This document shows, piece by piece, positions 1-64,000 of a stretch of DNA of 64,000 bases. The stretch's first letter is position 1. Every line of letters begins with the position of its first letter. The stretch spans positions 1 through 64,000 of the forward strand of contig CAMDBI010000004.1 in assembly GCA_945889005.1 (NCBI GenBank), read 5' to 3'. The DNA comes from Bacteroides fragilis. Lineage in GTDB: Bacteria; Bacteroidota; Bacteroidia; Bacteroidales; DTGW01. Below the pieces are notes generated by a model. It did no database searches, was not told the origin of the DNA, and worked only from the letters and a program-made list of their open reading frames with translations. A program made the translations under genes and the position numbers.

Positions 1-1158
1 AATCTATATCTGGCATCGAGAACAATACCTTGCAATATTTCAAATGTTATTATCCGTAATAATGTTTTCAAAAGAGGTTATCATACTACTTCGTTAGATT
101 TAAGCTCGCAACAAACCAGTATTGATCAAATCCGGAATGTATATTTTTACAACAACATTGTAGATGATTCGGAGTTTGATGAGATTTGTGATGGTTGCAC
201 GTCGAACCAGGTGTATTTTCAAAATGGTAGCGGAAACAGCCTGATTGATAATGTATATGTTGTAGGCAATGTTTTTATTAAGGCTACAGCCAGGAGCATA
301 TTATTCGAAGGAGTAAAAACTTCTTATGTCTGGAACAATACCATTATCGGGCATAATCCTAATATCACAAACCACCCTTACAATAATGTTGTTTGGAACT
401 CCGATGAGGCTCTGGCATATTACCGCAATAATATTTTATACGACAATCTTCCCGATAACTCTATGCAAAACCATGGTGTATTTCTTTATTATACCTACGA
501 TGGCGATTTTATAGAAAAAGATTACAATTTGTATCATTCGCTCTTCCCGAAAACCGACAGAAACTTTTCCGCACACAAAGTGAACAATACCGGTGGAATG
601 GGCTACTGGAGAACTACCGAGTGGGCCGAATACCTTGCTGAAAATACCTTGTTTGAGCAGCATTCGCCGGTACCGTCAAATCCGGAATTTGTAAATTACA
701 ACAGTAAAGATTATCGTTTAACATCATCGTCGCCTGCAGTTGGTGCTGGTTTAGCTACACCTTGGGTAATTGTAACAGATCCATTTGGCGTAACCGATAC
801 AATTAATAAAACCGATATTTCGGGTGTAGAATATAGCCTTAGTAAATGGGATATTGGCGCTTATGCATATTCGGTTTCTAATTCTACTGTAACAGAAACC
901 CCAAAATACAACAATGATATTATATCCATATTTCCAAATCCTGTTTCAAACATCATTATTGTAAAATTATCAGATAAATCGATTGATAATTATAGTATTC
1001 AACTATATGATGTAACGGGTGCGAAAATCTATGAGCGTGAATATTCTGATAGTAATAGTCAAACAATAAATGTTGCCGGGTTTTCTAAAGGTGCTTATTT
1101 TATAAAAGTGATTTCTGGCAATTTGGAAATAAAAACAGCTAAGATTATTATTCAATAG
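1..1158 (+). CDS. T9SS-sorted secreted protein with beta-helix-like region, 5' end missing
   Basis: Frame 1 is open from the first base to a TAG at 1156-1158, so the gene starts before the window; the GTG at 211 is probably not the start. The body is rich in Asn, Val, Ile and Tyr with short repeating turns (NNV, GNV, NNT), as in right-handed parallel beta-helix surface proteins. The last 75 or so residues match the type IX secretion sorting domain: SIFPNPVSN, then LYDVTGAKIYE, then GAYFIKVISG and a lysine-containing end. The family is exported by Sec, then by the Bacteroidota type IX system, and is anchored or released at the cell surface. Substrate or enzymatic activity cannot be told from this fragment. 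Confident for T9SS cargo, weak for the beta-helix fold. Confidence 0.85.
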   Translation, partial: NLYLASRTIPCNISNVIIRNNVFKRGYHTTSLDLSSQQTSIDQIRNVYFYNNIVDDSEFDEICDGCTSNQVYFQNGSGNSLIDNVYVVGNVFIKATARSILFEGVKTSYVWNNTIIGHNPNITNHPYNNVVWNSDEALAYYRNNILYDNLPDNSMQNHGVFLYYTYDGDFIEKDYNLYHSLFPKTDRNFSAHKVNNTGGMGYWRTTEWAEYLAENTLFEQHSPVPSNPEFVNYNSKDYRLTSSSPAVGAGLATPWVIVTDPFGVTDTINKTDISGVEYSLSKWDIGAYAYSVSNSTVTETPKYNNDIISIFPNPVSNIIIVKLSDKSIDNYSIQLYDVTGAKIYEREYSDSNSQTINVAGFSKGAYFIKVISGNLEIKTAKIIIQ

Positions 1159-1179
1159 TAATTTGGAAAAATTTAGGTT

Positions 1180-1309
1180 TTCTAACACGCAATATGCCTA
1201 AACTGGTCTATATAGGTGCGCCAACGTTTTGTACATCTTTTCAAAATTGTAACAGCTTTATAAGTTAGAACTTAGAAATTTTGGCTTACGCATATTGCCA
1301 CTGTTAGGC
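1180..1309 (+). repeat. attC-like imperfect inverted repeat
   Basis: The ends read TTCTAAC (1180-1186) and GTTAGGC (1303-1309); the latter fits the integron core GTTRRRY exactly, the former fits RYYYAAC at 6 of 7 positions. Inside them are 9-bp complementary arms, GCAATATGC (1189-1197) and GCATATTGC (1290-1298), with unequal spacers of 2 and 4 nt, as seen for extrahelical bases of attC sites. It lies 21 bp after the stop of the secreted-protein gene, where a cassette's attC would sit. No integrase is visible, so this may be a cassette-derived relic or just a hairpin. Confidence 0.45.
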
Positions 1310-1369
1310 ACAATCTTTTGCCCATTCCGAATATTAAACGGGAATGCCAATTAAGAATCTATCAACAAT

Positions 1370-1404
1370 CTTTAGATTTACTTTAGAATTAGATTTTATA
1401 TTTG
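1370..1404 (+). promoter_or_regulatory. Promoter with tandem 11-bp repeat before response regulator
   Basis: CTTTAGATTTA (1370-1380) is followed directly by CTTTAGAATTA (1381-1391), an 11-bp direct repeat, and then by the -7 element TATATTTG (1397-1404). OmpR-family regulators bind such direct repeats at one helical turn. The same layout recurs at 3328-3362. The start codon at 1409 is only 5 bases past the -7 element, so the transcript would be almost leaderless. Confidence 0.6.
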
Positions 1405-1408
1405 CTAT

Positions 1409-2086
1409 ATGAAGATATTGATTGTAGAAGATGAAACAGAGCTATTGATAACATTAATTAATTATCTTACCAAAGAGAACTACATCTGCGAATTAGCTGA
1501 CAATTTCCAGAAAGCTTATGAAAAAATTGCCATCTATGAGTATGATATTATTCTTCTTGACATAACTCTTCCTGATGGAAATGGGATTGATTTGCTTAAG
1601 TGTATAAAAAAAAATAATTTAAAAGCTGGAATAATAATTCTATCAGCAAGAAGTTCATTGGATGATAAAATAAATGGCCTTGACCTTGGTGCTGATGACT
1701 ATATCACAAAGCCATTTCAACTTAGTGAATTAAACTCGCGAATTAAGGCAGTTTTGAGAAGACATCATTTTGATGGGAGCAATATTGTTAAATTCAACGA
1801 GATTAATATTGACACAGCAAGCAAAACGATACATGTTAAAAATGAGCAAATCATCCTGACTAAAAAGGAATACGATATGCTTCTATATTTCATCATAAAT
1901 AAAAACAGAGTTCTAACAAAAGAAGCTATTGCCGAGCATTTATGGAACGACAATATCGACCTAGCAGATAACTTTGATTTTATCTACACGCATCTGAATA
2001 GCATAAGGCGTAAGATAAAATCAAAAGGGGGGAATGATTATATTAAAACCATCTATGGTATGGGATATAAATTCTCTGACAAATGA
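1409..2086 (+). CDS. OmpR/PhoB-family response regulator
   Basis: A 225-residue two-domain regulator. The receiver domain (about 1-115) has the acidic pair EDE near residue 8, the phosphoacceptor Asp51 in LLDITLP, and Lys101 in ITKPF. The C-terminal half is a winged-helix DNA-binding domain ending in TIYGMGYKF, typical of the Trans_reg_C family. The stop overlaps the kinase start by ATGA, so the two are translationally coupled. The tandem repeat in its own promoter and the same repeat before the PepSY-like gene suggest autoregulation plus control of that gene (inference). The stimulus is unknown. Confidence 0.95.
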   Translation: MKILIVEDETELLITLINYLTKENYICELADNFQKAYEKIAIYEYDIILLDITLPDGNGIDLLKCIKKNNLKAGIIILSARSSLDDKINGLDLGADDYITKPFQLSELNSRIKAVLRRHHFDGSNIVKFNEINIDTASKTIHVKNEQIILTKKEYDMLLYFIINKNRVLTKEAIAEHLWNDNIDLADNFDFIYTHLNSIRRKIKSKGGNDYIKTIYGMGYKFSDK

Positions 2087-3333
2087 AATTTTTATCACTG
2101 ATAAACCGTAATTATTTGTTAATAATAAGTACTTTGCTAGTGATTACAAGCATGGCTACGTTTTTTATTCTGCAAAAAGCATTGGCTGAAGATGCAATAG
2201 AAAATCTACTGGAAAGTGAACAAGCTATTATCAATGAAATTAAAACCCGTAACAAATTACCAAACTTTTATCCAACGATAGAAACAGATTCTGTTTCAAA
2301 TGTTAGGGTAATTGAGAAGTCTTTTGAAAAAGTGATGATAAAAGACCAGTTTGATGATGGTGAAGAGGAACCTTTCTTGGAATACAAGAACACTTTGACT
2401 ATCAATGGAAAACTTTACAAAATAATAATTAGAAAATCCCTGTTTGAGTACGAGGAATTATTTTTGGCAATTACTATTCCTTTGTTTTCGTTACTTTTAT
2501 TGGCCTTCCTTTTTTCGTTTTTAATTAGCAGGAGATTAAACAAAACCGTTTGGAAAGATTTTGAATTCAATTTGGGTGTATTAATGAAGTTTTCTTTTAA
2601 AGATAATGAAGGAATAGAACTGAAGAAAACTAAGATTCAGGAATTTGATGATCTCAATAATTCAATAACCAAATTAACCAACAAGCTTCTTTCTGATTAT
2701 CAAACATTAAAGGATTTTACAGAAAATGCCTCACACGAAATTCAAACTCCTATTTCAATTATTTCGGTTAATTTGGAAGAAATATTACAACAAAATATTC
2801 CGGAGCAAACCTTTCAATTAATTGTCAAAACTCAACAATCACTTAAACGATTGTCAGATTTAAACAAGAACTTATTATTATTGGCTAAAATCGAGAATCG
2901 TCAATTTTTAGCAAAAGATGAACTGGATTTTAATAGAATTGTTAATAATAAAATTGAAGAGTTATCGCCTTTAATTAAATCGAAAAATATAGAAGTTGAT
3001 GATAAAGCAAATGAAACTTTCCATGTTAAAATTAGTACTGAATTAGCAGATATTTTAGTTAACAATCTATTGACAAATGCAATTAAGCATAATTTCTTTA
3101 ATGGAAAAATTTATATCGAATTGAGTAAAACAGAATTGAAAATATGCAATACAGGTACAATAAATAAGCTGACAAACGAAACCATCTTCAATAGGTTTAC
3201 AAAAGAAAATTCTCAATCTTTTGGATTGGGGCTCGCTATAGTAAAACAAATTTGTGATGCGCATAATATTGTAATAGAATATCAGAAAAGCGATGTTCAT
3301 TGTTTTGTTTTGTCAAAAAGACCTGAACTTTAA
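2083..3333 (+). CDS. Sensor histidine kinase
   Basis: A 416-residue membrane kinase paired with the regulator before it. Membrane segments lie at about 11-30 and 127-149, enclosing a periplasmic sensor of roughly 95 residues. The dimerisation/phosphoacceptor helix has His218 in NASHEIQTP. The ATPase domain shows an N box (NNLLTNAIKHN) and a glycine box (SFGLGLAIVKQ); a clear D-x-G box is not seen, since the region reads CNTGTINK, so the ATP site is somewhat divergent. There is no obvious HAMP domain between the second membrane segment and the His helix, although a linker of about 60 residues exists. It likely phosphorylates the upstream regulator. Confidence 0.93.
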   Translation: MKFLSLINRNYLLIISTLLVITSMATFFILQKALAEDAIENLLESEQAIINEIKTRNKLPNFYPTIETDSVSNVRVIEKSFEKVMIKDQFDDGEEEPFLEYKNTLTINGKLYKIIIRKSLFEYEELFLAITIPLFSLLLLAFLFSFLISRRLNKTVWKDFEFNLGVLMKFSFKDNEGIELKKTKIQEFDDLNNSITKLTNKLLSDYQTLKDFTENASHEIQTPISIISVNLEEILQQNIPEQTFQLIVKTQQSLKRLSDLNKNLLLLAKIENRQFLAKDELDFNRIVNNKIEELSPLIKSKNIEVDDKANETFHVKISTELADILVNNLLTNAIKHNFFNGKIYIELSKTELKICNTGTINKLTNETIFNRFTKENSQSFGLGLAIVKQICDAHNIVIEYQKSDVHCFVLSKRPEL

Positions 3334-3362
3334 AATTGCTTTAGATTTGGTTTGTAAGTTTG
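3328..3362 (+). promoter_or_regulatory. Promoter with tandem 11-bp repeat before PepSY-like gene
   Basis: CTTTAAAATTG (3328-3338) and CTTTAGATTTG (3339-3349) form an 11-bp direct repeat, and the -7 element TAAGTTTG lies at 3355-3362. The second box starts 16 bases before the -7 element, exactly as at 1381/1397. The first box overlaps the stop codon of the kinase gene. This is a candidate binding site for the response regulator encoded just upstream. Confidence 0.6.
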
Positions 3363-3393
3363 CAGTATGTTTAACTAAAAAAAGGAAAAATAA

Positions 3394-3849
3394 ATGAAGA
3401 ATTTAATGATTTTTGTGATAGTTTCTTGCACAATAGCTTTCACAGCCTACGGGCAAAATACAGATGTGCCTGCATTAGTCAAAATAGCGTTTGAACAAAA
3501 AATATCTAATGCTAAAGATGTTGAATGGGAATATGACAAAGAAGACAAACTTTGGGAAGTTGAATATATGATCGGTAAAGATGAATTTACATCGGCTTTT
3601 GACGAAAATGGTAAATGGGAAGAAACAGAAAAAGAAATTAATTTTTCTGATTTACCAGAACCGGTTAAAGCAAGCCTGAAAGCAGATTTTACTGATTACG
3701 AGGTGGACGAAGTTGAGTTTGTAGAAACACCTGACGGAGAGTTTTATGAAGTAGAATTGGAGAAAGATAATAAAAAAGAAGTACTTGAACTTCTTATTTC
3801 ACCCGATGGGAAAGTTGTAAAAAAGGAACAAGAAAAGGCTGGCGATTAA
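3394..3849 (+). CDS. Secreted PepSY-like domain protein
   Basis: A 151-residue protein with a signal peptide (about 1-20, ending TAYGQ) and a strongly acidic, Glu/Lys-rich mature part. Two similar units are visible: VEWEYDKEDKLWEVEYMIGKDEF at about 39-61 and VDEVEFVETPDGEFYEVELE further on, the alternating pattern of putative beta-lactamase-inhibitor-like PepSY domains common in Bacteroidota next to two-component systems. The protein is probably periplasmic. Its promoter shares the tandem repeat found before the response regulator, which suggests it is the main target or a feedback partner of the kinase. Its molecular role is not known. Confidence 0.75.
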   Translation: MKNLMIFVIVSCTIAFTAYGQNTDVPALVKIAFEQKISNAKDVEWEYDKEDKLWEVEYMIGKDEFTSAFDENGKWEETEKEINFSDLPEPVKASLKADFTDYEVDEVEFVETPDGEFYEVELEKDNKKEVLELLISPDGKVVKKEQEKAGD

Positions 3850-3966
3850 AAAAAGTACACCCCCCAAAAAATGCATAAAGCAATTTTTGTATTTTCTTAA
3901 TTTTTTTAAGCAAGAAAGGGCTTGATGGGTATGTTGTACAAGTACTGCTTGACTTTTTGAATAAAA

Positions 3967-4008
3967 AACGCAAAGCCTACAAAAAAAAATTTTTAGTGGC
4001 TTTGCGTT
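3967..4008 (-). terminator. Hairpin terminator after adk
   Basis: Eleven-base arms AACGCAAAGCC (3967-3977) and GGCTTTGCGTT (3998-4008) pair perfectly. Read on the minus strand the stem is followed by TTTTAT, fitting a terminator of the adk transcript. It lies between the convergent PepSY-like gene and adk and may serve both. Confidence 0.7.
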
Positions 4009-4033
4009 GTTGCGTTTGTTGGGTAAGTTTTAT

Positions 4034-4612
4034 TTACTTCGGCAATTTATCGACAGCCATACACAAATTGGCAAATATTTCATCGATTGCTCCAGTTCCT
4101 TTAATAGAATAAAATTTCTTTTGAGCATCGTAGAATCCAATAACAGGAGCCGTTTTATTGTTATACTCATTAATGCGGTTTTCGATAATTCCTTCGTTTT
4201 GATCGTCGGCACGTCCCGAATCTTTGCCACGAAGCAATAGACGTTTTACAAGCTCAGCTTTTTCGACCTCTAGGGCCAACATGCCCGAAATAGCAGTGCC
4301 TTTACTGGTCAAAAGCTTATCCAAGGCATCGGCCTGAGCAGTTGTACGGGGAAATCCGTCGAAAATAAAACCTAATGCTCCAGGATTTTGATCGAGTTTT
4401 GTACCGATCATTCCAATAACTACTTCGTCGGGCACCAATTGTCCTTTATCCATAAATTGTTTAGCTTCTAGACCAAGTTTGGTTTGATTTGCTATCTCCC
4501 CACGCAAAATATCGCCTGTCGACAAGTGTACCAATTTGTACTTTTCAATCAATTTTTCGCTTTGTGTTCCTTTGCCTGCTCCCGGAGGGCCAAATAATAC
4601 GATGTTTAACAT
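4034..4612 (-). CDS. adk: Adenylate kinase
   Basis: A 192-residue nucleotide kinase that catalyses AMP + ATP to 2 ADP in the cytosol. The P-loop GPPGAGKGT is at residues 8-16, the AMP-binding segment STGDILRGEI at about 31-40, and FDGFPRTTAQ follows near 85. The region RGKDSGRADDQNE is a short LID, so this is the short-form enzyme without the zinc-binding LID domain. Adk lies downstream of hpt on the same strand with an 80-bp gap, so purine salvage and adenylate balance genes are grouped here. Confidence 0.97.
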   Translation of the reverse strand: MLNIVLFGPPGAGKGTQSEKLIEKYKLVHLSTGDILRGEIANQTKLGLEAKQFMDKGQLVPDEVVIGMIGTKLDQNPGALGFIFDGFPRTTAQADALDKLLTSKGTAISGMLALEVEKAELVKRLLLRGKDSGRADDQNEGIIENRINEYNNKTAPVIGFYDAQKKFYSIKGTGAIDEIFANLCMAVDKLPK

Positions 4613-4692
4613 ATTAATTATGAATTATGAGTGATGAATTATAAGTTAAAAAAATAAATTTATTAATTTTTGCATTTGTACATTAGTCATTT

Positions 4693-5229
4693 TTACATAA
4701 GTTTATAAATATCCTTTAAATTTCGACCCAAACCATTATAATCGAGACCATAGCCAACTACAAAATCGTTTTTAATATTAAAACCTATATAATCGGCTTT
4801 AACCTTTTGTTCATTTGCTTCAGGTTTAAAAAGCAATGCAGCAACATGTACCGACGATGCTCCTTTTGTTTTTAAGTCCTCAACAAGCCATTTAAGAGTA
4901 AGACCCGAATCTACCACATCTTCAATAACTATTACCTGCTTACCATTCAGATCTTCATTGAGTCCAATGAGCTGCCTAACTGTACCTGAAGATTTGTCGC
5001 TGTCGTACGATGTTATTTTAACAAAGCTTGTAGTGCCATTTATTTTCAATATTCGCACCAAATCGGCTGCAAAAATAAACGAACCATTCAATACACATAG
5101 AAATACAGGTTCTTGTCCTTCAAAGTCTTTGTCAATTTCTTGAGCAATGTTAGCTATAGCCTTTATTATTTTGTCTTGTGCAATTAAAAGTTCAAAATCC
5201 TTGTCGTGAAGTCTTACGCGTTTTATCAT
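4693..5229 (-). CDS. hpt: Hypoxanthine phosphoribosyltransferase
   Basis: A 178-residue type I phosphoribosyltransferase that converts hypoxanthine or guanine plus PRPP to IMP or GMP. The PRPP-binding loop VIEDVVDSGLT is at about 101-111, preceded by the flexible-loop segment KITSYDSDKSSG and followed by the base-binding stretch KADYIGFNIKNDFVVGYGLDYNGLGRNL. Its start codon overlaps the stop of the upstream flavin reductase gene by 4 bp (5226-5229), so they are cotranscribed. Length and motifs are normal for the family. Confidence 0.96.
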   Translation of the reverse strand: MIKRVRLHDKDFELLIAQDKIIKAIANIAQEIDKDFEGQEPVFLCVLNGSFIFAADLVRILKINGTTSFVKITSYDSDKSSGTVRQLIGLNEDLNGKQVIVIEDVVDSGLTLKWLVEDLKTKGASSVHVAALLFKPEANEQKVKADYIGFNIKNDFVVGYGLDYNGLGRNLKDIYKLM

Positions 5230-5798
5230 TCTGTATCTTCTTTAATTTTTTTTCCTATACTCCATGCTTGACCAATAAAACTACCTGTTTTATAATATTT
5301 TTTGTCGATATATATAATTGGGTCTACTTTCAGAAAATCAATTTTATTTCCCTTGAGCATATTATTGTTGGCATACGTTTCCTTAATTTCGGCTCGCACA
5401 AACAAATCGCCATTTATGTCGTTTGTTTCGACCACTTCGCATTCCATCACCAAAGGACATTCCTCTATTAAAGGAGCTTTTGGGTTTTTGCCAAAATACA
5501 CATTGAAAATGTTAGACTTATTTGTCTTATCGCCCGAGTACAAACCACAGAAATCGACCTTTTCGACCAATGATGCTGGTGGAAAGTTGACACTAAAGGT
5601 CTTGTTCTGAAAAATGCCTTTTGCCGAGTGGTGAACAATATCTATAGTAAAACCAATCATCGGAGGTTCAGATGCCAAACGAGTAATCCAGGCTACTGCC
5701 GAAAAGTTTGGAATGCCATCTATTACAGTACCAATAAGCACAACCGGCATCTGCCACGAAACATCGTTGCTAATTTTTGTTTTTTCCATATTAGCCAT
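5226..5798 (-). CDS. Flavin reductase-like (FMN-binding split barrel) protein
   Basis: A 190-residue protein of the flavin reductase-like family (DIM6/NTAB type). Features are a beta-barrel segment near the start (MPVVLIGTVIDGIPNFSAVAW), the motif PPMIGFTID with HHSAKGI, NFPPASLVEKVDFCG, and the family-typical ECEVVETNDINGDLFVRAEI. Members bind FMN and reduce flavin or act as flavoproteins of unknown partner. The gene heads the set flavin reductase-hpt-adk. An alternative start at the internal Met4 would shorten it by 3 residues. The physiological substrate is not evident. Confidence 0.85.
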   Translation of the reverse strand: MANMEKTKISNDVSWQMPVVLIGTVIDGIPNFSAVAWITRLASEPPMIGFTIDIVHHSAKGIFQNKTFSVNFPPASLVEKVDFCGLYSGDKTNKSNIFNVYFGKNPKAPLIEECPLVMECEVVETNDINGDLFVRAEIKETYANNNMLKGNKIDFLKVDPIIYIDKKYYKTGSFIGQAWSIGKKIKEDTE

Positions 5799-5900
5799 AT
5801 TATAGATTTACGAAGATAAAAAAAATATGTCACTTACATTTATTTATTCAAGATATAAAAACTGACTAAATGGCATAACTCATTTAAACACCAACCCTCA

Positions 5901-5924
5901 TTGTCATATTTTTTGTCATATTTT
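5901..5924 (+). repeat. Perfect tandem 12-bp repeat upstream of dnaK
   Basis: TTGTCATATTTT occurs twice with no spacer (5901-5912 and 5913-5924), 81 bp before the dnaK start. No CIRCE element (TTAGCACTC-N9-GAGTGCTAA) is present nearby. The repeat may be a promoter or regulator site, or simple slippage. Confidence 0.5.
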
Positions 5925-6004
5925 CACGCTCAAATTGAATTTTTAATTATGGCACAATCATTGAAAGAACAGAATTAAAATGAAAATTTATAAATCATAA
6001 TACA

Positions 6005-7924
6005 ATGGGTAAAATAATAGGAATAGACCTTGGAACCACCAACTCGTGTGTTTCAGTAATGGAAGGTAACGAACCGGTAGTAATAGCCAATAGCGAAGGA
6101 AAACGCACAACACCTTCGATTGTTGCATTTATCGAGAATGGCGAGCGCAAAGTTGGTGATCCTGCAAAACGACAGGCAATAACAAACCCCAAAAAAACTA
6201 TTTCGTCGATTAAGAGATTTATGGGCGAAACTTATGACCGCTGTACAAAAGAGATTCAGCGTATGACATACGATGTAGTTCGTGGAGATAATAATACTCC
6301 ACGTGTAAAAATTGACGAGCGCCTCTATTCTCCACAAGAAATTTCGGCAATGACTCTTCAGAAAATGAAGAAAACTGCCGAAGATTATCTTGGACAAGAG
6401 ATCACAGAAGCCGTAATTACAGTTCCTGCTTATTTTAACGATTCTCAACGTCAGGCAACAAAAGAAGCCGGCGAAATTGCAGGTCTTACCGTAAAACGTA
6501 TTATTAACGAGCCTACAGCTGCAGCATTGGCTTATGGCCTCGACAAAAAACACCACGACATTAAAATTGCTGTGTTTGACCTTGGTGGTGGAACTTTCGA
6601 TATTTCAATATTGGAACTTGGCGATGGCGTTTTCGAAGTGAAATCGACCAATGGAGACACTCATCTTGGAGGCGACGATTTCGATCAGGTTATTATCAAT
6701 TGGCTGGCCGAAGAATTCCAAAAAGAAGAAGGTCTCGATCTTCGCAAAGACCCAATGGCACTGCAACGCTTGAAAGAAGCTGCCGAAAAAGCCAAGGTTG
6801 AGCTTTCAAGTTCAACTTCGACAGAAATCAACTTGCCATATATTATGCCTGTCAATGGAATTCCAAAACACCTTGTAAAAACATTGACACGTGCTCAATT
6901 CGAAAAACTAGCCGATTCGCTTATTCAGGCTTGTATTGAGCCTTGCCGCAAAGCATTGTCCGATGCCGGATTGAAAGCCCCAGATATCAATGAAGTAATA
7001 TTGGTAGGGGGGTCGACACGTATCCCTGCTGTTCAGAAATTGGTAGAAGACTTCTTTGGCAAAGCGCCTTCGAAAGGCGTAAACCCCGATGAGGTTGTTG
7101 CTGTTGGTGCTGCCATTCAAGGTGGTGTTTTAACTGGCGAAGTAAAAGATGTGTTATTATTAGATGTAACTCCTCTTTCTTTGGGTATCGAAACTTTAGG
7201 CGGTGTAATGACTAAGCTTATCGAATCGAACACTACCATTCCAAGTAAAAAATCAGAGACCTTTACTACAGCAGCCGACAATCAAAGCAGTGTAGAAATT
7301 CACGTATTGCAAGGCGAACGCCCTATGGCTGGAGGCAACAAGACTATTGGTCGTTTTCACTTAGACGGCATACCACCTTCACCACGTGGAGTTCCTCAAG
7401 TAGAAGTAACATTCGATATTGACGCCAACGGTATATTGCACGTTTCGGCAAAAGACAAAGCTACCGGAAAATCGCAAAGTATACGTATAGAAGCATCGTC
7501 GGGCTTGAGTGATGCCGATATCAAACGTATGCGCGACGAAGCGAAAGCCAATGAAGATACTGACCGTCAGGCAAAGGAACGTATCGACAAACTCAACCAT
7601 GCCGATAGTCTTATTTTCCAAACAGAAAAACAACTCAAAGAATTTGGTGATAAGCTTCCTGCCGACAAAAAGGAGCCAATCGAAACTGCACTTGCCAAAC
7701 TTCGCGATGCTCATAAGAGTGGAGATGTTGCTGCTATCGACACTGCAACGAACGAACTAAATGCTATTTGGCAATCTGCTTCTGAAGAAATGTACAAAAA
7801 TACTGGAGCTCAACCCGGAGCAGATGCTCAGCAACAACCAAATCCTGGCCAGCCAAATCAACAAGGCAAACAAGCTGGCAAAGACCAAGAAGTTACCGAT
7901 GTAGACTTCGAAGAAGTAAAATAA
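6005..7924 (+). CDS. dnaK: Molecular chaperone DnaK (Hsp70)
   Basis: A 639-residue Hsp70. The nucleotide-binding domain (about 1-385) begins [13 protein letters not shown], with the phosphate loops [11 protein letters not shown] and [11 protein letters not shown]. The linker [16 protein letters not shown] leads to the substrate-binding domain, and the lid ends in a Gln/Pro-rich tail with the conserved acidic [11 protein letters not shown]. It folds and refolds proteins with DnaJ and GrpE; neither partner gene is adjacent. It is a single-gene unit with a tandem 12-bp repeat upstream and a strong hairpin downstream. Full length with all motifs. Confidence 0.98.
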
Positions 7925-7932
7925 TATTTTGC

Positions 7933-7983
7933 ATACAAACAAGAAAAGGCGAGAAAGAAATTCTCGCCTTTTCTTGTTTGTAT
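7933..7983. terminator. 23-bp perfect hairpin after dnaK
   Basis: Bases 7933-7955 and 7961-7983 are perfectly complementary over 23 bp with loop AGAAA. The stem starts 9 bp after the dnaK stop. The GC-rich core GGCGAGAA sits between A-rich and T-rich arms, so it can act as a terminator in both directions between dnaK and the minus-strand region to its right. Confidence 0.8.
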
Positions 7984-8011
7984 AGCATAAACTCATTATA
8001 CGTTCATGTAA

Positions 8012-8158
8012 TTATTTAACAATTGCAATCTTTACAACAATTTGATACTCTTTTTCAATAATAATATCGTAGGGCAATTGTGTAGAAATAAGTTTGTCGT
8101 TTGCAAACCACCTTTCGAATTTGTAATTAGCCGATGAGGTTGCAGTAACTTTAATCAC
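8012..8158 (-). pseudogene. C-terminal remnant of a repeat-domain surface protein
   Basis: On the minus strand, bases 8158 to 8012 read VIKVTATSSANYKFERWF, then ANDKLISTQLPYDIIIEKE and YQIVVKIAIVK, followed by TAA. This resembles the end of an InlB B-repeat or bacterial Ig-like repeat (VTATxxxxYxFxxW). There is no start codon or upstream domain: the frame runs back into the transporter gene in another phase. It is most likely the tail of a lost secreted or surface protein. It accounts for most of the 272-bp gap between dnaK and the transporter. Confidence 0.4.
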
Positions 8159-8196
8159 TGTAACACATATAAAACATAATTCAATTTTTATGTCTT

Positions 8197-9630
8197 TTAA
8201 TGACTTCCAGCAATTTTGTTGTCAAGATCTAAACCTTGCCTTTTCAAAATACCAGGAACTTTCAATGCATAAAATGCCAAATATGCAAAACAAATAATAC
8301 CAACAATGTAGCTAAAATGAATATTCGTAAGGTCGGCTATATAACCCTGTAACCAACTTACTATACCGCCTCCCATAATCATCATAATTAAGAAGCTGCT
8401 ACCTTGACTTGTATTCTTTCCAAGTCCTCTGATAGCCAACGCAAAAATACATGGCCATAAGGTGCTGCAAAACAGTCCTACACTTGTAAATGCATAAACG
8501 CTTGTCATTCCAGAAGTTGCCATACCTATGATTAAGGCCGTAATTCCTAAAACTGAGAATATAAATAGCATTCGGGCGGGATTTCCTTTACTTGCCATAT
8601 CGGCAAATATTAGTACCAAAATAATAAGCGAATAAACATAGAATGGAGTTAAATCGTGATTCATAATCTTGTTGACCCCTAAAAACAAGGCAAATGCCAA
8701 GTAGGGCAAAATAAATCGGAATATGCGTTGAAGATTTATTTTGTCGGTAAATGCTTCAACAGCACCGGTCCAACGACCAATCATCAAACTAGCCCAATAT
8801 AACGAAATAAAAGGTGCAATATCTTTTGTTAAAAAACCCATACTTTTTTCCATATAGGCAGGCAAATTACTCGCAGTTGATACTTCGACCCCTACATATA
8901 CGAATATTGCAATCATCCCTAAAACTAATTGAGGATAATGTAAAGCTGATTTTTTTGAGTTGTCTGTTTCAGTTGTTTTTTCAGTTACTATTGAAGGTAT
9001 ATTTGGCAATGAAGAAAATTGCAACAAAATTGCAACAAAAACAAAGGCTCCTCCCAAAGTCAAATAAGGTATTTTTACACTGTCAATACTCATTTCGGTA
9101 TTGCCAGTTGTAACAGCTCCAAAAATTGCAAAACTAACTAAAAGAGGACCTATTGTAGTCCCAATATTATTGATACCTCCGGCCAAAGTTAATCGTTGCG
9201 AACCTGTACTTATTGCACCCATAGAAATTGCCAACGGATTTGCAACAGTTTGTTGCAACGAAAAGCCCAAAGCAACTACAAACAAGCCCGAAAGCATTAA
9301 AGGAAATGATGCAAAATTGGCAGCAGGGTAAAATAACAAAGTGCCTAATGCTGATATGAACAAACCTAAAGTTAAGCCATTCTTGTACCCTATTTTATTT
9401 ACCAAATCTTGTTTTATTAGATATGAAATGCCCATGTAGATTATAGAACCCACAGTATATGCAATATAAAAAGCCAATGAAACCAATTGACTCTCGCCCT
9501 GAGTTAAACTAAAAGTCTTTTTAAATACAGGAATAAGAATATCGTTGCTTGCAGCAACGAAACCCCAGAAGAAAAATACACTGCAAAGCGGAATGAACTG
9601 TCCCCAGTTGGTTTTTGAATGATGTTGCAT
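8197..9630 (-). CDS. FucP-type sugar MFS transporter
   Basis: A 477-residue, 12-helix major facilitator of the fucose/glucose/galactose:H+ symporter family. The N-terminus PLCSVFFFWGFVAASNDILIPVFKK carries the family's FFxWGF and ND motif; the segment LSGLFVVALGFSLQQTVANPL matches the conserved Q-x3-NP helix, and GRWTGA begins the C-terminal half. It probably imports a monosaccharide with protons across the inner membrane. No sugar kinase or isomerase is adjacent, so the substrate is open. The MITE-like element lies about 120 bp upstream of its start. Confidence 0.9.
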   Translation of the reverse strand: MQHHSKTNWGQFIPLCSVFFFWGFVAASNDILIPVFKKTFSLTQGESQLVSLAFYIAYTVGSIIYMGISYLIKQDLVNKIGYKNGLTLGLFISALGTLLFYPAANFASFPLMLSGLFVVALGFSLQQTVANPLAISMGAISTGSQRLTLAGGINNIGTTIGPLLVSFAIFGAVTTGNTEMSIDSVKIPYLTLGGAFVFVAILLQFSSLPNIPSIVTEKTTETDNSKKSALHYPQLVLGMIAIFVYVGVEVSTASNLPAYMEKSMGFLTKDIAPFISLYWASLMIGRWTGAVEAFTDKINLQRIFRFILPYLAFALFLGVNKIMNHDLTPFYVYSLIILVLIFADMASKGNPARMLFIFSVLGITALIIGMATSGMTSVYAFTSVGLFCSTLWPCIFALAIRGLGKNTSQGSSFLIMMIMGGGIVSWLQGYIADLTNIHFSYIVGIICFAYLAFYALKVPGILKRQGLDLDNKIAGSH

Positions 9631-9741
9631 TTATATTTTAAATTAATTTATTCATACCATTTTTCAATTCAAAGTCACCAATTAGACTTAAATCATTATA
9701 AATAGTTCAAATTTTTTTTATATCATCCAAATTTAAATTAT

Positions 9742-9935
9742 AATTTAATATTTAATGTCGTTTAATTAAGAAAAAATAAAACCCCAACCCCTTATGTTTC
9801 GACTACGCTCAACAACCAGGGGCAATAACATTGCAGTACGGCGGTTTTTCCTCCTCGGTTACTGAACTTAGTCGAAGTAAAGGAGGTGCAGGGGATGTTT
9901 AAAAAGCTTAACTAAACGACATTAATTTAATATTT
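9742..9935. mobile_element. MITE-like element, copy 1, with 12-bp flanking repeats
   Basis: The element at 9754-9923 (170 bp) begins AATGTCGTTTAATTAAG and ends CTTAACTAAACGACATT, terminal inverted repeats matching at 16 of 17 positions. Both ends abut the identical 12-mer AATTTAATATTT (9742-9753 and 9924-9935), the pattern of a target-site duplication. The interior has no coding frame; it contains further short inverted segments (TTCGACTA near 9798 and TAGTCGAA near 9868). It fills most of the 390-bp gap between the transporter and the CAP protein. The remainder of that gap shows nothing clear. Confidence 0.7.
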
Positions 9936-10020
9936 TAGAATAAGTTTACAGATTAATGTAGGAAATGAAGGCGACTCTTCGATATTTCTTCGTTTTGACA
10001 ATAACGCAAATGTAGTATAT

Positions 10021-10500
10021 ATGAAATTTTTAGAGTTAGTATTTGTAGTTCTGATTACTATATCAGAATGTAATGTGTATTCGCAACAGGAACTTAGTAC
10101 TAAAGATATGATAGAAATGCTTGATGCAGTAAATCTTTTGCGAATCGAAGGTTGTAAGTGTGGAGATGTTAAAAAGCCAAAAGTACAGAAGCTTATATGG
10201 AACGATAAGCTCGAACAGGCTGCCATAGTGCATGCTGCCGATATGGAAAAGGTCGATAAGCTTTCGCATCAAGGTTCAGATGGTAGCGAGTTTTACCAAC
10301 GTATCGAACGAACAGGTTATGTGGCACGTGCCTCGGGCGAAAATGTTGCATGGAACTTTGTAACAGTTGAAAGTGCCGTTGAGGGCTGGAAAAACAGCAC
10401 AGGTCATTGCAACAACATGACGAGCAAAGAATTTACCGAAATGGGAGCTGCAAAAATTGGTACATACTGGGTGCAGGTATTTGCCGATGGGTTTAAGTAA
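10021..10500 (+). CDS. CAP-domain (SCP-like) secreted protein
   Basis: A 159-residue protein with a short signal peptide (about 1-21, ending NVYSQ) and one CAP/SCP domain. Visible family elements are WNDKLEQAAIVHAADM, the His in KLSHQGSDGSEFYQRIERTGY, SGENVAWN, and the second His in AVEGWKNSTGHCNNMTSKEFTE; the CAP tetrad of two His and two Glu appears complete. Members are extracellular or periplasmic and of varied function. Two cysteine pairs (CKC near 44 and C after GH) might form disulfides. Monocistronic by spacing. Confidence 0.9.
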   Translation: MKFLELVFVVLITISECNVYSQQELSTKDMIEMLDAVNLLRIEGCKCGDVKKPKVQKLIWNDKLEQAAIVHAADMEKVDKLSHQGSDGSEFYQRIERTGYVARASGENVAWNFVTVESAVEGWKNSTGHCNNMTSKEFTEMGAAKIGTYWVQVFADGFK

Positions 10501-10576
10501 TGTGCTTGAATTTTTAAAAAAAACAATTGTTATTTTGTGATTAAATAAAATATCTTTGTTATAAATTCAAAAAGTC

Positions 10577-10753
10577 ATGGGAGTCAAAAGATTAAGTAAT
10601 CTACAAGTTGAATTGCTTAAAATATACTCTACCAATTTGCCGGATGAGCAACTTATGGAAATTAAACTGCTATTGAGCAACTATTTTGCCAATAAAGTTA
10701 CTACAGAAATGGATTTGCTATGGGAGCATACCAATGGAATGAACAAACGATGA
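10577..10753 (+). CDS. Small antitoxin-like protein (58 aa)
   Basis: ATG at 10577 opens a 58-codon gene beginning MGVKRLSNLQVELLKIYS and ending HTNGMNKR. The pattern of SNLQVELLK, then P-x-EQLMEIK and LLSNYFANK, is that of short helical antitoxin-type proteins found before PIN-domain genes in Bacteroidota. The next frame, 12 bases on, is a broken PIN-domain gene, which supports the assignment. It is an orphan now if the toxin is dead. The C-terminus looks short compared with complete homologues, and may itself be cut. Confidence 0.65.
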   Translation: MGVKRLSNLQVELLKIYSTNLPDEQLMEIKLLLSNYFANKVTTEMDLLWEHTNGMNKR

Positions 10754-10765
10754 AGCAATGGGCTA

Positions 10766-10925
10766 ATGGTCATTTCCGTCGATAAAATAGTTGTAGATAC
10801 GAACATTTTTATTACAATTTTAGGTAAAAAGTCGCCTAATAGGTGGATATGTTTTAAAGAATATTGATTTTCCCAAACTAAAAGTATATAATATTGAAGA
10901 ATTCACAAGTCTATTTAATGAATAA
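10766..10925 (+). pseudogene. PIN-domain toxin, internally deleted and frameshifted
   Basis: From ATG 10766 the frame reads MVISVDKIVVDTNIF, the first acidic motif of a PIN ribonuclease, on to SPNRWICFKEY and a TGA at 10865. Another frame from about 10850 reads GYVLKNIDFPKLKVYN and then IEEFTSLFNE with a TAA at 10923-10925, the usual PIN C-terminus. An intact PIN toxin is about 130-140 residues; only about 50 remain, so the middle with the other catalytic acids has been lost together with the frame. The adjacent antitoxin-like gene is its former partner. Confidence 0.7.
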
Positions 10926-10996
10926 TATCACCTTTTTCTCACTAAATTAAATTGTTTCTAAACACCTTCTTTTTGCCAAAATACCCCTTTTATTTT

Positions 10997-11027
10997 TTTG
11001 CTTAAGACCGACTTTTATTTACTTTCG
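10997..11027 (+). promoter_or_regulatory. Bacteroidota-type promoter of nhaD
   Basis: TTTG at 10997-11000 (-33) and TACTTTCG at 11020-11027 (-7, one mismatch to TAnnTTTG) are 19 bp apart, the consensus spacing. Transcription would start near 11031, inside the possible N-terminal extension from the TTG at 10998, which supports ATG 11046 as the true start. Confidence 0.65.
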
Positions 11028-11045
11028 TCACAAAATTTGAACGAT

Positions 11046-12326
11046 ATGATGGAGTTGGTAATATTAGGTTTGTTTGTAATAGGCTATGTGTTTATTGCGC
11101 TTGAGCATAAATTTGAAATAAATAAAACGGCAGTGGCTTTGCTCACTGGTGTTGCTTGCTGGGTAGCCTGGTCGTTTTTTCAGTCAGATCACCATTTGGT
11201 ACTGAGCAAATTGCTCGAGCATGTGGGCGATTTTACCGGTCTTTTGTTTTTTCTTATGGGTGCTATGGTGATAGTAGAGCTTATCGATGCCCACCAAGGT
11301 TTTGAGGTAATAACCGATAAGATCAATACCCGCAACAAACGTAAGTTGCTCATAATTATAAGCATTCTTGCTTTCTTTCTTTCGTCGGTTTTCGACAACC
11401 TTACCACTACCATTATTTTTATAGCATTGATTCGTAAAATTGTTCCCGAAAGACAAGAACGACTGCTTTTTGCTTCATTGATTGTGATTGCTGCTAATGC
11501 CGGTGGAGCTTGGACTCCAATAGGCGACGTAACCACCACCATGTTGTGGATGGGCAACCAGATTACAACCGGTAATATAATAAAGGTGCTTTTTTTCCCG
11601 AGTGTGGTAAGCATGCTTGTTCCCCTTGCTATTGTTTGCTTCAGGGTAAAGGGTAATGTAGACGGTAATGCTGCTGCTTCTGTTATTGGCAGCAAACGTG
11701 TATCGCAAAAAGAAAAGGTACTTGTTTTTTCGTTGGGTATTGGAGCAATACTGTTTGTGCCAGTATTCAAAACCATTACCCACTTGCCGCCTTTTATGGG
11801 GATGCTTCTGGGGGTGGCAGTCATGTGGATAGTAACCGGTTTTATACATAAAGACAAAGAAGAAGAAAAGCAACACCGTTTATCAATTATTGGTGCCATG
11901 CAACGTATGGATTTGGCAAGTGTTTTGTTTTTTCTTGGTATTTTATTGGCAATTGCAGCATTAGAATCGTCTCATATATTAGCATCTATTGCATTTTCGC
12001 TCGACGCGCATGTCGGAGATACCAATATAATAGCTGTAATAATAGGATTGCTTTCGGCAATAGTCGACAATGTGCCTATTGTAGCGGCTTCTATGGGAAT
12101 GTATCCCTTGGAAATATTCCCAACAGACCATACTTTTTGGGAACTACTTGCATTTTGTGCCGGTACAGGAGGGAGTATTTTTATAATAGGTTCGGCAGCA
12201 GGGGTTGCTGCTATGGGTCTCGAGAAAATCGATTTCTTTTGGTATTTAAAGAAAATATCGTGGTTGGCGGCAATTGGCTATTTTGCAGGGATTGCGGTGT
12301 ATATGTTGCAACTGATGATGTTTTAA
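11046..12326 (+). CDS. nhaD: NhaD-type Na+/H+ antiporter
   Basis: A 426-residue inner-membrane antiporter of the ion transporter superfamily. NhaD hallmarks are visible: SSVFDNLTTTIIFIALIRK, the block NAGGAWTPIGDVTTTMLW, and the C-terminal half SAIVDNVPIVAASMGMYP with GTGGSIFIIGSAAGVAAMG. About 11-12 hydrophobic segments span the length. The family exchanges Na+ or Li+ for H+ at alkaline pH. ATG 11046 was chosen over the upstream TTG 10998 because the promoter lies over the latter. It begins a block of ion transport genes. Confidence 0.93.
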   Translation: MMELVILGLFVIGYVFIALEHKFEINKTAVALLTGVACWVAWSFFQSDHHLVLSKLLEHVGDFTGLLFFLMGAMVIVELIDAHQGFEVITDKINTRNKRKLLIIISILAFFLSSVFDNLTTTIIFIALIRKIVPERQERLLFASLIVIAANAGGAWTPIGDVTTTMLWMGNQITTGNIIKVLFFPSVVSMLVPLAIVCFRVKGNVDGNAAASVIGSKRVSQKEKVLVFSLGIGAILFVPVFKTITHLPPFMGMLLGVAVMWIVTGFIHKDKEEEKQHRLSIIGAMQRMDLASVLFFLGILLAIAALESSHILASIAFSLDAHVGDTNIIAVIIGLLSAIVDNVPIVAASMGMYPLEIFPTDHTFWELLAFCAGTGGSIFIIGSAAGVAAMGLEKIDFFWYLKKISWLAAIGYFAGIAVYMLQLMMF

Positions 12327-12330
12327 CTTT

Positions 12331-12360
12331 GATGTCCGATTAAAAACAAATAGATTTCTC
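12331..12360 (-). repeat. Short dispersed repeat, copy 1
   Basis: Read on the minus strand, GAGAAATCT is followed after a short gap by TTTTTAATCGGACA. The same order occurs at 23278-23310 and 24437-24463. It lies between the convergent nhaD and CPA2 antiporter genes. Confidence 0.4.
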
Positions 12361-12387
12361 GGACAATAGTGATTTTTTAATAATTTA

Positions 12388-13605
12388 TCACCCTTGTTCG
12401 AGTACCTCATCGGGAATAGTTTTACCTTCCTCGGTTTTGTATAATACTGAACCCATCATCATTATTGCACTTGTGGTTAATACCACGAAAAAAAGAATAC
12501 CTTCATTGAAAGTCGACAATTGAAGGCTTGAAGGTATTTTGTAAAACAAGAGAATGGTTATGAGTCCGCGGGGCATAAAAAAGAGCTCAGGGAAAATATT
12601 GGTTTTGACAAAAATTTTGAGATAAAGATATCGTACCGAAAGCATTGCAATTACAATGGCGCTACCAACCAATATAACCTCTTTGCTTCCCAAAAGTGCC
12701 AAATTAATCGTAAATCCGAAAAGTATAAAAAAGAAGGTGCGAATGAGAAAAGAACTTTCGGCTGTGATGCTGTGTAGCAATTTGTGGGTGTTTTCTATTT
12801 GGTCGTGAGGAAACAACTTGGTAAGTTTATTGTTTTTGATGCGCTCCCAGTTGGTTATAACCAAACCAAATACCAATATAATTATCAACGAAGGGAGGTT
12901 AATGTATTTGCCCAAAGTATAAAGAAGTATTAGTATTGAAAAAATTAAAAAATACTTAACATTTACTTTTGTATGCGTAAGCAAATACAACAAAGCAAAG
13001 CTTACAATCAATGCAATAATAACTGCCAATACCAAGTTGAAGGCAAAAAATCCTACACTGATAAAACTCAGGGCACTTTCGGCAACAATAAAATTGAAAA
13101 TTAAAATGCCCATAATGTCCGAAAAACTTGCCTCATAAACAAGAAAGTCACGTTTTTGAGTAGTAAGGTGGCTAATACTGGGAATAACAATTGCTCCGCT
13201 AATGACAGACAGCGGAAGTGCATACACGATACTGTTGAGCATTGGCTGGTGCAGCCAAAACCTGATAATTAAAGCCACCGAAAGGGTCGATAAAAACAAA
13301 ACAAAAAGTGCCGAGAAAAATGAATTCTTAATAAGACTGACAGAATTCTTACTATACTTTAAATCTAAACCTGCTTCAAGTATAATCATTATTAATCCGA
13401 CGGTTCCAAGTAATTCGATAACCGATTTGGGCAATTCGAATTCAAAACCCAAATTTGTAACTATCTGTTTGAACAATATGCCCGTCATTAAAAGTAAAAG
13501 AACAGATGGAATCTTTGTTTTTAAACTCAACAACGAAAAGAAGTACGATAAAATAATGATGCCGCAGAGTATAATGATTACAAGATTGGAATTTAAAAAA
13601 TCCAT
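12388..13605 (-). CDS. CPA2-type cation:proton antiporter
   Basis: A 405-residue membrane protein of the monovalent cation:proton antiporter-2 family. The start LGIIILSYFFSLLSLKTKIPSVLLLLMTG-like helix, GLIMIILEAGLDLKYSK, PLSVISGAIVIPSI and YEASFSDIMGILIFNF match the conserved core, including the Glu/Asp residues of the transport site. About 11-12 membrane helices are present and no C-terminal TrkA-N domain, so it is an antiporter without the KefB-type regulatory part. Convergent with nhaD and divergent from the ClC gene. It probably exchanges Na+ or K+ for protons. Confidence 0.88.
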   Translation of the reverse strand: MDFLNSNLVIIILCGIIILSYFFSLLSLKTKIPSVLLLLMTGILFKQIVTNLGFEFELPKSVIELLGTVGLIMIILEAGLDLKYSKNSVSLIKNSFFSALFVLFLSTLSVALIIRFWLHQPMLNSIVYALPLSVISGAIVIPSISHLTTQKRDFLVYEASFSDIMGILIFNFIVAESALSFISVGFFAFNLVLAVIIALIVSFALLYLLTHTKVNVKYFLIFSILILLYTLGKYINLPSLIIILVFGLVITNWERIKNNKLTKLFPHDQIENTHKLLHSITAESSFLIRTFFFILFGFTINLALLGSKEVILVGSAIVIAMLSVRYLYLKIFVKTNIFPELFFMPRGLITILLFYKIPSSLQLSTFNEGILFFVVLTTSAIMMMGSVLYKTEEGKTIPDEVLEQG

Positions 13606-13651
13606 AGATTAAATTTGTTTATAAAAGTACATGTTTTTTAAAATTTGAAGG

Positions 13652-13659
13652 TATTTTTG
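13652..13659 (+). promoter_or_regulatory. -7 element before ClC gene
   Basis: TATTTTTG fits TAnnTTTG. Transcription starting near 13663 leaves a leader of about 29 nt before the TTG start at 13692. No clear -33 TTTG lies at the usual distance. Confidence 0.45.
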
Positions 13660-13691
13660 TTCGTAATTAAGTTTTAGAAATAGCTACTTTA

Positions 13692-15482
13692 TTGAAGAAA
13701 AATTTTTTACAAAAAAGATTAAGTCATATCTGGGCTATAGTTTTACTCTATAAGCTTAAGAATCCCAAAGCTTTTATAGTATTTCAAAGCTTACTTATAG
13801 GTATTTTGACTGGGTTCATTGCCGTATTGCTCAAAAACTTAGTGCATATTACAGGGCGCGAGTTGTATCGCAATGCTACACCAAGCCACCCTCAGTTCTT
13901 ATATTTGGCTTTACCCGGTTTGGGGATTTTGCTAACTGTCTTGTACCTTAGACAATTTGTAAAAGACGATATATCGCACGGCATTAGCAAGGTGTTGAAA
14001 GCCATATCGAAAAAAAACAGTCGAATAAAGTTTCACAATACTTATTCGTCGATTGTGTCAAGTACTCTAACTGTAGGTTTCGGCGGGTCGGTAGGGCTCG
14101 AAGCACCAATTGTATATACCGGTTCTGCTGTAGGTTCCAACATGGGAACTGCTTTTAAGCAAGATTATAAAACCACTACATTGCTGCTAGCATGTGGAGC
14201 AGCAGGAGCAATCGGGGGGATTTTCAAAGCGCCAATTGCTGCAACCATTTTTGCTCTCGAGGTGTTGATGATAGATTTGAGCCTTTGGTCAATAATACCT
14301 TTACTTTTAGCTTCGGTGAGCGGAACCATGGTTTCGTTTTTTCTTATGGGCGATAGTGTAATGTTCAATTTTTCGCAACCCGAATTGTTCGAGAAAAAGA
14401 ACATTGGCTACTATGCTCTACTAGGAATTTTTTGTGGTTTTATTTCGGTTGCATTTATGCGCCAGATGTCTTTTTTTGAGAAAAGAATTGCAAAAATAGT
14501 TTCACCATGGCGGAAAATAGCTTTGGCTACCCTTGTATTGGGCTCGTTGATATTTCTTATGCCACCTCTTTTTGGCGAGGGTTACTTGACATTGCAATTC
14601 TTGCAGGGGAGTCAGCCCGAACAGATAAGCCAACTAATTCAATTCGATTTTTTTAAGCAGAACATAAATACGATTCTTCTTTTTTTATTTATAGTTGTTC
14701 TTTTTAAAGGATTGGCTGTAGCAATAACTACTGGCAGCGGTGGGGTAGGTGGGGTATTTGCACCTGCATTATTTATGGGAGGGGTTACTGGTTATCTGGT
14801 TGGTATGCTGTTAAATAAGATAACGTTTATACATGTTTCGATCAAGAATTTTTCGCTTGTAGGCATGGCAGGAGTTATGGCAGGTATCATGCATGCGCCT
14901 CTTACTGCTATTTTTTTGGTTGCCGAAATTACAGGAGGGTATGGGCTTTTTGTGCCTTTAATAATTACATCGTCAATTAGTTATTTAACGTTGAGGTATT
15001 ATGAGAAAAACTCAATTTATTCTCGAGAACTTGCTCGAAAAGGCGAAGCATTGTCGCACAACAAAGATCATAATATATTAAGATTGCTCGAAATAGATAA
15101 TATTATTGAAAAAGATTGGGTTTCGCTCAAAACATCAGATAGTTTAAGAGAAATAGTAGATGTTTTTAAAAAACACGACCGTAATTTGTTCCCAGTACTA
15201 GGGCGCAATAACGAGCTACTCGGTTTGGTTATGCTCAACGATATTCGTAACAAAATGTTTGACTCTCTACTTCTCGATACTACCTTTGTGATTGACTATT
15301 ATCATCCAGCAAGGGCTACAATTGACTATTCCGATTCGTTTGAAAATATTATGAAACAATTTGACGATACCAAACTATGGAATCTGCCAGTAATTAAGGA
15401 TGGGAAGTTTGAAGGCATACTTTCAAAATCGAAGTTGTATAGCGAATATCGTAAATTAATGGTGCAATTGTCCGACGAATAA
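13692..15482 (+). CDS. ClC-family chloride channel/transporter with CBS domains
   Basis: A 596-residue ClC protein. The ion-path motifs are GGSVGLEAP with the gating Glu at residue 137, GAIGGIFKAPIAA, and GSGGVGGVFAPALFMGG. Two CBS domains follow (about 470-590: DWVSLKTSDSLREIVDVF and ATIDYSDSFENIMKQF), which usually bind adenine nucleotides. The family moves Cl- or exchanges 2 Cl- for H+. The start is TTG at 13692: no in-frame ATG exists nearby, the N-terminus is family-like from here, and the -7 element sits upstream at a fitting distance. It lies among Na+/H+ antiporters. Confidence 0.92.
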   Translation: MKKNFLQKRLSHIWAIVLLYKLKNPKAFIVFQSLLIGILTGFIAVLLKNLVHITGRELYRNATPSHPQFLYLALPGLGILLTVLYLRQFVKDDISHGISKVLKAISKKNSRIKFHNTYSSIVSSTLTVGFGGSVGLEAPIVYTGSAVGSNMGTAFKQDYKTTTLLLACGAAGAIGGIFKAPIAATIFALEVLMIDLSLWSIIPLLLASVSGTMVSFFLMGDSVMFNFSQPELFEKKNIGYYALLGIFCGFISVAFMRQMSFFEKRIAKIVSPWRKIALATLVLGSLIFLMPPLFGEGYLTLQFLQGSQPEQISQLIQFDFFKQNINTILLFLFIVVLFKGLAVAITTGSGGVGGVFAPALFMGGVTGYLVGMLLNKITFIHVSIKNFSLVGMAGVMAGIMHAPLTAIFLVAEITGGYGLFVPLIITSSISYLTLRYYEKNSIYSRELARKGEALSHNKDHNILRLLEIDNIIEKDWVSLKTSDSLREIVDVFKKHDRNLFPVLGRNNELLGLVMLNDIRNKMFDSLLLDTTFVIDYYHPARATIDYSDSFENIMKQFDDTKLWNLPVIKDGKFEGILSKSKLYSEYRKLMVQLSDE

Positions 15483-15486
15483 GCTT

Positions 15487-17280
15487 CTAGGGCTTAATAA
15501 ACCTCGAAATTTTTTGCTCCTCTGAAAATAAAATTGCGGTATTGATAAGTGCTAGATGTGAATATGCTTGCGGAAAATTTCCGAGTAACTGTCGTGATTC
15601 GAAATCAATATCTTCGCTAAACAAACCCAAATGGTTGCTATATGTCAATAGGTTGTCAAAAATCTCTTTTGCCTCTTCTTGTTTTCCAATTTTGAACAAT
15701 GCATCTGTCAGCCAAAAAGTGCAAATTGTAAAGGCAGATTTGGGTTTGCCAAAATCGTCGTTGTTGGTATAGCGATACATTAAGCCGTCGCGGAGCAATG
15801 CTTTTTGAACTGCCTCTACAGTTTTGATATATAAAGGATCTGAAGCTTCGACAAATCCATAGGGTTCCATTAGCAATAACGATGCATCCAACTCATTGTT
15901 GCAATAGGTTTGGCTAAACGATTGAATATCGTCTTTCCATCCATTTTTTAAAACATCTGCTTTTATTTCTTCGGCAATGCTTGCCCATTTTTTCTTGTAA
16001 AATGGTTTGTACAACAAATCGGCAATTTGTGCAGCCCTGTCCATTGCTACCCAGCACATTATTTTTGAGAAAACGAAATGCTTATCGTTGTTGCGAAACT
16101 CCCAAATACCTTTGTCGGCTATAGCCCAACGAGCTTCAACAGTACGTGATATATTGCGCACTATCTCCCACATATCTTCAATTTCGTCTAATGTTCCGGG
16201 AAAAAACCGATAATATTGTAAAATAACATTCTGTATATATCCGAAAATGTCGTTTTGTTGTTGATGAAAAGCCGCATTACCTATTCTTACAGGTTTTGAA
16301 TTTTCGTAGCCCGCGAGTTGCGGTAATTCATACTCGGTCAAATCGCGTTCACCCCTAATACCATACATAATTTGAAAGGTGTCGCTTTTCGATTTTAAAA
16401 TATTTTTAATAAAAACCAAAAAACGCTTGGCAGCATTGTAATGCCCCATTTTAAGAAGTGTTTCGATAGACATGGAAGCATCGCGCAGCCAACAAAAGCG
16501 ATAATCCCAATTTCGGACTTCGCCAATAGTTTCGGGCAAACTTGTTGTCAATGCAGCCAATACTGCTCCACTCTGCTCGAACGACATTGTTTTCAATACC
16601 AATAAGCTTCGTATAATTTCTTCGGTATACAATTTATATTTCTTGCAACGGTTGGTCCAATTGAGCCAATAAACCTTTGTTCGCTGGTATTCGAGATATA
16701 CCCGATTTATATCTATGTCGATCAGTTTTTGGTTGTACGACAACATTAAAAAACAATTCTTGGAGATTGTTATTGGGTGTTCGGCTAACAGTTGGTTGAA
16801 ATTTAAATCGGAATATAAGTACACACAGTTCCTGGGATTATTTTTGGAATATGATCTTATATAATTGTCCTGAAAAGTATGTGCAACTTCTTCGCTTGCA
16901 TAATTAAATACAGGGTAATATTTTACAATTATTTGAGGCTGTCCCGATACATATCGAATGTACCTAAATATTTCTGCTGAAGTGTAATAATCGCCATCGC
17001 TGGTTTTGTAACGAGGCATAAAGTCAATAATTTCGAATGCGCCATGTTTTGATTGAAACTGAGTACACAATATATTTGTTCTATTCAGGTAACTCTGCGA
17101 TATAGTGTAGTTGTTGTCGGTTTCAATGGCAAAATACCCTCCTTTTTCGATGTCTAACAGGCGGCCAAAGATGAAGGGCGAATCGAATTCGGGCAAACAA
17201 AGCCAATCGATGCTTCCTGTTCGCGATATTAATGCGGCACTTCTACCATTGCCAATGGCTCCATAATTGAGATTTTGCAT
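15487..17280 (-). CDS. Glycoside hydrolase family 15 (glucoamylase/trehalase-like)
   Basis: A 597-residue cytosolic enzyme without signal peptide. The N-terminal beta-domain starts YGAIGNGRSAALISRTGSIDWLCLPEFDSP, typical of bacterial GH15; the (alpha/alpha)6 catalytic domain shows NWDYRFCWLRDASMSIE with the first region of the active site and NNELDASLLLMEPYG late in the chain. The family hydrolyses alpha-glucosides such as starch fragments or trehalose by an inverting mechanism. It is 11 bp downstream of the trehalose-6-phosphate synthase/phosphatase gene, so a trehalase role or trehalose/glucan turnover is a reasonable inference. Confidence 0.9.
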   Translation of the reverse strand: MQNLNYGAIGNGRSAALISRTGSIDWLCLPEFDSPFIFGRLLDIEKGGYFAIETDNNYTISQSYLNRTNILCTQFQSKHGAFEIIDFMPRYKTSDGDYYTSAEIFRYIRYVSGQPQIIVKYYPVFNYASEEVAHTFQDNYIRSYSKNNPRNCVYLYSDLNFNQLLAEHPITISKNCFLMLSYNQKLIDIDINRVYLEYQRTKVYWLNWTNRCKKYKLYTEEIIRSLLVLKTMSFEQSGAVLAALTTSLPETIGEVRNWDYRFCWLRDASMSIETLLKMGHYNAAKRFLVFIKNILKSKSDTFQIMYGIRGERDLTEYELPQLAGYENSKPVRIGNAAFHQQQNDIFGYIQNVILQYYRFFPGTLDEIEDMWEIVRNISRTVEARWAIADKGIWEFRNNDKHFVFSKIMCWVAMDRAAQIADLLYKPFYKKKWASIAEEIKADVLKNGWKDDIQSFSQTYCNNELDASLLLMEPYGFVEASDPLYIKTVEAVQKALLRDGLMYRYTNNDDFGKPKSAFTICTFWLTDALFKIGKQEEAKEIFDNLLTYSNHLGLFSEDIDFESRQLLGNFPQAYSHLALINTAILFSEEQKISRFIKP

Positions 17281-17291
17281 GGAATAAACTG

Positions 17292-19517
17292 TTAAGTAAG
17301 TTTGTTTTCGGAAATTTCTGACAAAAATGCAACAAATTCCGAACTGTTGGCAATATTGTATTTTGCTAAAGTAGGGTTTAGCCCAACTTTTATTGTAACA
17401 GCCATTTGTGGTAGTGCTGCAAACATAGTTTCGTCGGTTTTGTCGTCGCCAACGGCAAGTATAAAGTCATAGTCCTCGTTTTCGGTCAGTTGCTTGGCTG
17501 TTTCGCCTTTGTTAAATTTACCACATTTGACTTCGAGTACTTTGTTTCCTTCAATAATATCGAAATCGGTTTTGTGTTTTATAATTTCAACCAGATCGTC
17601 GCGTAATTCGTGCAGGCGCAATTGGGCATAATCAAGTTCGGCATTGCGGAAATGCCACACTACACTTCCCGATTTTTCTTCGACAAATGTGCCATTACAG
17701 CGGTTTACATATTCGTTAAGGATGGGCAAAATGGTTTCTTTCCAGTTTGGGCTCACATTTACGGTGCATTTCCATTCATCGCCAAATTCTTTCATGTAAA
17801 AACCATGTTCGGCTACAAGGGTTAATTTAATATTGGCAAATTGCTTGTCGAGAAATTCTTTTTTTCGACCGCTAATTATAATAAGCTTGTTTTGTGGGTT
17901 TTGAACAATGTTTTTAATTATATTCAATGTTTTTTTGTCTATCTGAGTCTTTTCCGGGTCTTTGGTAAACGATACCAATGTTCCATCGTAATCGAGAAAA
18001 ATGATGCGTTTTTTAGCGTTTTTGTAGTTTTCGCTTATTTCTCGAGAGAGCTTTTGGTTAATTAATCGAATGTTGAGTTTGGTCTGATGATTTTTGGTGT
18101 CGCTCAATTGATCGAAAAAGTCGTTGGCCCAAGTAAATACATTGTAATTGGCTAGTCGTTTTTGCATAGACGCTATTTTTGTTTGTTTAATTGAAGCCTT
18201 CATTTCGAGAGCTTCACGAATAGCAGCGGCTGTTTCGTTTTCGTCGGCAGGGTTAATAATAATTGCCTCATTGAGTTCTGCCGCGGCTCCAGCCATTTCG
18301 CTCAAAATCAAAACCCCTTTGTTCTCGACCTGGCAGGCGATATATTCCTTTGCTACAAGATTCATGCCGTCGCGTAGGGGGGTAATAAGCCCTACATCAC
18401 TAAGGTCGTATAGGGCTATCAATTCGTTGAATGTGAGTGATTTGTATTGGTAAATAATTGGTCGCCACGACAATGAGCTGAATTTGCCGTTGATACGACC
18501 CACGTTATATTCAATTTCTTTTTTCATATCGCGGTATTTGGCAATATTGTCGCGCGAGGGAACGACTACCATATTAAACACTACTCGAGAGTGCCAACCA
18601 GGATTTTGATCGAGAAACACCTCGTATGCTTGTAGTCTGTTCAACAGTCCTTTGGAGTAGTCGAGCCGGTCGACCGAAAATATTAACTTTTGACCACTAA
18701 GTTGAACTCGCATTTTTTCTTTTTCATCAATAACTGCTTCACTACTGCAAGCATTGTTGAATTTTTCGAAGTCGATACCTATCGGGAATGCATCGGCTTT
18801 GACTATTCGATTGTTGCTGTAAATAATGTTTTGGTTGCAATCGAAGCCGGTTGTGCGTTTTACTGTTTTGATAAAGTGCTGAGCATAATCGTGTGTGTGA
18901 AAGCCTATGAGGTCGGCGCCTAGCAGTCCATTAATAATGCTTTCGCGCCATTTGCGTGGCACCAACCTAAATATTTCGAATGATGGGAAAGGGATGTGAA
19001 GAAAGAAGCCAATATTGGCATCGGGTATTTTCTTTCGCAACATTTCGGGTACTAGCATAAGTTGGTAATCGTGTATCCAAATAAAATCGCCAGGTTTTAC
19101 AATTTTCGCCAGCTCGTTACAAAATGCTTCGTTGGCTGTTTTATATGCTTCAAAGTATTCATTGTTGAAAACACAATAAGATGTAAAATAATGAAACATG
19201 GGCCATATAAAATCGTTGCAGAAGCCTCCATAAAACAAATCGTTTATTTTGGTATTAAGGTGCACCGGTTGCAGCTCAAAATGTTCGTTTTCTAAATTGC
19301 TTTTTGGTAAATCAATCGGAATATTGTCGGCAGTGCCTGTCCAAATAATTTTATTGTTCTCATGCTTGTTTTCTGTTTTAAATTTCTCTGACAATGCTAG
19401 TATAGCCGATACCAAGCCACCCGAGTTTTGTATTGCTTTATATCTTTTTTTTGTTTTGTTAAATTTAAAAGGGAGGCGATATGCAGCAATTATTAACCTG
19501 TTAAAATTTTTATCCAT
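17292..19517 (-). CDS. otsA: Fused trehalose-6-phosphate synthase/phosphatase
   Basis: A 741-residue two-domain enzyme. The N-terminal GT20 domain (about 1-470) has AAYRLPFKF, WIHDYQLMLVPEMLRKK, HIPFPSFEIFR, FSVDRLDYSKGL and RDGMNLVAKEY; it joins UDP- or GDP-glucose to glucose-6-phosphate. The C-terminal HAD-type phosphatase (about 490-735) has FLDYDGTLVSF, IIISGRKKEFL and VGDDKTDETMF and releases trehalose. Some residues of the glucose-6-phosphate glycine loop at the N-terminus are degenerate (QNSGGLVSAI). The product is a compatible solute. Cotranscribed with the GH15 gene, within the ion-homeostasis block. Confidence 0.95.
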   Translation of the reverse strand: MDKNFNRLIIAAYRLPFKFNKTKKRYKAIQNSGGLVSAILALSEKFKTENKHENNKIIWTGTADNIPIDLPKSNLENEHFELQPVHLNTKINDLFYGGFCNDFIWPMFHYFTSYCVFNNEYFEAYKTANEAFCNELAKIVKPGDFIWIHDYQLMLVPEMLRKKIPDANIGFFLHIPFPSFEIFRLVPRKWRESIINGLLGADLIGFHTHDYAQHFIKTVKRTTGFDCNQNIIYSNNRIVKADAFPIGIDFEKFNNACSSEAVIDEKEKMRVQLSGQKLIFSVDRLDYSKGLLNRLQAYEVFLDQNPGWHSRVVFNMVVVPSRDNIAKYRDMKKEIEYNVGRINGKFSSLSWRPIIYQYKSLTFNELIALYDLSDVGLITPLRDGMNLVAKEYIACQVENKGVLILSEMAGAAAELNEAIIINPADENETAAAIREALEMKASIKQTKIASMQKRLANYNVFTWANDFFDQLSDTKNHQTKLNIRLINQKLSREISENYKNAKKRIIFLDYDGTLVSFTKDPEKTQIDKKTLNIIKNIVQNPQNKLIIISGRKKEFLDKQFANIKLTLVAEHGFYMKEFGDEWKCTVNVSPNWKETILPILNEYVNRCNGTFVEEKSGSVVWHFRNAELDYAQLRLHELRDDLVEIIKHKTDFDIIEGNKVLEVKCGKFNKGETAKQLTENEDYDFILAVGDDKTDETMFAALPQMAVTIKVGLNPTLAKYNIANSSEFVAFLSEISENKLT

Positions 19518-19826
19518 TTTGTGAAGATTTTTGTATTGATTTAATTCTAACTATAACTGTTTTTCCAAAGTTTAATTCTGAATTTATTGAAAAAAATGCG
19601 TGATGTAATTCGGTAATGCGTTTAAAAATATTTTCGTCCAAGCCTTGTTTTTTACAAACGCCGCTACTTTGGGTTTGTCTTTAACGAATAGTATTTTAGT
19701 TATTTTTAAACTCCTCACTTCGACTTTCGTTCCGTGTAACACATTTACAGTAGTAAACTTCGGGTTAAAAATTTGTCCGCCTCAAAAAATCGAGTTTTTA
19801 GTTACGCCCTTATGTATTTTGGGAAA
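19518..19826. other. Intergenic stretch with an unassigned open frame
   Basis: This 309-bp gap separates two minus-strand genes. On the minus strand 19781-19584 is open for 65 codons and ends with TAA; it reads GGQIFNPKFTTVNVLHGTKV, then EVRSLKITKILFVKDKP, and ends NALPNYITHFFQ. There is no ATG, and a TGA precedes it, so if it was coding it is a remnant. I do not recognise it. No terminator hairpin was found for the histidine kinase. Confidence 0.3.
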
Positions 19827-21185
19827 TTATATTAAATGCCTAAGCCTCAAATATACTGTTGTGCCTATGTTGTGCTTTGAGTTTGCAATTACTTTTATCT
19901 GATGCAAATCGGCAATGCGTTTTACAATGGCTAGTCCTATTCCATGTCCTTTGAAACCGCCAACATTGTTGCCTCTGTAAAGAGGTTTAAAAATATGCTC
20001 CAAATCGTCGGGAGGTATGCCTATACCATTGTCGATAACCGATACAATTATATCGATTGTTGTAAAGTCGATTTTTATCTTGGCTTTTTTGTCGTTGGAG
20101 TATTTACAGGCATTGTCGATAATGTTGGCAAACATAAGTTGCAACAAACGTTCGTTGCCCAAGCATTGGAGTTGTTGCTCGTTTTCGGGGTTTTGCTCAA
20201 ACTCTACTGTAATCGAGTATTCGGGGTTTTTGTTTTTCAACTGGTCAATGATTGCAAACAGAAGTTCATCGACCGATATTAGCTCCATCTTGATGCGCGA
20301 AGGCTCAATCTCTGTTTCGGCAAGGTTCAGAAAACCATTGATAAGCACTGCCATTTTAGAGGTGTCGTCGTATACCGATTGAAGCACAGCACGGTATTCG
20401 TCTTTGTCGCGGTTTTTGTTCAGAACAACTTCTATTTGCCCCAATACCGAAGTGATTGGGGTACGTAGCTCGTGCGAAGCATTTAGAATAAAAGCTTTCT
20501 CGGTTTCGAGTACTTGCGCTATGCGATTGAGCAAGGCATTGAACGATGCCGAAAGTTGCGAAATTTCATCGGAACCATTAATGCTTAGGCGTTTTTTTAA
20601 CTCGTGAGGTTCAAGAGTGTCTATTTCAAAAAGTATATTTCGAAAAGGTTTGAGCGACCAAATGGCGTTGTAAAAACCAAAACCGACAATCAGCAGGAGT
20701 GAATAAAAAAGTACCCATGCAAGGATTCGAATCAGGTTATTCAGTTCGTCGAAGCCTTGGTTGTCGAATGCCGAAGCATACACCTGAAACTTCATGCCAT
20801 TGTGCAAATAGTGGTACGTTACAGATTTTTCGCCGGGTATAAACTGGTCTATGATAGTTTCTTGCCGGGTTATACGTTGCAAAGTAGCTGTATCGTTTCG
20901 GTCGATGTTGCTATAAAAAACAACATCTGAACTGTCGAAAACTACCAATTCGAATTGGCTCATTGAGGTTTTTATATTTTTGTCGATCAGTCGCAACATA
21001 GTGCTATCAATGCTTTTCTCGATAAAAAGCATATTAACCGAGCTCATTGTTCGGTACAGCAGTCGGTTTTTGAAATCGTTTTCGCGGTATTGAACATAAA
21101 TCAAAACAACTAAAAATGAGAATAATAACAATAATAGGAACGAGAGTAGCGAGTAGTTGAGTATGAGTTTAGAGCGTATTTTCAT
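19827..21185 (-). CDS. Sensor histidine kinase with HAMP domain
   Basis: A 452-residue kinase starting at ATG 21185. Membrane segments are at about 10-31 and 152-175 with a periplasmic sensor between them, followed by a HAMP region (FRNILFEIDTLEPHELKKRL), the phosphoacceptor His238 in NASHELRTPITS, and an ATPase domain with an N box (ANIIDNACKYS), DNGIGI and a GHGIGLAIVKR box. A longer reading from 21260 would overlap the regulator gene by 74 bases and put a charged stretch before the first membrane helix, so it is less likely. Cotranscribed after the response regulator, one base apart. Confidence 0.93.
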   Translation of the reverse strand: MKIRSKLILNYSLLSFLLLLLFSFLVVLIYVQYRENDFKNRLLYRTMSSVNMLFIEKSIDSTMLRLIDKNIKTSMSQFELVVFDSSDVVFYSNIDRNDTATLQRITRQETIIDQFIPGEKSVTYHYLHNGMKFQVYASAFDNQGFDELNNLIRILAWVLFYSLLLIVGFGFYNAIWSLKPFRNILFEIDTLEPHELKKRLSINGSDEISQLSASFNALLNRIAQVLETEKAFILNASHELRTPITSVLGQIEVVLNKNRDKDEYRAVLQSVYDDTSKMAVLINGFLNLAETEIEPSRIKMELISVDELLFAIIDQLKNKNPEYSITVEFEQNPENEQQLQCLGNERLLQLMFANIIDNACKYSNDKKAKIKIDFTTIDIIVSVIDNGIGIPPDDLEHIFKPLYRGNNVGGFKGHGIGLAIVKRIADLHQIKVIANSKHNIGTTVYLRLRHLI

Positions 21186-21186
21186 G

Positions 21187-21879
21187 TTATTCGGGTTTTT
21201 CTGAAAAAATGTAACCAAGCCCAATGCGGGTATGAATGAGTCGAGGTTCAAAACCTGCATCTATTTTTTTTCTTAAAAAATTGACATACACATCGACCAC
21301 GTTGGTTCCGGTATCGAATTTGATACCCCATACGTTTTCGCTAATATCGAGGCGGCTAAGAACCTTGTTGCGGTTATTGGCAAAATATTCGAGCAACATA
21401 TACTCTTTTGCTCTGAGGGTTATGTGATTGCCAGAGCGCATTACACGTTTTTCGTCAAAATTAATTTCGAGATCGGCAATTCGAAGGGTGTTTTGTTTAT
21501 CGGCTTTGTTGTTTCTTCGTTTCAACAGGGCTTTGATTCGTGCTACCAGCTCGCGTACTTCGAATGGTTTGAGTAGGTAATCGTCGGCTCCGGCATCGAA
21601 CCCCTGTACTTTCTCGTCGATACCTCCAAGGGCTGTGAGCATAAGCACCGGAATTTGAATATTGTTGTCGCGGATGAGTTTGCACAACTCAAAACCATTG
21701 ATATGAGGGAGGTTGATATCGAGTATTGCCAAATCGAATTGCTGTGTCAATATCATCGACTTGCCAATGAGCCCATCGAAAGCTATTTGAGCATCGAACC
21801 CACTCTCGATAAGACCTTGCCTGATAAAAGTAGCAACTTTTGGTTCATCCTCTACAATTAATATTTTGTGATTCTCCAT
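21187..21879 (-). CDS. OmpR-family response regulator (CusR/ArlR-like)
   Basis: A 230-residue regulator: receiver with Asp54 in LAILDINLP and Lys near 104 in LLKPFEVREL, then a winged-helix domain ending TRIGLGYIFSEKPE. It is followed by its kinase one base later and is divergently transcribed from nhaA (163 bp apart), so it may control nhaA or the minus-strand trehalose genes beyond the kinase; this is inference from position only. No repeated operator was recognised in the shared upstream region. Confidence 0.95.
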   Translation of the reverse strand: MENHKILIVEDEPKVATFIRQGLIESGFDAQIAFDGLIGKSMILTQQFDLAILDINLPHINGFELCKLIRDNNIQIPVLMLTALGGIDEKVQGFDAGADDYLLKPFEVRELVARIKALLKRRNNKADKQNTLRIADLEINFDEKRVMRSGNHITLRAKEYMLLEYFANNRNKVLSRLDISENVWGIKFDTGTNVVDVYVNFLRKKIDAGFEPRLIHTRIGLGYIFSEKPE

Positions 21880-21990
21880 ATTGTGTATGGTTCTGTTTTG
21901 TCAAAGTAATACTAATAAAACTATCTGACGATTAAAAAACAATTAATGTAAAATTAAAAACAGATTAAAAATTAGTGTCTCTGTTTTTTT

Positions 21991-22023
21991 TTTGCTATAT
22001 TAATTCAATTACTTGTATTTTTG
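21991..22023 (+). promoter_or_regulatory. Promoter of nhaA
   Basis: TTTG (21991-21994) and TATTTTTG (22016-22023) are 21 bp apart and match the Bacteroidota -33/-7 consensus. Transcription would start near 22027, giving a leader of about 16 nt to ATG 22043 and excluding the upstream ATG at 22013. Confidence 0.7.
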
Positions 22024-22042
22024 TTTTTTAAATCAAAAAAAG

Positions 22043-23185
22043 ATGACCAAACTTTTTAAAGAGTTTTACAACAGCGAGAAATCAGGAGGGTTTGTTTTAA
22101 TAATATGCACCATTATATCATTGGTGCTCGCCAATACTATTATTGGTGTGCAGTATACCGAAATGTGGCATCTCAAATTTGCAGGTCTTAGCCTCGAACA
22201 TTGGGTCAACGATGGTCTAATGGCAATTTTCTTTCTGTTAATTGGTTTAGAGTTGGAACGCGAATTATATGTTGGCGATTTGTCGTCGCCCCGCAAAGCA
22301 TTTTTGCCTATTGCTGCGGCTCTTGGCGGTATGGTTTTTCCGGCTTTTATATACATATTGTTTAATCACAATACCCCAACCGCTTCGGGGTTTGGTATTC
22401 CAATTGCTACCGATATTGCTTTTGCTTTGGGGGTATTGTCGCTGTTGGGAAAACGCGTTCCATTGTCGCTCAAAGTGTTTTTAACGGCTCTTGCCGTAGT
22501 CGACGATTTAGGGGCCATACTGATTATTGCCATTTTTTACACCAAAACACTGATATGGACAAACCTTGCTTTGGCAGGCGGTATTGGTGTGGTATTGTTA
22601 GTTCTGAACAAGCTCAAAGTTTTTAATCTTATTCCATACATCATTGGTGGTATTGCCATGTGGTATTTTATGTTGCATTCGGGCGTTCATGCAACAATTA
22701 CAGGAGTTGTGTTGGCTTTTCTAATTCCTTTTGGTAAAGGTAATTCCAAGTCGCCCTCGTATTTGTTGCAGCACTTTTTGCACAAACCGGTAGCATTTAT
22801 TGTATTACCCATATTTGCATTGGCCAATACAGCTATATTGCTAAAAACAGGTTGGCATCATTCGATACAGGATAGTTATGGAATGGGCATTTCGCTTGGG
22901 CTTTTTGTTGGGAAGCCACTTGGTATTTTTCTTTTTGTTTATTTAGCTGTATTGCTCGGGTTGAGCAATTTGCCACAGGGCTTGCAGTGGAAACACATTG
23001 TTGGCGTTGGCTTCTTGGCAGGTATTGGGTTTACCATGTCGATATTTATCACTTTATTGTCGTTCGACAATGTCGATATTATTAATAATGCAAAACTAAT
23101 TATTCTTATTTCGTCGCTTATGTCGGGTATTGTAGGAGTATTGTTACTGAAATCGATTAGCGAACCTAAAAAACGAATTGATTAA
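22043..23185 (+). CDS. nhaA: Na+/H+ antiporter NhaA
   Basis: A 380-residue, roughly 12-helix antiporter. It begins MTKLFKEFYNSEKSGGFVLI, and the functional core is intact: ATDIAFALGVLSLLG with Asp124, and ALAVVDDLGAILIIA with the ion-binding pair Asp154-Asp155. NhaA exchanges 2 H+ for 1 Na+ at high pH or salt. ATG 22043 fits the promoter and family length; an upstream ATG at 22013 lies over the -7 element. Followed by a 13-bp terminator hairpin. Third Na+/H+ antiporter within 12 kb. Confidence 0.96.
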   Translation: MTKLFKEFYNSEKSGGFVLIICTIISLVLANTIIGVQYTEMWHLKFAGLSLEHWVNDGLMAIFFLLIGLELERELYVGDLSSPRKAFLPIAAALGGMVFPAFIYILFNHNTPTASGFGIPIATDIAFALGVLSLLGKRVPLSLKVFLTALAVVDDLGAILIIAIFYTKTLIWTNLALAGGIGVVLLVLNKLKVFNLIPYIIGGIAMWYFMLHSGVHATITGVVLAFLIPFGKGNSKSPSYLLQHFLHKPVAFIVLPIFALANTAILLKTGWHHSIQDSYGMGISLGLFVGKPLGIFLFVYLAVLLGLSNLPQGLQWKHIVGVGFLAGIGFTMSIFITLLSFDNVDIINNAKLIILISSLMSGIVGVLLLKSISEPKKRID

Positions 23186-23197
23186 AAAAAACTAAAT

Positions 23198-23238
23198 GGG
23201 GCTTGGTTTGCCGCAAATATAGCCGCAAACCAAGCCCC
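23198..23238 (+). terminator. Hairpin after nhaA
   Basis: GGGGCTTGGTTTG (23198-23210) pairs perfectly with CAAACCAAGCCCC (23226-23238) over a 15-nt loop. It starts 13 bp after the nhaA stop. There is no long T-run after it, so termination may be partial. Confidence 0.65.
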
Positions 23239-23277
23239 TCACAAATTGAACTTACTGATAGTCATTTCGACCGCAGA

Positions 23278-23310
23278 GAGAAATCTCATAATTATATTTT
23301 TAATCGGACA
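23278..23310 (+). repeat. Short dispersed repeat, copy 2
   Basis: GAGAAATCT, then a gap, then TTTTTAATCGGACA; related to 12331-12360 (minus) and 24437-24463. It is preceded by GTCATTTCGACCG, a stretch often seen in intergenic repeats of this phylum. Confidence 0.4.
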
Positions 23311-23385
23311 TTAATCTGGCTTTTTTAATAAAAACGACACCAAATGCTTTAATGCCGCTTTAATGTATTTGCCGATATGCAAAGT

Positions 23386-23393
23386 TATTTTTG
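23386..23393 (+). promoter_or_regulatory. -7 element before dapB-like gene
   Basis: TATTTTTG fits TAnnTTTG and lies 18 bp before ATG 23412, a typical short leader. No -33 element is found at the usual distance. Confidence 0.45.
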
Positions 23394-23411
23394 TAAATAA
23401 AACAAAAGTAT

Positions 23412-24173
23412 ATGACGCAAAAGGTTGGAATAATTGGTTTTGGAAAATCAGGCAGAGCAGTAGCAACGGTAATATTGCAACATCCCGATTTTACGCTCGA
23501 GTGGGTATACCGGCAAAGTCATACACTCGAAAACCGACTAGTTTCAGATTTTTTAGGTATTGAATCGGACAATAAGGGTACTATTTATTCAAAATTTTCA
23601 ATGGAAATCGGACAGTTGCTCGATCTGTTTCCGGTCGATATTATAGTCGATTTCTCGTCCGAAACATCGATATTCGAATATGGCCGACAGGCAGCCAAAA
23701 GACATGTTAAAATAATATCGGCTATATCGCATTACGACAATTTGACCCTCGATTTTCTTAAGCAATTGTCGGAACAAACGCTCGTGTTTTGGTCGCCCAA
23801 TATAACACTGGGAGTTAATTACTTGTTATTTGTTGCTCGTTTATTAAAGAAAATTGCTCCTTGGGTCGATGTCGAAATTATTGAAGAACATTTCAAGCAA
23901 AAAGAAGGTATATCGGGAACAGCTGTTAAAATTGCCGAATCGCTCGATATAGCAGTCGAAAATATCAATTCGGTTAGGGCAGGAGGTATTGTCGGGAAAC
24001 ATGAAATTATTTTTGGATTTCCCTATCAAACAGTAAGGCTAATACACGAATCGATCTCACGAGAGGCTTTTGGCAATGGTGTCATATTTGTAGCACAGAA
24101 TGTCGTCGATAAAAAAACGGGGTATTATTCTTTTGAAAATATTTTCGAACAAGTATTGAAGGCTCAAAATTAA
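23412..24173 (+). CDS. dapB: 4-hydroxy-tetrahydrodipicolinate reductase-like protein
   Basis: A 253-residue protein. The NAD(P)-binding fold starts KVGIIGFGKSGRAVA (4-18); DIIVDFSS (about 76-83) is the second cofactor segment. The catalytic loop reads EEHFKQKEGISGTAVKIAE at 158-176: His160 and Lys164 match E. coli His159 and Lys163, and SGT (168-170) is kept, but the second His of the usual HH pair is Phe161 and the Pro before SGT is Ile. The C-terminus GGIVGKHEIIFGFPYQTVRL and SISREAFGNGVIFVAQNV is family-typical. It most likely makes tetrahydrodipicolinate for lysine and diaminopimelate; a paralogue with a shifted role cannot be excluded. Confidence 0.8.
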   Translation: MTQKVGIIGFGKSGRAVATVILQHPDFTLEWVYRQSHTLENRLVSDFLGIESDNKGTIYSKFSMEIGQLLDLFPVDIIVDFSSETSIFEYGRQAAKRHVKIISAISHYDNLTLDFLKQLSEQTLVFWSPNITLGVNYLLFVARLLKKIAPWVDVEIIEEHFKQKEGISGTAVKIAESLDIAVENINSVRAGGIVGKHEIIFGFPYQTVRLIHESISREAFGNGVIFVAQNVVDKKTGYYSFENIFEQVLKAQN

Positions 24174-24202
24174 GAAACCGTTTCAATGTCTGAAACGGTT
24201 TC
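24174..24202 (+). terminator. Hairpin after dapB-like gene
   Basis: GAAACCGTTTCA (24174-24185) and TGAAACGGTTTC (24191-24202) form a perfect 12-bp stem with loop ATGTC, directly after the stop codon. The T-run after it is weak. Confidence 0.65.
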
Positions 24203-24436
24203 TCTACCTGATTATATTTGAAAAGCATATTGTCATCAGTTTGCTGATGCGAATGCAAAATTATTACATGGCTTTCGAAGTGAAATTAAAAACAGATTAA
24301 ATTTCGAAAAATAAATTTAATTTGTTTTGTAAATGTTGCATTGCTTTACTTTATTTTTGCAACTTTCTTACAGATTCTTTAATAATATTGATCGGTTAAG
24401 TATCTTTGATATGTGATTTCTTACTTCGAACGAAAT

Positions 24437-24463
24437 GAGAAATCTGTTATTTTTAATTGGACA
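24437..24463 (+). repeat. Short dispersed repeat, copy 3
   Basis: GAGAAATCT is followed by TTTTTAATTGGACA. The GAGAAATC arm also pairs with GATTTCTT upstream (from 24416), so this copy is the end of a small palindrome. It sits just before the psd start. The rest of the 24203-24484 gap shows only AT-rich DNA. Confidence 0.4.
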
Positions 24464-24484
24464 ACAATGATTCTTTAATATAAA

Positions 24485-25375
24485 ATGAGAAAACCCAAAC
24501 TATACAATCGTAAAACAAAAGAATTAGAATTCGAAAACACGTATAAAGTCGATGGATTGGCATTTCTATACAAAACCGAGCTTGGCAAATTGCTTACTTA
24601 TACAATATTGAATAAAAGAGTAATATCTGCTATATACGGTCAGATGGTCAAAAGCAAAAATAGTCTTGCTCAAATACCCAAGTTTATTAAACATTACAAC
24701 ATAAATCTCGACGAAGTAAAGCGTCCATTGGCATCTTTCAAAAGTTTTAACGATTTTTTTATTAGAGAGCTCAAACAAGAAGCTCGTCCGATCGATCTTG
24801 AGCCAAGTCATTTGATTTCGCCCGCCGATTCGAGGCTTTTTGTCTTCGATCTTTCTAAGCAACACAACCTGCCTGTTAAAGGTTACTGGTACTCGTTACA
24901 CGATTTGTTGAAAAACAAGAAACTAGATAAAGACTATGCCGATGGATGGTGTTTTATATACCGTTTGGCTCCTGCCGATTACCATCGTTATTGCTATATA
25001 GACCAGGGTATTCAAGAAAAAGTTAAACGTATTAGAGGTGTTCTGCACTCGGTACATCCATTGGCACTTTCGGTTACTAAAAATCTAATGTCGAAAAATT
25101 ACCGCGAACTTACAATATTACAAACAAAGAATTTTGGTGATGTTGCTCATTTAGAAGTTGGAGCTTTATTTGTCGGAAAAATGATTCAACATTTTAGAAA
25201 AGACCATACCTTTAAAAGAGGCGAAGAAAAAGGATATTTCGAATTTGGCGGTTCTACTATAATTCAACTCTTTAAAAGGGGTGCCGTACAGCCCGATACC
25301 GATATTGTTGAACAATCGGCTCAGAAAATTGAATCCCTTGTTAAAATGGGTGAAAAAGTAGGAACAAAAGCTTAG
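24485..25375 (+). CDS. psd: Phosphatidylserine decarboxylase
   Basis: A 296-residue proenzyme that forms phosphatidylethanolamine from phosphatidylserine at the inner membrane. Seen are FKSFNDFFIRELK near 84, SPADSRLFVFD with the catalytic acid region, FIYRLAPADYHRYCYIDQG with the conserved His, HSVHPLALS, and the self-cleavage site FGGST near 263, where the Ser becomes the pyruvoyl group. The variant GGST in place of the common LGST still keeps the Gly-Ser bond. Its last 4 bases overlap the end of the convergent parC. No pssA is adjacent. Confidence 0.93.
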   Translation: MRKPKLYNRKTKELEFENTYKVDGLAFLYKTELGKLLTYTILNKRVISAIYGQMVKSKNSLAQIPKFIKHYNINLDEVKRPLASFKSFNDFFIRELKQEARPIDLEPSHLISPADSRLFVFDLSKQHNLPVKGYWYSLHDLLKNKKLDKDYADGWCFIYRLAPADYHRYCYIDQGIQEKVKRIRGVLHSVHPLALSVTKNLMSKNYRELTILQTKNFGDVAHLEVGALFVGKMIQHFRKDHTFKRGEEKGYFEFGGSTIIQLFKRGAVQPDTDIVEQSAQKIESLVKMGEKVGTKA

Positions 25376-28059
25376 AAAAGCGAAGCTTGTGTTGCATTTC
25401 CTGGTTTGTTGTCCTTGAAAATTTCGGTTTCGGAAATTGGACCTGCATCTGTTGGCGTACTGGGTGTTTCTGTTGTCTCAGATTCCAACTCTTCTGTTAT
25501 ATCTTTTTCAAGAGGTTCTATTTCTGAAATTTCTTTTACTTCAAAGGTCGTAAGTCTTTTCCCTTTAGCTTTAAATCCCTTAACGGCAATAAAATCGTAA
25601 ACATCTATTTTTTCCGAAGGGCGACTTTTGTGTTTTCCGCCAAAACTAATTTCAATTTGGGGAAACCTTTCGGCTGTAAGTAACAAAAGCTTCGAATTGT
25701 CTTCCTCGCCTATAAAGTCTGCAACTTTTTCGGTTATTTCAAATACAAAACGTTTGAGATAGTGAAATTTTTGTTCGCCATCGAAATAAACAGCCGAATA
25801 TACTTTTTTAGGGTTAAATTTTTCTATTACAAGTAGATCGTCTTCGAAATGGTTCGAAAGGTCGTAGTTGCTCAAGCGGTAGTGCCCCGATTCGGAAACT
25901 ACCAACAAGCGGTCTCCAGCATGAAATTCGCCCAAGTATCGGCCTCGTTCTTCAACGTTGAGGCGATGAACTGTATCGTCGAACCATATACGGGTACCTC
26001 CCAAAGTCGATTCGCCTTTGCCCGTCGACGATACTTTGTGCACCGCAAATCGTGTGAGTATATTGCCTACCGAACTTTTGTTTTTAACTGCAATGGTCGA
26101 TAGGTCTATTTCGAATACCAGATTTTTAACCCGGCTTCTGGGTTGAAGGGTGACTTTAAGTATTTCAGATTCGCCATTGGGGTTTACGCTCATGTGAACG
26201 ATACGCGAATGTGCTGTTCCCTGTGTGAGATTGTATTCCTTGTCGCGCTGTAGACCGTTTATTGCACAGCGTTTCATAAAAGTTATGCCACTTTCGCCAT
26301 CGAAATAAACAATATTATAAATCGTGCGATTGTCATTTTTTCTGAATACGGCTACATGTTTTATGTTTTTGCCAACAAATTTTTTGTCTTCAATTTTGGT
26401 AAGTATGTAAATACCATCGTTTCTAATGACCAACACATCGTCAATATCTGAGCAATCGCATACATATTCGTCTTTTTTCAATCCAAACCCAATAAAACCT
26501 TCGTCTCTATTGACATAGAGTTTCTCGTTGGCAGCTACTACGTTTATGGCTTCTATGGTATCGAAGCTGCGCAATTCGGTTTTGCGTTCGCGTCCTTCGC
26601 CGTATTTTTTCAGTATATTTTGAAAATATTTGATGGTAAATGGTACAATATGATCAATGTCGTGTTGTACTTTAACCATGTCGTCTTCTACACCTTTAAT
26701 GTAGTTGTCGGCTTGAAATGAACTAAATTTTGAAATTCGTTTGATCGGAATGTTCGATAAACGAACCAAATCTTCTTCTGTTACGGGGCGTCTAAGTTCT
26801 TTAATATATGGTTTTAAACCTTCGTCGATGGTTTTTAAAATCGACTCTTCGGTTTTACACTCTTTTATGAGTTCATATACTTCGTGAAGAATAAATATTT
26901 TTTCGAGCGATGCCTGATGCCAACTGTCTTCGAGCTCCGACATTTTTATCTGTAGCTCGGTTTTTAACAATTCGACAGTGTGGTTGGTGTTGAATTTTAG
27001 AATCTCCGAAACAGGCATAAACCTCGGTTTGTCGTCGAATATTAGGCAACTGTTGGGGTTTAGTGTTATTTGGCAATCTGTAAGTGCATAAAGTGCATCT
27101 ATGGTTATGTCTTGCGAAACACCCGGTTGCAGATGTATTACTATTTCTACATTCTCGGCAGTGTTGTCGTCTATTTTTCGAATTTTGATTTTACCTTTTT
27201 CGTTGACTTTCAAAATCGATTCGATCAGCGAAGAGGTTGTTGTTCCAAAAGGAATTTCTGTAATAACGAGGGCTTTTTTCTCTAGTTTGCCAATTTTTGC
27301 TCTTACTTTAACCTGTCCACCACGCAAACCGTCGTTGTATCGCGAGCAATCGGCCATGCCGCCGGTCGGGAAATCGGGAAATATCTGAAACGCTTGTCCT
27401 TTTAATATCGATATTGAAGCCTCGATAAGTTCAACGAAATTGTGGGGCAAAATTTTTGATGCTAAACCAACAGCAATACCTTCAACTCCCTGTGCAAGCA
27501 AAAGTGGGAATTTTACAGGTAGTGTGACAGGTTCTTGATTACGACCATCGTACGACAGCTTCCATTCGGTTGTTTTGGGGTTGAAAACCACCTCGAGTGC
27601 GAATTTCGAAAGTCGTGCTTCGATATAACGTGGAGCAGCAGCACTGTCGCCTGTTAATATATTGCCCCAGTTACCTTGCTGGTCTATGAGTATGTCTTTC
27701 TGGCCGAGTTGCACTAGGGCATCGCCAATAGATGCATCGCCATGTGGGTGAAATTGCATGGTGTGGCCAATAATATTGGCAACTTTGTTGTATCGTCCGT
27801 CGTCGAGGCGGCGCATCGAATGGAGTATGCGTCGTTGTACAGGCTTTAAACCATCATTTAAGTGTGGCACTGCTCTTTCGAGTATTACATACGATGCATA
27901 GTCGAGAAACCAATTTTGGTACATTCCCGATAGTACAGTCTGATTGACCAATGCATGAATTCCAGCCGATGAATTGTCTGAAATTGCTTCAGTGTTTTCG
28001 TCGGGTGTATTGTTTACATCTTCTGTATTATTGTCCAATTCAATATCGTCGGGTGCCAT
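25372..28059 (-). CDS. parC: DNA topoisomerase IV subunit A
   Basis: An 895-residue type IIA topoisomerase A subunit. After an acidic, Asn-rich N-terminal tail of about 35 residues it has VPHLNDGLKPVQRRIL, IIGHTMQFHPHGDASIGDALV and the catalytic Tyr145 in AAAPRYIEARLS. A long coiled-coil and DNA gate region follow, then a C-terminal beta-propeller-like part and an acidic tail ending GNATQASLF. It is more ParC-like than GyrA-like: no GyrA box (QRRGGKG) is evident. The partner parE is not in the window; gyrB lies 27 kb away. Decatenates replicated chromosomes. Confidence 0.9.
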   Translation of the reverse strand: MAPDDIELDNNTEDVNNTPDENTEAISDNSSAGIHALVNQTVLSGMYQNWFLDYASYVILERAVPHLNDGLKPVQRRILHSMRRLDDGRYNKVANIIGHTMQFHPHGDASIGDALVQLGQKDILIDQQGNWGNILTGDSAAAPRYIEARLSKFALEVVFNPKTTEWKLSYDGRNQEPVTLPVKFPLLLAQGVEGIAVGLASKILPHNFVELIEASISILKGQAFQIFPDFPTGGMADCSRYNDGLRGGQVKVRAKIGKLEKKALVITEIPFGTTTSSLIESILKVNEKGKIKIRKIDDNTAENVEIVIHLQPGVSQDITIDALYALTDCQITLNPNSCLIFDDKPRFMPVSEILKFNTNHTVELLKTELQIKMSELEDSWHQASLEKIFILHEVYELIKECKTEESILKTIDEGLKPYIKELRRPVTEEDLVRLSNIPIKRISKFSSFQADNYIKGVEDDMVKVQHDIDHIVPFTIKYFQNILKKYGEGRERKTELRSFDTIEAINVVAANEKLYVNRDEGFIGFGLKKDEYVCDCSDIDDVLVIRNDGIYILTKIEDKKFVGKNIKHVAVFRKNDNRTIYNIVYFDGESGITFMKRCAINGLQRDKEYNLTQGTAHSRIVHMSVNPNGESEILKVTLQPRSRVKNLVFEIDLSTIAVKNKSSVGNILTRFAVHKVSSTGKGESTLGGTRIWFDDTVHRLNVEERGRYLGEFHAGDRLLVVSESGHYRLSNYDLSNHFEDDLLVIEKFNPKKVYSAVYFDGEQKFHYLKRFVFEITEKVADFIGEEDNSKLLLLTAERFPQIEISFGGKHKSRPSEKIDVYDFIAVKGFKAKGKRLTTFEVKEISEIEPLEKDITEELESETTETPSTPTDAGPISETEIFKDNKPGNATQASLF

Positions 28060-28078
28060 TTTTTATTTTTTCGAATTG

Positions 28079-28086
28079 CAAACATA
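28079..28086 (-). promoter_or_regulatory. -7 element of parC
   Basis: On the minus strand TATGTTTG fits TAnnTTTG exactly and lies 19 bp upstream of the parC ATG, giving a leader of about 16 nt. The 28087-28357 stretch upstream is AT-rich and shows no gene. Confidence 0.5.
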
Positions 28087-28357
28087 TATAAAAATACCTT
28101 GTTCAAATGTTATTGACCGTCGATTAAAATCAGAAAGATATTAACAGGCATTTATTCTTATAAATTCAATAATGTAAAAATAATGTAGATTGAAATACAT
28201 TAAATATGACAAAATGTAGAAATAAGAAAAATTTGTCTTTTTTTATTTGTTATTTTTACATTTTTGATATATTGATCTGTATATTAGACATATATGATTC
28301 ATTTTTTGATAAGAAATGAACTAGAGATAAACACTAACTTGCTATTATACAGGCAAT

Positions 28358-28392
28358 AAAAAAGCGGAGATCTTGTCAGATTCCGCTTTTTT
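28358..28392 (-). terminator. Terminator of ahcY
   Basis: AAAAAAGCGGA (28358-28368) and TCCGCTTTTTT (28382-28392) pair perfectly over a 13-nt loop. On the minus strand the stem carries a six-T end, a classic intrinsic terminator 28 bp after ahcY. Confidence 0.85.
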
Positions 28393-28420
28393 GTATGTAA
28401 AAAAATATTTTAAACAGGTA

Positions 28421-29839
28421 TTAATACCTGTAATGTTCAGGTTTGTATGGTCCATCTTTAGGAACACCCAAATAATCGGCCTGGTCGTTGGTCAAAACGG
28501 TAAGTTTTACGCCAATTTGTTCAAGGTGTAAGCGTGCAACTTCTTCGTCGAGCTTTTTCGACAAGCGGTACACATCTACTTTGTAGTTGTTTTTCCACAA
28601 ATCGATTTGAGCTAAGGTTTGATTGGTAAATGAGTTGCTCATTACAAACGATGGGTGACCGGTAGCGCAGCCAAGATTAACCAAACGTCCTTCGGCCAAA
28701 AGGAAAATAGCATGTCCATCGGGGAATATATATTTATCGACCTGAGGTTTGATGTTTACAATTTTGATGCCTGAGTATGAGTTGAGCTTATCGACTTGTA
28801 TTTCGTTGTCGAAGTGACCAATATTACAAATAATGGCTTGGTCTTTCATTTTTGCCATGTGCTCGATGGTAATAATATCTTTGTTTCCGGTGGTAGTAAC
28901 GTAGATATTTCCTTCTGCCAAAGTGTCTTCAATAGGTTTAACCTCGAAGCCTTCCATTGCGGCTTGCAATGCACAGATAGGATCTATTTCGGTAACTATT
29001 ACACGAGCGCCATAACCACGCATTGAGCGAGCCGAACCTTTACCAACATCGCCATATCCGCAAACTACAACAACTTTGCCAGCAATCATAACATCGGTAG
29101 CGCGTTTGATACCATCGGCTAACGATTCGCGGCATCCATAGAGGTTGTCGAATTTCGATTTGGTCACTGAGTCGTTAACATTGATAGCTGGAATGAGCAG
29201 TTCGCCTTTTTCCATCATTTGATACAAGCGATGAACACCAGTGGTTGTTTCTTCCGAAACGCCCTTCAACTCGCTTACACAGCGATGCCAACGTTGGTTG
29301 TCTTCGCCCAAAATTCTTTTAATAGTATCGAGAATAATTGCTTCTTCGTGGCTTCCTGCCTTGCGGTCTATGCTTTTTGCATCGTTTTCGGCTTTGAAGC
29401 CCCAGTGTATAAGCAATGTGGCATCGCCTCCATCGTCAACAATGAGGTTGGGCCCTTTTCCGCCGGGAAATTTCAATGCCATATCGGTACACCACCAGTA
29501 TTCTTCGAGGGTTTCGCCTTTCCAAGCAAATACGGGTATGCCACGTGCAGCTATAGCCGCAGCAGCATGGTCTTGGGTCGAAAAAATGTTACAACTAGCC
29601 CAACGAACATCGGCTCCAAGTTCGGCCAAGGTTTCGATCAATACGGCTGTTTGTATGGTCATGTGTAGCGACCCAGTAATACGAGCACCTTTTAAAGGTT
29701 TTTCTGTGCCATATTTTTTACGTAATGCCATTAAGCCCGGCATTTCTTTTTCGGCTATTTCTATTTCCTTGCGCCCAAATTCGGCAAGGCTCATGTCTTT
29801 TACTTTGTAAGTAAGGGTTTCTGTCATTGCTGCACTCAT
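28421..29839 (-). CDS. ahcY: Adenosylhomocysteinase
   Basis: A 472-residue enzyme that splits S-adenosylhomocysteine into adenosine and homocysteine, keeping methylation reactions running. Visible are the substrate segments [16 protein letters not shown] and [14 protein letters not shown], the NAD-binding [32 protein letters not shown], and the C-terminal KPEHYRY that reaches into the neighbouring subunit's NAD site. It contains the insertion typical of bacterial long forms. The start is either Met1 (29839) or Met5 (29827). The leader carries a small hairpin. Confidence 0.97.
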
Positions 29840-29855
29840 ATTGTTTTATTTAATA

Positions 29856-29883
29856 GCCACTTGGGCTGCGTGCTTAAAGTGGC
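29856..29883 (-). promoter_or_regulatory. Hairpin in the ahcY leader
   Basis: GCCACTT (29856-29862) pairs with AAGTGGC (29877-29883) around a 14-nt GC-rich loop. It lies between the -7 element (29907-29914) and the start codon, so it is within the mRNA leader. It matches no riboswitch I know. Confidence 0.4.
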
Positions 29884-29906
29884 ATTTTGTTTTTTAAAAA
29901 GGAGAA

Positions 29907-29914
29907 CAAATTTA
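29907..29914 (-). promoter_or_regulatory. -7 element of ahcY
   Basis: On the minus strand TAAATTTG fits TAnnTTTG, 24 bp after the obgE stop. Transcription would begin near 29903, giving a leader of about 64-76 nt that contains the hairpin. Confidence 0.5.
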
Positions 29915-29937
29915 CATTTAAAATGCAAATAAAAAAA

Positions 29938-30927
29938 TTACTTATTCAGTTCTCTCCATATCAAGTCTTTCAACTCAATAATTCCTTTGTTGGTGATCGA
30001 CGATATAAAAATATTTGGAATAGGAGGGAGGTCTTTTTTCATTTCGGCAACGAGCTCTTCGTCGGCAATATCGCTTTTGGTTATTGCCAGAATGCGCCTC
30101 TTGTCTAGCAGTTCTGGGTTGTATTGTTTCAATTCATTTAGAAGAATATTGTATTCTTCTTTAATGCTTTTCGAATCGGCAGGTATCATGAACAAAAGCA
30201 TAGAATTGCGCTCGATATGCCTTAGAAATCTAAGCCCTAGACCCTTTCCTTCGCTAGCACCTTCGATTATTCCCGGAATATCTGCCATTACGAACGACAG
30301 ATTGTCGCGATAGTTGACAATTCCTAAATTAGGAACTAGTGTTGTAAATGGGTAGTCGGCGATTTTGGGTTTTGCTGCAGATACGACCGACAAAAGGGTC
30401 GATTTGCCAGCATTGGGGAAGCCTACCAGACCAATATCGGCCAATATTTTGAGTTCGAGTATTATGGTCATTTCTATAGCTGGGTCGCCAGTTTGAGCAA
30501 AGCGAGGTGTTTGCTGGGTTGCCGATTTGAAATGCTCGTTGCCCATACCGCCTCTGCCTCCTTTTGCCAATATAATCTCTTGGTCGTGTTCGGTTACTTC
30601 AAAAAGTATTTCGCCTGTTTCGGCATTTTTGGCAACGGTTCCAAGTGGCACTTCAATGTATTCGTCTTTGCCATCGGCACCATGTTCAGTCGCTCCACGT
30701 CCACCTTCGCCGTCTTGTGCGAAAATATGGCGTTTGTATTTGAGGTGAAGCATCGTCCACAATTGGCTATTGCCTCGTACTATCACATGACCCCCACGTC
30801 CGCCGTCGCCGCCATCGGGACCTCCTTTGGGTATAAACTTTTCGCGTCGAAAGTGTAATGAGCCCGGACCTCCCTTACCTGATCGTACATATATTTTTAC
30901 ATAATCGACAAAATTCTCTGCTGACAT
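29938..30927 (-). CDS. obgE: Obg GTPase (CgtA/ObgE)
   Basis: A 329-residue ribosome-associated GTPase. The Gly-rich Obg domain (about 1-160) shows [36 protein letters not shown] and [13 protein letters not shown]. The G domain has the P-loop [11 protein letters not shown], switch segment [25 protein letters not shown] and TKSD. It works in 50S assembly and growth control. It lacks the C-terminal OCT domain of longer Obg proteins. Usually it follows ribosomal genes or adk in this phylum; here it stands before ahcY with its own promoter. Confidence 0.97.
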
Positions 30928-30946
30928 CTTTGTGTTTTAAAGTTTG

Positions 30947-30954
30947 CAAAGGTA
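30947..30954 (-). promoter_or_regulatory. -7 element of obgE
   Basis: On the minus strand TACCTTTG fits TAnnTTTG and sits 19 bp upstream of the ATG. Confidence 0.55.
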
Positions 30955-31033
30955 AGATTTATAATTTGGATAGATTCAAAAATATTTATAGATCTGAATT
31001 GTTCGAGATTTTTAAAAGATTGGATCAAAACGA

Positions 31034-31249
31034 TTATGTAATAAGAGGATGGGTGAAATAAAATGTCGAACCTTCTCCAATTTTAGATTTGAGCCATATT
31101 TTTCCGCCAAGTATTTCGCCAAGTCGTTTTGAAATAGCGAGCCCAAGTCCTGTTCCTGAGTATAATTTAGTGATATTTTCAACTTTGGTAAAATTTTCAA
31201 AAATGCTTTCTTGGTATTCCTCTTCTATGCCAATTCCCGAATCTGAAAC
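31034..31249 (-). pseudogene. Histidine kinase ATPase-domain remnant
   Basis: Minus-strand bases 31249-31034 read VSDSGIGIEEEYQESIFENF, then TKVENITKLYSGTGLGLAI and SKRLGEILGGKIWLKSK, IGEGSTFYFTHPLIT and TAA: the G1 (DSGIGI), F and G2 (GTGLGLAISK) boxes of a sensor kinase and the end of its ATPase domain. An in-frame TAA (31250-31252) comes directly before, with no dimerisation domain, membrane segment or start. About 72 residues of an originally much longer kinase remain. The rest of the 543-bp gap up to 31470 holds a terminator hairpin and no other gene. Confidence 0.75.
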
Positions 31250-31404
31250 TTAGTGTAAAAGATTGTTTTGCTTTCATTTTAATTCAATGTGCAAAAAGTG
31301 GGAATCATTTGTGATTTAGAATAAACATAAAAGACGAACTTTGCTAAAGTTTGGTAATTTTTTTTCGATTTGAAAAATTGTGTTTAATGAAACTCTAAAA
31401 ATAC

Positions 31405-31460
31405 CAAAGAAACAAAGGTGCAAGTATATTTATTATATTCACAGCACCTTTGCTTCTTTG
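31405..31460 (-). terminator. Hairpin terminator after TonB receptor gene
   Basis: Arms 31405-31421 and 31444-31460 pair at 16 of 17 positions (core CAAAGGTGC with GCACCTTTG). On the minus strand the stem is followed by TATTTTTAG. It lies 10 bp after the receptor stop. Confidence 0.7.
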
Positions 31461-31470
31461 CGTATTGTCT

Positions 31471-33675
31471 TTAAAACTTGTAATTCAATCCGAACATAAA
31501 GTTTCGAGTGGCTTGTGGGAAAAATTTTGTTTTCCCCGATGAACTTATGCTTCCATAAGAGTCGTATTTTTTATTTAATAAATTGTTTACATTGAGCAAT
31601 AAGTTGAATTTGCCAAATTTTTCTATTTCGATTAAGTAATTAACATGAATGTCGGTAATATAATAAGAGATTAAAGATCTATCTTCCATTTGATTATTGT
31701 CTAAATATTGTTTTCCAACATATTTTCCAAGAATTGAAAATTCGAATTTATCTACAGGGATGAATGAAATTTTATGTCCAGAAATAATCGATGGAGAATA
31801 TGGAATTGTATTGTTTTTCAGAATTATAGGTGCGCCGACCGAATCTTGTGTAGGGAAATTGATTAGTTTATTTGTACTAAGTGCAATATTTCCTTCAAAA
31901 GAAATAAAACTCAATGGTTTAATTCCTATTGATAATTCAATACCTTGTCTGTAGCTCTTATCAACATTCTTTCGTAAGGGGCTTCCCTCTGTATCGAGTG
32001 CTCCTGTTAGTACAAGTTGATTTTTATAATTCATATTATACAATACGATCTCAAAATTGAAGTTTTTACTATAATGTCTACCTCCAATTTCTAAATCATA
32101 AAGGGTTTCAGATTTGGGTTTGGTGCCAGCAGTCGAATTCATAAAGTCGTCGCGGTTAGGCTCGCGGTTGGCTATTGCAAACGAACTGTATACATTTGTA
32201 GTTTTGTTTATTTCGAAATATGCACCAAACTTTGGATTCAGAAAAAAATAATTTGTATTGATCGATATTTTTCCGTCGGTATATTCTCGATTATTACCCC
32301 AAGCATTGTAGCTTATCGCCCTAAATTGCACATCGCCATAAAGGTTTAATTTTTCTTCGATTAAGTAGTTGACTTTAAGGTAATTGTTAAAATCCGATTT
32401 TGAGGCTTCATTTTCATAGTATGGTTTGTTGTCAAGTTTTATTGATGGATCTTTGGCCCAGATTACTTCTCCAAAGTGTTTAGCTGGAGTATATTGATGA
32501 ATACCTCCCCCCCATGCTAGGTTAAGTTTGTCTTTGGAGTAATTTAGCCCCCAAACTTGACCATAATAATGATTTTGTAGCCAAAGTCGGTGAACTATAT
32601 CGGAATATAGTGTTGTATCTGTTCCGTTTATAATTGGCGCAATGTTGAAATTGGTTATAGGATACCAGCCCCATTGATCGTTAGCACTAAAGTAATCTTG
32701 GTAGTATCCGCGACCATAAGTATAGTGTAGAGCCATATTCAATTTGAGATGCTCATTAAACTTATGCGCAAAATGCAATTGAATATGGTCTTGTTGGTAA
32801 TGGTCTATCATTTGATCGTAAAATATTTCTTTGCCGTCTGAATCTGTTGAAATAAAACCGGCAGGGTTGTATGTTCTAATGCTGTCGCGAATCTTTTTAT
32901 TTATGCCATACCAAGCTTGGTAGGTTTCTTCCCAACCTCCAAAAGCAACAAGTTTCACAAGTGTTTGGTCAGTAGTGTAACCCAGCTGACTAAAATAATT
33001 TCGTAAGTTTGACCATGCCCTGTCGCGATAGCCATCCGATTTTATTTGACCAATTTTGGCTTCAGCAAACCAATGTTTTTTTATTAGTCCCGATCCTACA
33101 TGTAAAGAGTTCTTAATTGTATTATATGAACCTACTGCTCCCGAATATTCTAAAAAAGGTTTTGAAGAATAGTTATTGGTTAAAATGTTGATTGATGCTC
33201 CGAAAGCCCCAGAACCGTTGGTCGATGTGCCTACGCCGCGCTGTATCTGTATGCTTTGGGCCGACGACGATATGTCGGGTACATCGACCCAATACACACC
33301 GTGCGATTCTGCATCATTAAGCGGTACTCCGTTTATTGTTACATTAATTTTCTTTTTGTCCGAACCGCGAATTGTCATACTTGTATAACCTATTCCTGCT
33401 CCGGCCTCTGACGATACTACTACTGAAGGTTGCATGTTTAGCAAATATGGCGCATCTTGACCAAGGTTGGTCTTGTTTATTTCCGATTTGTCTAAAATGC
33501 TATACGTGGTAGGGGTGTTTTTTTGTGCCCTAATCGACGATACCACAACCTCGTCAATCACAATGCTGTCGAATATCGCCATTGGTTCGTCCAATTTTTC
33601 TGTTGATTGTTGCGAAAAAATACTTGTTGCTTGTAGAAATAAGCAAGCCGAAAAAAGTAAAGAAGTCTTTCTCAT
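31471..33675 (-). CDS. TonB-dependent outer-membrane receptor, TPP-riboswitch controlled
   Basis: A 734-residue receptor. A signal peptide (about 1-21) is followed by the TonB box region VIDEVVVSSIRAQK, a plug domain (LNMQPSVVVSSEAGAGIGYTSMTIRGSD, VTINGVPLNDAESHGVYWVDVPD, IQIQRGVGTSTNGSGAFGASINILT) and a beta-barrel ending NFMFGLNYKF with the terminal aromatic. Such receptors import scarce ligands using the proton motive force. The TPP riboswitch upstream indicates thiamine, a phosphate form or a precursor as cargo (inference). In other Bacteroidota such receptors stand next to PnuT-like permeases and thiamine kinases; here none follows. Confidence 0.92.
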   Translation of the reverse strand: MRKTSLLFSACLFLQATSIFSQQSTEKLDEPMAIFDSIVIDEVVVSSIRAQKNTPTTYSILDKSEINKTNLGQDAPYLLNMQPSVVVSSEAGAGIGYTSMTIRGSDKKKINVTINGVPLNDAESHGVYWVDVPDISSSAQSIQIQRGVGTSTNGSGAFGASINILTNNYSSKPFLEYSGAVGSYNTIKNSLHVGSGLIKKHWFAEAKIGQIKSDGYRDRAWSNLRNYFSQLGYTTDQTLVKLVAFGGWEETYQAWYGINKKIRDSIRTYNPAGFISTDSDGKEIFYDQMIDHYQQDHIQLHFAHKFNEHLKLNMALHYTYGRGYYQDYFSANDQWGWYPITNFNIAPIINGTDTTLYSDIVHRLWLQNHYYGQVWGLNYSKDKLNLAWGGGIHQYTPAKHFGEVIWAKDPSIKLDNKPYYENEASKSDFNNYLKVNYLIEEKLNLYGDVQFRAISYNAWGNNREYTDGKISINTNYFFLNPKFGAYFEINKTTNVYSSFAIANREPNRDDFMNSTAGTKPKSETLYDLEIGGRHYSKNFNFEIVLYNMNYKNQLVLTGALDTEGSPLRKNVDKSYRQGIELSIGIKPLSFISFEGNIALSTNKLINFPTQDSVGAPIILKNNTIPYSPSIISGHKISFIPVDKFEFSILGKYVGKQYLDNNQMEDRSLISYYITDIHVNYLIEIEKFGKFNLLLNVNNLLNKKYDSYGSISSSGKTKFFPQATRNFMFGLNYKF

Positions 33676-33747
33676 GTGTTATAAAATTTAGTTAAAAATT
33701 AATTATAACAGAGATAGAAGTTGATTAACACCTATAACATTAGAAAA

Positions 33748-33830
33748 TGCTCATTCCCTTCGCCGGCATTACCCGGATCAGGTTCAATGGGTTTGATCTC
33801 AGCCTGTTCATGTAAGGCACCCCTATTCTG
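33748..33830 (-). promoter_or_regulatory. TPP (THI-box) riboswitch
   Basis: Read on the minus strand the region contains AGGGGTGCC, then CAGGCTGAGAT, ACCCATTGAACCTGATC, GGGTAATGCCGGCGAAGGGA and TGAGCA: all conserved parts of the thiamine pyrophosphate aptamer, including CTGAGA and AACCTGATC. It lies in the leader of the TonB receptor gene, about 70 bp before its start. No strong terminator follows, so control is probably at translation start or through a weak structure. TPP binding normally turns expression off. Confidence 0.95.
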
Positions 33831-33928
33831 ATGCTGCAAATGTATAAAAATCTATTTCTTTTAACAAAAAAATAAGATTTAAATAATATTGATTGCAATA
33901 ATGTGAACTCAGAGTTACATAGAATAAA

Positions 33929-36301
33929 TTACTCTGTGTCTTTGTTTCTCTGTGTTTTTTTATTTTGTTTTAGAATGCAGAATTTTTTATTGTTTTTATA
34001 CATTAAAGTGTCGCGAGTGAAATAAATATCTTTTTCAGATTCGCGAATCATAACATCGTCTACAGCATACCATTGCTCGAAAAACGAATTGCCATGAAAG
34101 GTAAGTGAAATGTTATGGGTACGAGGATGTACCTTAAATTTATTTTCTGTAAAATACCACCAGCCCTCAATCGTGCGGCTGTCGATGGGCGAATAATAAT
34201 ACTCATGAACAATTGCATCGGTACTGTCGCGTTCCGATATGATGGCTGTGTTAAACGTTTGATTCCAAACATAGCAGTAATACCAAAAACTGAGTGTATA
34301 CTCTTTGCTTGTGTCCATGGGCGCGGAGTTTATTTTAAATACCCGATTGTAATCGCCTTTATTGCCTACAAATATTTGTTTGTTCTTCAGATTTGATTGA
34401 GTCGCAAGGGTGTCGAATGCGTCGAAATACACAAACTGGTTAGTGTCTTCTGCCCAAATGCCATTGAATGGTAATAATCGAGGCAGGTTCTTGTCTCTCA
34501 GCTTGTTTTCCTTTTGTTCCCAGTTGTGAAGGCTGTCAATATTGAGACTCAATACCGATATGTAATTATTTTGCCTGTAAACACTGCAAATGGAAAGCAG
34601 TTCGCGCTCGTTATCAGTAAGTATAGTGCTATCGGCTTTGCAAAAGACTATAGCAAGGTTTTTCTTATTATTCAAAACTTCCTTTGGAAATACTCGGTAA
34701 GGAAAGCTAAAATACATTTGGTAAATATTGAGCGATTCGCTTACCGATGGTCGCGACAAATAGGTGCTCGCAATAGGTATTCCGCTATGGTACGATGCAA
34801 GTGTGGTGTAATATACCGAACTGTCAGAATTCACTGTTAAAAAGGGCACAGAAAATTTAAAGAAACACGGAACGGGCATAATTGCCTGAAAATCGTTCGA
34901 CGATATCTCATTAAGCAATTTTTCGCTTGCGTTTAAGTTGTTTTTGTCAAAGGTATTGATATTTTGTTGAGCAATTTTCGAAACCTCCAAATGATAGGCG
35001 CTCCCTTCTAACAAATACAATGAAACCATTGCAAAAACAAGAACTTTGCCCCAAACCTTTTTGTAAAATAATTTGTACAGAACAACCACACTCAAAACAC
35101 ATATAACATAGTAAAAAGCCCAGGCAAACCTCCCAAACGAGCTAAACTGATTGATGAGCGGAATTTTATCTATAATTTCCTGTGGCAAAAATCTGAAAGG
35201 TATTGCCATCGAAAACAATAAAACAACAATTGATGACAATACATACATCCACGAGTTTAGAGGTATAATGTTTAAAAAATCCTTTGTTCTCTTTTGAAAT
35301 AGACTTATTGCAAAATATATTATTACAATAACTATAATCAAGTTTGAGCACAAACCAATGTAGTTCCCGACAAAGCACCACGATTGGCTTTGCTGGACCG
35401 ATAAATATAAAGCACTAGTGTACAATGGTTTAAGCGGCGACATTGCCGGCATAAATACCGAATAAAACGATGCCCTAAAGCCATCCATAAAAGGCATCTC
35501 GATTCTGTCGGGGTGGTTGTTGTTCAAATAAGCCAACAACAATATAAGAGCTGTGGGAAGCAATACCTGAACAATTAAGTCAATGAGTAGCCGCCATTGA
35601 AAAGACTTCTTAAAGAAGGAAATTATATACTGACCAACCAGATTCAGGAATGTAAAAAATAATAGTATCAGTCCCAAGTATACATGCGAATAATTCCACA
35701 CGAGTATGTTTAAAGCGATTAGAATAGACCACTTTAAAGGATTTGTATATTGGTTATATCGAATAATGAAATACCACGCAATAGGAAAAAAACATATAAA
35801 GCTCAGATTGAGATGCCCAGGGGGCGATAGTAACAAAGCTTGCGACGACATAAATCCAATACCATTTGCTGCAAACAGAGCCAACAGATTGGGAATGCCA
35901 AACTCTTTTAATATCATAAAAAGAAAGGAAATGCCCAATACAAACGAGAACAGTAGCCATATATTGAAAATCGCAACCGGGTATTCTTTTACTATAGGCA
36001 ATACAACAGATACAGCTTTTAAAACACTTGTGAAAAAAGGATTACAATCTTCGAGTAAAACAGATTCACCATAAGGATAGCTTATGCCTTCGAGTTGTGT
36101 AAATGAATTGCTGTGTTTTACTTGCCAGGCAAGGTTGTAATAGCTCTTAAGTCCGTCGTCATTTTTTGTAAAAAGAAATTTGTTGGGGTGGAGAATCTTT
36201 GAACCATAAAAAAAACTTATAATAAGCACACTCAAAACAATACAACAAATAAGCCAATTCTTTTTATTCCAATTGCTTGCTAAGATTTTCAGAAATGCCA
36301 T
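33929..36301 (-). CDS. Large polytopic membrane protein, GT-C glycosyltransferase-like
   Basis: A 790-residue protein with about 12 hydrophobic helices over residues 15-440 and a soluble C-terminal half. The first outer loop carries TKNDDGLKSYYNLAW followed by YPYGESVLLEDCNPF; the acidic pair after helix 1 is the usual site of catalytic acids in GT-C glycosyltransferases that use lipid-linked sugars. The last 170 residues (FDAFDTLATQ onward, ending SLTFHGNSFFEQWYAVDDVMIRE) look like a beta-sandwich carbohydrate-binding fold. It follows lpxB by 32 bp on the same strand, suggesting envelope polysaccharide or lipid A glycosylation. The exact function is unknown. Confidence 0.6.
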   Translation of the reverse strand: MAFLKILASNWNKKNWLICCIVLSVLIISFFYGSKILHPNKFLFTKNDDGLKSYYNLAWQVKHSNSFTQLEGISYPYGESVLLEDCNPFFTSVLKAVSVVLPIVKEYPVAIFNIWLLFSFVLGISFLFMILKEFGIPNLLALFAANGIGFMSSQALLLSPPGHLNLSFICFFPIAWYFIIRYNQYTNPLKWSILIALNILVWNYSHVYLGLILLFFTFLNLVGQYIISFFKKSFQWRLLIDLIVQVLLPTALILLLAYLNNNHPDRIEMPFMDGFRASFYSVFMPAMSPLKPLYTSALYLSVQQSQSWCFVGNYIGLCSNLIIVIVIIYFAISLFQKRTKDFLNIIPLNSWMYVLSSIVVLLFSMAIPFRFLPQEIIDKIPLINQFSSFGRFAWAFYYVICVLSVVVLYKLFYKKVWGKVLVFAMVSLYLLEGSAYHLEVSKIAQQNINTFDKNNLNASEKLLNEISSNDFQAIMPVPCFFKFSVPFLTVNSDSSVYYTTLASYHSGIPIASTYLSRPSVSESLNIYQMYFSFPYRVFPKEVLNNKKNLAIVFCKADSTILTDNERELLSICSVYRQNNYISVLSLNIDSLHNWEQKENKLRDKNLPRLLPFNGIWAEDTNQFVYFDAFDTLATQSNLKNKQIFVGNKGDYNRVFKINSAPMDTSKEYTLSFWYYCYVWNQTFNTAIISERDSTDAIVHEYYYSPIDSRTIEGWWYFTENKFKVHPRTHNISLTFHGNSFFEQWYAVDDVMIRESEKDIYFTRDTLMYKNNKKFCILKQNKKTQRNKDTE

Positions 36302-36333
36302 TACTCGATGTTTCAGTAGTTTTTCAATTAAAT

Positions 36334-37452
36334 CTATATCAAACTATCGATCATTATTTTTGCCGATCGCTCCGAAACACCTGGCTTGCCTAGCATCTGT
36401 TCTATTTCGTTGTACGAATCAATCATTTTGCTTCTATAAGACTCGTTTTCATTTATTTTCTTCAATTCTTTTCGAATGTTTTCGACCAGATTAAATTGAA
36501 GAAATTCTTTCACCACCTCTCGATTTGCAACAATATTGACAAGCGAAAAATATTTGATCCAAACCAACGATCGGCCAATAATAAATGTCAGACCCTGTGT
36601 TTTGTATATAACTACCTGAGGTACTTTAAATAAGGCTGTTTCGAGGGTCGCTGTTCCGCTTGTTACAACTGCCATTTTAGCATTGTTAAGCAAATGATAT
36701 GTTTGTCCGTATACAATCGAAGCATTTTTGCCCGCTATAAACCTGCTATAAAACGATGGTTCGATCGATGGGGCGCCAGCAATTACTATTTGATAGTCGG
36801 TAAATTCTTTAGAGGCCTCAATCATATCGGGCAGGCAAAACTCAATCTCTTGCCTACGGCTGCCTGCTAGCAATGCCAATATTGGCTTTTCGGGCAATTC
36901 GTTACGTTTGGTAAACGATAGAAAATCTTCTCCGTTTTGGCTTTTGAAGTTCGATACAGAATCGATCAATGGGTTGCCCTCGAAAGTAACTGAGTAATGA
37001 TATTTTTTATAAAAATCGATCTCAAATGGAAAAATAACGAAGAGTTTATCGACAAAAGCTTTTATTTGTTTGATGCGTCCTTTGTTCCATGCCCATATTT
37101 TGGGCGATATGTAATAAAAAACCTTAAAACCATTTTCTTTTGCAAATCGAGCAATTCGTAAGTTAAACCCCGGATAATCAATAAGTATTACTACATCGGG
37201 TTTAAATTCAAGGATGTCGTTTTGACAATCGCGAAGGTTTTTCTTAATTGTTTTAAGGTTTTGCAAAACACTCACAATACCCATAAAAGCCATGTTTCGA
37301 TAATGTTTCAGCAGATTGCCTCCCTGGGTTTCCATTAGATCGCCACCCAGAATGCGAAATGTTGCTTCGGTATCGTGTTTCTTAAGCCCCTTCATAAGGT
37401 TCGAACCATGAAGGTCTCCCGATGCTTCTCCTGCAATAATGTAGTATTTCAT
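36334..37452 (-). CDS. lpxB: Lipid-A-disaccharide synthase
   Basis: A 372-residue GT19 glycosyltransferase that joins UDP-2,3-diacylglucosamine and lipid X into the lipid A disaccharide at the inner membrane. Seen are the start YYIIAGEASGDLHGSNLM, GGDLMETQGG, the VVILIDYPGFNLRIARFAK block, YYISPKIWAWNKGR, LLAGSRRQEIEFCLP and TSGTATLETALFKVPQVV. Length is normal. The GT-C-like gene follows closely; the MITE-like element copy 2 lies upstream, between this gene and the acyl-CoA synthetase gene. Confidence 0.96.
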   Translation of the reverse strand: MKYYIIAGEASGDLHGSNLMKGLKKHDTEATFRILGGDLMETQGGNLLKHYRNMAFMGIVSVLQNLKTIKKNLRDCQNDILEFKPDVVILIDYPGFNLRIARFAKENGFKVFYYISPKIWAWNKGRIKQIKAFVDKLFVIFPFEIDFYKKYHYSVTFEGNPLIDSVSNFKSQNGEDFLSFTKRNELPEKPILALLAGSRRQEIEFCLPDMIEASKEFTDYQIVIAGAPSIEPSFYSRFIAGKNASIVYGQTYHLLNNAKMAVVTSGTATLETALFKVPQVVIYKTQGLTFIIGRSLVWIKYFSLVNIVANREVVKEFLQFNLVENIRKELKKINENESYRSKMIDSYNEIEQMLGKPGVSERSAKIMIDSLI

Positions 37453-37493
37453 ATTTCTCAGGATTGATTACTTTCTATTGTCTATTAATTAGT

Positions 37494-37636
37494 CATTTGT
37501 AATTCAACGTCGTTTAGTTAACATTCTTCTTTTTACCCCCATCCCCTAAAGGGGTTATAATGAAGTCTCCTTTAGGGGATTTAGGGGTAATTAAAAAGTT
37601 GATATTACTTAGCTAAACGACATTAATTTGTAATTA
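37494..37636. mobile_element. MITE-like element, copy 2, with 12-bp flanking repeats
   Basis: The element at 37506-37624 (119 bp) begins AACGTCGTTTAGTTAAC and ends CTTAGCTAAACGACATT, matching copy 1 at 9754-9923. The 12 bases on each side, CATTTGTAATTC (37494-37505) and AATTTGTAATTA (37625-37636), agree at 10 positions, fitting a slightly decayed target duplication. The interior is one large hairpin with CCCCTAAAGG (37543-37552) and CCTTTAGGGG (37569-37578). The right end forms part of the stop codon of the acyl-CoA synthetase gene. No coding frame inside. Confidence 0.7.
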
Positions 37637-39536
37637 GTAATTCCCTCATTGTTTCCATATTGCGTTCGTTAGCAATGTTTTTTGCTTCGGGTGTGTACAG
37701 ATAGTCAAGGGTTTCTTTGTAATGCTTGGTTATTTTGCCTCGTACCATTTTAAGTGTGCTGTTCAAAAAATGATTGTCTTCGGTAAATCCTTCCGGAATA
37801 ATTGCAAATGTTGTCGGCAACCACCTTCCGGGAAATAAATTTCCATATTTTTTACCTTGTTTATATTCGGCTATTTCACCTTCGATATGCTTTAAACACA
37901 ATTGTAACATTTCTGTTTTTTCCGATTTCAAATGTTTTTCTTTACAATATCTTTTCAAAGCTTCTTTGTTGGGGTAAATAAGGGCAACGGTATATGGGTT
38001 CTGGTTGTTGTATAGCATTACTTGATCGATAAAAGGAGAATTTCCAACAAGAGCTTCTTCAATACCTTCTGGGCTATACTTTTCGCCATCGTCCGATATC
38101 AAAAGGCATTTGAAACGCCCAAAAACAAACAAAAATCGATCTTTGTCCAACGAACCCATATCGCCCGTATAAAGCCAGCCATCTTTGATTGTTTCGGCTG
38201 TGGCATTTGGGTTGCGCCAATAACCATTCATTACATTTTCTCCCTTAATCACTATTTCGCCTTTTTCACCCATAGGCAAGGTGTGCCCTTTTTCGTCGCA
38301 AATTTTTATATCGATAGCGGGCGCTACAATGCCCGAAGAACCAAATTTGACAGATTCTTTACTATTGGCCGATATTACCGGCGAAGCCTCGGTGAGTCCA
38401 TACCCCTGGTATACTGGTATTCCAATAGCAGCAAAAAATCGTTGTAGCTCAATGTCGAGCATAGCGCCACCTCCAACAAAAAACAACATCTCTCCTCCAA
38501 ATACAGCACGTATTTTTGAAAATAGAATCTTGTCGAACAATGCTACAAAGGGTTTTAATAGTATGCGCCAACCAGAGCCCATGTTATTGCCCATTCCGTT
38601 GTATGCATAGGCATTTGCAAGTGCCAGTTTGAAAAGAATCTCTGTTACTCTACCTTTACTTCGTATGCCTGTTTCTATGTTTTTTCTGAAATTCTTGCTC
38701 AAAGCAGGTACACTCATTATAAAATGAGGTTTTACTTCTTTTATATTAATAGGTATATTTTTGAGGGTTTCCATTGGGGTATTTCCAACCTCGACAGAAG
38801 CAATACATGCCCCAGCTTTCATCATCGAGAATATGCCGCAACTATGCGCAAATGCATGATCCCAAGGAAGAATAACCAAGGTAACCCATGTACTCATGGT
38901 TTTTACAATGGATAGCGATTGTTCGGTATTGGATGTGTAGTTTCTGTGGGTCAATACAATACCTTTTGGGTCTGCCGTAGTGCCCGATGTATAGCAAATG
39001 TTTGCATAGTCGCCGGGTTCTATACTTTTCCATCGTTGTTTAAACTCTTCTTTGCGATTCGTAAGATAATGTTCGCCAAGTTTAAGAATACTTTCAAACA
39101 TTATTTCTCGTTCACCAAGAATTTCTTTCGGGTCGAAAAAAATAATTTTTTCGAGTTCGGGCAATTCGTTGCTGATAGATAAAATTTTATTCGATTGATT
39201 TCGAGATACAATGAGCATTCGTGATCCCGAATGCTCGAGTCTGAATTTTATTTCCGAAGGTTCGTTGAGTTTAATAGAGAGGGGAACATTAACAGCGCCG
39301 ACATACAATATACCCAGCTCTGCAATTACCCAATTGTTGCGCCCTTCCGAAAGCAACGCGATACGATCGCCTTTCTGTATGCCTAAGCTCATGAGCCCGG
39401 CAGCAAACCTATATACCTGCTCACGGGTTTCGATATAACTTGTTGGCTCATATTTGCCATTGCGTTTTTCCAAAAGGTAGGGTTTGTCTTTAAATTTATT
39501 TACCGACTCTTCGAAAAGATCTGTTATAGCTTTCAT
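37623..39536 (-). CDS. Long-chain acyl-CoA synthetase (AMP-forming)
   Basis: A 637-residue adenylate-forming enzyme that activates fatty acids with ATP and CoA. Motifs: the P-loop-like ICYTSGTTADPKGIV (near 180), WDHAFAHSCGIFSM, YQGYGLTEASPVISANS and GWLYTGDMGSLDKD, with RGKITKHYKE near the end carrying the catalytic Lys region. It is of the long FadD15-type that associates with membranes. The last codon and stop lie at the junction with MITE copy 2: the A-A of the TAA comes from the element end. Before insertion the frame would have ended two codons later, so little was lost. Confidence 0.92.
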   Translation of the reverse strand: MKAITDLFEESVNKFKDKPYLLEKRNGKYEPTSYIETREQVYRFAAGLMSLGIQKGDRIALLSEGRNNWVIAELGILYVGAVNVPLSIKLNEPSEIKFRLEHSGSRMLIVSRNQSNKILSISNELPELEKIIFFDPKEILGEREIMFESILKLGEHYLTNRKEEFKQRWKSIEPGDYANICYTSGTTADPKGIVLTHRNYTSNTEQSLSIVKTMSTWVTLVILPWDHAFAHSCGIFSMMKAGACIASVEVGNTPMETLKNIPINIKEVKPHFIMSVPALSKNFRKNIETGIRSKGRVTEILFKLALANAYAYNGMGNNMGSGWRILLKPFVALFDKILFSKIRAVFGGEMLFFVGGGAMLDIELQRFFAAIGIPVYQGYGLTEASPVISANSKESVKFGSSGIVAPAIDIKICDEKGHTLPMGEKGEIVIKGENVMNGYWRNPNATAETIKDGWLYTGDMGSLDKDRFLFVFGRFKCLLISDDGEKYSPEGIEEALVGNSPFIDQVMLYNNQNPYTVALIYPNKEALKRYCKEKHLKSEKTEMLQLCLKHIEGEIAEYKQGKKYGNLFPGRWLPTTFAIIPEGFTEDNHFLNSTLKMVRGKITKHYKETLDYLYTPEAKNIANERNMETMRELLITN

Positions 39537-39684
39537 TTAGTAGTTTTTTGATAGGGTAAAGTTAAAAAAAAATAGATGTTTTACAAGTTTCAAATTTTAT
39601 TCATGTTTTTCTTTGTGTTAGGTCAAAAAATAGAATTTTGGCATAATATTTGAAAACAAAGTAGAAATCTTAAATACAAACCAA

Positions 39685-40623
39685 ATGAAAAAGTTAAATA
39701 AATTCATTGTCTTTTTTTTGTGTGTAACATTGTCAATGGGTGCTCAAGAAAAGGTAATGCTTACCATGTTCGATACCTACAACTTGAAAAACGATTATAA
39801 AGTTTCAGCGACCAAGTTGTTTAAAAGTTATCTGGAGTCGAGCCAAAAATACGAAGTGAAGCTCAGCGAGCAATTAGATTCGTCTGTAATTGAAAAAGAT
39901 CTGAAACGCATTGCCGAAAAGGCGCAAAGGCTCAATTGTACAAAGTTTATACTGGGCGATCTCAATCGTTTGGGCGAAACGGTGATGATTACAGTTAATG
40001 TGTACAGCACAGAAACTCTCAAAAAAGAATGGACAGGAACCGATAAAGCCCTTTCGCCCGACGATTTCGATCCAATTTTTCAGCGTATTGCCGAGCGTTA
40101 TGTCAATGGTGGTGTTTATGAAGAAAATATCTACACTGTTACCAATTACGATTCCAAACAGCTCAACAAAAAACAAACTTCATATCTATATGGTGTTCTT
40201 CTGGGTGGTGGTCCCGGGCTAGTTTCGAAAATGGACAATCCTTATCCGGCAGGTTTTGGTATGGTGTTTTCGTACGATTCGCGCAAATTTATATTTGATC
40301 TTATGGGCGAGCTCTATTTTAGCGATCTAAAATACCAATTGATAACCATTAATGTTCTAAAACCTTTTAACGATAAAGATGTAACACCATATCTTAATGG
40401 AGCCCTTTCTTTTGGCGGTTTCCAGGCCAATCAAACAGAAATTAATAACGATGTTAACAAAGCTGGACTATTTGTTCAGTTAGGTGGTGGTGTGTTGTTA
40501 AGCAGAACTTCCGATGTAAATTTGCGTATTGGCGGAAAAGTCGTTTTGCCTGCTTTGCAAGTCAAAAATATCTATCCGGCTTCCATAATGTTGTCTGTAA
40601 TTCTCAATTTTAAAGGTATTTAA
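39685..40623 (+). CDS. Secreted protein of unknown function, possible outer-membrane barrel
   Basis: A 312-residue protein with a signal peptide (about 1-20, ending SMGAQ). Residues 25-130 form a mixed alpha/beta domain (AEKAQRLNCTKFILGDLNRLGETVMITVNVYS), the shape of curli/CsgG- or GldN-like ligand domains that sense or bind; from about 165 the chain alternates Gly-rich beta strands (YLYGVLLGGGPGLVSKMD and on) to the end ILNFKGI, which suits a small beta-barrel. It stands 26 bp before a lipoprotein gene on the same strand and probably works with it at the envelope. I cannot name the family. Confidence 0.6.
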   Translation: MKKLNKFIVFFLCVTLSMGAQEKVMLTMFDTYNLKNDYKVSATKLFKSYLESSQKYEVKLSEQLDSSVIEKDLKRIAEKAQRLNCTKFILGDLNRLGETVMITVNVYSTETLKKEWTGTDKALSPDDFDPIFQRIAERYVNGGVYEENIYTVTNYDSKQLNKKQTSYLYGVLLGGGPGLVSKMDNPYPAGFGMVFSYDSRKFIFDLMGELYFSDLKYQLITINVLKPFNDKDVTPYLNGALSFGGFQANQTEINNDVNKAGLFVQLGGGVLLSRTSDVNLRIGGKVVLPALQVKNIYPASIMLSVILNFKGI

Positions 40624-40649
40624 TTGTCATCTTTTTGAAAACAGACAAA

Positions 40650-41051
40650 ATGAAAAGCCTTCATTATATAAAATTGTTGATTCTTGTTTCGATTCTTTTG
40701 TCGTCATGTGGTACCTCCTATGTATTGGTTCAATACCCCGATGCCGAACTTTATAAGAATGGCAAATTTATTGGAAAAAATGTGGGTGAAATTCCTCGTT
40801 ATGGTTTGCCTGGTAAAGCACAAATTGAGGCTCGCGTTCAAAATAAAGTTATTGGTACTTGCGAAGTGCGACGCACCATTAACGAATCTGCGTTATTGGT
40901 AGGTTTGTTCACTTATGGAACTGGCTTTTTCTTTAGCTTCTCCTATCCGGGTTGTGTGCTTGTTCCGTTAAATCAAGATGCAATCAATCGATTGACCAAT
41001 AAAGATAAAGCAAAACCAAGCTGGGACAACGAGTTCAATAGCAAATGGTAA
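40650..41051 (+). CDS. Small lipoprotein of unknown function
   Basis: A 133-residue protein from ATG 40650. The N-terminus is a lipoprotein signal with a lipobox ending LLSSCGTS, so Cys becomes lipidated. The mature part has a short beta-rich PEGA-like segment (AELYKNGKFIGKNVGEIPRYG) and a hydrophobic hairpin (LLVGLFTYGTGFFFSFSYPGC). A TTG at 40635 would add five residues but is a poorer start. It follows the secreted protein gene by 26 bp and is likely cotranscribed. Function unknown. Confidence 0.65.
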   Translation: MKSLHYIKLLILVSILLSSCGTSYVLVQYPDAELYKNGKFIGKNVGEIPRYGLPGKAQIEARVQNKVIGTCEVRRTINESALLVGLFTYGTGFFFSFSYPGCVLVPLNQDAINRLTNKDKAKPSWDNEFNSKW

Positions 41052-41079
41052 TCCCAGCTTGGCTTCCAAACACGATGTT

Positions 41080-42345
41080 CTAATTTCTAAAAATTATCTC
41101 ATCTCTTTTAGGGCCAACCGATACAATTGTAACCGGAACACCTGTTTCTTTCTCAATAAAAGCAATGTATTCTTTTAGTTCTTTGGGTAAGTCGTTGTTT
41201 TTAGTAGCTTTTGTTATGTTATTGTCCCATCCTTTAAAATCTTTGTAAATTGGGTCAATGCTTTCATTTACTTCGAATGGGAAATGATCGCTAGGTTTAC
41301 CATCGACAAGGTAATGAGTGCAAATCTTCAATGTTTTGAAACCCGAAAGTACATCCGATTTGGTCAATATCAATTGAGTTACGCCATTGATCATGATTGA
41401 ATATTTCAAAGCAGGTAGGTCGAGCCATCCGCAACGTCTTGGTCGACCGGTAGTAGAACCGAATTCGTGTCCTTTGGTTCGGAGCAATTCGCCTGTTTCG
41501 TCATTAAGTTCAGTAGGGAAAGGGCCGCTTCCTACTCGTGTGCAATAGGCTTTCACAATACCGTACACTTCGCCAATCTTATTAGGAGCTACTCCCATAC
41601 CTGTACAAGCACCGGCGCAAACTGTGTTTGACGATGTAACGAATGGGTACGAGCCAAAATCGATATCGAGCAATGTGCCTTGTGCACCCTCTGCCAATAC
41701 TCGTTTGTTGTGTTTAATATGTTCATTAATAGTATATTCGCTATCAATCAAATGGAACTGCTTGAGCAATTCAATACCTTCGAACCAACCGGCTTCAAAT
41801 TCTTCGATTTTGTATTCGAAGTTGTATAACTTGAGCAATTCTTTGTGCTTATCTACCAATATTTTATATTGATCTTTGAAGTTTTTCGAAAGTATATCGC
41901 CCACTCTAAGACCATTACGCCCGGTTTTGTCCATGTATGTCGGTCCTATTCCTTTAAGCGTTGAGCCAATTTTCGATGTGCCCTTCGACGCTTCCGATGC
42001 GGCATCAAGTATTCGATGAGTTGGCATTATTAAATGTGCTTTTTTCGAAATGTAAAGGTTTTTTATTGGATCGACATTCAATGCTTTTAATTGATCGATT
42101 TCCTTTTTGAAAGTTATTGGATCAAGTACTACACCATTACCTATAATGTTCTTTTTTTCTTTATGAAAAATGCCCGAAGGAATTAAATGTAGAACATGTT
42201 TTATGTTTTCAAATTCTAACGAATGGCCAGCATTGGGCCCGCCTTGAAAACGGCATATAACATCGTAGCGTGGAGTCAAAACATCAACAACTTTTCCTTT
42301 CCCTTCGTCGCCCCATTGTAAACCTAGCAGAACATCAACTTTCAT
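41080..42345 (-). CDS. purA: Adenylosuccinate synthetase
   Basis: A 421-residue enzyme of AMP synthesis: IMP + aspartate + GTP to adenylosuccinate. The N-terminal LLGLQWGDEGKGKVVDVL holds the catalytic Asp and the GTP loop; FQGGPNAGHS has the catalytic His; KGIGPTYMDKTGR, VLAEGAQGTLLDIDFGSYPFVTSS and STTGRPRRCGWLD follow. It is complete. A Fur-family gene lies upstream on the same strand, an arrangement often seen in Bacteroidota. Confidence 0.97.
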   Translation of the reverse strand: MKVDVLLGLQWGDEGKGKVVDVLTPRYDVICRFQGGPNAGHSLEFENIKHVLHLIPSGIFHKEKKNIIGNGVVLDPITFKKEIDQLKALNVDPIKNLYISKKAHLIMPTHRILDAASEASKGTSKIGSTLKGIGPTYMDKTGRNGLRVGDILSKNFKDQYKILVDKHKELLKLYNFEYKIEEFEAGWFEGIELLKQFHLIDSEYTINEHIKHNKRVLAEGAQGTLLDIDFGSYPFVTSSNTVCAGACTGMGVAPNKIGEVYGIVKAYCTRVGSGPFPTELNDETGELLRTKGHEFGSTTGRPRRCGWLDLPALKYSIMINGVTQLILTKSDVLSGFKTLKICTHYLVDGKPSDHFPFEVNESIDPIYKDFKGWDNNITKATKNNDLPKELKEYIAFIEKETGVPVTIVSVGPKRDEIIFRN

Positions 42346-42474
42346 TTCTTATATGTAAAAGAGTTTTATTATTTAATAATGAGATATTTAATCTCGGCGC
42401 AAAAAACGGTACAAGGTACAATTTTTTTAAAAACTGCCCACGAAAAAAACAATTATGTTGTTTTTTTTAAAATT

Positions 42475-42936
42475 TTATGGCTTCTGACTTAATTTTTCGT
42501 CAAGGGTACTATAACCATATATATATAGTGAGTGATGCGAAGGTATAAAATTGTTCATCTCACATGCTGTACGAATGATTTGTTGAATGCGTGGGTCGCA
42601 AAATTCTATTACGCTGCCGGTTTTGATGTCGATAAGGTGGTCGTGCTGAATGCATTGAAATGCTCTTTCGAACTGGGCTATGTTTTTGCCAAACTGATGT
42701 TTGATTACCAAATTACATTCAAGCAAAAGTTCTATGGTATTGTAGAGTGTGGCTCTGCTAACCCTATAGTTTTTGTTTTTCATAAATATATACAACGACT
42801 CAATATCGAAATGCCCTGTTCGCGTATATATCTCATCTAAGATTGCATATCGTTCGGGTGTTTTTCGATGTCCCTTTTTCTCCAGATAATCTGTAAATAT
42901 TTTTTTTACAGTCTCTTTTACTTCGTCGTTTACCAT
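42475..42936 (-). CDS. Fur-family transcriptional regulator
   Basis: A 153-residue metal-responsive repressor starting at ATG 42936; a TTG at 42957 would add seven residues. The winged helix contains [29 protein letters not shown] and [21 protein letters not shown]. The dimer domain is [26 protein letters not shown] and carries the metal-ligand His and Glu of the family, but only one Cys of the usual first CxxC zinc pair is seen, and no C-terminal CxxC, so structural zinc binding may be lost. It precedes purA by 129 bp. Likely Fur or PerR-like; which metal is not clear. Confidence 0.9.
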
Positions 42937-43096
42937 ATTTAGACTAATTAAAAACAAGCGCTAAATTAATGATAATTTTATTTTTTCTTGGGAAAATTAG
43001 AAATAAATTTTATTTGTTCTAAATAAAAATATACTATTGTACAAAGAGGTTAAATAGAAATTTGTATTTTTTTACAGGTAAATAATGATAAAAATA

Positions 43097-43822
43097 CTAC
43101 CATTTTCTTGTTTGTAGTATAAATTGAGCAAGGTAAATAAATATTGCATCGACGCCTAAGAAATAAACAATATCGCGTGTGTCGAGTATGCCACGGCTCA
43201 TAGATTTGTAGTGTTCGTTTATGCCTAAGCTGCTAATCCACTGCAATGCATCGGGGAGCATTGTTGCAATAGTGTCGAATCCAAGGTACATAAACAGCGA
43301 AAATAAAATTGATACGATAAAGGCTACTATTTGATTGTCGGTAAGTGTGGAGGCAAATAGCCCTATAGCAGTATAAATACTGGCAAGAAAAAACAATCCA
43401 ATGTACGAGCCTAGTGTACCTCCCATATCGATATTGCCTTGTGGATTGCCCATTTGATATATTGAAATGTAAAAAACTAAACTGGGAATTATTGCAAGTA
43501 TTACAAGACTTATAGATGCCATATACTTCGAAGCAACTATTTGAAATTCAGTAAGTGGCTTGGTTAGCAATATCTCTAAAGTGCCCATTCGCTTTTCTTC
43601 GGCTATCGATTTCATGGTTACTGCCGAAACCAAAAACAAAAACAACCAGGGTGAAAGTACAAATAAGGGTTCGAGACTGGCATATCCATTGTCGAACAAA
43701 TTGAAATTGCCCGGAATAACCCAAAGCATAAGACTATTGGCAAGAAGATACACTACAATAATCAAATAACCGGTAAGCGAGCTGAAAAAACTTTGAATCT
43801 CTTTTAAAAATAAGCTTTTCAT
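43097..43822 (-). CDS. gldF: GldF, ABC transporter permease of gliding motility
   Basis: A 241-residue ABC-2-type permease with six helices. It starts MKSLFLKEIQSFFSSLTGYLIIVVYL and has the family's SAEEKRMGTLEILLTKPLT-like block and YIGLFFLASIYTAIGLFASTLTDNQIVAF. In Flavobacterium GldF forms a transporter with GldG and the ATPase GldA, needed for gliding. Here GldG and GldA are not next to it: the adjacent upstream genes are a SpoIID protein and mgsA, and downstream lies the fur gene. GldFG homologues also occur in non-gliding members, so gliding cannot be concluded. Confidence 0.88.
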   Translation of the reverse strand: MKSLFLKEIQSFFSSLTGYLIIVVYLLANSLMLWVIPGNFNLFDNGYASLEPLFVLSPWLFLFLVSAVTMKSIAEEKRMGTLEILLTKPLTEFQIVASKYMASISLVILAIIPSLVFYISIYQMGNPQGNIDMGGTLGSYIGLFFLASIYTAIGLFASTLTDNQIVAFIVSILFSLFMYLGFDTIATMLPDALQWISSLGINEHYKSMSRGILDTRDIVYFLGVDAIFIYLAQFILQTRKW

Positions 43823-43827
43823 TTATA

Positions 43828-45012
43828 TTATTTTTCGAACAGTTGAATATTTGGATTCTTCACTGGATTTAACAATCCGATTTCAAAAGTAAATACATTT
43901 TTATAATAGAAATTGATAATGTCGATATAATTTTTTCCTTTACGCGACATTTCCATTGCTCCTTCTTGGCATAGACCTACTCCATGACCAAATCCATGAC
44001 CATTAAAAGTAACATTTTTATCGTCTGCTTTTATCGAAAAATTTGCCGATCTTAGATTGAAATCCTTTCTTATGCTTGTAAATGGAATGCTTTGTTTGTT
44101 AATGGCGAAATATTTGCATCTTTTTGGGCACGAAGCACTTAGCACTGATGCCGGTATGTTTTCATTTATCTTAAACCCTTTACTTTTAAGATAATATATC
44201 CATTCGTCGCGATTTATAGTTTTAGTCCAGTTAGCATTATTCTGACCCAAGCAATAGGGGTCTTTCACTGGTTTGAGGTAGCTTTTTTCTTCGCCCCATA
44301 TATTGCCAGAACTTTCGGTATGACCACCACAGCTGGCATGAAAGGCTGCTAATACAATTACTGTATCTGCATCGGTAAGAACCATGCCCGAGGTTTCGCT
44401 TGTTGCATCTATTATTTCGCTATTTGCACTTCGCCCATTGAAGGCTTGGCAGTGGGTACCATCGCAAAGAAAAAAGCCATCATTTAAATGTTTGTTGAGG
44501 TTTTGTATGCAATATGTCCGACATAGCAATGCTTGCGATTTGTAATACTCGATTGTAGCCTTTGGGCCTCCTTCAGCCTCGACTACTCCCGAAACATATT
44601 TGTCGATATCGGTTTGGTTGATTAATTGCAAAACACCCCATTTGCTAGTTATTTTCATCCCATCGTCGTACAATTGACGCTTTAGTGATGGCTCAGTTGG
44701 TTTTAACGATAGCGTGCAATTGTCGGAATATGGTATTAAATACGCTGTTTTACTTATTCCAATCATTTTATTTTCTGTAAAAACCAATATGCTGTCGTTT
44801 TTTACAGAGAACCACAATACTTCATTTTTTTTTAAATTGTATGAAAATGTGTTTGAGTCGGTTAGTTCGTATTGATCGTTTCTTACAGATAATACGATCG
44901 ACTTGAGTAACGATTTATTGTACAATCCTACATCTACTATTTGTGAGTAACTTGCTGCAAATGAAATATAAACCCATAAAATAGTAAGAATTAGCTTTAA
45001 CGCGTTATTCAT
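43828..45012 (-). CDS. SpoIID/LytB-domain protein
   Basis: A 394-residue secreted protein (signal peptide about 1-23, ending SYSQ). The SpoIID/LytB domain starts near ESGVVEAEGGPKATIEYYKSQ-like region (residues about 135-160: DKYVSGVVEAEGG and KSQALLCRTYC), with HCQAFNGRS, AAFHASCGGHTESS and the end NGHGFGHGVGLCQEGAMEMS. SpoIID is a lytic transglycosylase of peptidoglycan; the catalytic Glu in VVEAEGG is present. Three Cys occur around the active region. It stands between mgsA and gldF with 4-5 bp gaps, thus one operon. Confidence 0.9.
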   Translation of the reverse strand: MNNALKLILTILWVYISFAASYSQIVDVGLYNKSLLKSIVLSVRNDQYELTDSNTFSYNLKKNEVLWFSVKNDSILVFTENKMIGISKTAYLIPYSDNCTLSLKPTEPSLKRQLYDDGMKITSKWGVLQLINQTDIDKYVSGVVEAEGGPKATIEYYKSQALLCRTYCIQNLNKHLNDGFFLCDGTHCQAFNGRSANSEIIDATSETSGMVLTDADTVIVLAAFHASCGGHTESSGNIWGEEKSYLKPVKDPYCLGQNNANWTKTINRDEWIYYLKSKGFKINENIPASVLSASCPKRCKYFAINKQSIPFTSIRKDFNLRSANFSIKADDKNVTFNGHGFGHGVGLCQEGAMEMSRKGKNYIDIINFYYKNVFTFEIGLLNPVKNPNIQLFEK

Positions 45013-45016
45013 AAAT

Positions 45017-45487
45017 TTAAAGGGTTCTGTTTAAATATGCGCTGAAATCTTTTGTTTTAGGAGTATAAGATTGGCTGAAATAACACGATGTAACCAAGAA
45101 ATCGGCTGTTGATCTGTTGTTAGCAACAGGAATATTGTAAACAACTGCAATGCGCAATAATGCTTTTACATCTACTTCGTGAGGCTGAGGAAGCATTGGG
45201 TCCCAGAAAAAAACTAAAATGTCAATTTTGTTTTCAGAAATAAGGGCGCCAAGTTGTTGGTCGCCTCCTAAAGGACCAGATTTTAAGCAATTTATATTCA
45301 GAATTTTTGGGTCTATTTTGTTTTCAATTAATTTCTTACGGAGAGCCTCTTCTACAAGTCTTCCTGTTGTGCCGGTACAGGTAAGACGGTGCTTGTATAT
45401 TGTTTCCCAATTGGTCAAAGCCCAGTCTATGAGTTCATTCTTCATGTGGTCGTGGGCTACTAAGCCAAAACTCTTTACTATGTTCAT
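45017..45487 (-). CDS. mgsA: Methylglyoxal synthase
   Basis: A 156-residue enzyme converting dihydroxyacetone phosphate into methylglyoxal and phosphate, a glycolysis bypass under phosphate limitation. Seen are GLVAHDHMKNELIDW, TGTTGRLVEE, the catalytic SGPLGGDQQLGA with Asp near 73, and PQPHEVDVKALLRIAVVYNIP. Complete. It heads the unit mgsA-spoIID-gldF (gap to the next gene 4 bp). The combination of metabolic and envelope genes has no obvious logic. Confidence 0.96.
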   Translation of the reverse strand: MNIVKSFGLVAHDHMKNELIDWALTNWETIYKHRLTCTGTTGRLVEEALRKKLIENKIDPKILNINCLKSGPLGGDQQLGALISENKIDILVFFWDPMLPQPHEVDVKALLRIAVVYNIPVANNRSTADFLVTSCYFSQSYTPKTKDFSAYLNRTL

Positions 45488-45632
45488 TGTTTTTTATTTC
45501 AAATTGATGTTACAAAACTATTGTAAACGTATTATATAGTTGTATTTTTTGTTCTCAATTCTTTTATTTCCAAAAATAGCTATATTTAAAATTGCGAACG
45601 AATTTAGATTTTTCTATGCTCTTGAAATAATC

Positions 45633-46736
45633 CTAAATATATATATTAATAGAAAAGAAATCGTAATCGTTATTAATAGGATGGAAGGCGTAGGAAATAT
45701 TGTCGGTACACTCTCTTTTAATATTTATTAGCCCCAAGGGTTCGTATTGTCCGGTCTCAAGTATTGTTAACAATGTTTTTTTATAAACATCTGTTAGTTC
45801 TTCTTTAGTATTGTTGTTCAGACTATCAATTTGTTTTTTTAGTTTCGAAACTTCAGTTTTTCGTATATAATTACCGGTTGCAATTGAATATTTCTCATTG
45901 TGACGCCCCATAATAAATATCCCTTCTCGTGAATTGTTAATTTCTGGAGTGTGTTTGCTTACGTTTTGCAATATTTCGATGAGTACATGAACGATCTTTT
46001 TTTTGAACGAGCCTTTTTCTTTATTTTTTTCAATATTGTCTTCAATCATTCTGAAAATTGGCACCAATGTGTGTTGCGAAAAATCACCTTTGTGAATAAT
46101 GAAAATGTTATTTTCATTCATTAATTGATGAAAATCTTTGGCGATCGATAAATTAACTCTTTCGTGTAGAAGGTTGTTGTTCAGGTCAATTTCGGCCAAT
46201 AAATTGACCTGTAAATAAAAATAGGATATTTTATTGTCTAATTCAACAAAATCGAAATCGAGCTTCTGACCCGATTTTCGAGCCATTTCTATAAGCCCAA
46301 GACCAGCCCCTCCTTTATTTGAAAACTCGCTGTTCGATAGTACACTCAAATACAGTTCCTTGAGCTCTTCTTTCGAAAGGTTGTTGATTTGTTCTAGTTT
46401 TCTTTTTAAATTAGGAATTTCTATATTTTCAATAATATTTGCTGAAGTAATAATATATGAATGACCAAAACTTCGTGTTATAAATATGCCGGTTTTTTCG
46501 GGAGAAATGAATTTAACTACTGGAATATCGCCGTGCCTTATTATATTCTGAAAGCATTCTGCCAATAATACAGATACTTTGTTGTTGAGTTTTCCCTGAT
46601 CTTGAATTATATTGTTTATTTCACTTAAATCGATGATTCGGTGAGTAATTTCGTCGTTGAAATTACCCTGATATATAAAACTTAAATTGTCGTTGCTTAA
46701 TAAGTGAAAAAGTTTATTGACGTTTTCAATTTTCAT
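45633..46736 (-). CDS. Tandem SiaB-like kinase-fold protein
   Basis: A 367-residue protein made of two related halves (about 1-185 and 190-367), each like the SiaB family (DUF6272), an anti-sigma-factor-type ATPase fold. Each half has an N-box-like helix: VSVLLAECFQNIIRHGD near 56-72 and IVHVLIEILQNVSKHTPE near 250. Half 1 also keeps a glycine box (NKGGAGLGLIEMARKSGQ); half 2 only a relic (EPLGLINIKREC), so probably only half 1 binds ATP. Both share KLKKQI-type linkers and LSKEELKELY / NTKEELTDVYKKTLL. No SiaC partner is adjacent; the sia-like operon 48817-52801 is 2 kb away. SiaB family kinases phosphorylate SiaC; here that is inference. Confidence 0.75.
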   Translation of the reverse strand: MKIENVNKLFHLLSNDNLSFIYQGNFNDEITHRIIDLSEINNIIQDQGKLNNKVSVLLAECFQNIIRHGDIPVVKFISPEKTGIFITRSFGHSYIITSANIIENIEIPNLKRKLEQINNLSKEELKELYLSVLSNSEFSNKGGAGLGLIEMARKSGQKLDFDFVELDNKISYFYLQVNLLAEIDLNNNLLHERVNLSIAKDFHQLMNENNIFIIHKGDFSQHTLVPIFRMIEDNIEKNKEKGSFKKKIVHVLIEILQNVSKHTPEINNSREGIFIMGRHNEKYSIATGNYIRKTEVSKLKKQIDSLNNNTKEELTDVYKKTLLTILETGQYEPLGLINIKRECTDNISYAFHPINNDYDFFSINIYI

Positions 46737-46953
46737 TATATACTTAGGTATAGAAGGGTTATATGTGTTTATTCTTTCTATATTTTTTAAAAATTTCTAA
46801 GGCCTTAAAGTTATTCATTATCGGATTATTATTCAAATTTTTGCAATTTTTTCTTGTTAAAATATTTATTTGTGTTTTTGTATTTACGTTTGTTGGTATT
46901 CAAATAGATGAAAAACAATTGGATGTGAAGTTTTGTAAAATGTTTTATTTTTT

Positions 46954-46986
46954 TTTGTTTGGTATCAAATTTTTCTATTAGGTTTG
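46954..46986 (+). promoter_or_regulatory. Promoter of mltG
   Basis: TTTG (46954-46957) and TAGGTTTG (46979-46986) are 21 bp apart, a close match to the Bacteroidota -33/-7 consensus. Transcription would begin near 46990, just before the mltG start codons. The 46737-46953 stretch before it is T-rich and holds no convincing gene. Confidence 0.65.
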
Positions 46987-47010
46987 TTTTTTGGTTTCTA
47001 ATTATAAAAA

Positions 47011-48051
47011 TTGAATGTGTTGAAAAAGGTTTTTTATTCTTTTGTAATTATTGTGTCGATTGTATTGGGTGTTAAGGGATGGAATACATATAAAAGGCTT
47101 TATGTTTCAAATGTTTCAATTGTTAATAAGAGCAGCATTTTTATAAATATTCCAACTGGGTCTACTTTTGAAGATGTAAAACGAATACTTGTTGAACAAA
47201 ATATCGTAAAGAATATTGCTTCGTTCGAGTGGGTTTCCGAAAAACTTAATTATGTACATTATGTTAAACCTGGGCGTTACAAAATAAACAGTGGTATAAA
47301 CAACAAGTTGTTAGTAGGTTTACTTCGAAGTGGACAACAAACCCCTGTTAAGTTGAAATTTAGCAATGCAAGAAATATCAATGTTTTGGCTCGAGTTATT
47401 GACTCGCAGTTAGAGTTCGATTCTGCTCAATTTGTTCAATATTTCGAAAACGAGCAGAAATTGAAGGGAATGGGTTTTAATAAAGCGAATTCTATTGCAA
47501 TGTTTATACCTAACACTTATGAAGTTTATTGGAATATTAGCATCGACGAGTTTGCCGAGAAAATGAACAAAGAATACGATCGATTTTGGAACGAAAAGCG
47601 TAAAACTAGTCTCGATAAAGTTGGTCTTAATAAAATTGAGGTGTCAATTTTAGCTTCGATAATTAATGAAGAATCGTCTAAACCAAAAGAATATGAGACT
47701 ATTGCAGGTTTGTATATAAATCGACTGAGGCGAAATATGCCCTTGCAAGCCGATCCAACGGTAAAATTCGGGCTGGGCGATTTTACAATTAAAAGAATAC
47801 TTTTGAAGCATCTTGAGGTCAATTCTCCTTACAATACATACAAAAACACTGGATTGCCACCTGGTCCAATATGTATGCCTTCAATAAGTGCTATTGATGC
47901 AGTACTCAACTATAAAGAGCATAAGTATCTGTATTTTTGCGCAAAGTCCGATTTTTCGGGATATCATACTTTTGCTACTACCTTAATGCAACACAACCAA
48001 AATGCAAAAGCTTATCAGGCAGCTCTTAATAAAATGAAGATTTATAAGTAA
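47011..48051 (+). CDS. mltG: Endolytic transglycosylase MltG
   Basis: A 346-residue membrane-anchored enzyme that cuts growing glycan strands and so sets their length. One N-terminal helix (about 5-24), a LysM-like region (INIPTGSTFEDVKRILVEQNIV), then the YceG catalytic domain with FIPNTYEVYW, LASIINEESSKPKEYETIAGLYINRLRRNMPLQADPT-like block (catalytic Glu in NEES) and SPYNTYKNTGLPPGPICMPS. No in-frame ATG exists; start is TTG 47011, GTG 47017 or TTG 47020. I keep the longest, but GTG 47017 is as likely. Confidence 0.95.
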   Translation: MNVLKKVFYSFVIIVSIVLGVKGWNTYKRLYVSNVSIVNKSSIFINIPTGSTFEDVKRILVEQNIVKNIASFEWVSEKLNYVHYVKPGRYKINSGINNKLLVGLLRSGQQTPVKLKFSNARNINVLARVIDSQLEFDSAQFVQYFENEQKLKGMGFNKANSIAMFIPNTYEVYWNISIDEFAEKMNKEYDRFWNEKRKTSLDKVGLNKIEVSILASIINEESSKPKEYETIAGLYINRLRRNMPLQADPTVKFGLGDFTIKRILLKHLEVNSPYNTYKNTGLPPGPICMPSISAIDAVLNYKEHKYLYFCAKSDFSGYHTFATTLMQHNQNAKAYQAALNKMKIYK

Positions 48052-48076
48052 TTATTGCTTTTTCGAATTTCAAAAT

Positions 48077-48679
48077 TTATTTAATCTCAACACAAACCAA
48101 CTTCGACGAATTTAGATAACCTTCAAGATTATCGCCTATTTTCAATGATTTACTAGATGTAAATGCCGGTAAGTAAATGTAATCGCCTATTTTTAAAGTA
48201 GATTGTTTGGAAATAAATTCAATAGCTGTATCTATATTCTCTTTAATATTGTTGATACCATTATTCCAAATTTCAACATTGTTTGTTTTAATAGATATGT
48301 TTATAATATTCGAGCTTTCGAGTGTTTCGAAGTTAATAAAGTCGCCAATGACTGACGAATAATCGAAACAAGTTGCAATGTCCCATGGTTTATTGGTTTT
48401 AATAGCCTCGGTCAATAGATCATTTGCGGTTAATGAAATTCCAAGACCAATCTCATTGTAATATCTATATGCAAAACGTTTCGAAATATTTTTGCCCAAA
48501 CGATTTATTTTAAAAACTACATTGAGCGAGTATGTGATATTGTCCGAAAAATCGGGGATGTAGAACGATCGGTTGTTTAAAACCAAACAACTGTCGGGTT
48601 TGAAAAAGTATGACAGCTCATTCGTTGACTGATAGAGGCTATTAAGATCAATATTGTTGTTTATACAAATAATTTTCAC
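48077..48679 (-). CDS. FAH-fold protein, probably inactive
   Basis: A 200-residue protein of the fumarylacetoacetate hydrolase family, starting at GTG 48679 (VKIICINNN), the family-typical first strand; the upstream extension to 48709 does not fit. Segments: FFKPDSCLVLNN, FYIPDFSDNITYSLNVVFKI, AYRYYNEIGLGISLTANDLLTEA and KPWDIATCFDYSSVIGDFI. Active relatives bind a metal through E-x-E in YEVEI; here this reads YSLNV, so both acids are missing and catalysis is doubtful. C-terminus (LKIGDYIYLPAFTSS...GDNLEGYLNS) keeps the fold. It is convergent with mltG. A structural or regulatory role is possible. Confidence 0.75.
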   Translation of the reverse strand: MKIICINNNIDLNSLYQSTNELSYFFKPDSCLVLNNRSFYIPDFSDNITYSLNVVFKINRLGKNISKRFAYRYYNEIGLGISLTANDLLTEAIKTNKPWDIATCFDYSSVIGDFINFETLESSNIINISIKTNNVEIWNNGINNIKENIDTAIEFISKQSTLKIGDYIYLPAFTSSKSLKIGDNLEGYLNSSKLVCVEIK

Positions 48680-48783
48680 TTCAAATAAAAATAAAGTACA
48701 AATATACATTGAAATATTGCGGATAATTTATTATTTTTCATTGTCAAAAGTTTAATAATTTATAAACCATAGTTACAGGGAAT

Positions 48784-48791
48784 TACATTTG
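48784..48791 (+). promoter_or_regulatory. -7 element of the sia-like operon
   Basis: TACATTTG fits TAnnTTTG. A start near 48795 leaves about 22 nt to the GTG at 48817, supporting that start. No -33 TTTG at the usual distance. Confidence 0.5.
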
Positions 48792-48816
48792 TGGTTGTAG
48801 CCAAAAGACAAGTAAA

Positions 48817-50034
48817 GTGAAAAAGTATAAGATTTTAGTAGCCGACGATTCTAAAAGTATTCTCAGCTTCATTAGCAATACCATCAATGGTATGAATGAG
48901 TTTGAGTTGTTTTTGGCTCATAATGGCAAGGAAGCATATAAAATCGCTTTGCAGGAAGAGCCCGATGTTATTCTCATAGATGTTGTTATGCCTGAAATGA
49001 ATGGAATCGATGCTATTAAAGCATTAAGAAAACTTCCAGCATTTAAGCATACTCCAATCATTGTATTAACTTCAGTAAAAGATTTACAGCAAGCCTACGA
49101 CGCCGGGGCAAACGATTTTGTTGCCAAGCCTTTTGAAATGTACGAATTAATTATTCGTATTAAGCATTCTTTAGACTTGGTTAAAAGTTACCATCAAATA
49201 AAATCTCAAAACGAAAAAATTAAGGAATATACAGAAAATATTCAATTGCAGCGCGAAACTATTGCCTATCATGTTGAATCAAAAATGGACGATTTGAGGT
49301 ATTCGAGTCGCATACAAAATGTAATTTTACCTATTGGCGAAAATATCAACACATTATTTCCACATCATTTTATTCTCAATAAACCCAAAAATGTTGTTGG
49401 TGGCGATTTTTATTGGATCTCTAAAGTCGACAAGAAAATTATTGCAATTTTGGGAGATTGCACAGGACATGGGGTTTCTGGAGCATTGCTCTCGATAGCA
49501 AGTATTACATTTATAAACGAAATTGCCAATCAAGCAAGTATTGAAAGTGCAGCCGATTTTCTCAATAAATTAAGAACAAAGGTTATCGATTCGTTGCTTC
49601 AGAACAGAAGTAACGGTGAGCCAAACGACGGAATGGATGTTGCTGTTTGTATATTTGATATGGTTGACAATAAATTAAATTTTGCAGGAGCCAATAACCC
49701 GATATATAAAATCAATAGACTTGGTCAGTTGGAAATATTAAAACCCGACCGTATGCCAGTTGGTATACATTCAGATTTTAGCCAATCTTTTAATAATGTA
49801 TATGTCGACATTGAACAAGGCGAAAGTTTTTATCTTTTTTCAGATGGATTTGCCGACCAGTTTGGTGGACCTAATGAACAAAAGTTTCGATATAAACGAT
49901 TGCAAGAACTTTTACTTCAGATTTACAAAAAACCAATGAAAGAACAAAAGCATATTTTAGATCAGACAATTAGCAATTGGAAAGATTCTAGAAATCAAGT
50001 TGACGATATTTTAATATTAGGTATAAGAATTTAA
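48817..50034 (+). CDS. Receiver-PP2C phosphatase (RsbU/SiaA-like)
   Basis: A 405-residue soluble protein. Receiver domain at 1-120 with the pair ADD (9-11), phosphoacceptor Asp55 in VILIDVVMP and Lys104 in VAKPF. A coiled linker (120-165) leads to a SpoIIE/PP2C phosphatase domain with VVGGDFYW (metal Asp197), [16 protein letters not shown] (Asp214), [12 protein letters not shown] and a final DDILIL. Thus phosphorylation of the receiver probably gates dephosphorylation of a Ser/Thr-phosphoprotein. The SiaC-like protein of the same operon is the natural substrate (inference). Start GTG 48817. The next gene follows after 11 bp. Confidence 0.9.
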
Positions 50035-50045
50035 TTTCTTTACAG

Positions 50046-51830
50046 ATGAAACGATTTTTAACGATAGTTATTTACACCAGTTTGTTGTTGCTTTTTAATA
50101 GTAGTGCTTTGTTTGCTCAAGTTTCTGAATATGAAGAAATAGGCAACAAGTTCTCTGGTCAGGGCGAACCTGCCAAAGCTGCCGATTACTTTACAAAAGC
50201 TGCTTTTTACTACTGGAACAATGGCGTTAACAAAAAAGCTGTTGAGAATTTTAAAAAAGTGCTGGACTATAATTTGCAGATTAACAATTCAAAAGGTATA
50301 TTTTTAATTTACAATAATTTGGGACTTTTATATTCAGATATGGAAGAATACCAAAATGCGTTGTCGGCTTTTAATAGTGTTCTTTCGTTGTCTAAAAAGA
50401 CTGGAAATAAGCAAGAACAATCGTCGGCAATGATCAACGTGGCCACTTCCCTCCAGTCGCTCGATCGGTATTCTGAGGCCATTTCAATGCTCGAACAGGT
50501 TTTGTTAATATTGCCTGAAATCGGCGATTTGTCGCTTATGCGAAAAGCATATAGTACCATTGCCGAATGTCACGAACGCATTGGAAATTCAACTTTAGCT
50601 TTCGAATATTACCAAAAATACTCCTCAATCGATAAAAAATTAAAGAAAAAAGAAATGGAGGAGGTGCAGACTTCTGCTCGCAACCAGGTGCAGATAGCCA
50701 ATACCGAGAAAGCAATGACTCAGGAAGAGTTAAATAAAACATCGGGCATACTCAAGGTTACAGCCGATTCGTTGGTTGTAACCGAACGAATTGCTAAAAT
50801 AAGAGAAATGCAAGTTGAGTTGCGAAACTCACAACTCAAAGAACGAGAAAGTCAAATAGCATATCAGAAAAAAATTAACCTTTACATAATAATAGGTGTA
50901 ATTGGGGTCGTGATGTTTTTAATTGTCGTTTTGATCTTGCTCCGTCAAAAACTCAACGACAATAAAAAACTCAAACATCAGAACGTAGAAATTGAACGCC
51001 AAAAAAGTGAAATTGAACATCAGAAAGATAAACTAGATAGGCAAAACAAACATATTACTTCGAGTATTACCTATGCCCAAACCATACAACAAGCCATATT
51101 GCCTGCAAAAGAAAATATGGATCATTATTGCGAATCGTTTATTTTATATAGACCAAAAGATATTGTTTCTGGCGATTTTTATTGGTTTTCGCCTTTTGTC
51201 GACAATAAAGGTCTTAAAAAGTTTTTTATTGCAGTTGTCGATTGTACAGGACATGGAGTGCCTGGTGCTTTCATGTCGTTGATCGGTAGCCGCATGCTCA
51301 ATGAAATTGTGAAAGAAAAAGAATTGACCGACACCTCTGAAATACTTGTTCAGCTCAATGCCAATCTTAGAAATGCATTGAAGCAGGAGGCCACTGATAA
51401 TAACGATGGAATGGATCTTGCTCTTTGTTTAGCCGAAGAACAGGCTGATAATACGTATCTCATTACGTATTCGGGAGCTAAAAGACCATTGTATTTCTAT
51501 AAATCGGGTGCATCAAAAATTGAAAGTGTCGATGCTACACGAGTTTCAATAGGAGGGCGAAATGCCGGAAAAGCAAAAATAATATTTGAAAAACATCAAC
51601 TGATATTCCAAAAAGGCGACGTTTTAATACTTTCTAGTGATGGAATAATTGATCAAAATGGACCCGATCGTTTAAGATTTGGTTCACAGCGGTTTACCGA
51701 AACGCTTTTTAGCAATATTCATTTAAGTATGAACGATCAAAAATTTGCTCTTGAAAAAGCTCTCGACTACTATGTTAGAAACGAGGATCAACGCGACGAT
51801 ATTACTGTATTAGCATTTAAATTGATATAA
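50046..51830 (+). CDS. TPR-transmembrane-PP2C phosphatase
   Basis: A 594-residue protein. Signal peptide (about 1-25), then TPR repeats (residues about 25-215: KAADYFTKAAFYYWNNG, GIFLIYNNLGLLYSDMEEYQNAL, SSAMINVATSLQSLDRYSEAI, AYSTIAECHERIGNS), a coiled coil, one membrane helix (INLYIIIGVIGVVMFLIVVLILL, near 277-299), another coiled coil (HQNVEIERQKSEIEHQKDK) and a cytosolic PP2C domain with IVSGDFYWFS, VVDCTGHGVPGAFMSLIG, NDGMDLALC and RDDITVLAF. It may sense envelope conditions through the TPR part and dephosphorylate the SiaC-like protein. It is the second phosphatase of this operon; the next gene starts 7 bp later. Confidence 0.92.
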   Translation: MKRFLTIVIYTSLLLLFNSSALFAQVSEYEEIGNKFSGQGEPAKAADYFTKAAFYYWNNGVNKKAVENFKKVLDYNLQINNSKGIFLIYNNLGLLYSDMEEYQNALSAFNSVLSLSKKTGNKQEQSSAMINVATSLQSLDRYSEAISMLEQVLLILPEIGDLSLMRKAYSTIAECHERIGNSTLAFEYYQKYSSIDKKLKKKEMEEVQTSARNQVQIANTEKAMTQEELNKTSGILKVTADSLVVTERIAKIREMQVELRNSQLKERESQIAYQKKINLYIIIGVIGVVMFLIVVLILLRQKLNDNKKLKHQNVEIERQKSEIEHQKDKLDRQNKHITSSITYAQTIQQAILPAKENMDHYCESFILYRPKDIVSGDFYWFSPFVDNKGLKKFFIAVVDCTGHGVPGAFMSLIGSRMLNEIVKEKELTDTSEILVQLNANLRNALKQEATDNNDGMDLALCLAEEQADNTYLITYSGAKRPLYFYKSGASKIESVDATRVSIGGRNAGKAKIIFEKHQLIFQKGDVLILSSDGIIDQNGPDRLRFGSQRFTETLFSNIHLSMNDQKFALEKALDYYVRNEDQRDDITVLAFKLI

Positions 51831-51837
51831 TTAAACT

Positions 51838-52356
51838 ATGGATGTGACTACACAGGAAAAGGAAATAGTATTGGCATACAAAGGGCCATTTACTATTAAT
51901 ATTTTATCTAATTTTGCTTCGTATATTAAGGAATTGTATAAAGACTCAGAGCAATATCAAAGCAAACTATATAAAATATTTTTTGAGTTAACTCAGAATG
52001 TTGCTTATTATTCGGCCGAACGACGATATGTCGAATCGTTTCAAAGTACCGGAATCGGAGGCTTTTCATTGGAAGAACATGCCGATTTTTTTCTGATGAA
52101 TACAACCAATATTATTAACTTGAGCGATCAAAGTATTCTTGAGAAATATTGTGCTCAGGTTAATATGCTTAACAATAACGATCTGCGTAAATTAAAAGCA
52201 GAACGACGAAAAGAACACGACATTAAGGATACCGGAGCTCATGTTGGGATCATTCAAATTTGTATTATTTCTGGAAACCCAATTGAATATAGTTTTACAC
52301 AAGTCGATCCTTTTCATGGACTCTTTTCACTAGGTTCCAGAATCAATAAATATTAA
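51838..52356 (+). CDS. SiaB-like protein kinase
   Basis: A 172-residue protein of the SiaB family (DUF6272; GHKL-type ATPase fold without a His phosphoacceptor). Seen are the N-box-like helix YKIFFELTQNVAYYSAERR near 47-65 and the segment KDTGAHVGIIQICIISGNPIEY near 130-150, equal to the glycine box of the family. In Pseudomonas aeruginosa SiaB phosphorylates SiaC on a Thr and a PP2C phosphatase SiaA reverses it; here two phosphatase genes lie upstream and a SiaC-like gene downstream (58 bp gap). Function follows from family and order; not proven here. Confidence 0.85.
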   Translation: MDVTTQEKEIVLAYKGPFTINILSNFASYIKELYKDSEQYQSKLYKIFFELTQNVAYYSAERRYVESFQSTGIGGFSLEEHADFFLMNTTNIINLSDQSILEKYCAQVNMLNNNDLRKLKAERRKEHDIKDTGAHVGIIQICIISGNPIEYSFTQVDPFHGLFSLGSRINKY

Positions 52357-52414
52357 TCAGATTTTGCAAACAACTTAATTTAAAACAAACAGTATAAAAC
52401 ATAAAATTTGCGCT

Positions 52415-52801
52415 ATGGAAAATATCAATTTTAAAACATCGCCCGAAACACCTTATTTTCCGGATGTTTTTTGTGATTATAAAACAGGTGTTTGTGAATT
52501 GTTGGGGGAGTCATATATGGAGGAAACGTATAAATTTTATACTCCTATTATTGATTGGATGAACGATTTTATTTCTGAAAGAAAAAGTATAGTTTTTAAT
52601 TTTAAATTAACGTACTTCAATACAAGTACATCGCGGATAATTCTCGATATTCTCGATATATTAAAAGTATATCAGGCCAATGGAGGTAATGTTACGATCA
52701 ATTGGTACTATCGCGAAAACGATCCAGATATGATTTACGAAGTAGAAGACTTTCAGAACGAAGCTGATGTTAAAGTCAATCTCATTCCTTTCGAGAAATA
52801 A
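52415..52801 (+). CDS. SiaC-like regulatory phosphoprotein (DUF1987)
   Basis: A 128-residue protein with a STAS-like fold. The start (KTSPETPYFPDVFCDYKTGVCELLGESY) and centre (FNFKLTYFNTSTSRIILDILDIL, residues 61-83) are typical of SiaC. The NTS (69-71) in the loop after the strand corresponds to the Thr phosphorylated in Pseudomonas SiaC, probably Thr70 here. Unphosphorylated SiaC binds and activates the diguanylate cyclase SiaD in that species; no such gene is in the window, so the effector here is unknown. It ends one base before the stop of the convergent trmD. Confidence 0.85.
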   Translation: MENINFKTSPETPYFPDVFCDYKTGVCELLGESYMEETYKFYTPIIDWMNDFISERKSIVFNFKLTYFNTSTSRIILDILDILKVYQANGGNVTINWYYRENDPDMIYEVEDFQNEADVKVNLIPFEK

Positions 52802-52802
52802 G

Positions 52803-53477
52803 TTACTTGAGTAGGTCTGGTCTTAGACGAGCAGTACGTTCTTCAGATTGATTGTGAAGCCAATCGTTTATTTTGGCAGTGTTGCCCGATAACAATATTT
52901 CGGGCACTTTCCAACCATTGAAATCTGAAGGGCGTGTATATACTGGTGGCGCAAGTAAATTGTCCTGAAAAGAATCGGTTAGGGCAGATGTTTCGTCGCT
53001 CATTGCTCCGGGTATAAGTCTGATTGTTGCGTCAACTATAACAGCAGCAGCTAATTCGCCTCCGGTTAAAACATAGTCGCCTATCGAAATTTCTTTTGTT
53101 ACCAAATAATCGCGTATTCGCTGATCAACTCCTTTGTAATGCCCACATAGTATTATTATATTATTATGCAACGATAGGCTATTCGCCATTTTCTGATTCA
53201 GTGTTTCTCCATCGGGCGATGTATATATTATTTCGTCGTAGGTGCGCTCCGATTTAAGCTTTTCAATTAAAATAAAAATGGGTTCTATCAACATAACCAT
53301 GCCGGCACTTCCGCCAAATGCATAGTCGTCGACTTTGTGATGCTTGTCGGTGGCATAATCGCGTATATTGTGTATTACTATTTCTGCAATTCCTTTGCTA
53401 CATGCACGCTTAATGATCGATTGGTTCAATGGGCCGTCAAACATCTCGGGCAATATGGTCAAAATATCAATTCTCAT
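52803..53477 (-). CDS. trmD: tRNA (guanine-N1)-methyltransferase
   Basis: A 224-residue SPOUT enzyme that makes m1G37 in tRNA, preventing frameshifts. Seen are [38 protein letters not shown], the knot segment [13 protein letters not shown] and [16 protein letters not shown], with [25 protein letters not shown] near the end. Complete. It is not with rpsP/rimM/rplS, as often in this phylum. Divergent from the RsmI-like gene. Confidence 0.97.
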
Positions 53478-53598
53478 GTCCGCAAAAATACAATACTTTC
53501 AATTATTCAGTAAAAAAAGTTTCTTTACTTTGTCTGAGATTTATTTTTTTACAATGTACAAAGTTTTGTAACTTGAACTATTTGTTTATCGATATATT

Positions 53599-54300
53599 AT
53601 GAAAGGAGTTCTTTATCTTATTCCGGTTTTTTTGGGCGACGATTGCACACTGGATCAATTGCCTTCGTTGAATGTGAGTATTATTAAGTCTTTAAAAGTG
53701 TTTATTGTTGAGGAAATAAGAACTGCACGTCGATTTTTGAAGAAGGTCGATAAGTCGATTGTAATTGAGGATCTTACATTTTTCGAGTTAAACGAACATA
53801 CTAAACCCGATGAACTTCATAGGTTTATTGATATTATGTCGAAAAACAATATTGGACTTATGTCTGAGGCTGGTGTTCCATGTGTTGCCGATCCGGGTTC
53901 TGCAATTGTGCGACTCGCTCATGCTCAGCAAATTAAGGTGGTTCCGCTTACTGGTTCATCGTCAATATTATTGGCTTTGATGGCTTCGGGTCTCAATGGT
54001 CAAAATTTTGCCTTTAATGGATATTTGCCTATAAAGAGCGATGAGCGTTTGAAAAAAATAAAGTTTTTTGAGAAAAGGATCTTTGCCGAGAAACAAACTC
54101 AAATCTTTATTGAGGCCCCATATCGAAACAATCAATTGCTTGCAGATATTGTTTCGATATGCGAGCCAAATAGTTTGCTTTGTATTGCTTGCGATTTGAC
54201 ATTGCCAACAGAATATGTCGAAACCCATACCATTTCGGCATGGCGTAACAAATTGCCCGATTTAAACAAAAAGCCTGCTATTTTATTGTTGGGCAATTAA
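53599..54300 (+). CDS. RsmI-like SAM-dependent methyltransferase
   Basis: A 233-residue tetrapyrrole-methylase-fold protein. It has LYLIPVFLGDD at the start, FIVEEIRTARRFLKK, GLMSEAGVPCVADPGSAIVRLAHAQ with the SAM-binding GxPxxxDPG, PLTGSSSILLALMASGLNGQNFAFNGYLP and IFIEAPYRNNQLL. True RsmI (16S rRNA C1402 ribose) has GTPxxxxD and longer N-terminal GNLxD; here the first motif is missing, so this is the short paralogue common in Bacteroidota. Substrate unknown, probably rRNA or tRNA. Overlaps the end of the FKBP gene by 3 bases. Confidence 0.85.
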   Translation: MKGVLYLIPVFLGDDCTLDQLPSLNVSIIKSLKVFIVEEIRTARRFLKKVDKSIVIEDLTFFELNEHTKPDELHRFIDIMSKNNIGLMSEAGVPCVADPGSAIVRLAHAQQIKVVPLTGSSSILLALMASGLNGQNFAFNGYLPIKSDERLKKIKFFEKRIFAEKQTQIFIEAPYRNNQLLADIVSICEPNSLLCIACDLTLPTEYVETHTISAWRNKLPDLNKKPAILLLGN

Positions 54301-55205
54301 TTCACTTTTTTTATTTCTACTTCGAAAATCAAGGATGTAAATGGCGGTATAATGCCGGTTGATGAGCCTTCGTCGCCAAATGCCATATTGGAAGGGAGAA
54401 TTACAACTGCTTTTTCGCCTTCTTCCATCCTGCCAAATGCTTCGTCGAGCCCTTCGACTACCTGCCACTCGGTACCATATACGTAAGAAAACGATTCTCT
54501 TCTTTTAACAGTTGAATCGAAGAATTTGCCATCGAGAAAACGGCCTTCGTATTCAACGATTAAGGTGTCGCCTTTTTTTACTTTTCGTCCATTGCCGGGT
54601 TTTACTTTGATGTAAATCATCCCCGATTCGGTCGGTTTTACATGTATTTTATTGTCCTTGATGTATTGCGAAAGCAATTCTTTTTCGTATTCGCCAAAAT
54701 CGTCAATCCATTTCAAAAATGCCGATTTCTCGTTTTCGTATTGTTGAACTGTCTGAATCGTAATAATCGTTATTTCAACTTTCATTGGACTTTCTGATTC
54801 GATAAATGTTGGTCGTTTGACCGACAAGGTTTTGCTAAAGAAATTGTCAGCCGAAATTATAAATAAACCTTTCTCGCCTTGAGCCAACATAGCAAAACAC
54901 TCTTCAATGCCTCCTTGATATTCTGAGTTTGTAAGTTGAAAACGCCTACGGGCCGAAAAAAATACTGAATCTTTTATTGTTTTATAGACAATATCAGCTG
55001 TAATATAATCGCCCGGATTGGGTTGGTATTCATTTTCTCCAACCGACAACAGTTTGAAATAAATGCCGCTACTCGTCTTTGAGTAACCGGGATACCTGCT
55101 ATCGGCACAAGCAGTGAATAGTATGAGAGTTGTTAAAATTACTAAAATTCGTATTTTGCAGAATACTAAATATTTATCGTGTAACTTTTGTCTAATATAT
55201 AACAT
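54297..55205 (-). CDS. FKBP-type peptidyl-prolyl isomerase lipoprotein, two-domain
   Basis: A 302-residue lipoprotein: after a basic start of about 20 residues comes a hydrophobic segment ending LILFTACADS, whose Cys is a lipidation site. Two FKBP-like domains follow. The first (about 45-140) is degenerate; the second (about 200-302) shows VKKGDTLIVEYEGRFLDGKFFDST, VVEGLDEAFGRMEEGEKAVVILPSNMAFGDEG and IIPPFTSLIFEVEI, with most isomerase residues. It resembles GldI-type and other periplasmic FKBPs. The true start may lie further in, as a 40-residue signal is long. Confidence 0.88.
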   Translation of the reverse strand: MLYIRQKLHDKYLVFCKIRILVILTTLILFTACADSRYPGYSKTSSGIYFKLLSVGENEYQPNPGDYITADIVYKTIKDSVFFSARRRFQLTNSEYQGGIEECFAMLAQGEKGLFIISADNFFSKTLSVKRPTFIESESPMKVEITIITIQTVQQYENEKSAFLKWIDDFGEYEKELLSQYIKDNKIHVKPTESGMIYIKVKPGNGRKVKKGDTLIVEYEGRFLDGKFFDSTVKRRESFSYVYGTEWQVVEGLDEAFGRMEEGEKAVVILPSNMAFGDEGSSTGIIPPFTSLIFEVEIKKVN

Positions 55206-55436
55206 CTAATTATCTTATATCTAATTTTCTTTACAATAATATTGAAAAATTTGGTTTAAAAAAATAAAAAATGCGCTGTTTATTTATCGAATTTTTGAAA
55301 TTGAGTATTAGCAGTAATTATTTATTTTTTATCCAGACTGTAGTGATTTTAAAAATTCACATAATCTGTTAACACATTGTTAATAATTAGGTCGATCAAT
55401 TAGAATAAGAAAAAAACTAATTCGGTGTATTTTTTG

Positions 55437-55444
55437 TATTTTTG
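55437..55444 (+). promoter_or_regulatory. -7 element of gyrB
   Basis: TATTTTTG fits TAnnTTTG and lies 35 bp before the gyrB ATG. The 55206-55436 stretch is AT-rich without other features. Confidence 0.5.
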
Positions 55445-55452
55445 CATGATAA

Positions 55453-57456
<2,004 letters not shown>

Positions 57457-57476
57457 TCTAATAACTCTGTAAACAA

Positions 57477-57529
57477 AAAGCCGCTAAGTAGCAAAGAAAA
57501 CTTGATAATCTTTGAAACTTAGCGGCTTT
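57477..57529 (+). terminator. Terminator of gyrB
   Basis: AAAGCCGCTAAGT (57477-57489) pairs perfectly with ACTTAGCGGCTTT (57517-57529), followed by GTTTTTTC. The stem begins 20 bp after the gyrB stop. Confidence 0.85.
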
Positions 57530-57687
57530 GTTTTTTCAAACATTCCTTTTTTATTAGCCAATTAGAATAAATTTTAATACTTGCATTTTTGTTTTTTTTA
57601 TAAAAGAACTTTTTTTATAAAGAAATGGCTGGTAATATTTTGAATGTAAATATTTTTTTTATAACATTGTTGTAAACTTCTGAAACA

Positions 57688-57936
57688 ATGAATACAATCA
57701 CTTTCAAAGGAGAATCGGAAAGAATACAAACTAATGGGAATTACACCAGTCTAAAAGTGATTGGTTTTTCCGATAAAATTGTTACCCCTTTAATTCATTT
57801 TGTTTATTTAGATGGCGAGAACGATGTTGAACCCATCGAATTGAATTTCACATACGAAATATTATATACTACAGAAATTTATTTCGAAACAGTAATAGAC
57901 CATGAGTGTACTATTACCTACCAATTAATTAATTAG
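57688..57936 (+). CDS. Hypothetical protein (82 aa)
   Basis: ATG 57688 to TAG 57936. The protein is acidic, without signal peptide or membrane helix, and alternates beta strands (SLKVIGF, PLIHFVYLDG, IELNFTYEILY, ETVIDHECTITYQLIN). I do not recognise it. It lies convergent with hydG, 7 bp from its end, and its amino-acid pattern looks coding. A small beta-barrel or single-domain protein is possible. Confidence 0.55.
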   Translation: MNTITFKGESERIQTNGNYTSLKVIGFSDKIVTPLIHFVYLDGENDVEPIELNFTYEILYTTEIYFETVIDHECTITYQLIN

Positions 57937-57943
57937 ATTTCTT

Positions 57944-59371
57944 TTAAAAGTACAAATCCCGTTCACCATTTTTAATTTTTTCCAGTCGAGCTCTAATTTC
58001 AGTTACATTGGTGTTGTTGCTGAGTATTTGCAAGTTTTTTTCAATGAGTTCCCAACCTTTTTGAGCAGTATGCTCCGGGGCATAGTCAACTAAGTACTCT
58101 GCCAAAGTAAGTATGGCGTTTGGAGAGCAAAAACGTTTTATAAAACCTGGAACCGAAAATTCCATAAAGTGTTCGCCTGTGCGACCACTGCGATAACAAG
58201 CTGTGCAAAACGAAGGAAGGTAGTTGTCGCCAATGAGCTCGTCAATTACTTCGTTGAGCGAGCGATCGTCGTTTATGCGAAACTGTTCGTTTTTTAATTC
58301 TTGCGATTTGATTTGTTTTTGATTGTATGCTCCAAGTTCGATTTTAGTGCCGCCATCTATTTGCGAAACACCAAAGCTCATGACTTCTTTACGGAGCTGA
58401 GCATTTTCTCGAGCAGTGAGTATGAGTCCTGTATAGGGTACGGCAAGGCGCAAAATGGCAATCAGTCGCGAAAATTCTGAGTCGCTCACTTTGTAGCGAG
58501 TATTGATTTCGACATCCGATGCTTCTTGTAACCTAGGAAATGATATAGTATGAGGACCAACATTGTAGCAGGCTTCGAGGTGATTGGTGTGACGAACCAA
58601 AGCCATTACTTCGAAACGCCAGTCGTAAAGCCCAAAAAGTGCGCCAATACCTACATCGTCAATTCCGGCTTCTTGTGCGCGATCCAATGCGGTTAGGCGA
58701 TGGTTGTAATCGCGCTTTTTGCCACCTAAATGATAAAAGCTATATGTTTCGGGGTGGTAGGTTTCTTGAAAAATTTGGTAAGTGCCTATTCCCGATTCTT
58801 TTATGGTGCTAAATCCTTCGATAGTTTGGGGAGCTGCGTTAATATTGACGCGGCGAATTTCGCCTCGTCCTTTCTTAACGCTGTAAGCTGTTGTTACTGT
58901 ATTTGCAATAAATTCGGGGCTATAATCGGGGTGTTCGCCAAAAACCAAAATTAATCGCTTTTGTCCATTGTCTTCCAACGATTCTATTTCTTTAATCAAA
59001 GCATCGGAATCGAGCGTGGTTCGCTTGGCTTGCAAATTGGTAACTTTGAAACCACAATATTGGCAATTGTTTACGCATTTGTTGCCTACATAAAGCGGAG
59101 CAAACAGTACAATGCGATTGCCATACACGGCTTCTTTGAGTTTGCGTGCACCGTCTTTAATTTGTTCTATTTGTTCGGGCTTATCTGCCATTAAAAGCAT
59201 GGCTGTTTCTTGCAAATTGAGCCGGTTTTTGGCCAACGATTTGGCTATAATGTCGTCAATCTGTTTGTTGTCGGGATTGGCAGACTGTAAAAAGTTTTTT
59301 ATTTCGGCAACATCGATAAATGGTACTTGAGGCTTGTCTTCTATTGTATATTTTTCGGGATAAAATTTCAT
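57944..59371 (-). CDS. hydG: [FeFe]-hydrogenase maturase HydG
   Basis: A 475-residue radical SAM tyrosine lyase that yields the CO and CN ligands of the hydrogenase H-cluster. The SAM cluster motif is C99-VNN-C103-QY-C106, then ILVFGEHP, RRVNINAAPQTIEG, YQIFQETYHPETY, DRAQEAGIDDVGIGALFGLYDW and PHTISFPRLQ. The C-terminal cluster is CTAC followed by 22 residues and Cys, which separates HydG from the thiamine enzyme ThiH. HydE, HydF and the hydrogenase are not in the window. It implies hydrogen metabolism under anoxic conditions. Confidence 0.95.
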   Translation of the reverse strand: MKFYPEKYTIEDKPQVPFIDVAEIKNFLQSANPDNKQIDDIIAKSLAKNRLNLQETAMLLMADKPEQIEQIKDGARKLKEAVYGNRIVLFAPLYVGNKCVNNCQYCGFKVTNLQAKRTTLDSDALIKEIESLEDNGQKRLILVFGEHPDYSPEFIANTVTTAYSVKKGRGEIRRVNINAAPQTIEGFSTIKESGIGTYQIFQETYHPETYSFYHLGGKKRDYNHRLTALDRAQEAGIDDVGIGALFGLYDWRFEVMALVRHTNHLEACYNVGPHTISFPRLQEASDVEINTRYKVSDSEFSRLIAILRLAVPYTGLILTARENAQLRKEVMSFGVSQIDGGTKIELGAYNQKQIKSQELKNEQFRINDDRSLNEVIDELIGDNYLPSFCTACYRSGRTGEHFMEFSVPGFIKRFCSPNAILTLAEYLVDYAPEHTAQKGWELIEKNLQILSNNTNVTEIRARLEKIKNGERDLYF

Positions 59372-59485
59372 TAAGGAATGTGGTTTAGGTAATTATTCTT
59401 ATAAATAAGCGAATATTAATGCGTGAAAAATACTTAATTACTTAAATTTACTTTTTTATATTGTTAATACATGATTTTTATCGAT

Positions 59486-61159
59486 TTATTTCGTTTTTTT
59501 AGTCGGTAAACTTTGAATATACTTTTTCGCATCTTCAGTAGCATCTTCAAAGCTGTTGAAAATATTGTGCCGCCCAATCATAAAATCTATTCGGTGGTTA
59601 TGCAGTTCGTTACGAACTTCGTCATTAACACCCGAAAGTATTACTTTTATTTTTTTAGATTGAATGTGTTTTATTACATCAGAAAAGCTTTTTATACCCG
59701 ACGAATCGATAAAAGGCACATGGCGCATTCGAATAATAATAACTTTCGATGTTTTTCTGAAGTCTTTCAATGTTTCCTGGTATTTTTTGGCTGCTGCAAA
59801 GAAAAATGGACCACGTATTTCGTATACTTCAATTTCTTTGGGTAATCCGGCATAATTTTCGTAAGTGTCGTTGCTTTCTTCTTCTTCGGGCGATAGTGCT
59901 TCGACATTGCTATATTTCGACATGCGTTGCATAAATAGCAATGCCGCCAGTACCATTCCCACTTCAATAGCCACAGTTAAGTCTACAAATACAGTTAATA
60001 AGAAGGAGGTAAGTAAAACTAAAATTTCGTATTTTGAACTGCGAAGAATGGCAAAGAAGGACTTGTATTCGCTCATATTGTACGATACAACAATCAATAT
60101 GCCTGCCAAGCACGATAGAGGTATGTGAAGGGCCAAATTGCCAAGAAAGAGCATGATTAGTAATAGTGTAATAGCATGTACTATGCCTGCAATTGGAGTT
60201 CGTCCTCCATTTTTGACATTGGTTGCAGTACGTGCAATTGCTCCGGTTGCCGGAATGCCTCCAAAGAAAGGTGTTACAATGTTGGCAATTCCTTGTGCTA
60301 TAAGTTCTGTATTGGATCGGTGCGTGCTGCCAATCATACCATCGGCAACTACAGCAGATAGAAGCGATTCTATGGCTCCAAGCAATGCTATTGTAAAGGC
60401 GGGTTGCATGTATTCTCGTAGCATATCTAAGCTAAAATGTGGAAATGTAAAAGTGAAATTGCTAGGTATGCTGCCAAATACTGTTTCTATAGTGTTTACA
60501 GGTATTTTAAAAAAGTAAACTAATGAGGTCACTATTAAAATGGCTACAATCGACCCAGGTATTTTTGACGTTATTTTTTTAAAATATACACCTATAAGTA
60601 TTGTTACAATTGTGATAACTAAGGCCCAATAATTTATTTCAGATAAATGAGTAAAATAAACATGCCATTTTTCGGCAAAACCTGCCGGCATTTTTTCGAT
60701 GCCAATACCCATTGCGTCTTTAATTTGTGTAGTGAAAATTACTACAGCAATGCCAGCAGTAAAGCCAACAATAAGAGGATGTGGTATAAATTTCAGAATG
60801 GTTCCAAAACGCAGTAGACCTAATATAATAAGCATTACTCCGGCCATGATGGTCGAAATAATTAAACCATCGATACCATATTTAATCAAGATGCCGTAGA
60901 CTATAACAATGAATGCACCTGTGGGACCGCCAATCTGTACGCGGCTTCCTCCCAGCAGTGATATTATGAAGCCGGCTACAACGGCCGTTATTAAGCCTTT
61001 TTCGGGCGAAACTCCCGATGCTACTGCAAATGCTATTGCTAAGGGTAAGGCTACGATTCCTACAATAATTCCTGCTAAGAGGTCGTTCTTAAATTCGGGT
61101 AAGCTGTATCCCCTGTTTTTTAGGACACTGAATAGTTTTGGGTAAAAAAGCGGTTCCAT
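59486..61159 (-). CDS. SulP-family anion transporter with STAS domain
   Basis: A 557-residue transporter starting at ATG 61159 (a GTG at 61165 would add two residues). The start PKLFSVLKNRGYSLPEFKNDLLAGIIVGIVALPLAIAFAVASGV-like segment, GSRVQIGGPTGAFIVIVY, and IANIVTPFFGGIPATGAIARTATNVKNGGRTPIAG are SulP hallmarks. About 12-14 helices reach to residue 430; the STAS domain (about 440-550) has FIDSSGIKSFSDV. It imports sulfate or bicarbonate; no carbonic anhydrase or sulfate genes are adjacent, so the anion is open. Confidence 0.93.
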   Translation of the reverse strand: MEPLFYPKLFSVLKNRGYSLPEFKNDLLAGIIVGIVALPLAIAFAVASGVSPEKGLITAVVAGFIISLLGGSRVQIGGPTGAFIVIVYGILIKYGIDGLIISTIMAGVMLIILGLLRFGTILKFIPHPLIVGFTAGIAVVIFTTQIKDAMGIGIEKMPAGFAEKWHVYFTHLSEINYWALVITIVTILIGVYFKKITSKIPGSIVAILIVTSLVYFFKIPVNTIETVFGSIPSNFTFTFPHFSLDMLREYMQPAFTIALLGAIESLLSAVVADGMIGSTHRSNTELIAQGIANIVTPFFGGIPATGAIARTATNVKNGGRTPIAGIVHAITLLLIMLFLGNLALHIPLSCLAGILIVVSYNMSEYKSFFAILRSSKYEILVLLTSFLLTVFVDLTVAIEVGMVLAALLFMQRMSKYSNVEALSPEEEESNDTYENYAGLPKEIEVYEIRGPFFFAAAKKYQETLKDFRKTSKVIIIRMRHVPFIDSSGIKSFSDVIKHIQSKKIKVILSGVNDEVRNELHNHRIDFMIGRHNIFNSFEDATEDAKKYIQSLPTKKTK

Positions 61160-61179
61160 CTGCACGTTGCATTAAAGTG

Positions 61180-61187
61180 CAAAGCTA
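61180..61187 (-). promoter_or_regulatory. -7 element of the SulP gene
   Basis: On the minus strand TAGCTTTG fits TAnnTTTG and sits 20 bp upstream of ATG 61159. Confidence 0.55.
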
Positions 61188-61238
61188 TATAAAAAGACAT
61201 GAAATTGTTCTCAGGTGTTTAAATGAATTTTATTTTTT

Positions 61239-64000
61239 TTATTTTTCACCCATACTTTCCAAGTAATCTAGTAAGCGTTTGAGCAGACGATAGTATAAAA
61301 TAATGAAAAGTCCAATGGTCATAAGCCATATAACTATTACATTTACCCAAAATGTGTGTAAATAAACGCCAAATATCATTTTTCTTGGGGCATAAAAATG
61401 AGCTTTAATAAATTTCGACTTAGAATCGAGAAATATGGGATCAATTTTTTGAATCAAGGAGTTTTTGTATTCTAGTACACGTTCCAATTCAGAGGCATTT
61501 GTTACAAACTCTGTAAGTGATTCGTTCGAATATTTTCTTTTAAGATTCATGAATTTGTCTCTTTCCGTAGGAGTTGCCTGCATTTGAGAAATCAGATTGT
61601 CTTTTTTTGAATTGGCAGTATTGTATAGTTTTATATAATACTTCTGCAATTGTTCTAAATAAATATCAGTATTTTCAACAACTTCAATGCTAATTTTTTC
61701 TGTTGTAAGAAAAGATGTGTACTTGAATGGAATTTTTTTGATTTTTTTTGTTTCTTCTGAAAGTTCATATTGAAGCACTTTCAAATATTGAGCTATTTCT
61801 TTTGATTTTGTTTTGTCGTTCAAATACCGACCAATATATTCAGATTTTGTTTTTAGGTTTAAGAGCCAGTAATTTTTCTTGTACTCAGCAATGCTCATTG
61901 CTTTGTCGTATATGTTAAATTGTTTTTGGTAATCGTTTTCCAAAAACTGGTAAACCGACAATGCTTCGTAACCCCAGCGGGCAGTAATCAATTCGCCATA
62001 AAATGGTATAGAACTTGGCGATGAAATCTTTGGATTTATTTTTTCAAATTTTACGATTACTCCACTTAGTAAAATCTGGGGGATTACAAGGAATGGAATT
62101 AAAATGTAAATTGTAACTACTGTTTTGAAACTGTCGGAAATGACCAAACCTAGCATATTGGCCGATACCCATACACTAAACAATACAAGCCAATATTCAA
62201 AATACATTCCTTTAATCTCAATAATGGAGTTTCCTACAATTACAAATAAGAATGCTTGTATGGCAGATATAATAAAGAGTACAGAAACTTTTGATACCAG
62301 GTAGCTAAACCAACTTAGATTAAGAAATGCTTCGCGTTTGAGTATTTTACGATCTTTAATAATTTCTTCGGCACTTACGGTCAATCCCATAAAAATAGCC
62401 ACAATTACCGACATGAATATATATACTGGCAAGTTGCTATTGTCGTTTAGGGTATAACCAAATTGGTTTGTGATACTTACATTGTAAAAACGAATGATAT
62501 ATGCAAGTATAAAAGCCAATAGGGGTGCTTCTAACAGATTGATAATTAGGTACTGTGTGTTTGAAAGCTTCGAAAGTACATCGCGTTTTATGAAGATTTG
62601 TAATTGGCTTAAAAGGTTCGGTGTTTTGAAATGTATTGTAGGTAGATCGCTCTGGTTGACCGATTTGTCGTAATTGCCTGTAACCGATTCTTCGTAAAAA
62701 TTGCTCCATTCTTTGGGCGAAATCTTTCGGGCATGTGTTTCTTGTCCGTATTCGTTCAGTACACGGGTTTCAACTATATTGAAAACTTGTTCGGGGTTTA
62801 CATTACCACATTCGTGACACTCGCTCTCGCTCCAATTGGCATGGTGTATGCGCGATTTAAAATAAATGATGGAGTCGATTGGGTCGCCATTGTATATTAG
62901 ATAACCGCCGGTATCGAGTATGATTAGGCGGTCGAACATTTTAAAAATGTCTGACGATGGTTGGTGTATAACTACAAAAACGAGTTTCCCCTTTAATGTT
63001 AATTCTTTCAGAAGATCGAGTATATTTTCGGAGTCGCGCGACGATAAACCCGAAGTCGGCTCATCTAAAAACAATACCGATGGTTCTCGAATGAGTTCTA
63101 ATGCAATATTGAGTCTTTTTCTTTGTCCGCCGCTTATTTTCTTATTGAGTGGGTTGCCAACCTGAATGTCTCTAATTTCGTAGAGTCCAAGATTCATCAG
63201 GGTGGTATTTACTGTTTCTACTAGTTTTTCTTCGGTGTAGTTGTCGAAGCAGAGCTTTGCATTGTAATAGAGGTTTTGGTATACCGACAGTTCTTCAATC
63301 AGCAAATCGTCTTGCGATACAAACCCAATAATTCCTTTGATTTCTTCTTTCTGAGTATGAATATTGATTCCGTTAATTTCGACAGAACCTTTCGATGGGG
63401 TGTTGTTGCCATTGAGTACATGCAATAAGGTCGATTTTCCGGCTCCCGATGCCCCCATAATTCCAACCAAATGTCCCGATTCTTCATGAAGTTTTATGTC
63501 GTGAAGCCCTAGTTTGCCATTCTTAAATTGATATTCAACATTTTTAACTTCAAACAGAATTTTCGATTTCAGTTTGTCGTCGTTGAATTGTGAGATTATA
63601 TCGCTATAATAGATGGGTCGTATTAACTGGTTTCTGATTGATGAACCATAGTTGAGTACAAATATTTTTTCGTGTTGTAAAATTTGACCGTTGAGATACA
63701 CTTCATTTTTGCCCATATACTTTACAAAGTACATATTCGACGAAGCAACTTGAAGTACTCGAACTTGTCCGGTCAATGGTTCGCAATAAATATGCTTTAC
63801 ACTAGGATGAAAAAAATCTTTGTTATTGTCGATCACCAATACCGACTTGGTGTCGGGGAGTTGGTCGGCGCTGTATTGTACAAAGTCTTTTAGTTCGGCG
63901 TATTCAGAGGCTGTTATATGAAACGAGTCGGCAACTGTGTCGATAAAAGCCATTTCTTGTTCAGAAATTTGATCGTCGTCGCTCAATACAAACTCAAAAA
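61239..64000 (-). CDS. TerB-FHA-ABC ATPase-permease fusion, 5' end missing
   Basis: The frame is open to the window edge; a TTG at 63986 is not needed as start, since residues FEFV continue before it, so the N-terminus is cut. Visible order: TerB-like acidic helices (SDDDQISEQEMAFIDTVAD), an FHA-like domain (about 60-140 of what is seen: YFVKYMGKNEVYLNGQ, FVLNYGSSIR), an ABCG-type ATPase (Walker A GASGAGKST, signature ISGGQRKRLN, Walker B VLFLDEPTSGLSSRD) and an ABC-2 permease with about six helices from 480 to 680 and one near the C-terminus, separated by a long extracytoplasmic part of about 190 residues. Substrate unknown. Confidence 0.88.
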   Translation of the reverse strand, partial: FEFVLSDDDQISEQEMAFIDTVADSFHITASEYAELKDFVQYSADQLPDTKSVLVIDNNKDFFHPSVKHIYCEPLTGQVRVLQVASSNMYFVKYMGKNEVYLNGQILQHEKIFVLNYGSSIRNQLIRPIYYSDIISQFNDDKLKSKILFEVKNVEYQFKNGKLGLHDIKLHEESGHLVGIMGASGAGKSTLLHVLNGNNTPSKGSVEINGINIHTQKEEIKGIIGFVSQDDLLIEELSVYQNLYYNAKLCFDNYTEEKLVETVNTTLMNLGLYEIRDIQVGNPLNKKISGGQRKRLNIALELIREPSVLFLDEPTSGLSSRDSENILDLLKELTLKGKLVFVVIHQPSSDIFKMFDRLIILDTGGYLIYNGDPIDSIIYFKSRIHHANWSESECHECGNVNPEQVFNIVETRVLNEYGQETHARKISPKEWSNFYEESVTGNYDKSVNQSDLPTIHFKTPNLLSQLQIFIKRDVLSKLSNTQYLIINLLEAPLLAFILAYIIRFYNVSITNQFGYTLNDNSNLPVYIFMSVIVAIFMGLTVSAEEIIKDRKILKREAFLNLSWFSYLVSKVSVLFIISAIQAFLFVIVGNSIIEIKGMYFEYWLVLFSVWVSANMLGLVISDSFKTVVTIYILIPFLVIPQILLSGVIVKFEKINPKISSPSSIPFYGELITARWGYEALSVYQFLENDYQKQFNIYDKAMSIAEYKKNYWLLNLKTKSEYIGRYLNDKTKSKEIAQYLKVLQYELSEETKKIKKIPFKYTSFLTTEKISIEVVENTDIYLEQLQKYYIKLYNTANSKKDNLISQMQATPTERDKFMNLKRKYSNESLTEFVTNASELERVLEYKNSLIQKIDPIFLDSKSKFIKAHFYAPRKMIFGVYLHTFWVNVIVIWLMTIGLFIILYYRLLKRLLDYLESMGEK

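Follow-up and report, generated by a model that had tools for sequence, protein, structure and literature searches.

The window, a stretch of 64,000 nucleotides from a Bacteroidales genome, carries two short non-coding elements, one near 9.75 kb (copy 1) and the other near 37.5 kb (copy 2), which have common ends and interiors of different types, B and A respectively (Table 1). Copy 1 lies between divergent genes for an MFS transporter and a CAP protein, and both copies are intergenic, except for one stop codon at 37623-37625, with no transposase inside. This stop codon, TAA, closes a minus-strand acyl-CoA-ligase gene and is supplied by the right end of copy 2, while the last residues of the ligase are encoded by the 10-bp duplication next to it.

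Table 1. Features of the two elements in the window (positions are those of the window).
Feature	Position	Strand	Length	Description and basis
Left target duplication, copy 1	9743-9752	.	10 bp	ATTTAATATT; sequence and 22-copy comparison
MITE copy 1	9753-9924		172 bp	18-bp ends YAATGTCGTTTARTTAAS, 10-bp target duplication ATTTAATATT
Left terminal inverted repeat, copy 1	9753-9770	+	18 bp	TAATGTCGTTTAATTAAG; motif search and comparison of copies
Interior, copy 1	9771-9906	.		Type B (170-bp class), non-coding; two hairpins
Right terminal inverted repeat, copy 1	9907-9924	-	18 bp	TAATGTCGTTTAGTTAAG as minus-strand reading
Right target duplication, copy 1	9925-9934	.	10 bp	ATTTAATATT
Left target duplication, copy 2	37495-37504	.	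10 bp	ATTTGTAATT
MITE copy 2	37505-37625	.	121 bp	Type A interior (120-bp class, CCCCTAAAGGGG hairpins), ends as copy 1
Right target duplication, copy 2	37626-37635	.	10 bp	ATTTGTAATT

An earlier note on this DNA had described copy 1 as a 170-bp non-coding unit with 17-bp terminal repeats and a 12-bp target duplication. The inverted pair is real, with AATGTCGTTTAATTAAG at 9754-9770 (plus strand) and AATGTCGTTTAGTTAAG at 9907-9923 (minus strand) showing no mismatch to AATGTCGTTTARTTAAG, but the true end is 18 bp; the unit is indeed non-coding and measures 172 bp. Likewise, the 12-mer AATTTAATATTT stands exactly at 9742-9753 and 9924-9935, adjoining both 17-mers, yet the duplication proper, as judged from 22 copies, is 10 bp, and the 12-mer results from the addition to ATTTAATATT of T 9753 and A 9924, the outermost bases of the ends. 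As for the second copy that the note had placed at 37.5 kb, its ends are related (17-bp pair at 37506-37522 and 37608-37624) and its 10-bp duplication is exact, but the 12-bp flanks mismatch at two positions and the interior is of the other type. Over the whole window the end motif, allowing three or fewer mismatches, gave five matches against 0.99 expected, a number that no shuffle reached. For a third match resembling the terminal repeats, at 59377-59393 (three mismatches), inspection of 140 bases revealed no partner, so it was treated as chance.

The genome to which the window belongs (G000) is a draft assembly of 3.26 Mb in 62 contigs and holds at least 22 paired copies. With up to two mismatches allowed, 21 forward and 23 reverse ends were found, compared with one of each for a reversed control pattern, and the consensus CAATGTCGTTTAGTTAAG was built from 44 ends. 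When one base of slack was allowed at each end, the 10-bp duplications were exact in 11 of the 22 copies and had at most one mismatch in 18, whereas the control, 462 flanks cross-paired between different copies, contained no exact match and one that differed at a single position. Exact duplications of 11 and 12 bp were seen in 5/22 and 2/22 copies, respectively (cross-paired, 0/462), and the 22 pairs are best described by ends of 18 bp, YAATGTCGTTTARTTAAS, flanked on their outer sides by a 10-bp duplication. The targets are rich in A and T and show a preference for T at position 3 and for A at position 8. At C22:15247-15368, a type A copy is nested inside a type B repeat and flanked by the duplication ACCCCAACCC; removal in silico of the insert and one duplication gives a join that reads AATTAACCCCAACCCCTTAA, the same as a paralogue on contig C26, which thus represents a paralogous empty site. 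In addition, no element was seen, over 260 bases inspected, at the ends of the orthologous acyl-CoA-ligase genes of three genomes (G001, G003 and G004; 58-59% identity), a comparison made at the level of the gene with relatives from other genera of the same family.

With lengths of 172 and 121 bp, inside the 50-1000 bp class, non-coding interiors, shared inverted ends and a duplication of constant length, the window elements have the characters of MITEs; an autonomous element with the same ends, also expected of this class, occurs in other genomes and in none of the contigs of the window's assembly. REP/BIME palindromes are, as a class, dispersed and devoid of transposon ends or target duplication, and the window elements carry both.

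The interiors are of several kinds. Type A, about 120 bp with CCCCTAAAGGGG hairpins, is found in copy 2 and many others, type B, about 170 bp with two hairpins whose loops are near-complementary, in copy 1 (loops TTTCGACTACGCTCAACAACC and GGTTACTGAACTTAGTCGAA) and others, and further kinds are also present in this genome. Of 18 interiors folded without their ends, 15 surpassed their shuffles (z from -2.2 to -8.6; -3.7 for copy 1), while flanks of equal length mostly did not, and the other three showed no unusual folding. Among the 24 genomic matches to CCCCTAAAGGGG, 19 fall within end-bearing elements; the remainder, four in two palindromes on contig C1 and one on C10, have no recognisable ends. 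Another hairpin motif, TTCGACT-nn-GCTCA, occurs 40 times in the genome, sometimes in IS4-type elements and sometimes free, and it is present in two elements whose ends (GGCATCTCTAAAAACTC) are those of a second, abundant group of MITEs. At the window copy no terminator-like site was detected in a transcription-terminator scan, and searches of Rfam and of PDB sequences gave no match.

The second group is more abundant in this genome than the first (contigs C1, C2, C6, C15, C16, C23 and others; L201-L230). Its members are about 169 bp long, have ends GGCRTCTCTAAAAACTS that are enclosed by one more G/C pair, with 68 end matches in the genome, and duplications that are apparently about 4 bp, e.g., TTAA, TTAT and TTTA; no intact copy was found in the window. 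Two elements of 128-129 bp, L201 (C2:52973) and L202 (C40:2430), combine second-group ends with a different interior, namely the TTCGACTACGCTCA hairpin, which is also present in IS4-type elements.

The end sequences are patchily distributed, being present in 7 of the 40 relatives searched. In three relatives from the same order (G001, G014 and G033) the same ends bound elements of 107-167 bp with exact or near-exact 10-bp duplications and quite different interiors, and in a fourth (G028) the elements, with duplications of the same quality and other interiors again, range from 406 to 1057 bp. The latter (L097-L101, such as the one at C2:34905-35959) are mosaics of several dispersed repeats (TGTCATCCTGAGC..., TTCGACTTAGCTCAGCATGACA), and no transposase was seen in them. 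The Bacteroidales MAG RS_7_37 (G011) holds internal-deletion derivatives of an IS4-type element, of 756 and 956 bp, with transposase remnants, the 956-bp element having the same ends and a broken transposase, P0001.

With P0001 as the query, complete elements were retrieved from named MAGs, nearly all of them Bacteroidales or Bacteroidetes. Nine have both ends (L122-L125 and L127-L131; 1476-1500 bp), the first 12 end bases being identical in all 18 ends, and exact 10-bp duplications flank L125 (ATTAATAATT), L129 (ATATATAATC) and L130 (ATTCGTAAAT). In one genome (G101) a complete insertion sequence occurs together with smaller elements that have the same ends, of 155 bp (one mismatch in the duplication) and 248 bp (three mismatches). 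The partner transposase, P0002, matches the IS4 family model NCBIfam NF033592 at 160 bits (cut-off 115) as well as Pfam DDE_Tnp_1, and its best-ranked match among plasmid records has 37.6% identity. It carries the YREK signature, Y(2)R(3)E(6)K, as YHFRWNEEEAYKLLK at residue 322, and its DDE residues, D136, D219 and E329, are spaced by 82 and 109, within D(60-110)D(100-150)E. As regards the reading frame, those of L124, L129, L130 and L131 are open far upstream of the first ATG; the longest ATG-started frame has 321 aa, the open frame has about 430-450 aa, and a conserved GGGTATATAGGGGGTAA adjoins its upstream open part.

Within the IS4 family, the IS4 subgroup is defined by a length of 1400-1650 bp, the YREK motif and a duplication of 10-13 bp (Table 1 of De Palmenaer et al. 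2008, PMC2266710), along with the end pattern -AATR--------WTW, in which the first base is free (PMC2266710). The ends of the MITEs fit this pattern, as do those of the partners, which have CAATG at bases 1-5 and TTA at 14-16, and the partner elements have all four traits of length, ends, YREK and duplication. The IS4Sa subgroup has ends CA------T with a relaxed third base and duplications of 8-10 bp (PMC2266710); here the CA, the T at base 9 and the 10 bp fit, yet base 1 of the MITEs varies and base 3 is constant, the combination published as the mark of the IS4 subgroup (PMC2266710). The ends, size and duplication of the putative partners fit the IS4 subgroup. The ends of E. coli IS4 itself, TAATGCCGATCAGTTAAG and TAATGCCAGTCAGTTAAG, match the consensus CAATGTCGTTTAGTTAAG at 14 and 13 of 18 positions, respectively.

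No encoded transposase of the group that matches the MITEs, and no remnant of one, was found in the window's own assembly. Full-length P0002 gave a single match there, a weak one to a differently ended IS4-family transposase. The IS4-family transposase at C23:51397-52398, the sole match of this family over the cut-off in the genome, was weighed as a possible mobiliser but ruled out, since its own ends (TCACTATCAACCGACAAAAAT) differ. On contig C23, the ends TCACTATCAACCGACAAAAAT, unlike those of the MITEs, bound a 1.43-kb IS4-family insertion sequence (L133:1220-2650). A transposase of the matching group could be hidden in collapsed repeats of the draft assembly; given its absence from the assembly, the copies can probably no longer move, or else they were moved in trans. 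Those seen today are likely to be left over from an earlier invasion, or to have depended on an insertion sequence that has been lost or was missed by the draft assembly.

Taken as a whole, these comparisons make it very probable that the genomic copies are MITEs which share the ends of IS4-type insertion sequences and their 10-bp duplication, and which have been mobilised via these ends. The IS4-like transposase suggested in the earlier note is thus supported by sequence comparison, the same ends and 10-bp duplications being carried by IS4-family elements in relatives, and the three checks that it had named, for further end pairs, an autonomous insertion sequence and empty sites, turned out in favour of the idea, the last through the paralogous site and the gene-level comparison. 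A trans-acting IS4-family transposase would bind both ends and excise the element, which would then be joined to a staggered cut in an AT-rich target, and repair would leave the 10-bp duplication; the ends alone seem to be needed, and the interior would therefore be free to change. We infer mobilisation in trans, cut-and-paste chemistry, the capture of hairpins and the loss of the source element from this genome. Cut-and-paste chemistry is established for other transposases of the IS4 family, those of IS231A, IS10 and IS50.

Another reading would make the hairpin interior primary, as a REP-like palindrome or a terminator with its own means of spread, to which the IS4-type ends were added secondarily. 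The strong folding of 15 of the 18 interiors speaks for it, as do the related hairpins that stand in this genome without these ends and the TTCGACT-nn-GCTCA hairpin shared with two second-group MITEs. The duplications, however, adjoin the IS4-type ends rather than the hairpins, three interiors fold no better than usual, elements with the same ends have wholly different interiors, and neither a terminator-like site at the window copy nor an Rfam family was found, so that we regard this order of events as quite unlikely. It is also rather unlikely that the elements arose by internal deletion from one IS4-type element, instead of being independent end pairs around foreign DNA: true derivatives of this kind do exist, in RS_7_37, and retain parts of the transposase, but the type A and B interiors, compared by eye, are unlike the complete elements beyond the 18-bp ends, and no group remnant turned up in the window's genome.

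Fixed, selected elements, i.e., regulatory or transcript-end hairpins that are not products of transposition, might be suspected from the intergenic position of both window copies, one of which provides a stop codon, and from the location of copy 1 between two divergent genes. Target duplications far above chance largely refute this idea, and the nested insertion with its unoccupied paralogue, the orthologous ligase genes that lack the element and the patchy presence among relatives add to making it very improbable.

Elements of this kind have parallels among known systems. The mobile insertion cassettes MIC231 of Bacillus cereus, of the IS231 subgroup, have IS4-family ends, lack a transposase and are mobilised in trans. 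The window elements resemble them in having IS4-family ends without a transposase, but the ends of MIC231 (CAT...) are those of a different IS4 subgroup and passenger genes lie between them, whereas the window elements are short and non-coding. The likeness to the IS4 subgroup, represented by E. coli IS4, extends to the end pattern, the 10-bp duplication, the length of the partners and the YREK motif, with the difference that the window elements encode nothing. Within Bacteroidales, the MITEs of Porphyromonas gingivalis (BrickBuilt and MITEPgRS/MITE464) are present in 10-20 copies, with similar ends, unrelated interiors and cases of one MITE inside another (PMC4596501), but their ends resemble those of the IS5 family, their interiors consist of tandem repeats and their duplications are short and irregular in length (PMC4596501). 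Common ends around unrelated interiors, nesting and the bacterial order are shared with the window family, which differs in its IS4-type ends, 10-bp duplications and hairpin interiors. A MITE related to ISHwa2 in Haloquadratum walsbyi, 237 bp long with 17-bp ends and present in 34 copies, is likewise assigned to the IS4 family (PMC3852290, Table 4), but it is archaeal and its duplication is 5 bp (PMC3852290, Table 4) versus 10 bp here. IS4-family MITEs (PMC3852290) and MITEs with common ends and different interiors (PMC4596501) are already known. In the papers searched, neither the end sequence nor the hairpin motifs turned up, and as far as this literature goes the present MITE family looks undescribed.

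A broader idea, which we hold to be conceivable although doubtful, is that in Bacteroidales the IS4-type ends serve as an open frame into which resident palindromes have repeatedly been captured, with hairpins being favoured over other DNA and exchanged between MITE groups of unrelated ends. Such a preference might stem from a benefit to transposition or from selection on transcript ends. If such an exchange is true, it could show by what route bacterial palindromic repeats disperse when they lack their own transposase. More directly, a dispersed non-coding repeat of a Bacteroidales genome is tied to a transposase family by its ends, the length of its duplication and its complete partners, and this link to an IS4-type transposase makes such repeats annotatable across the order.
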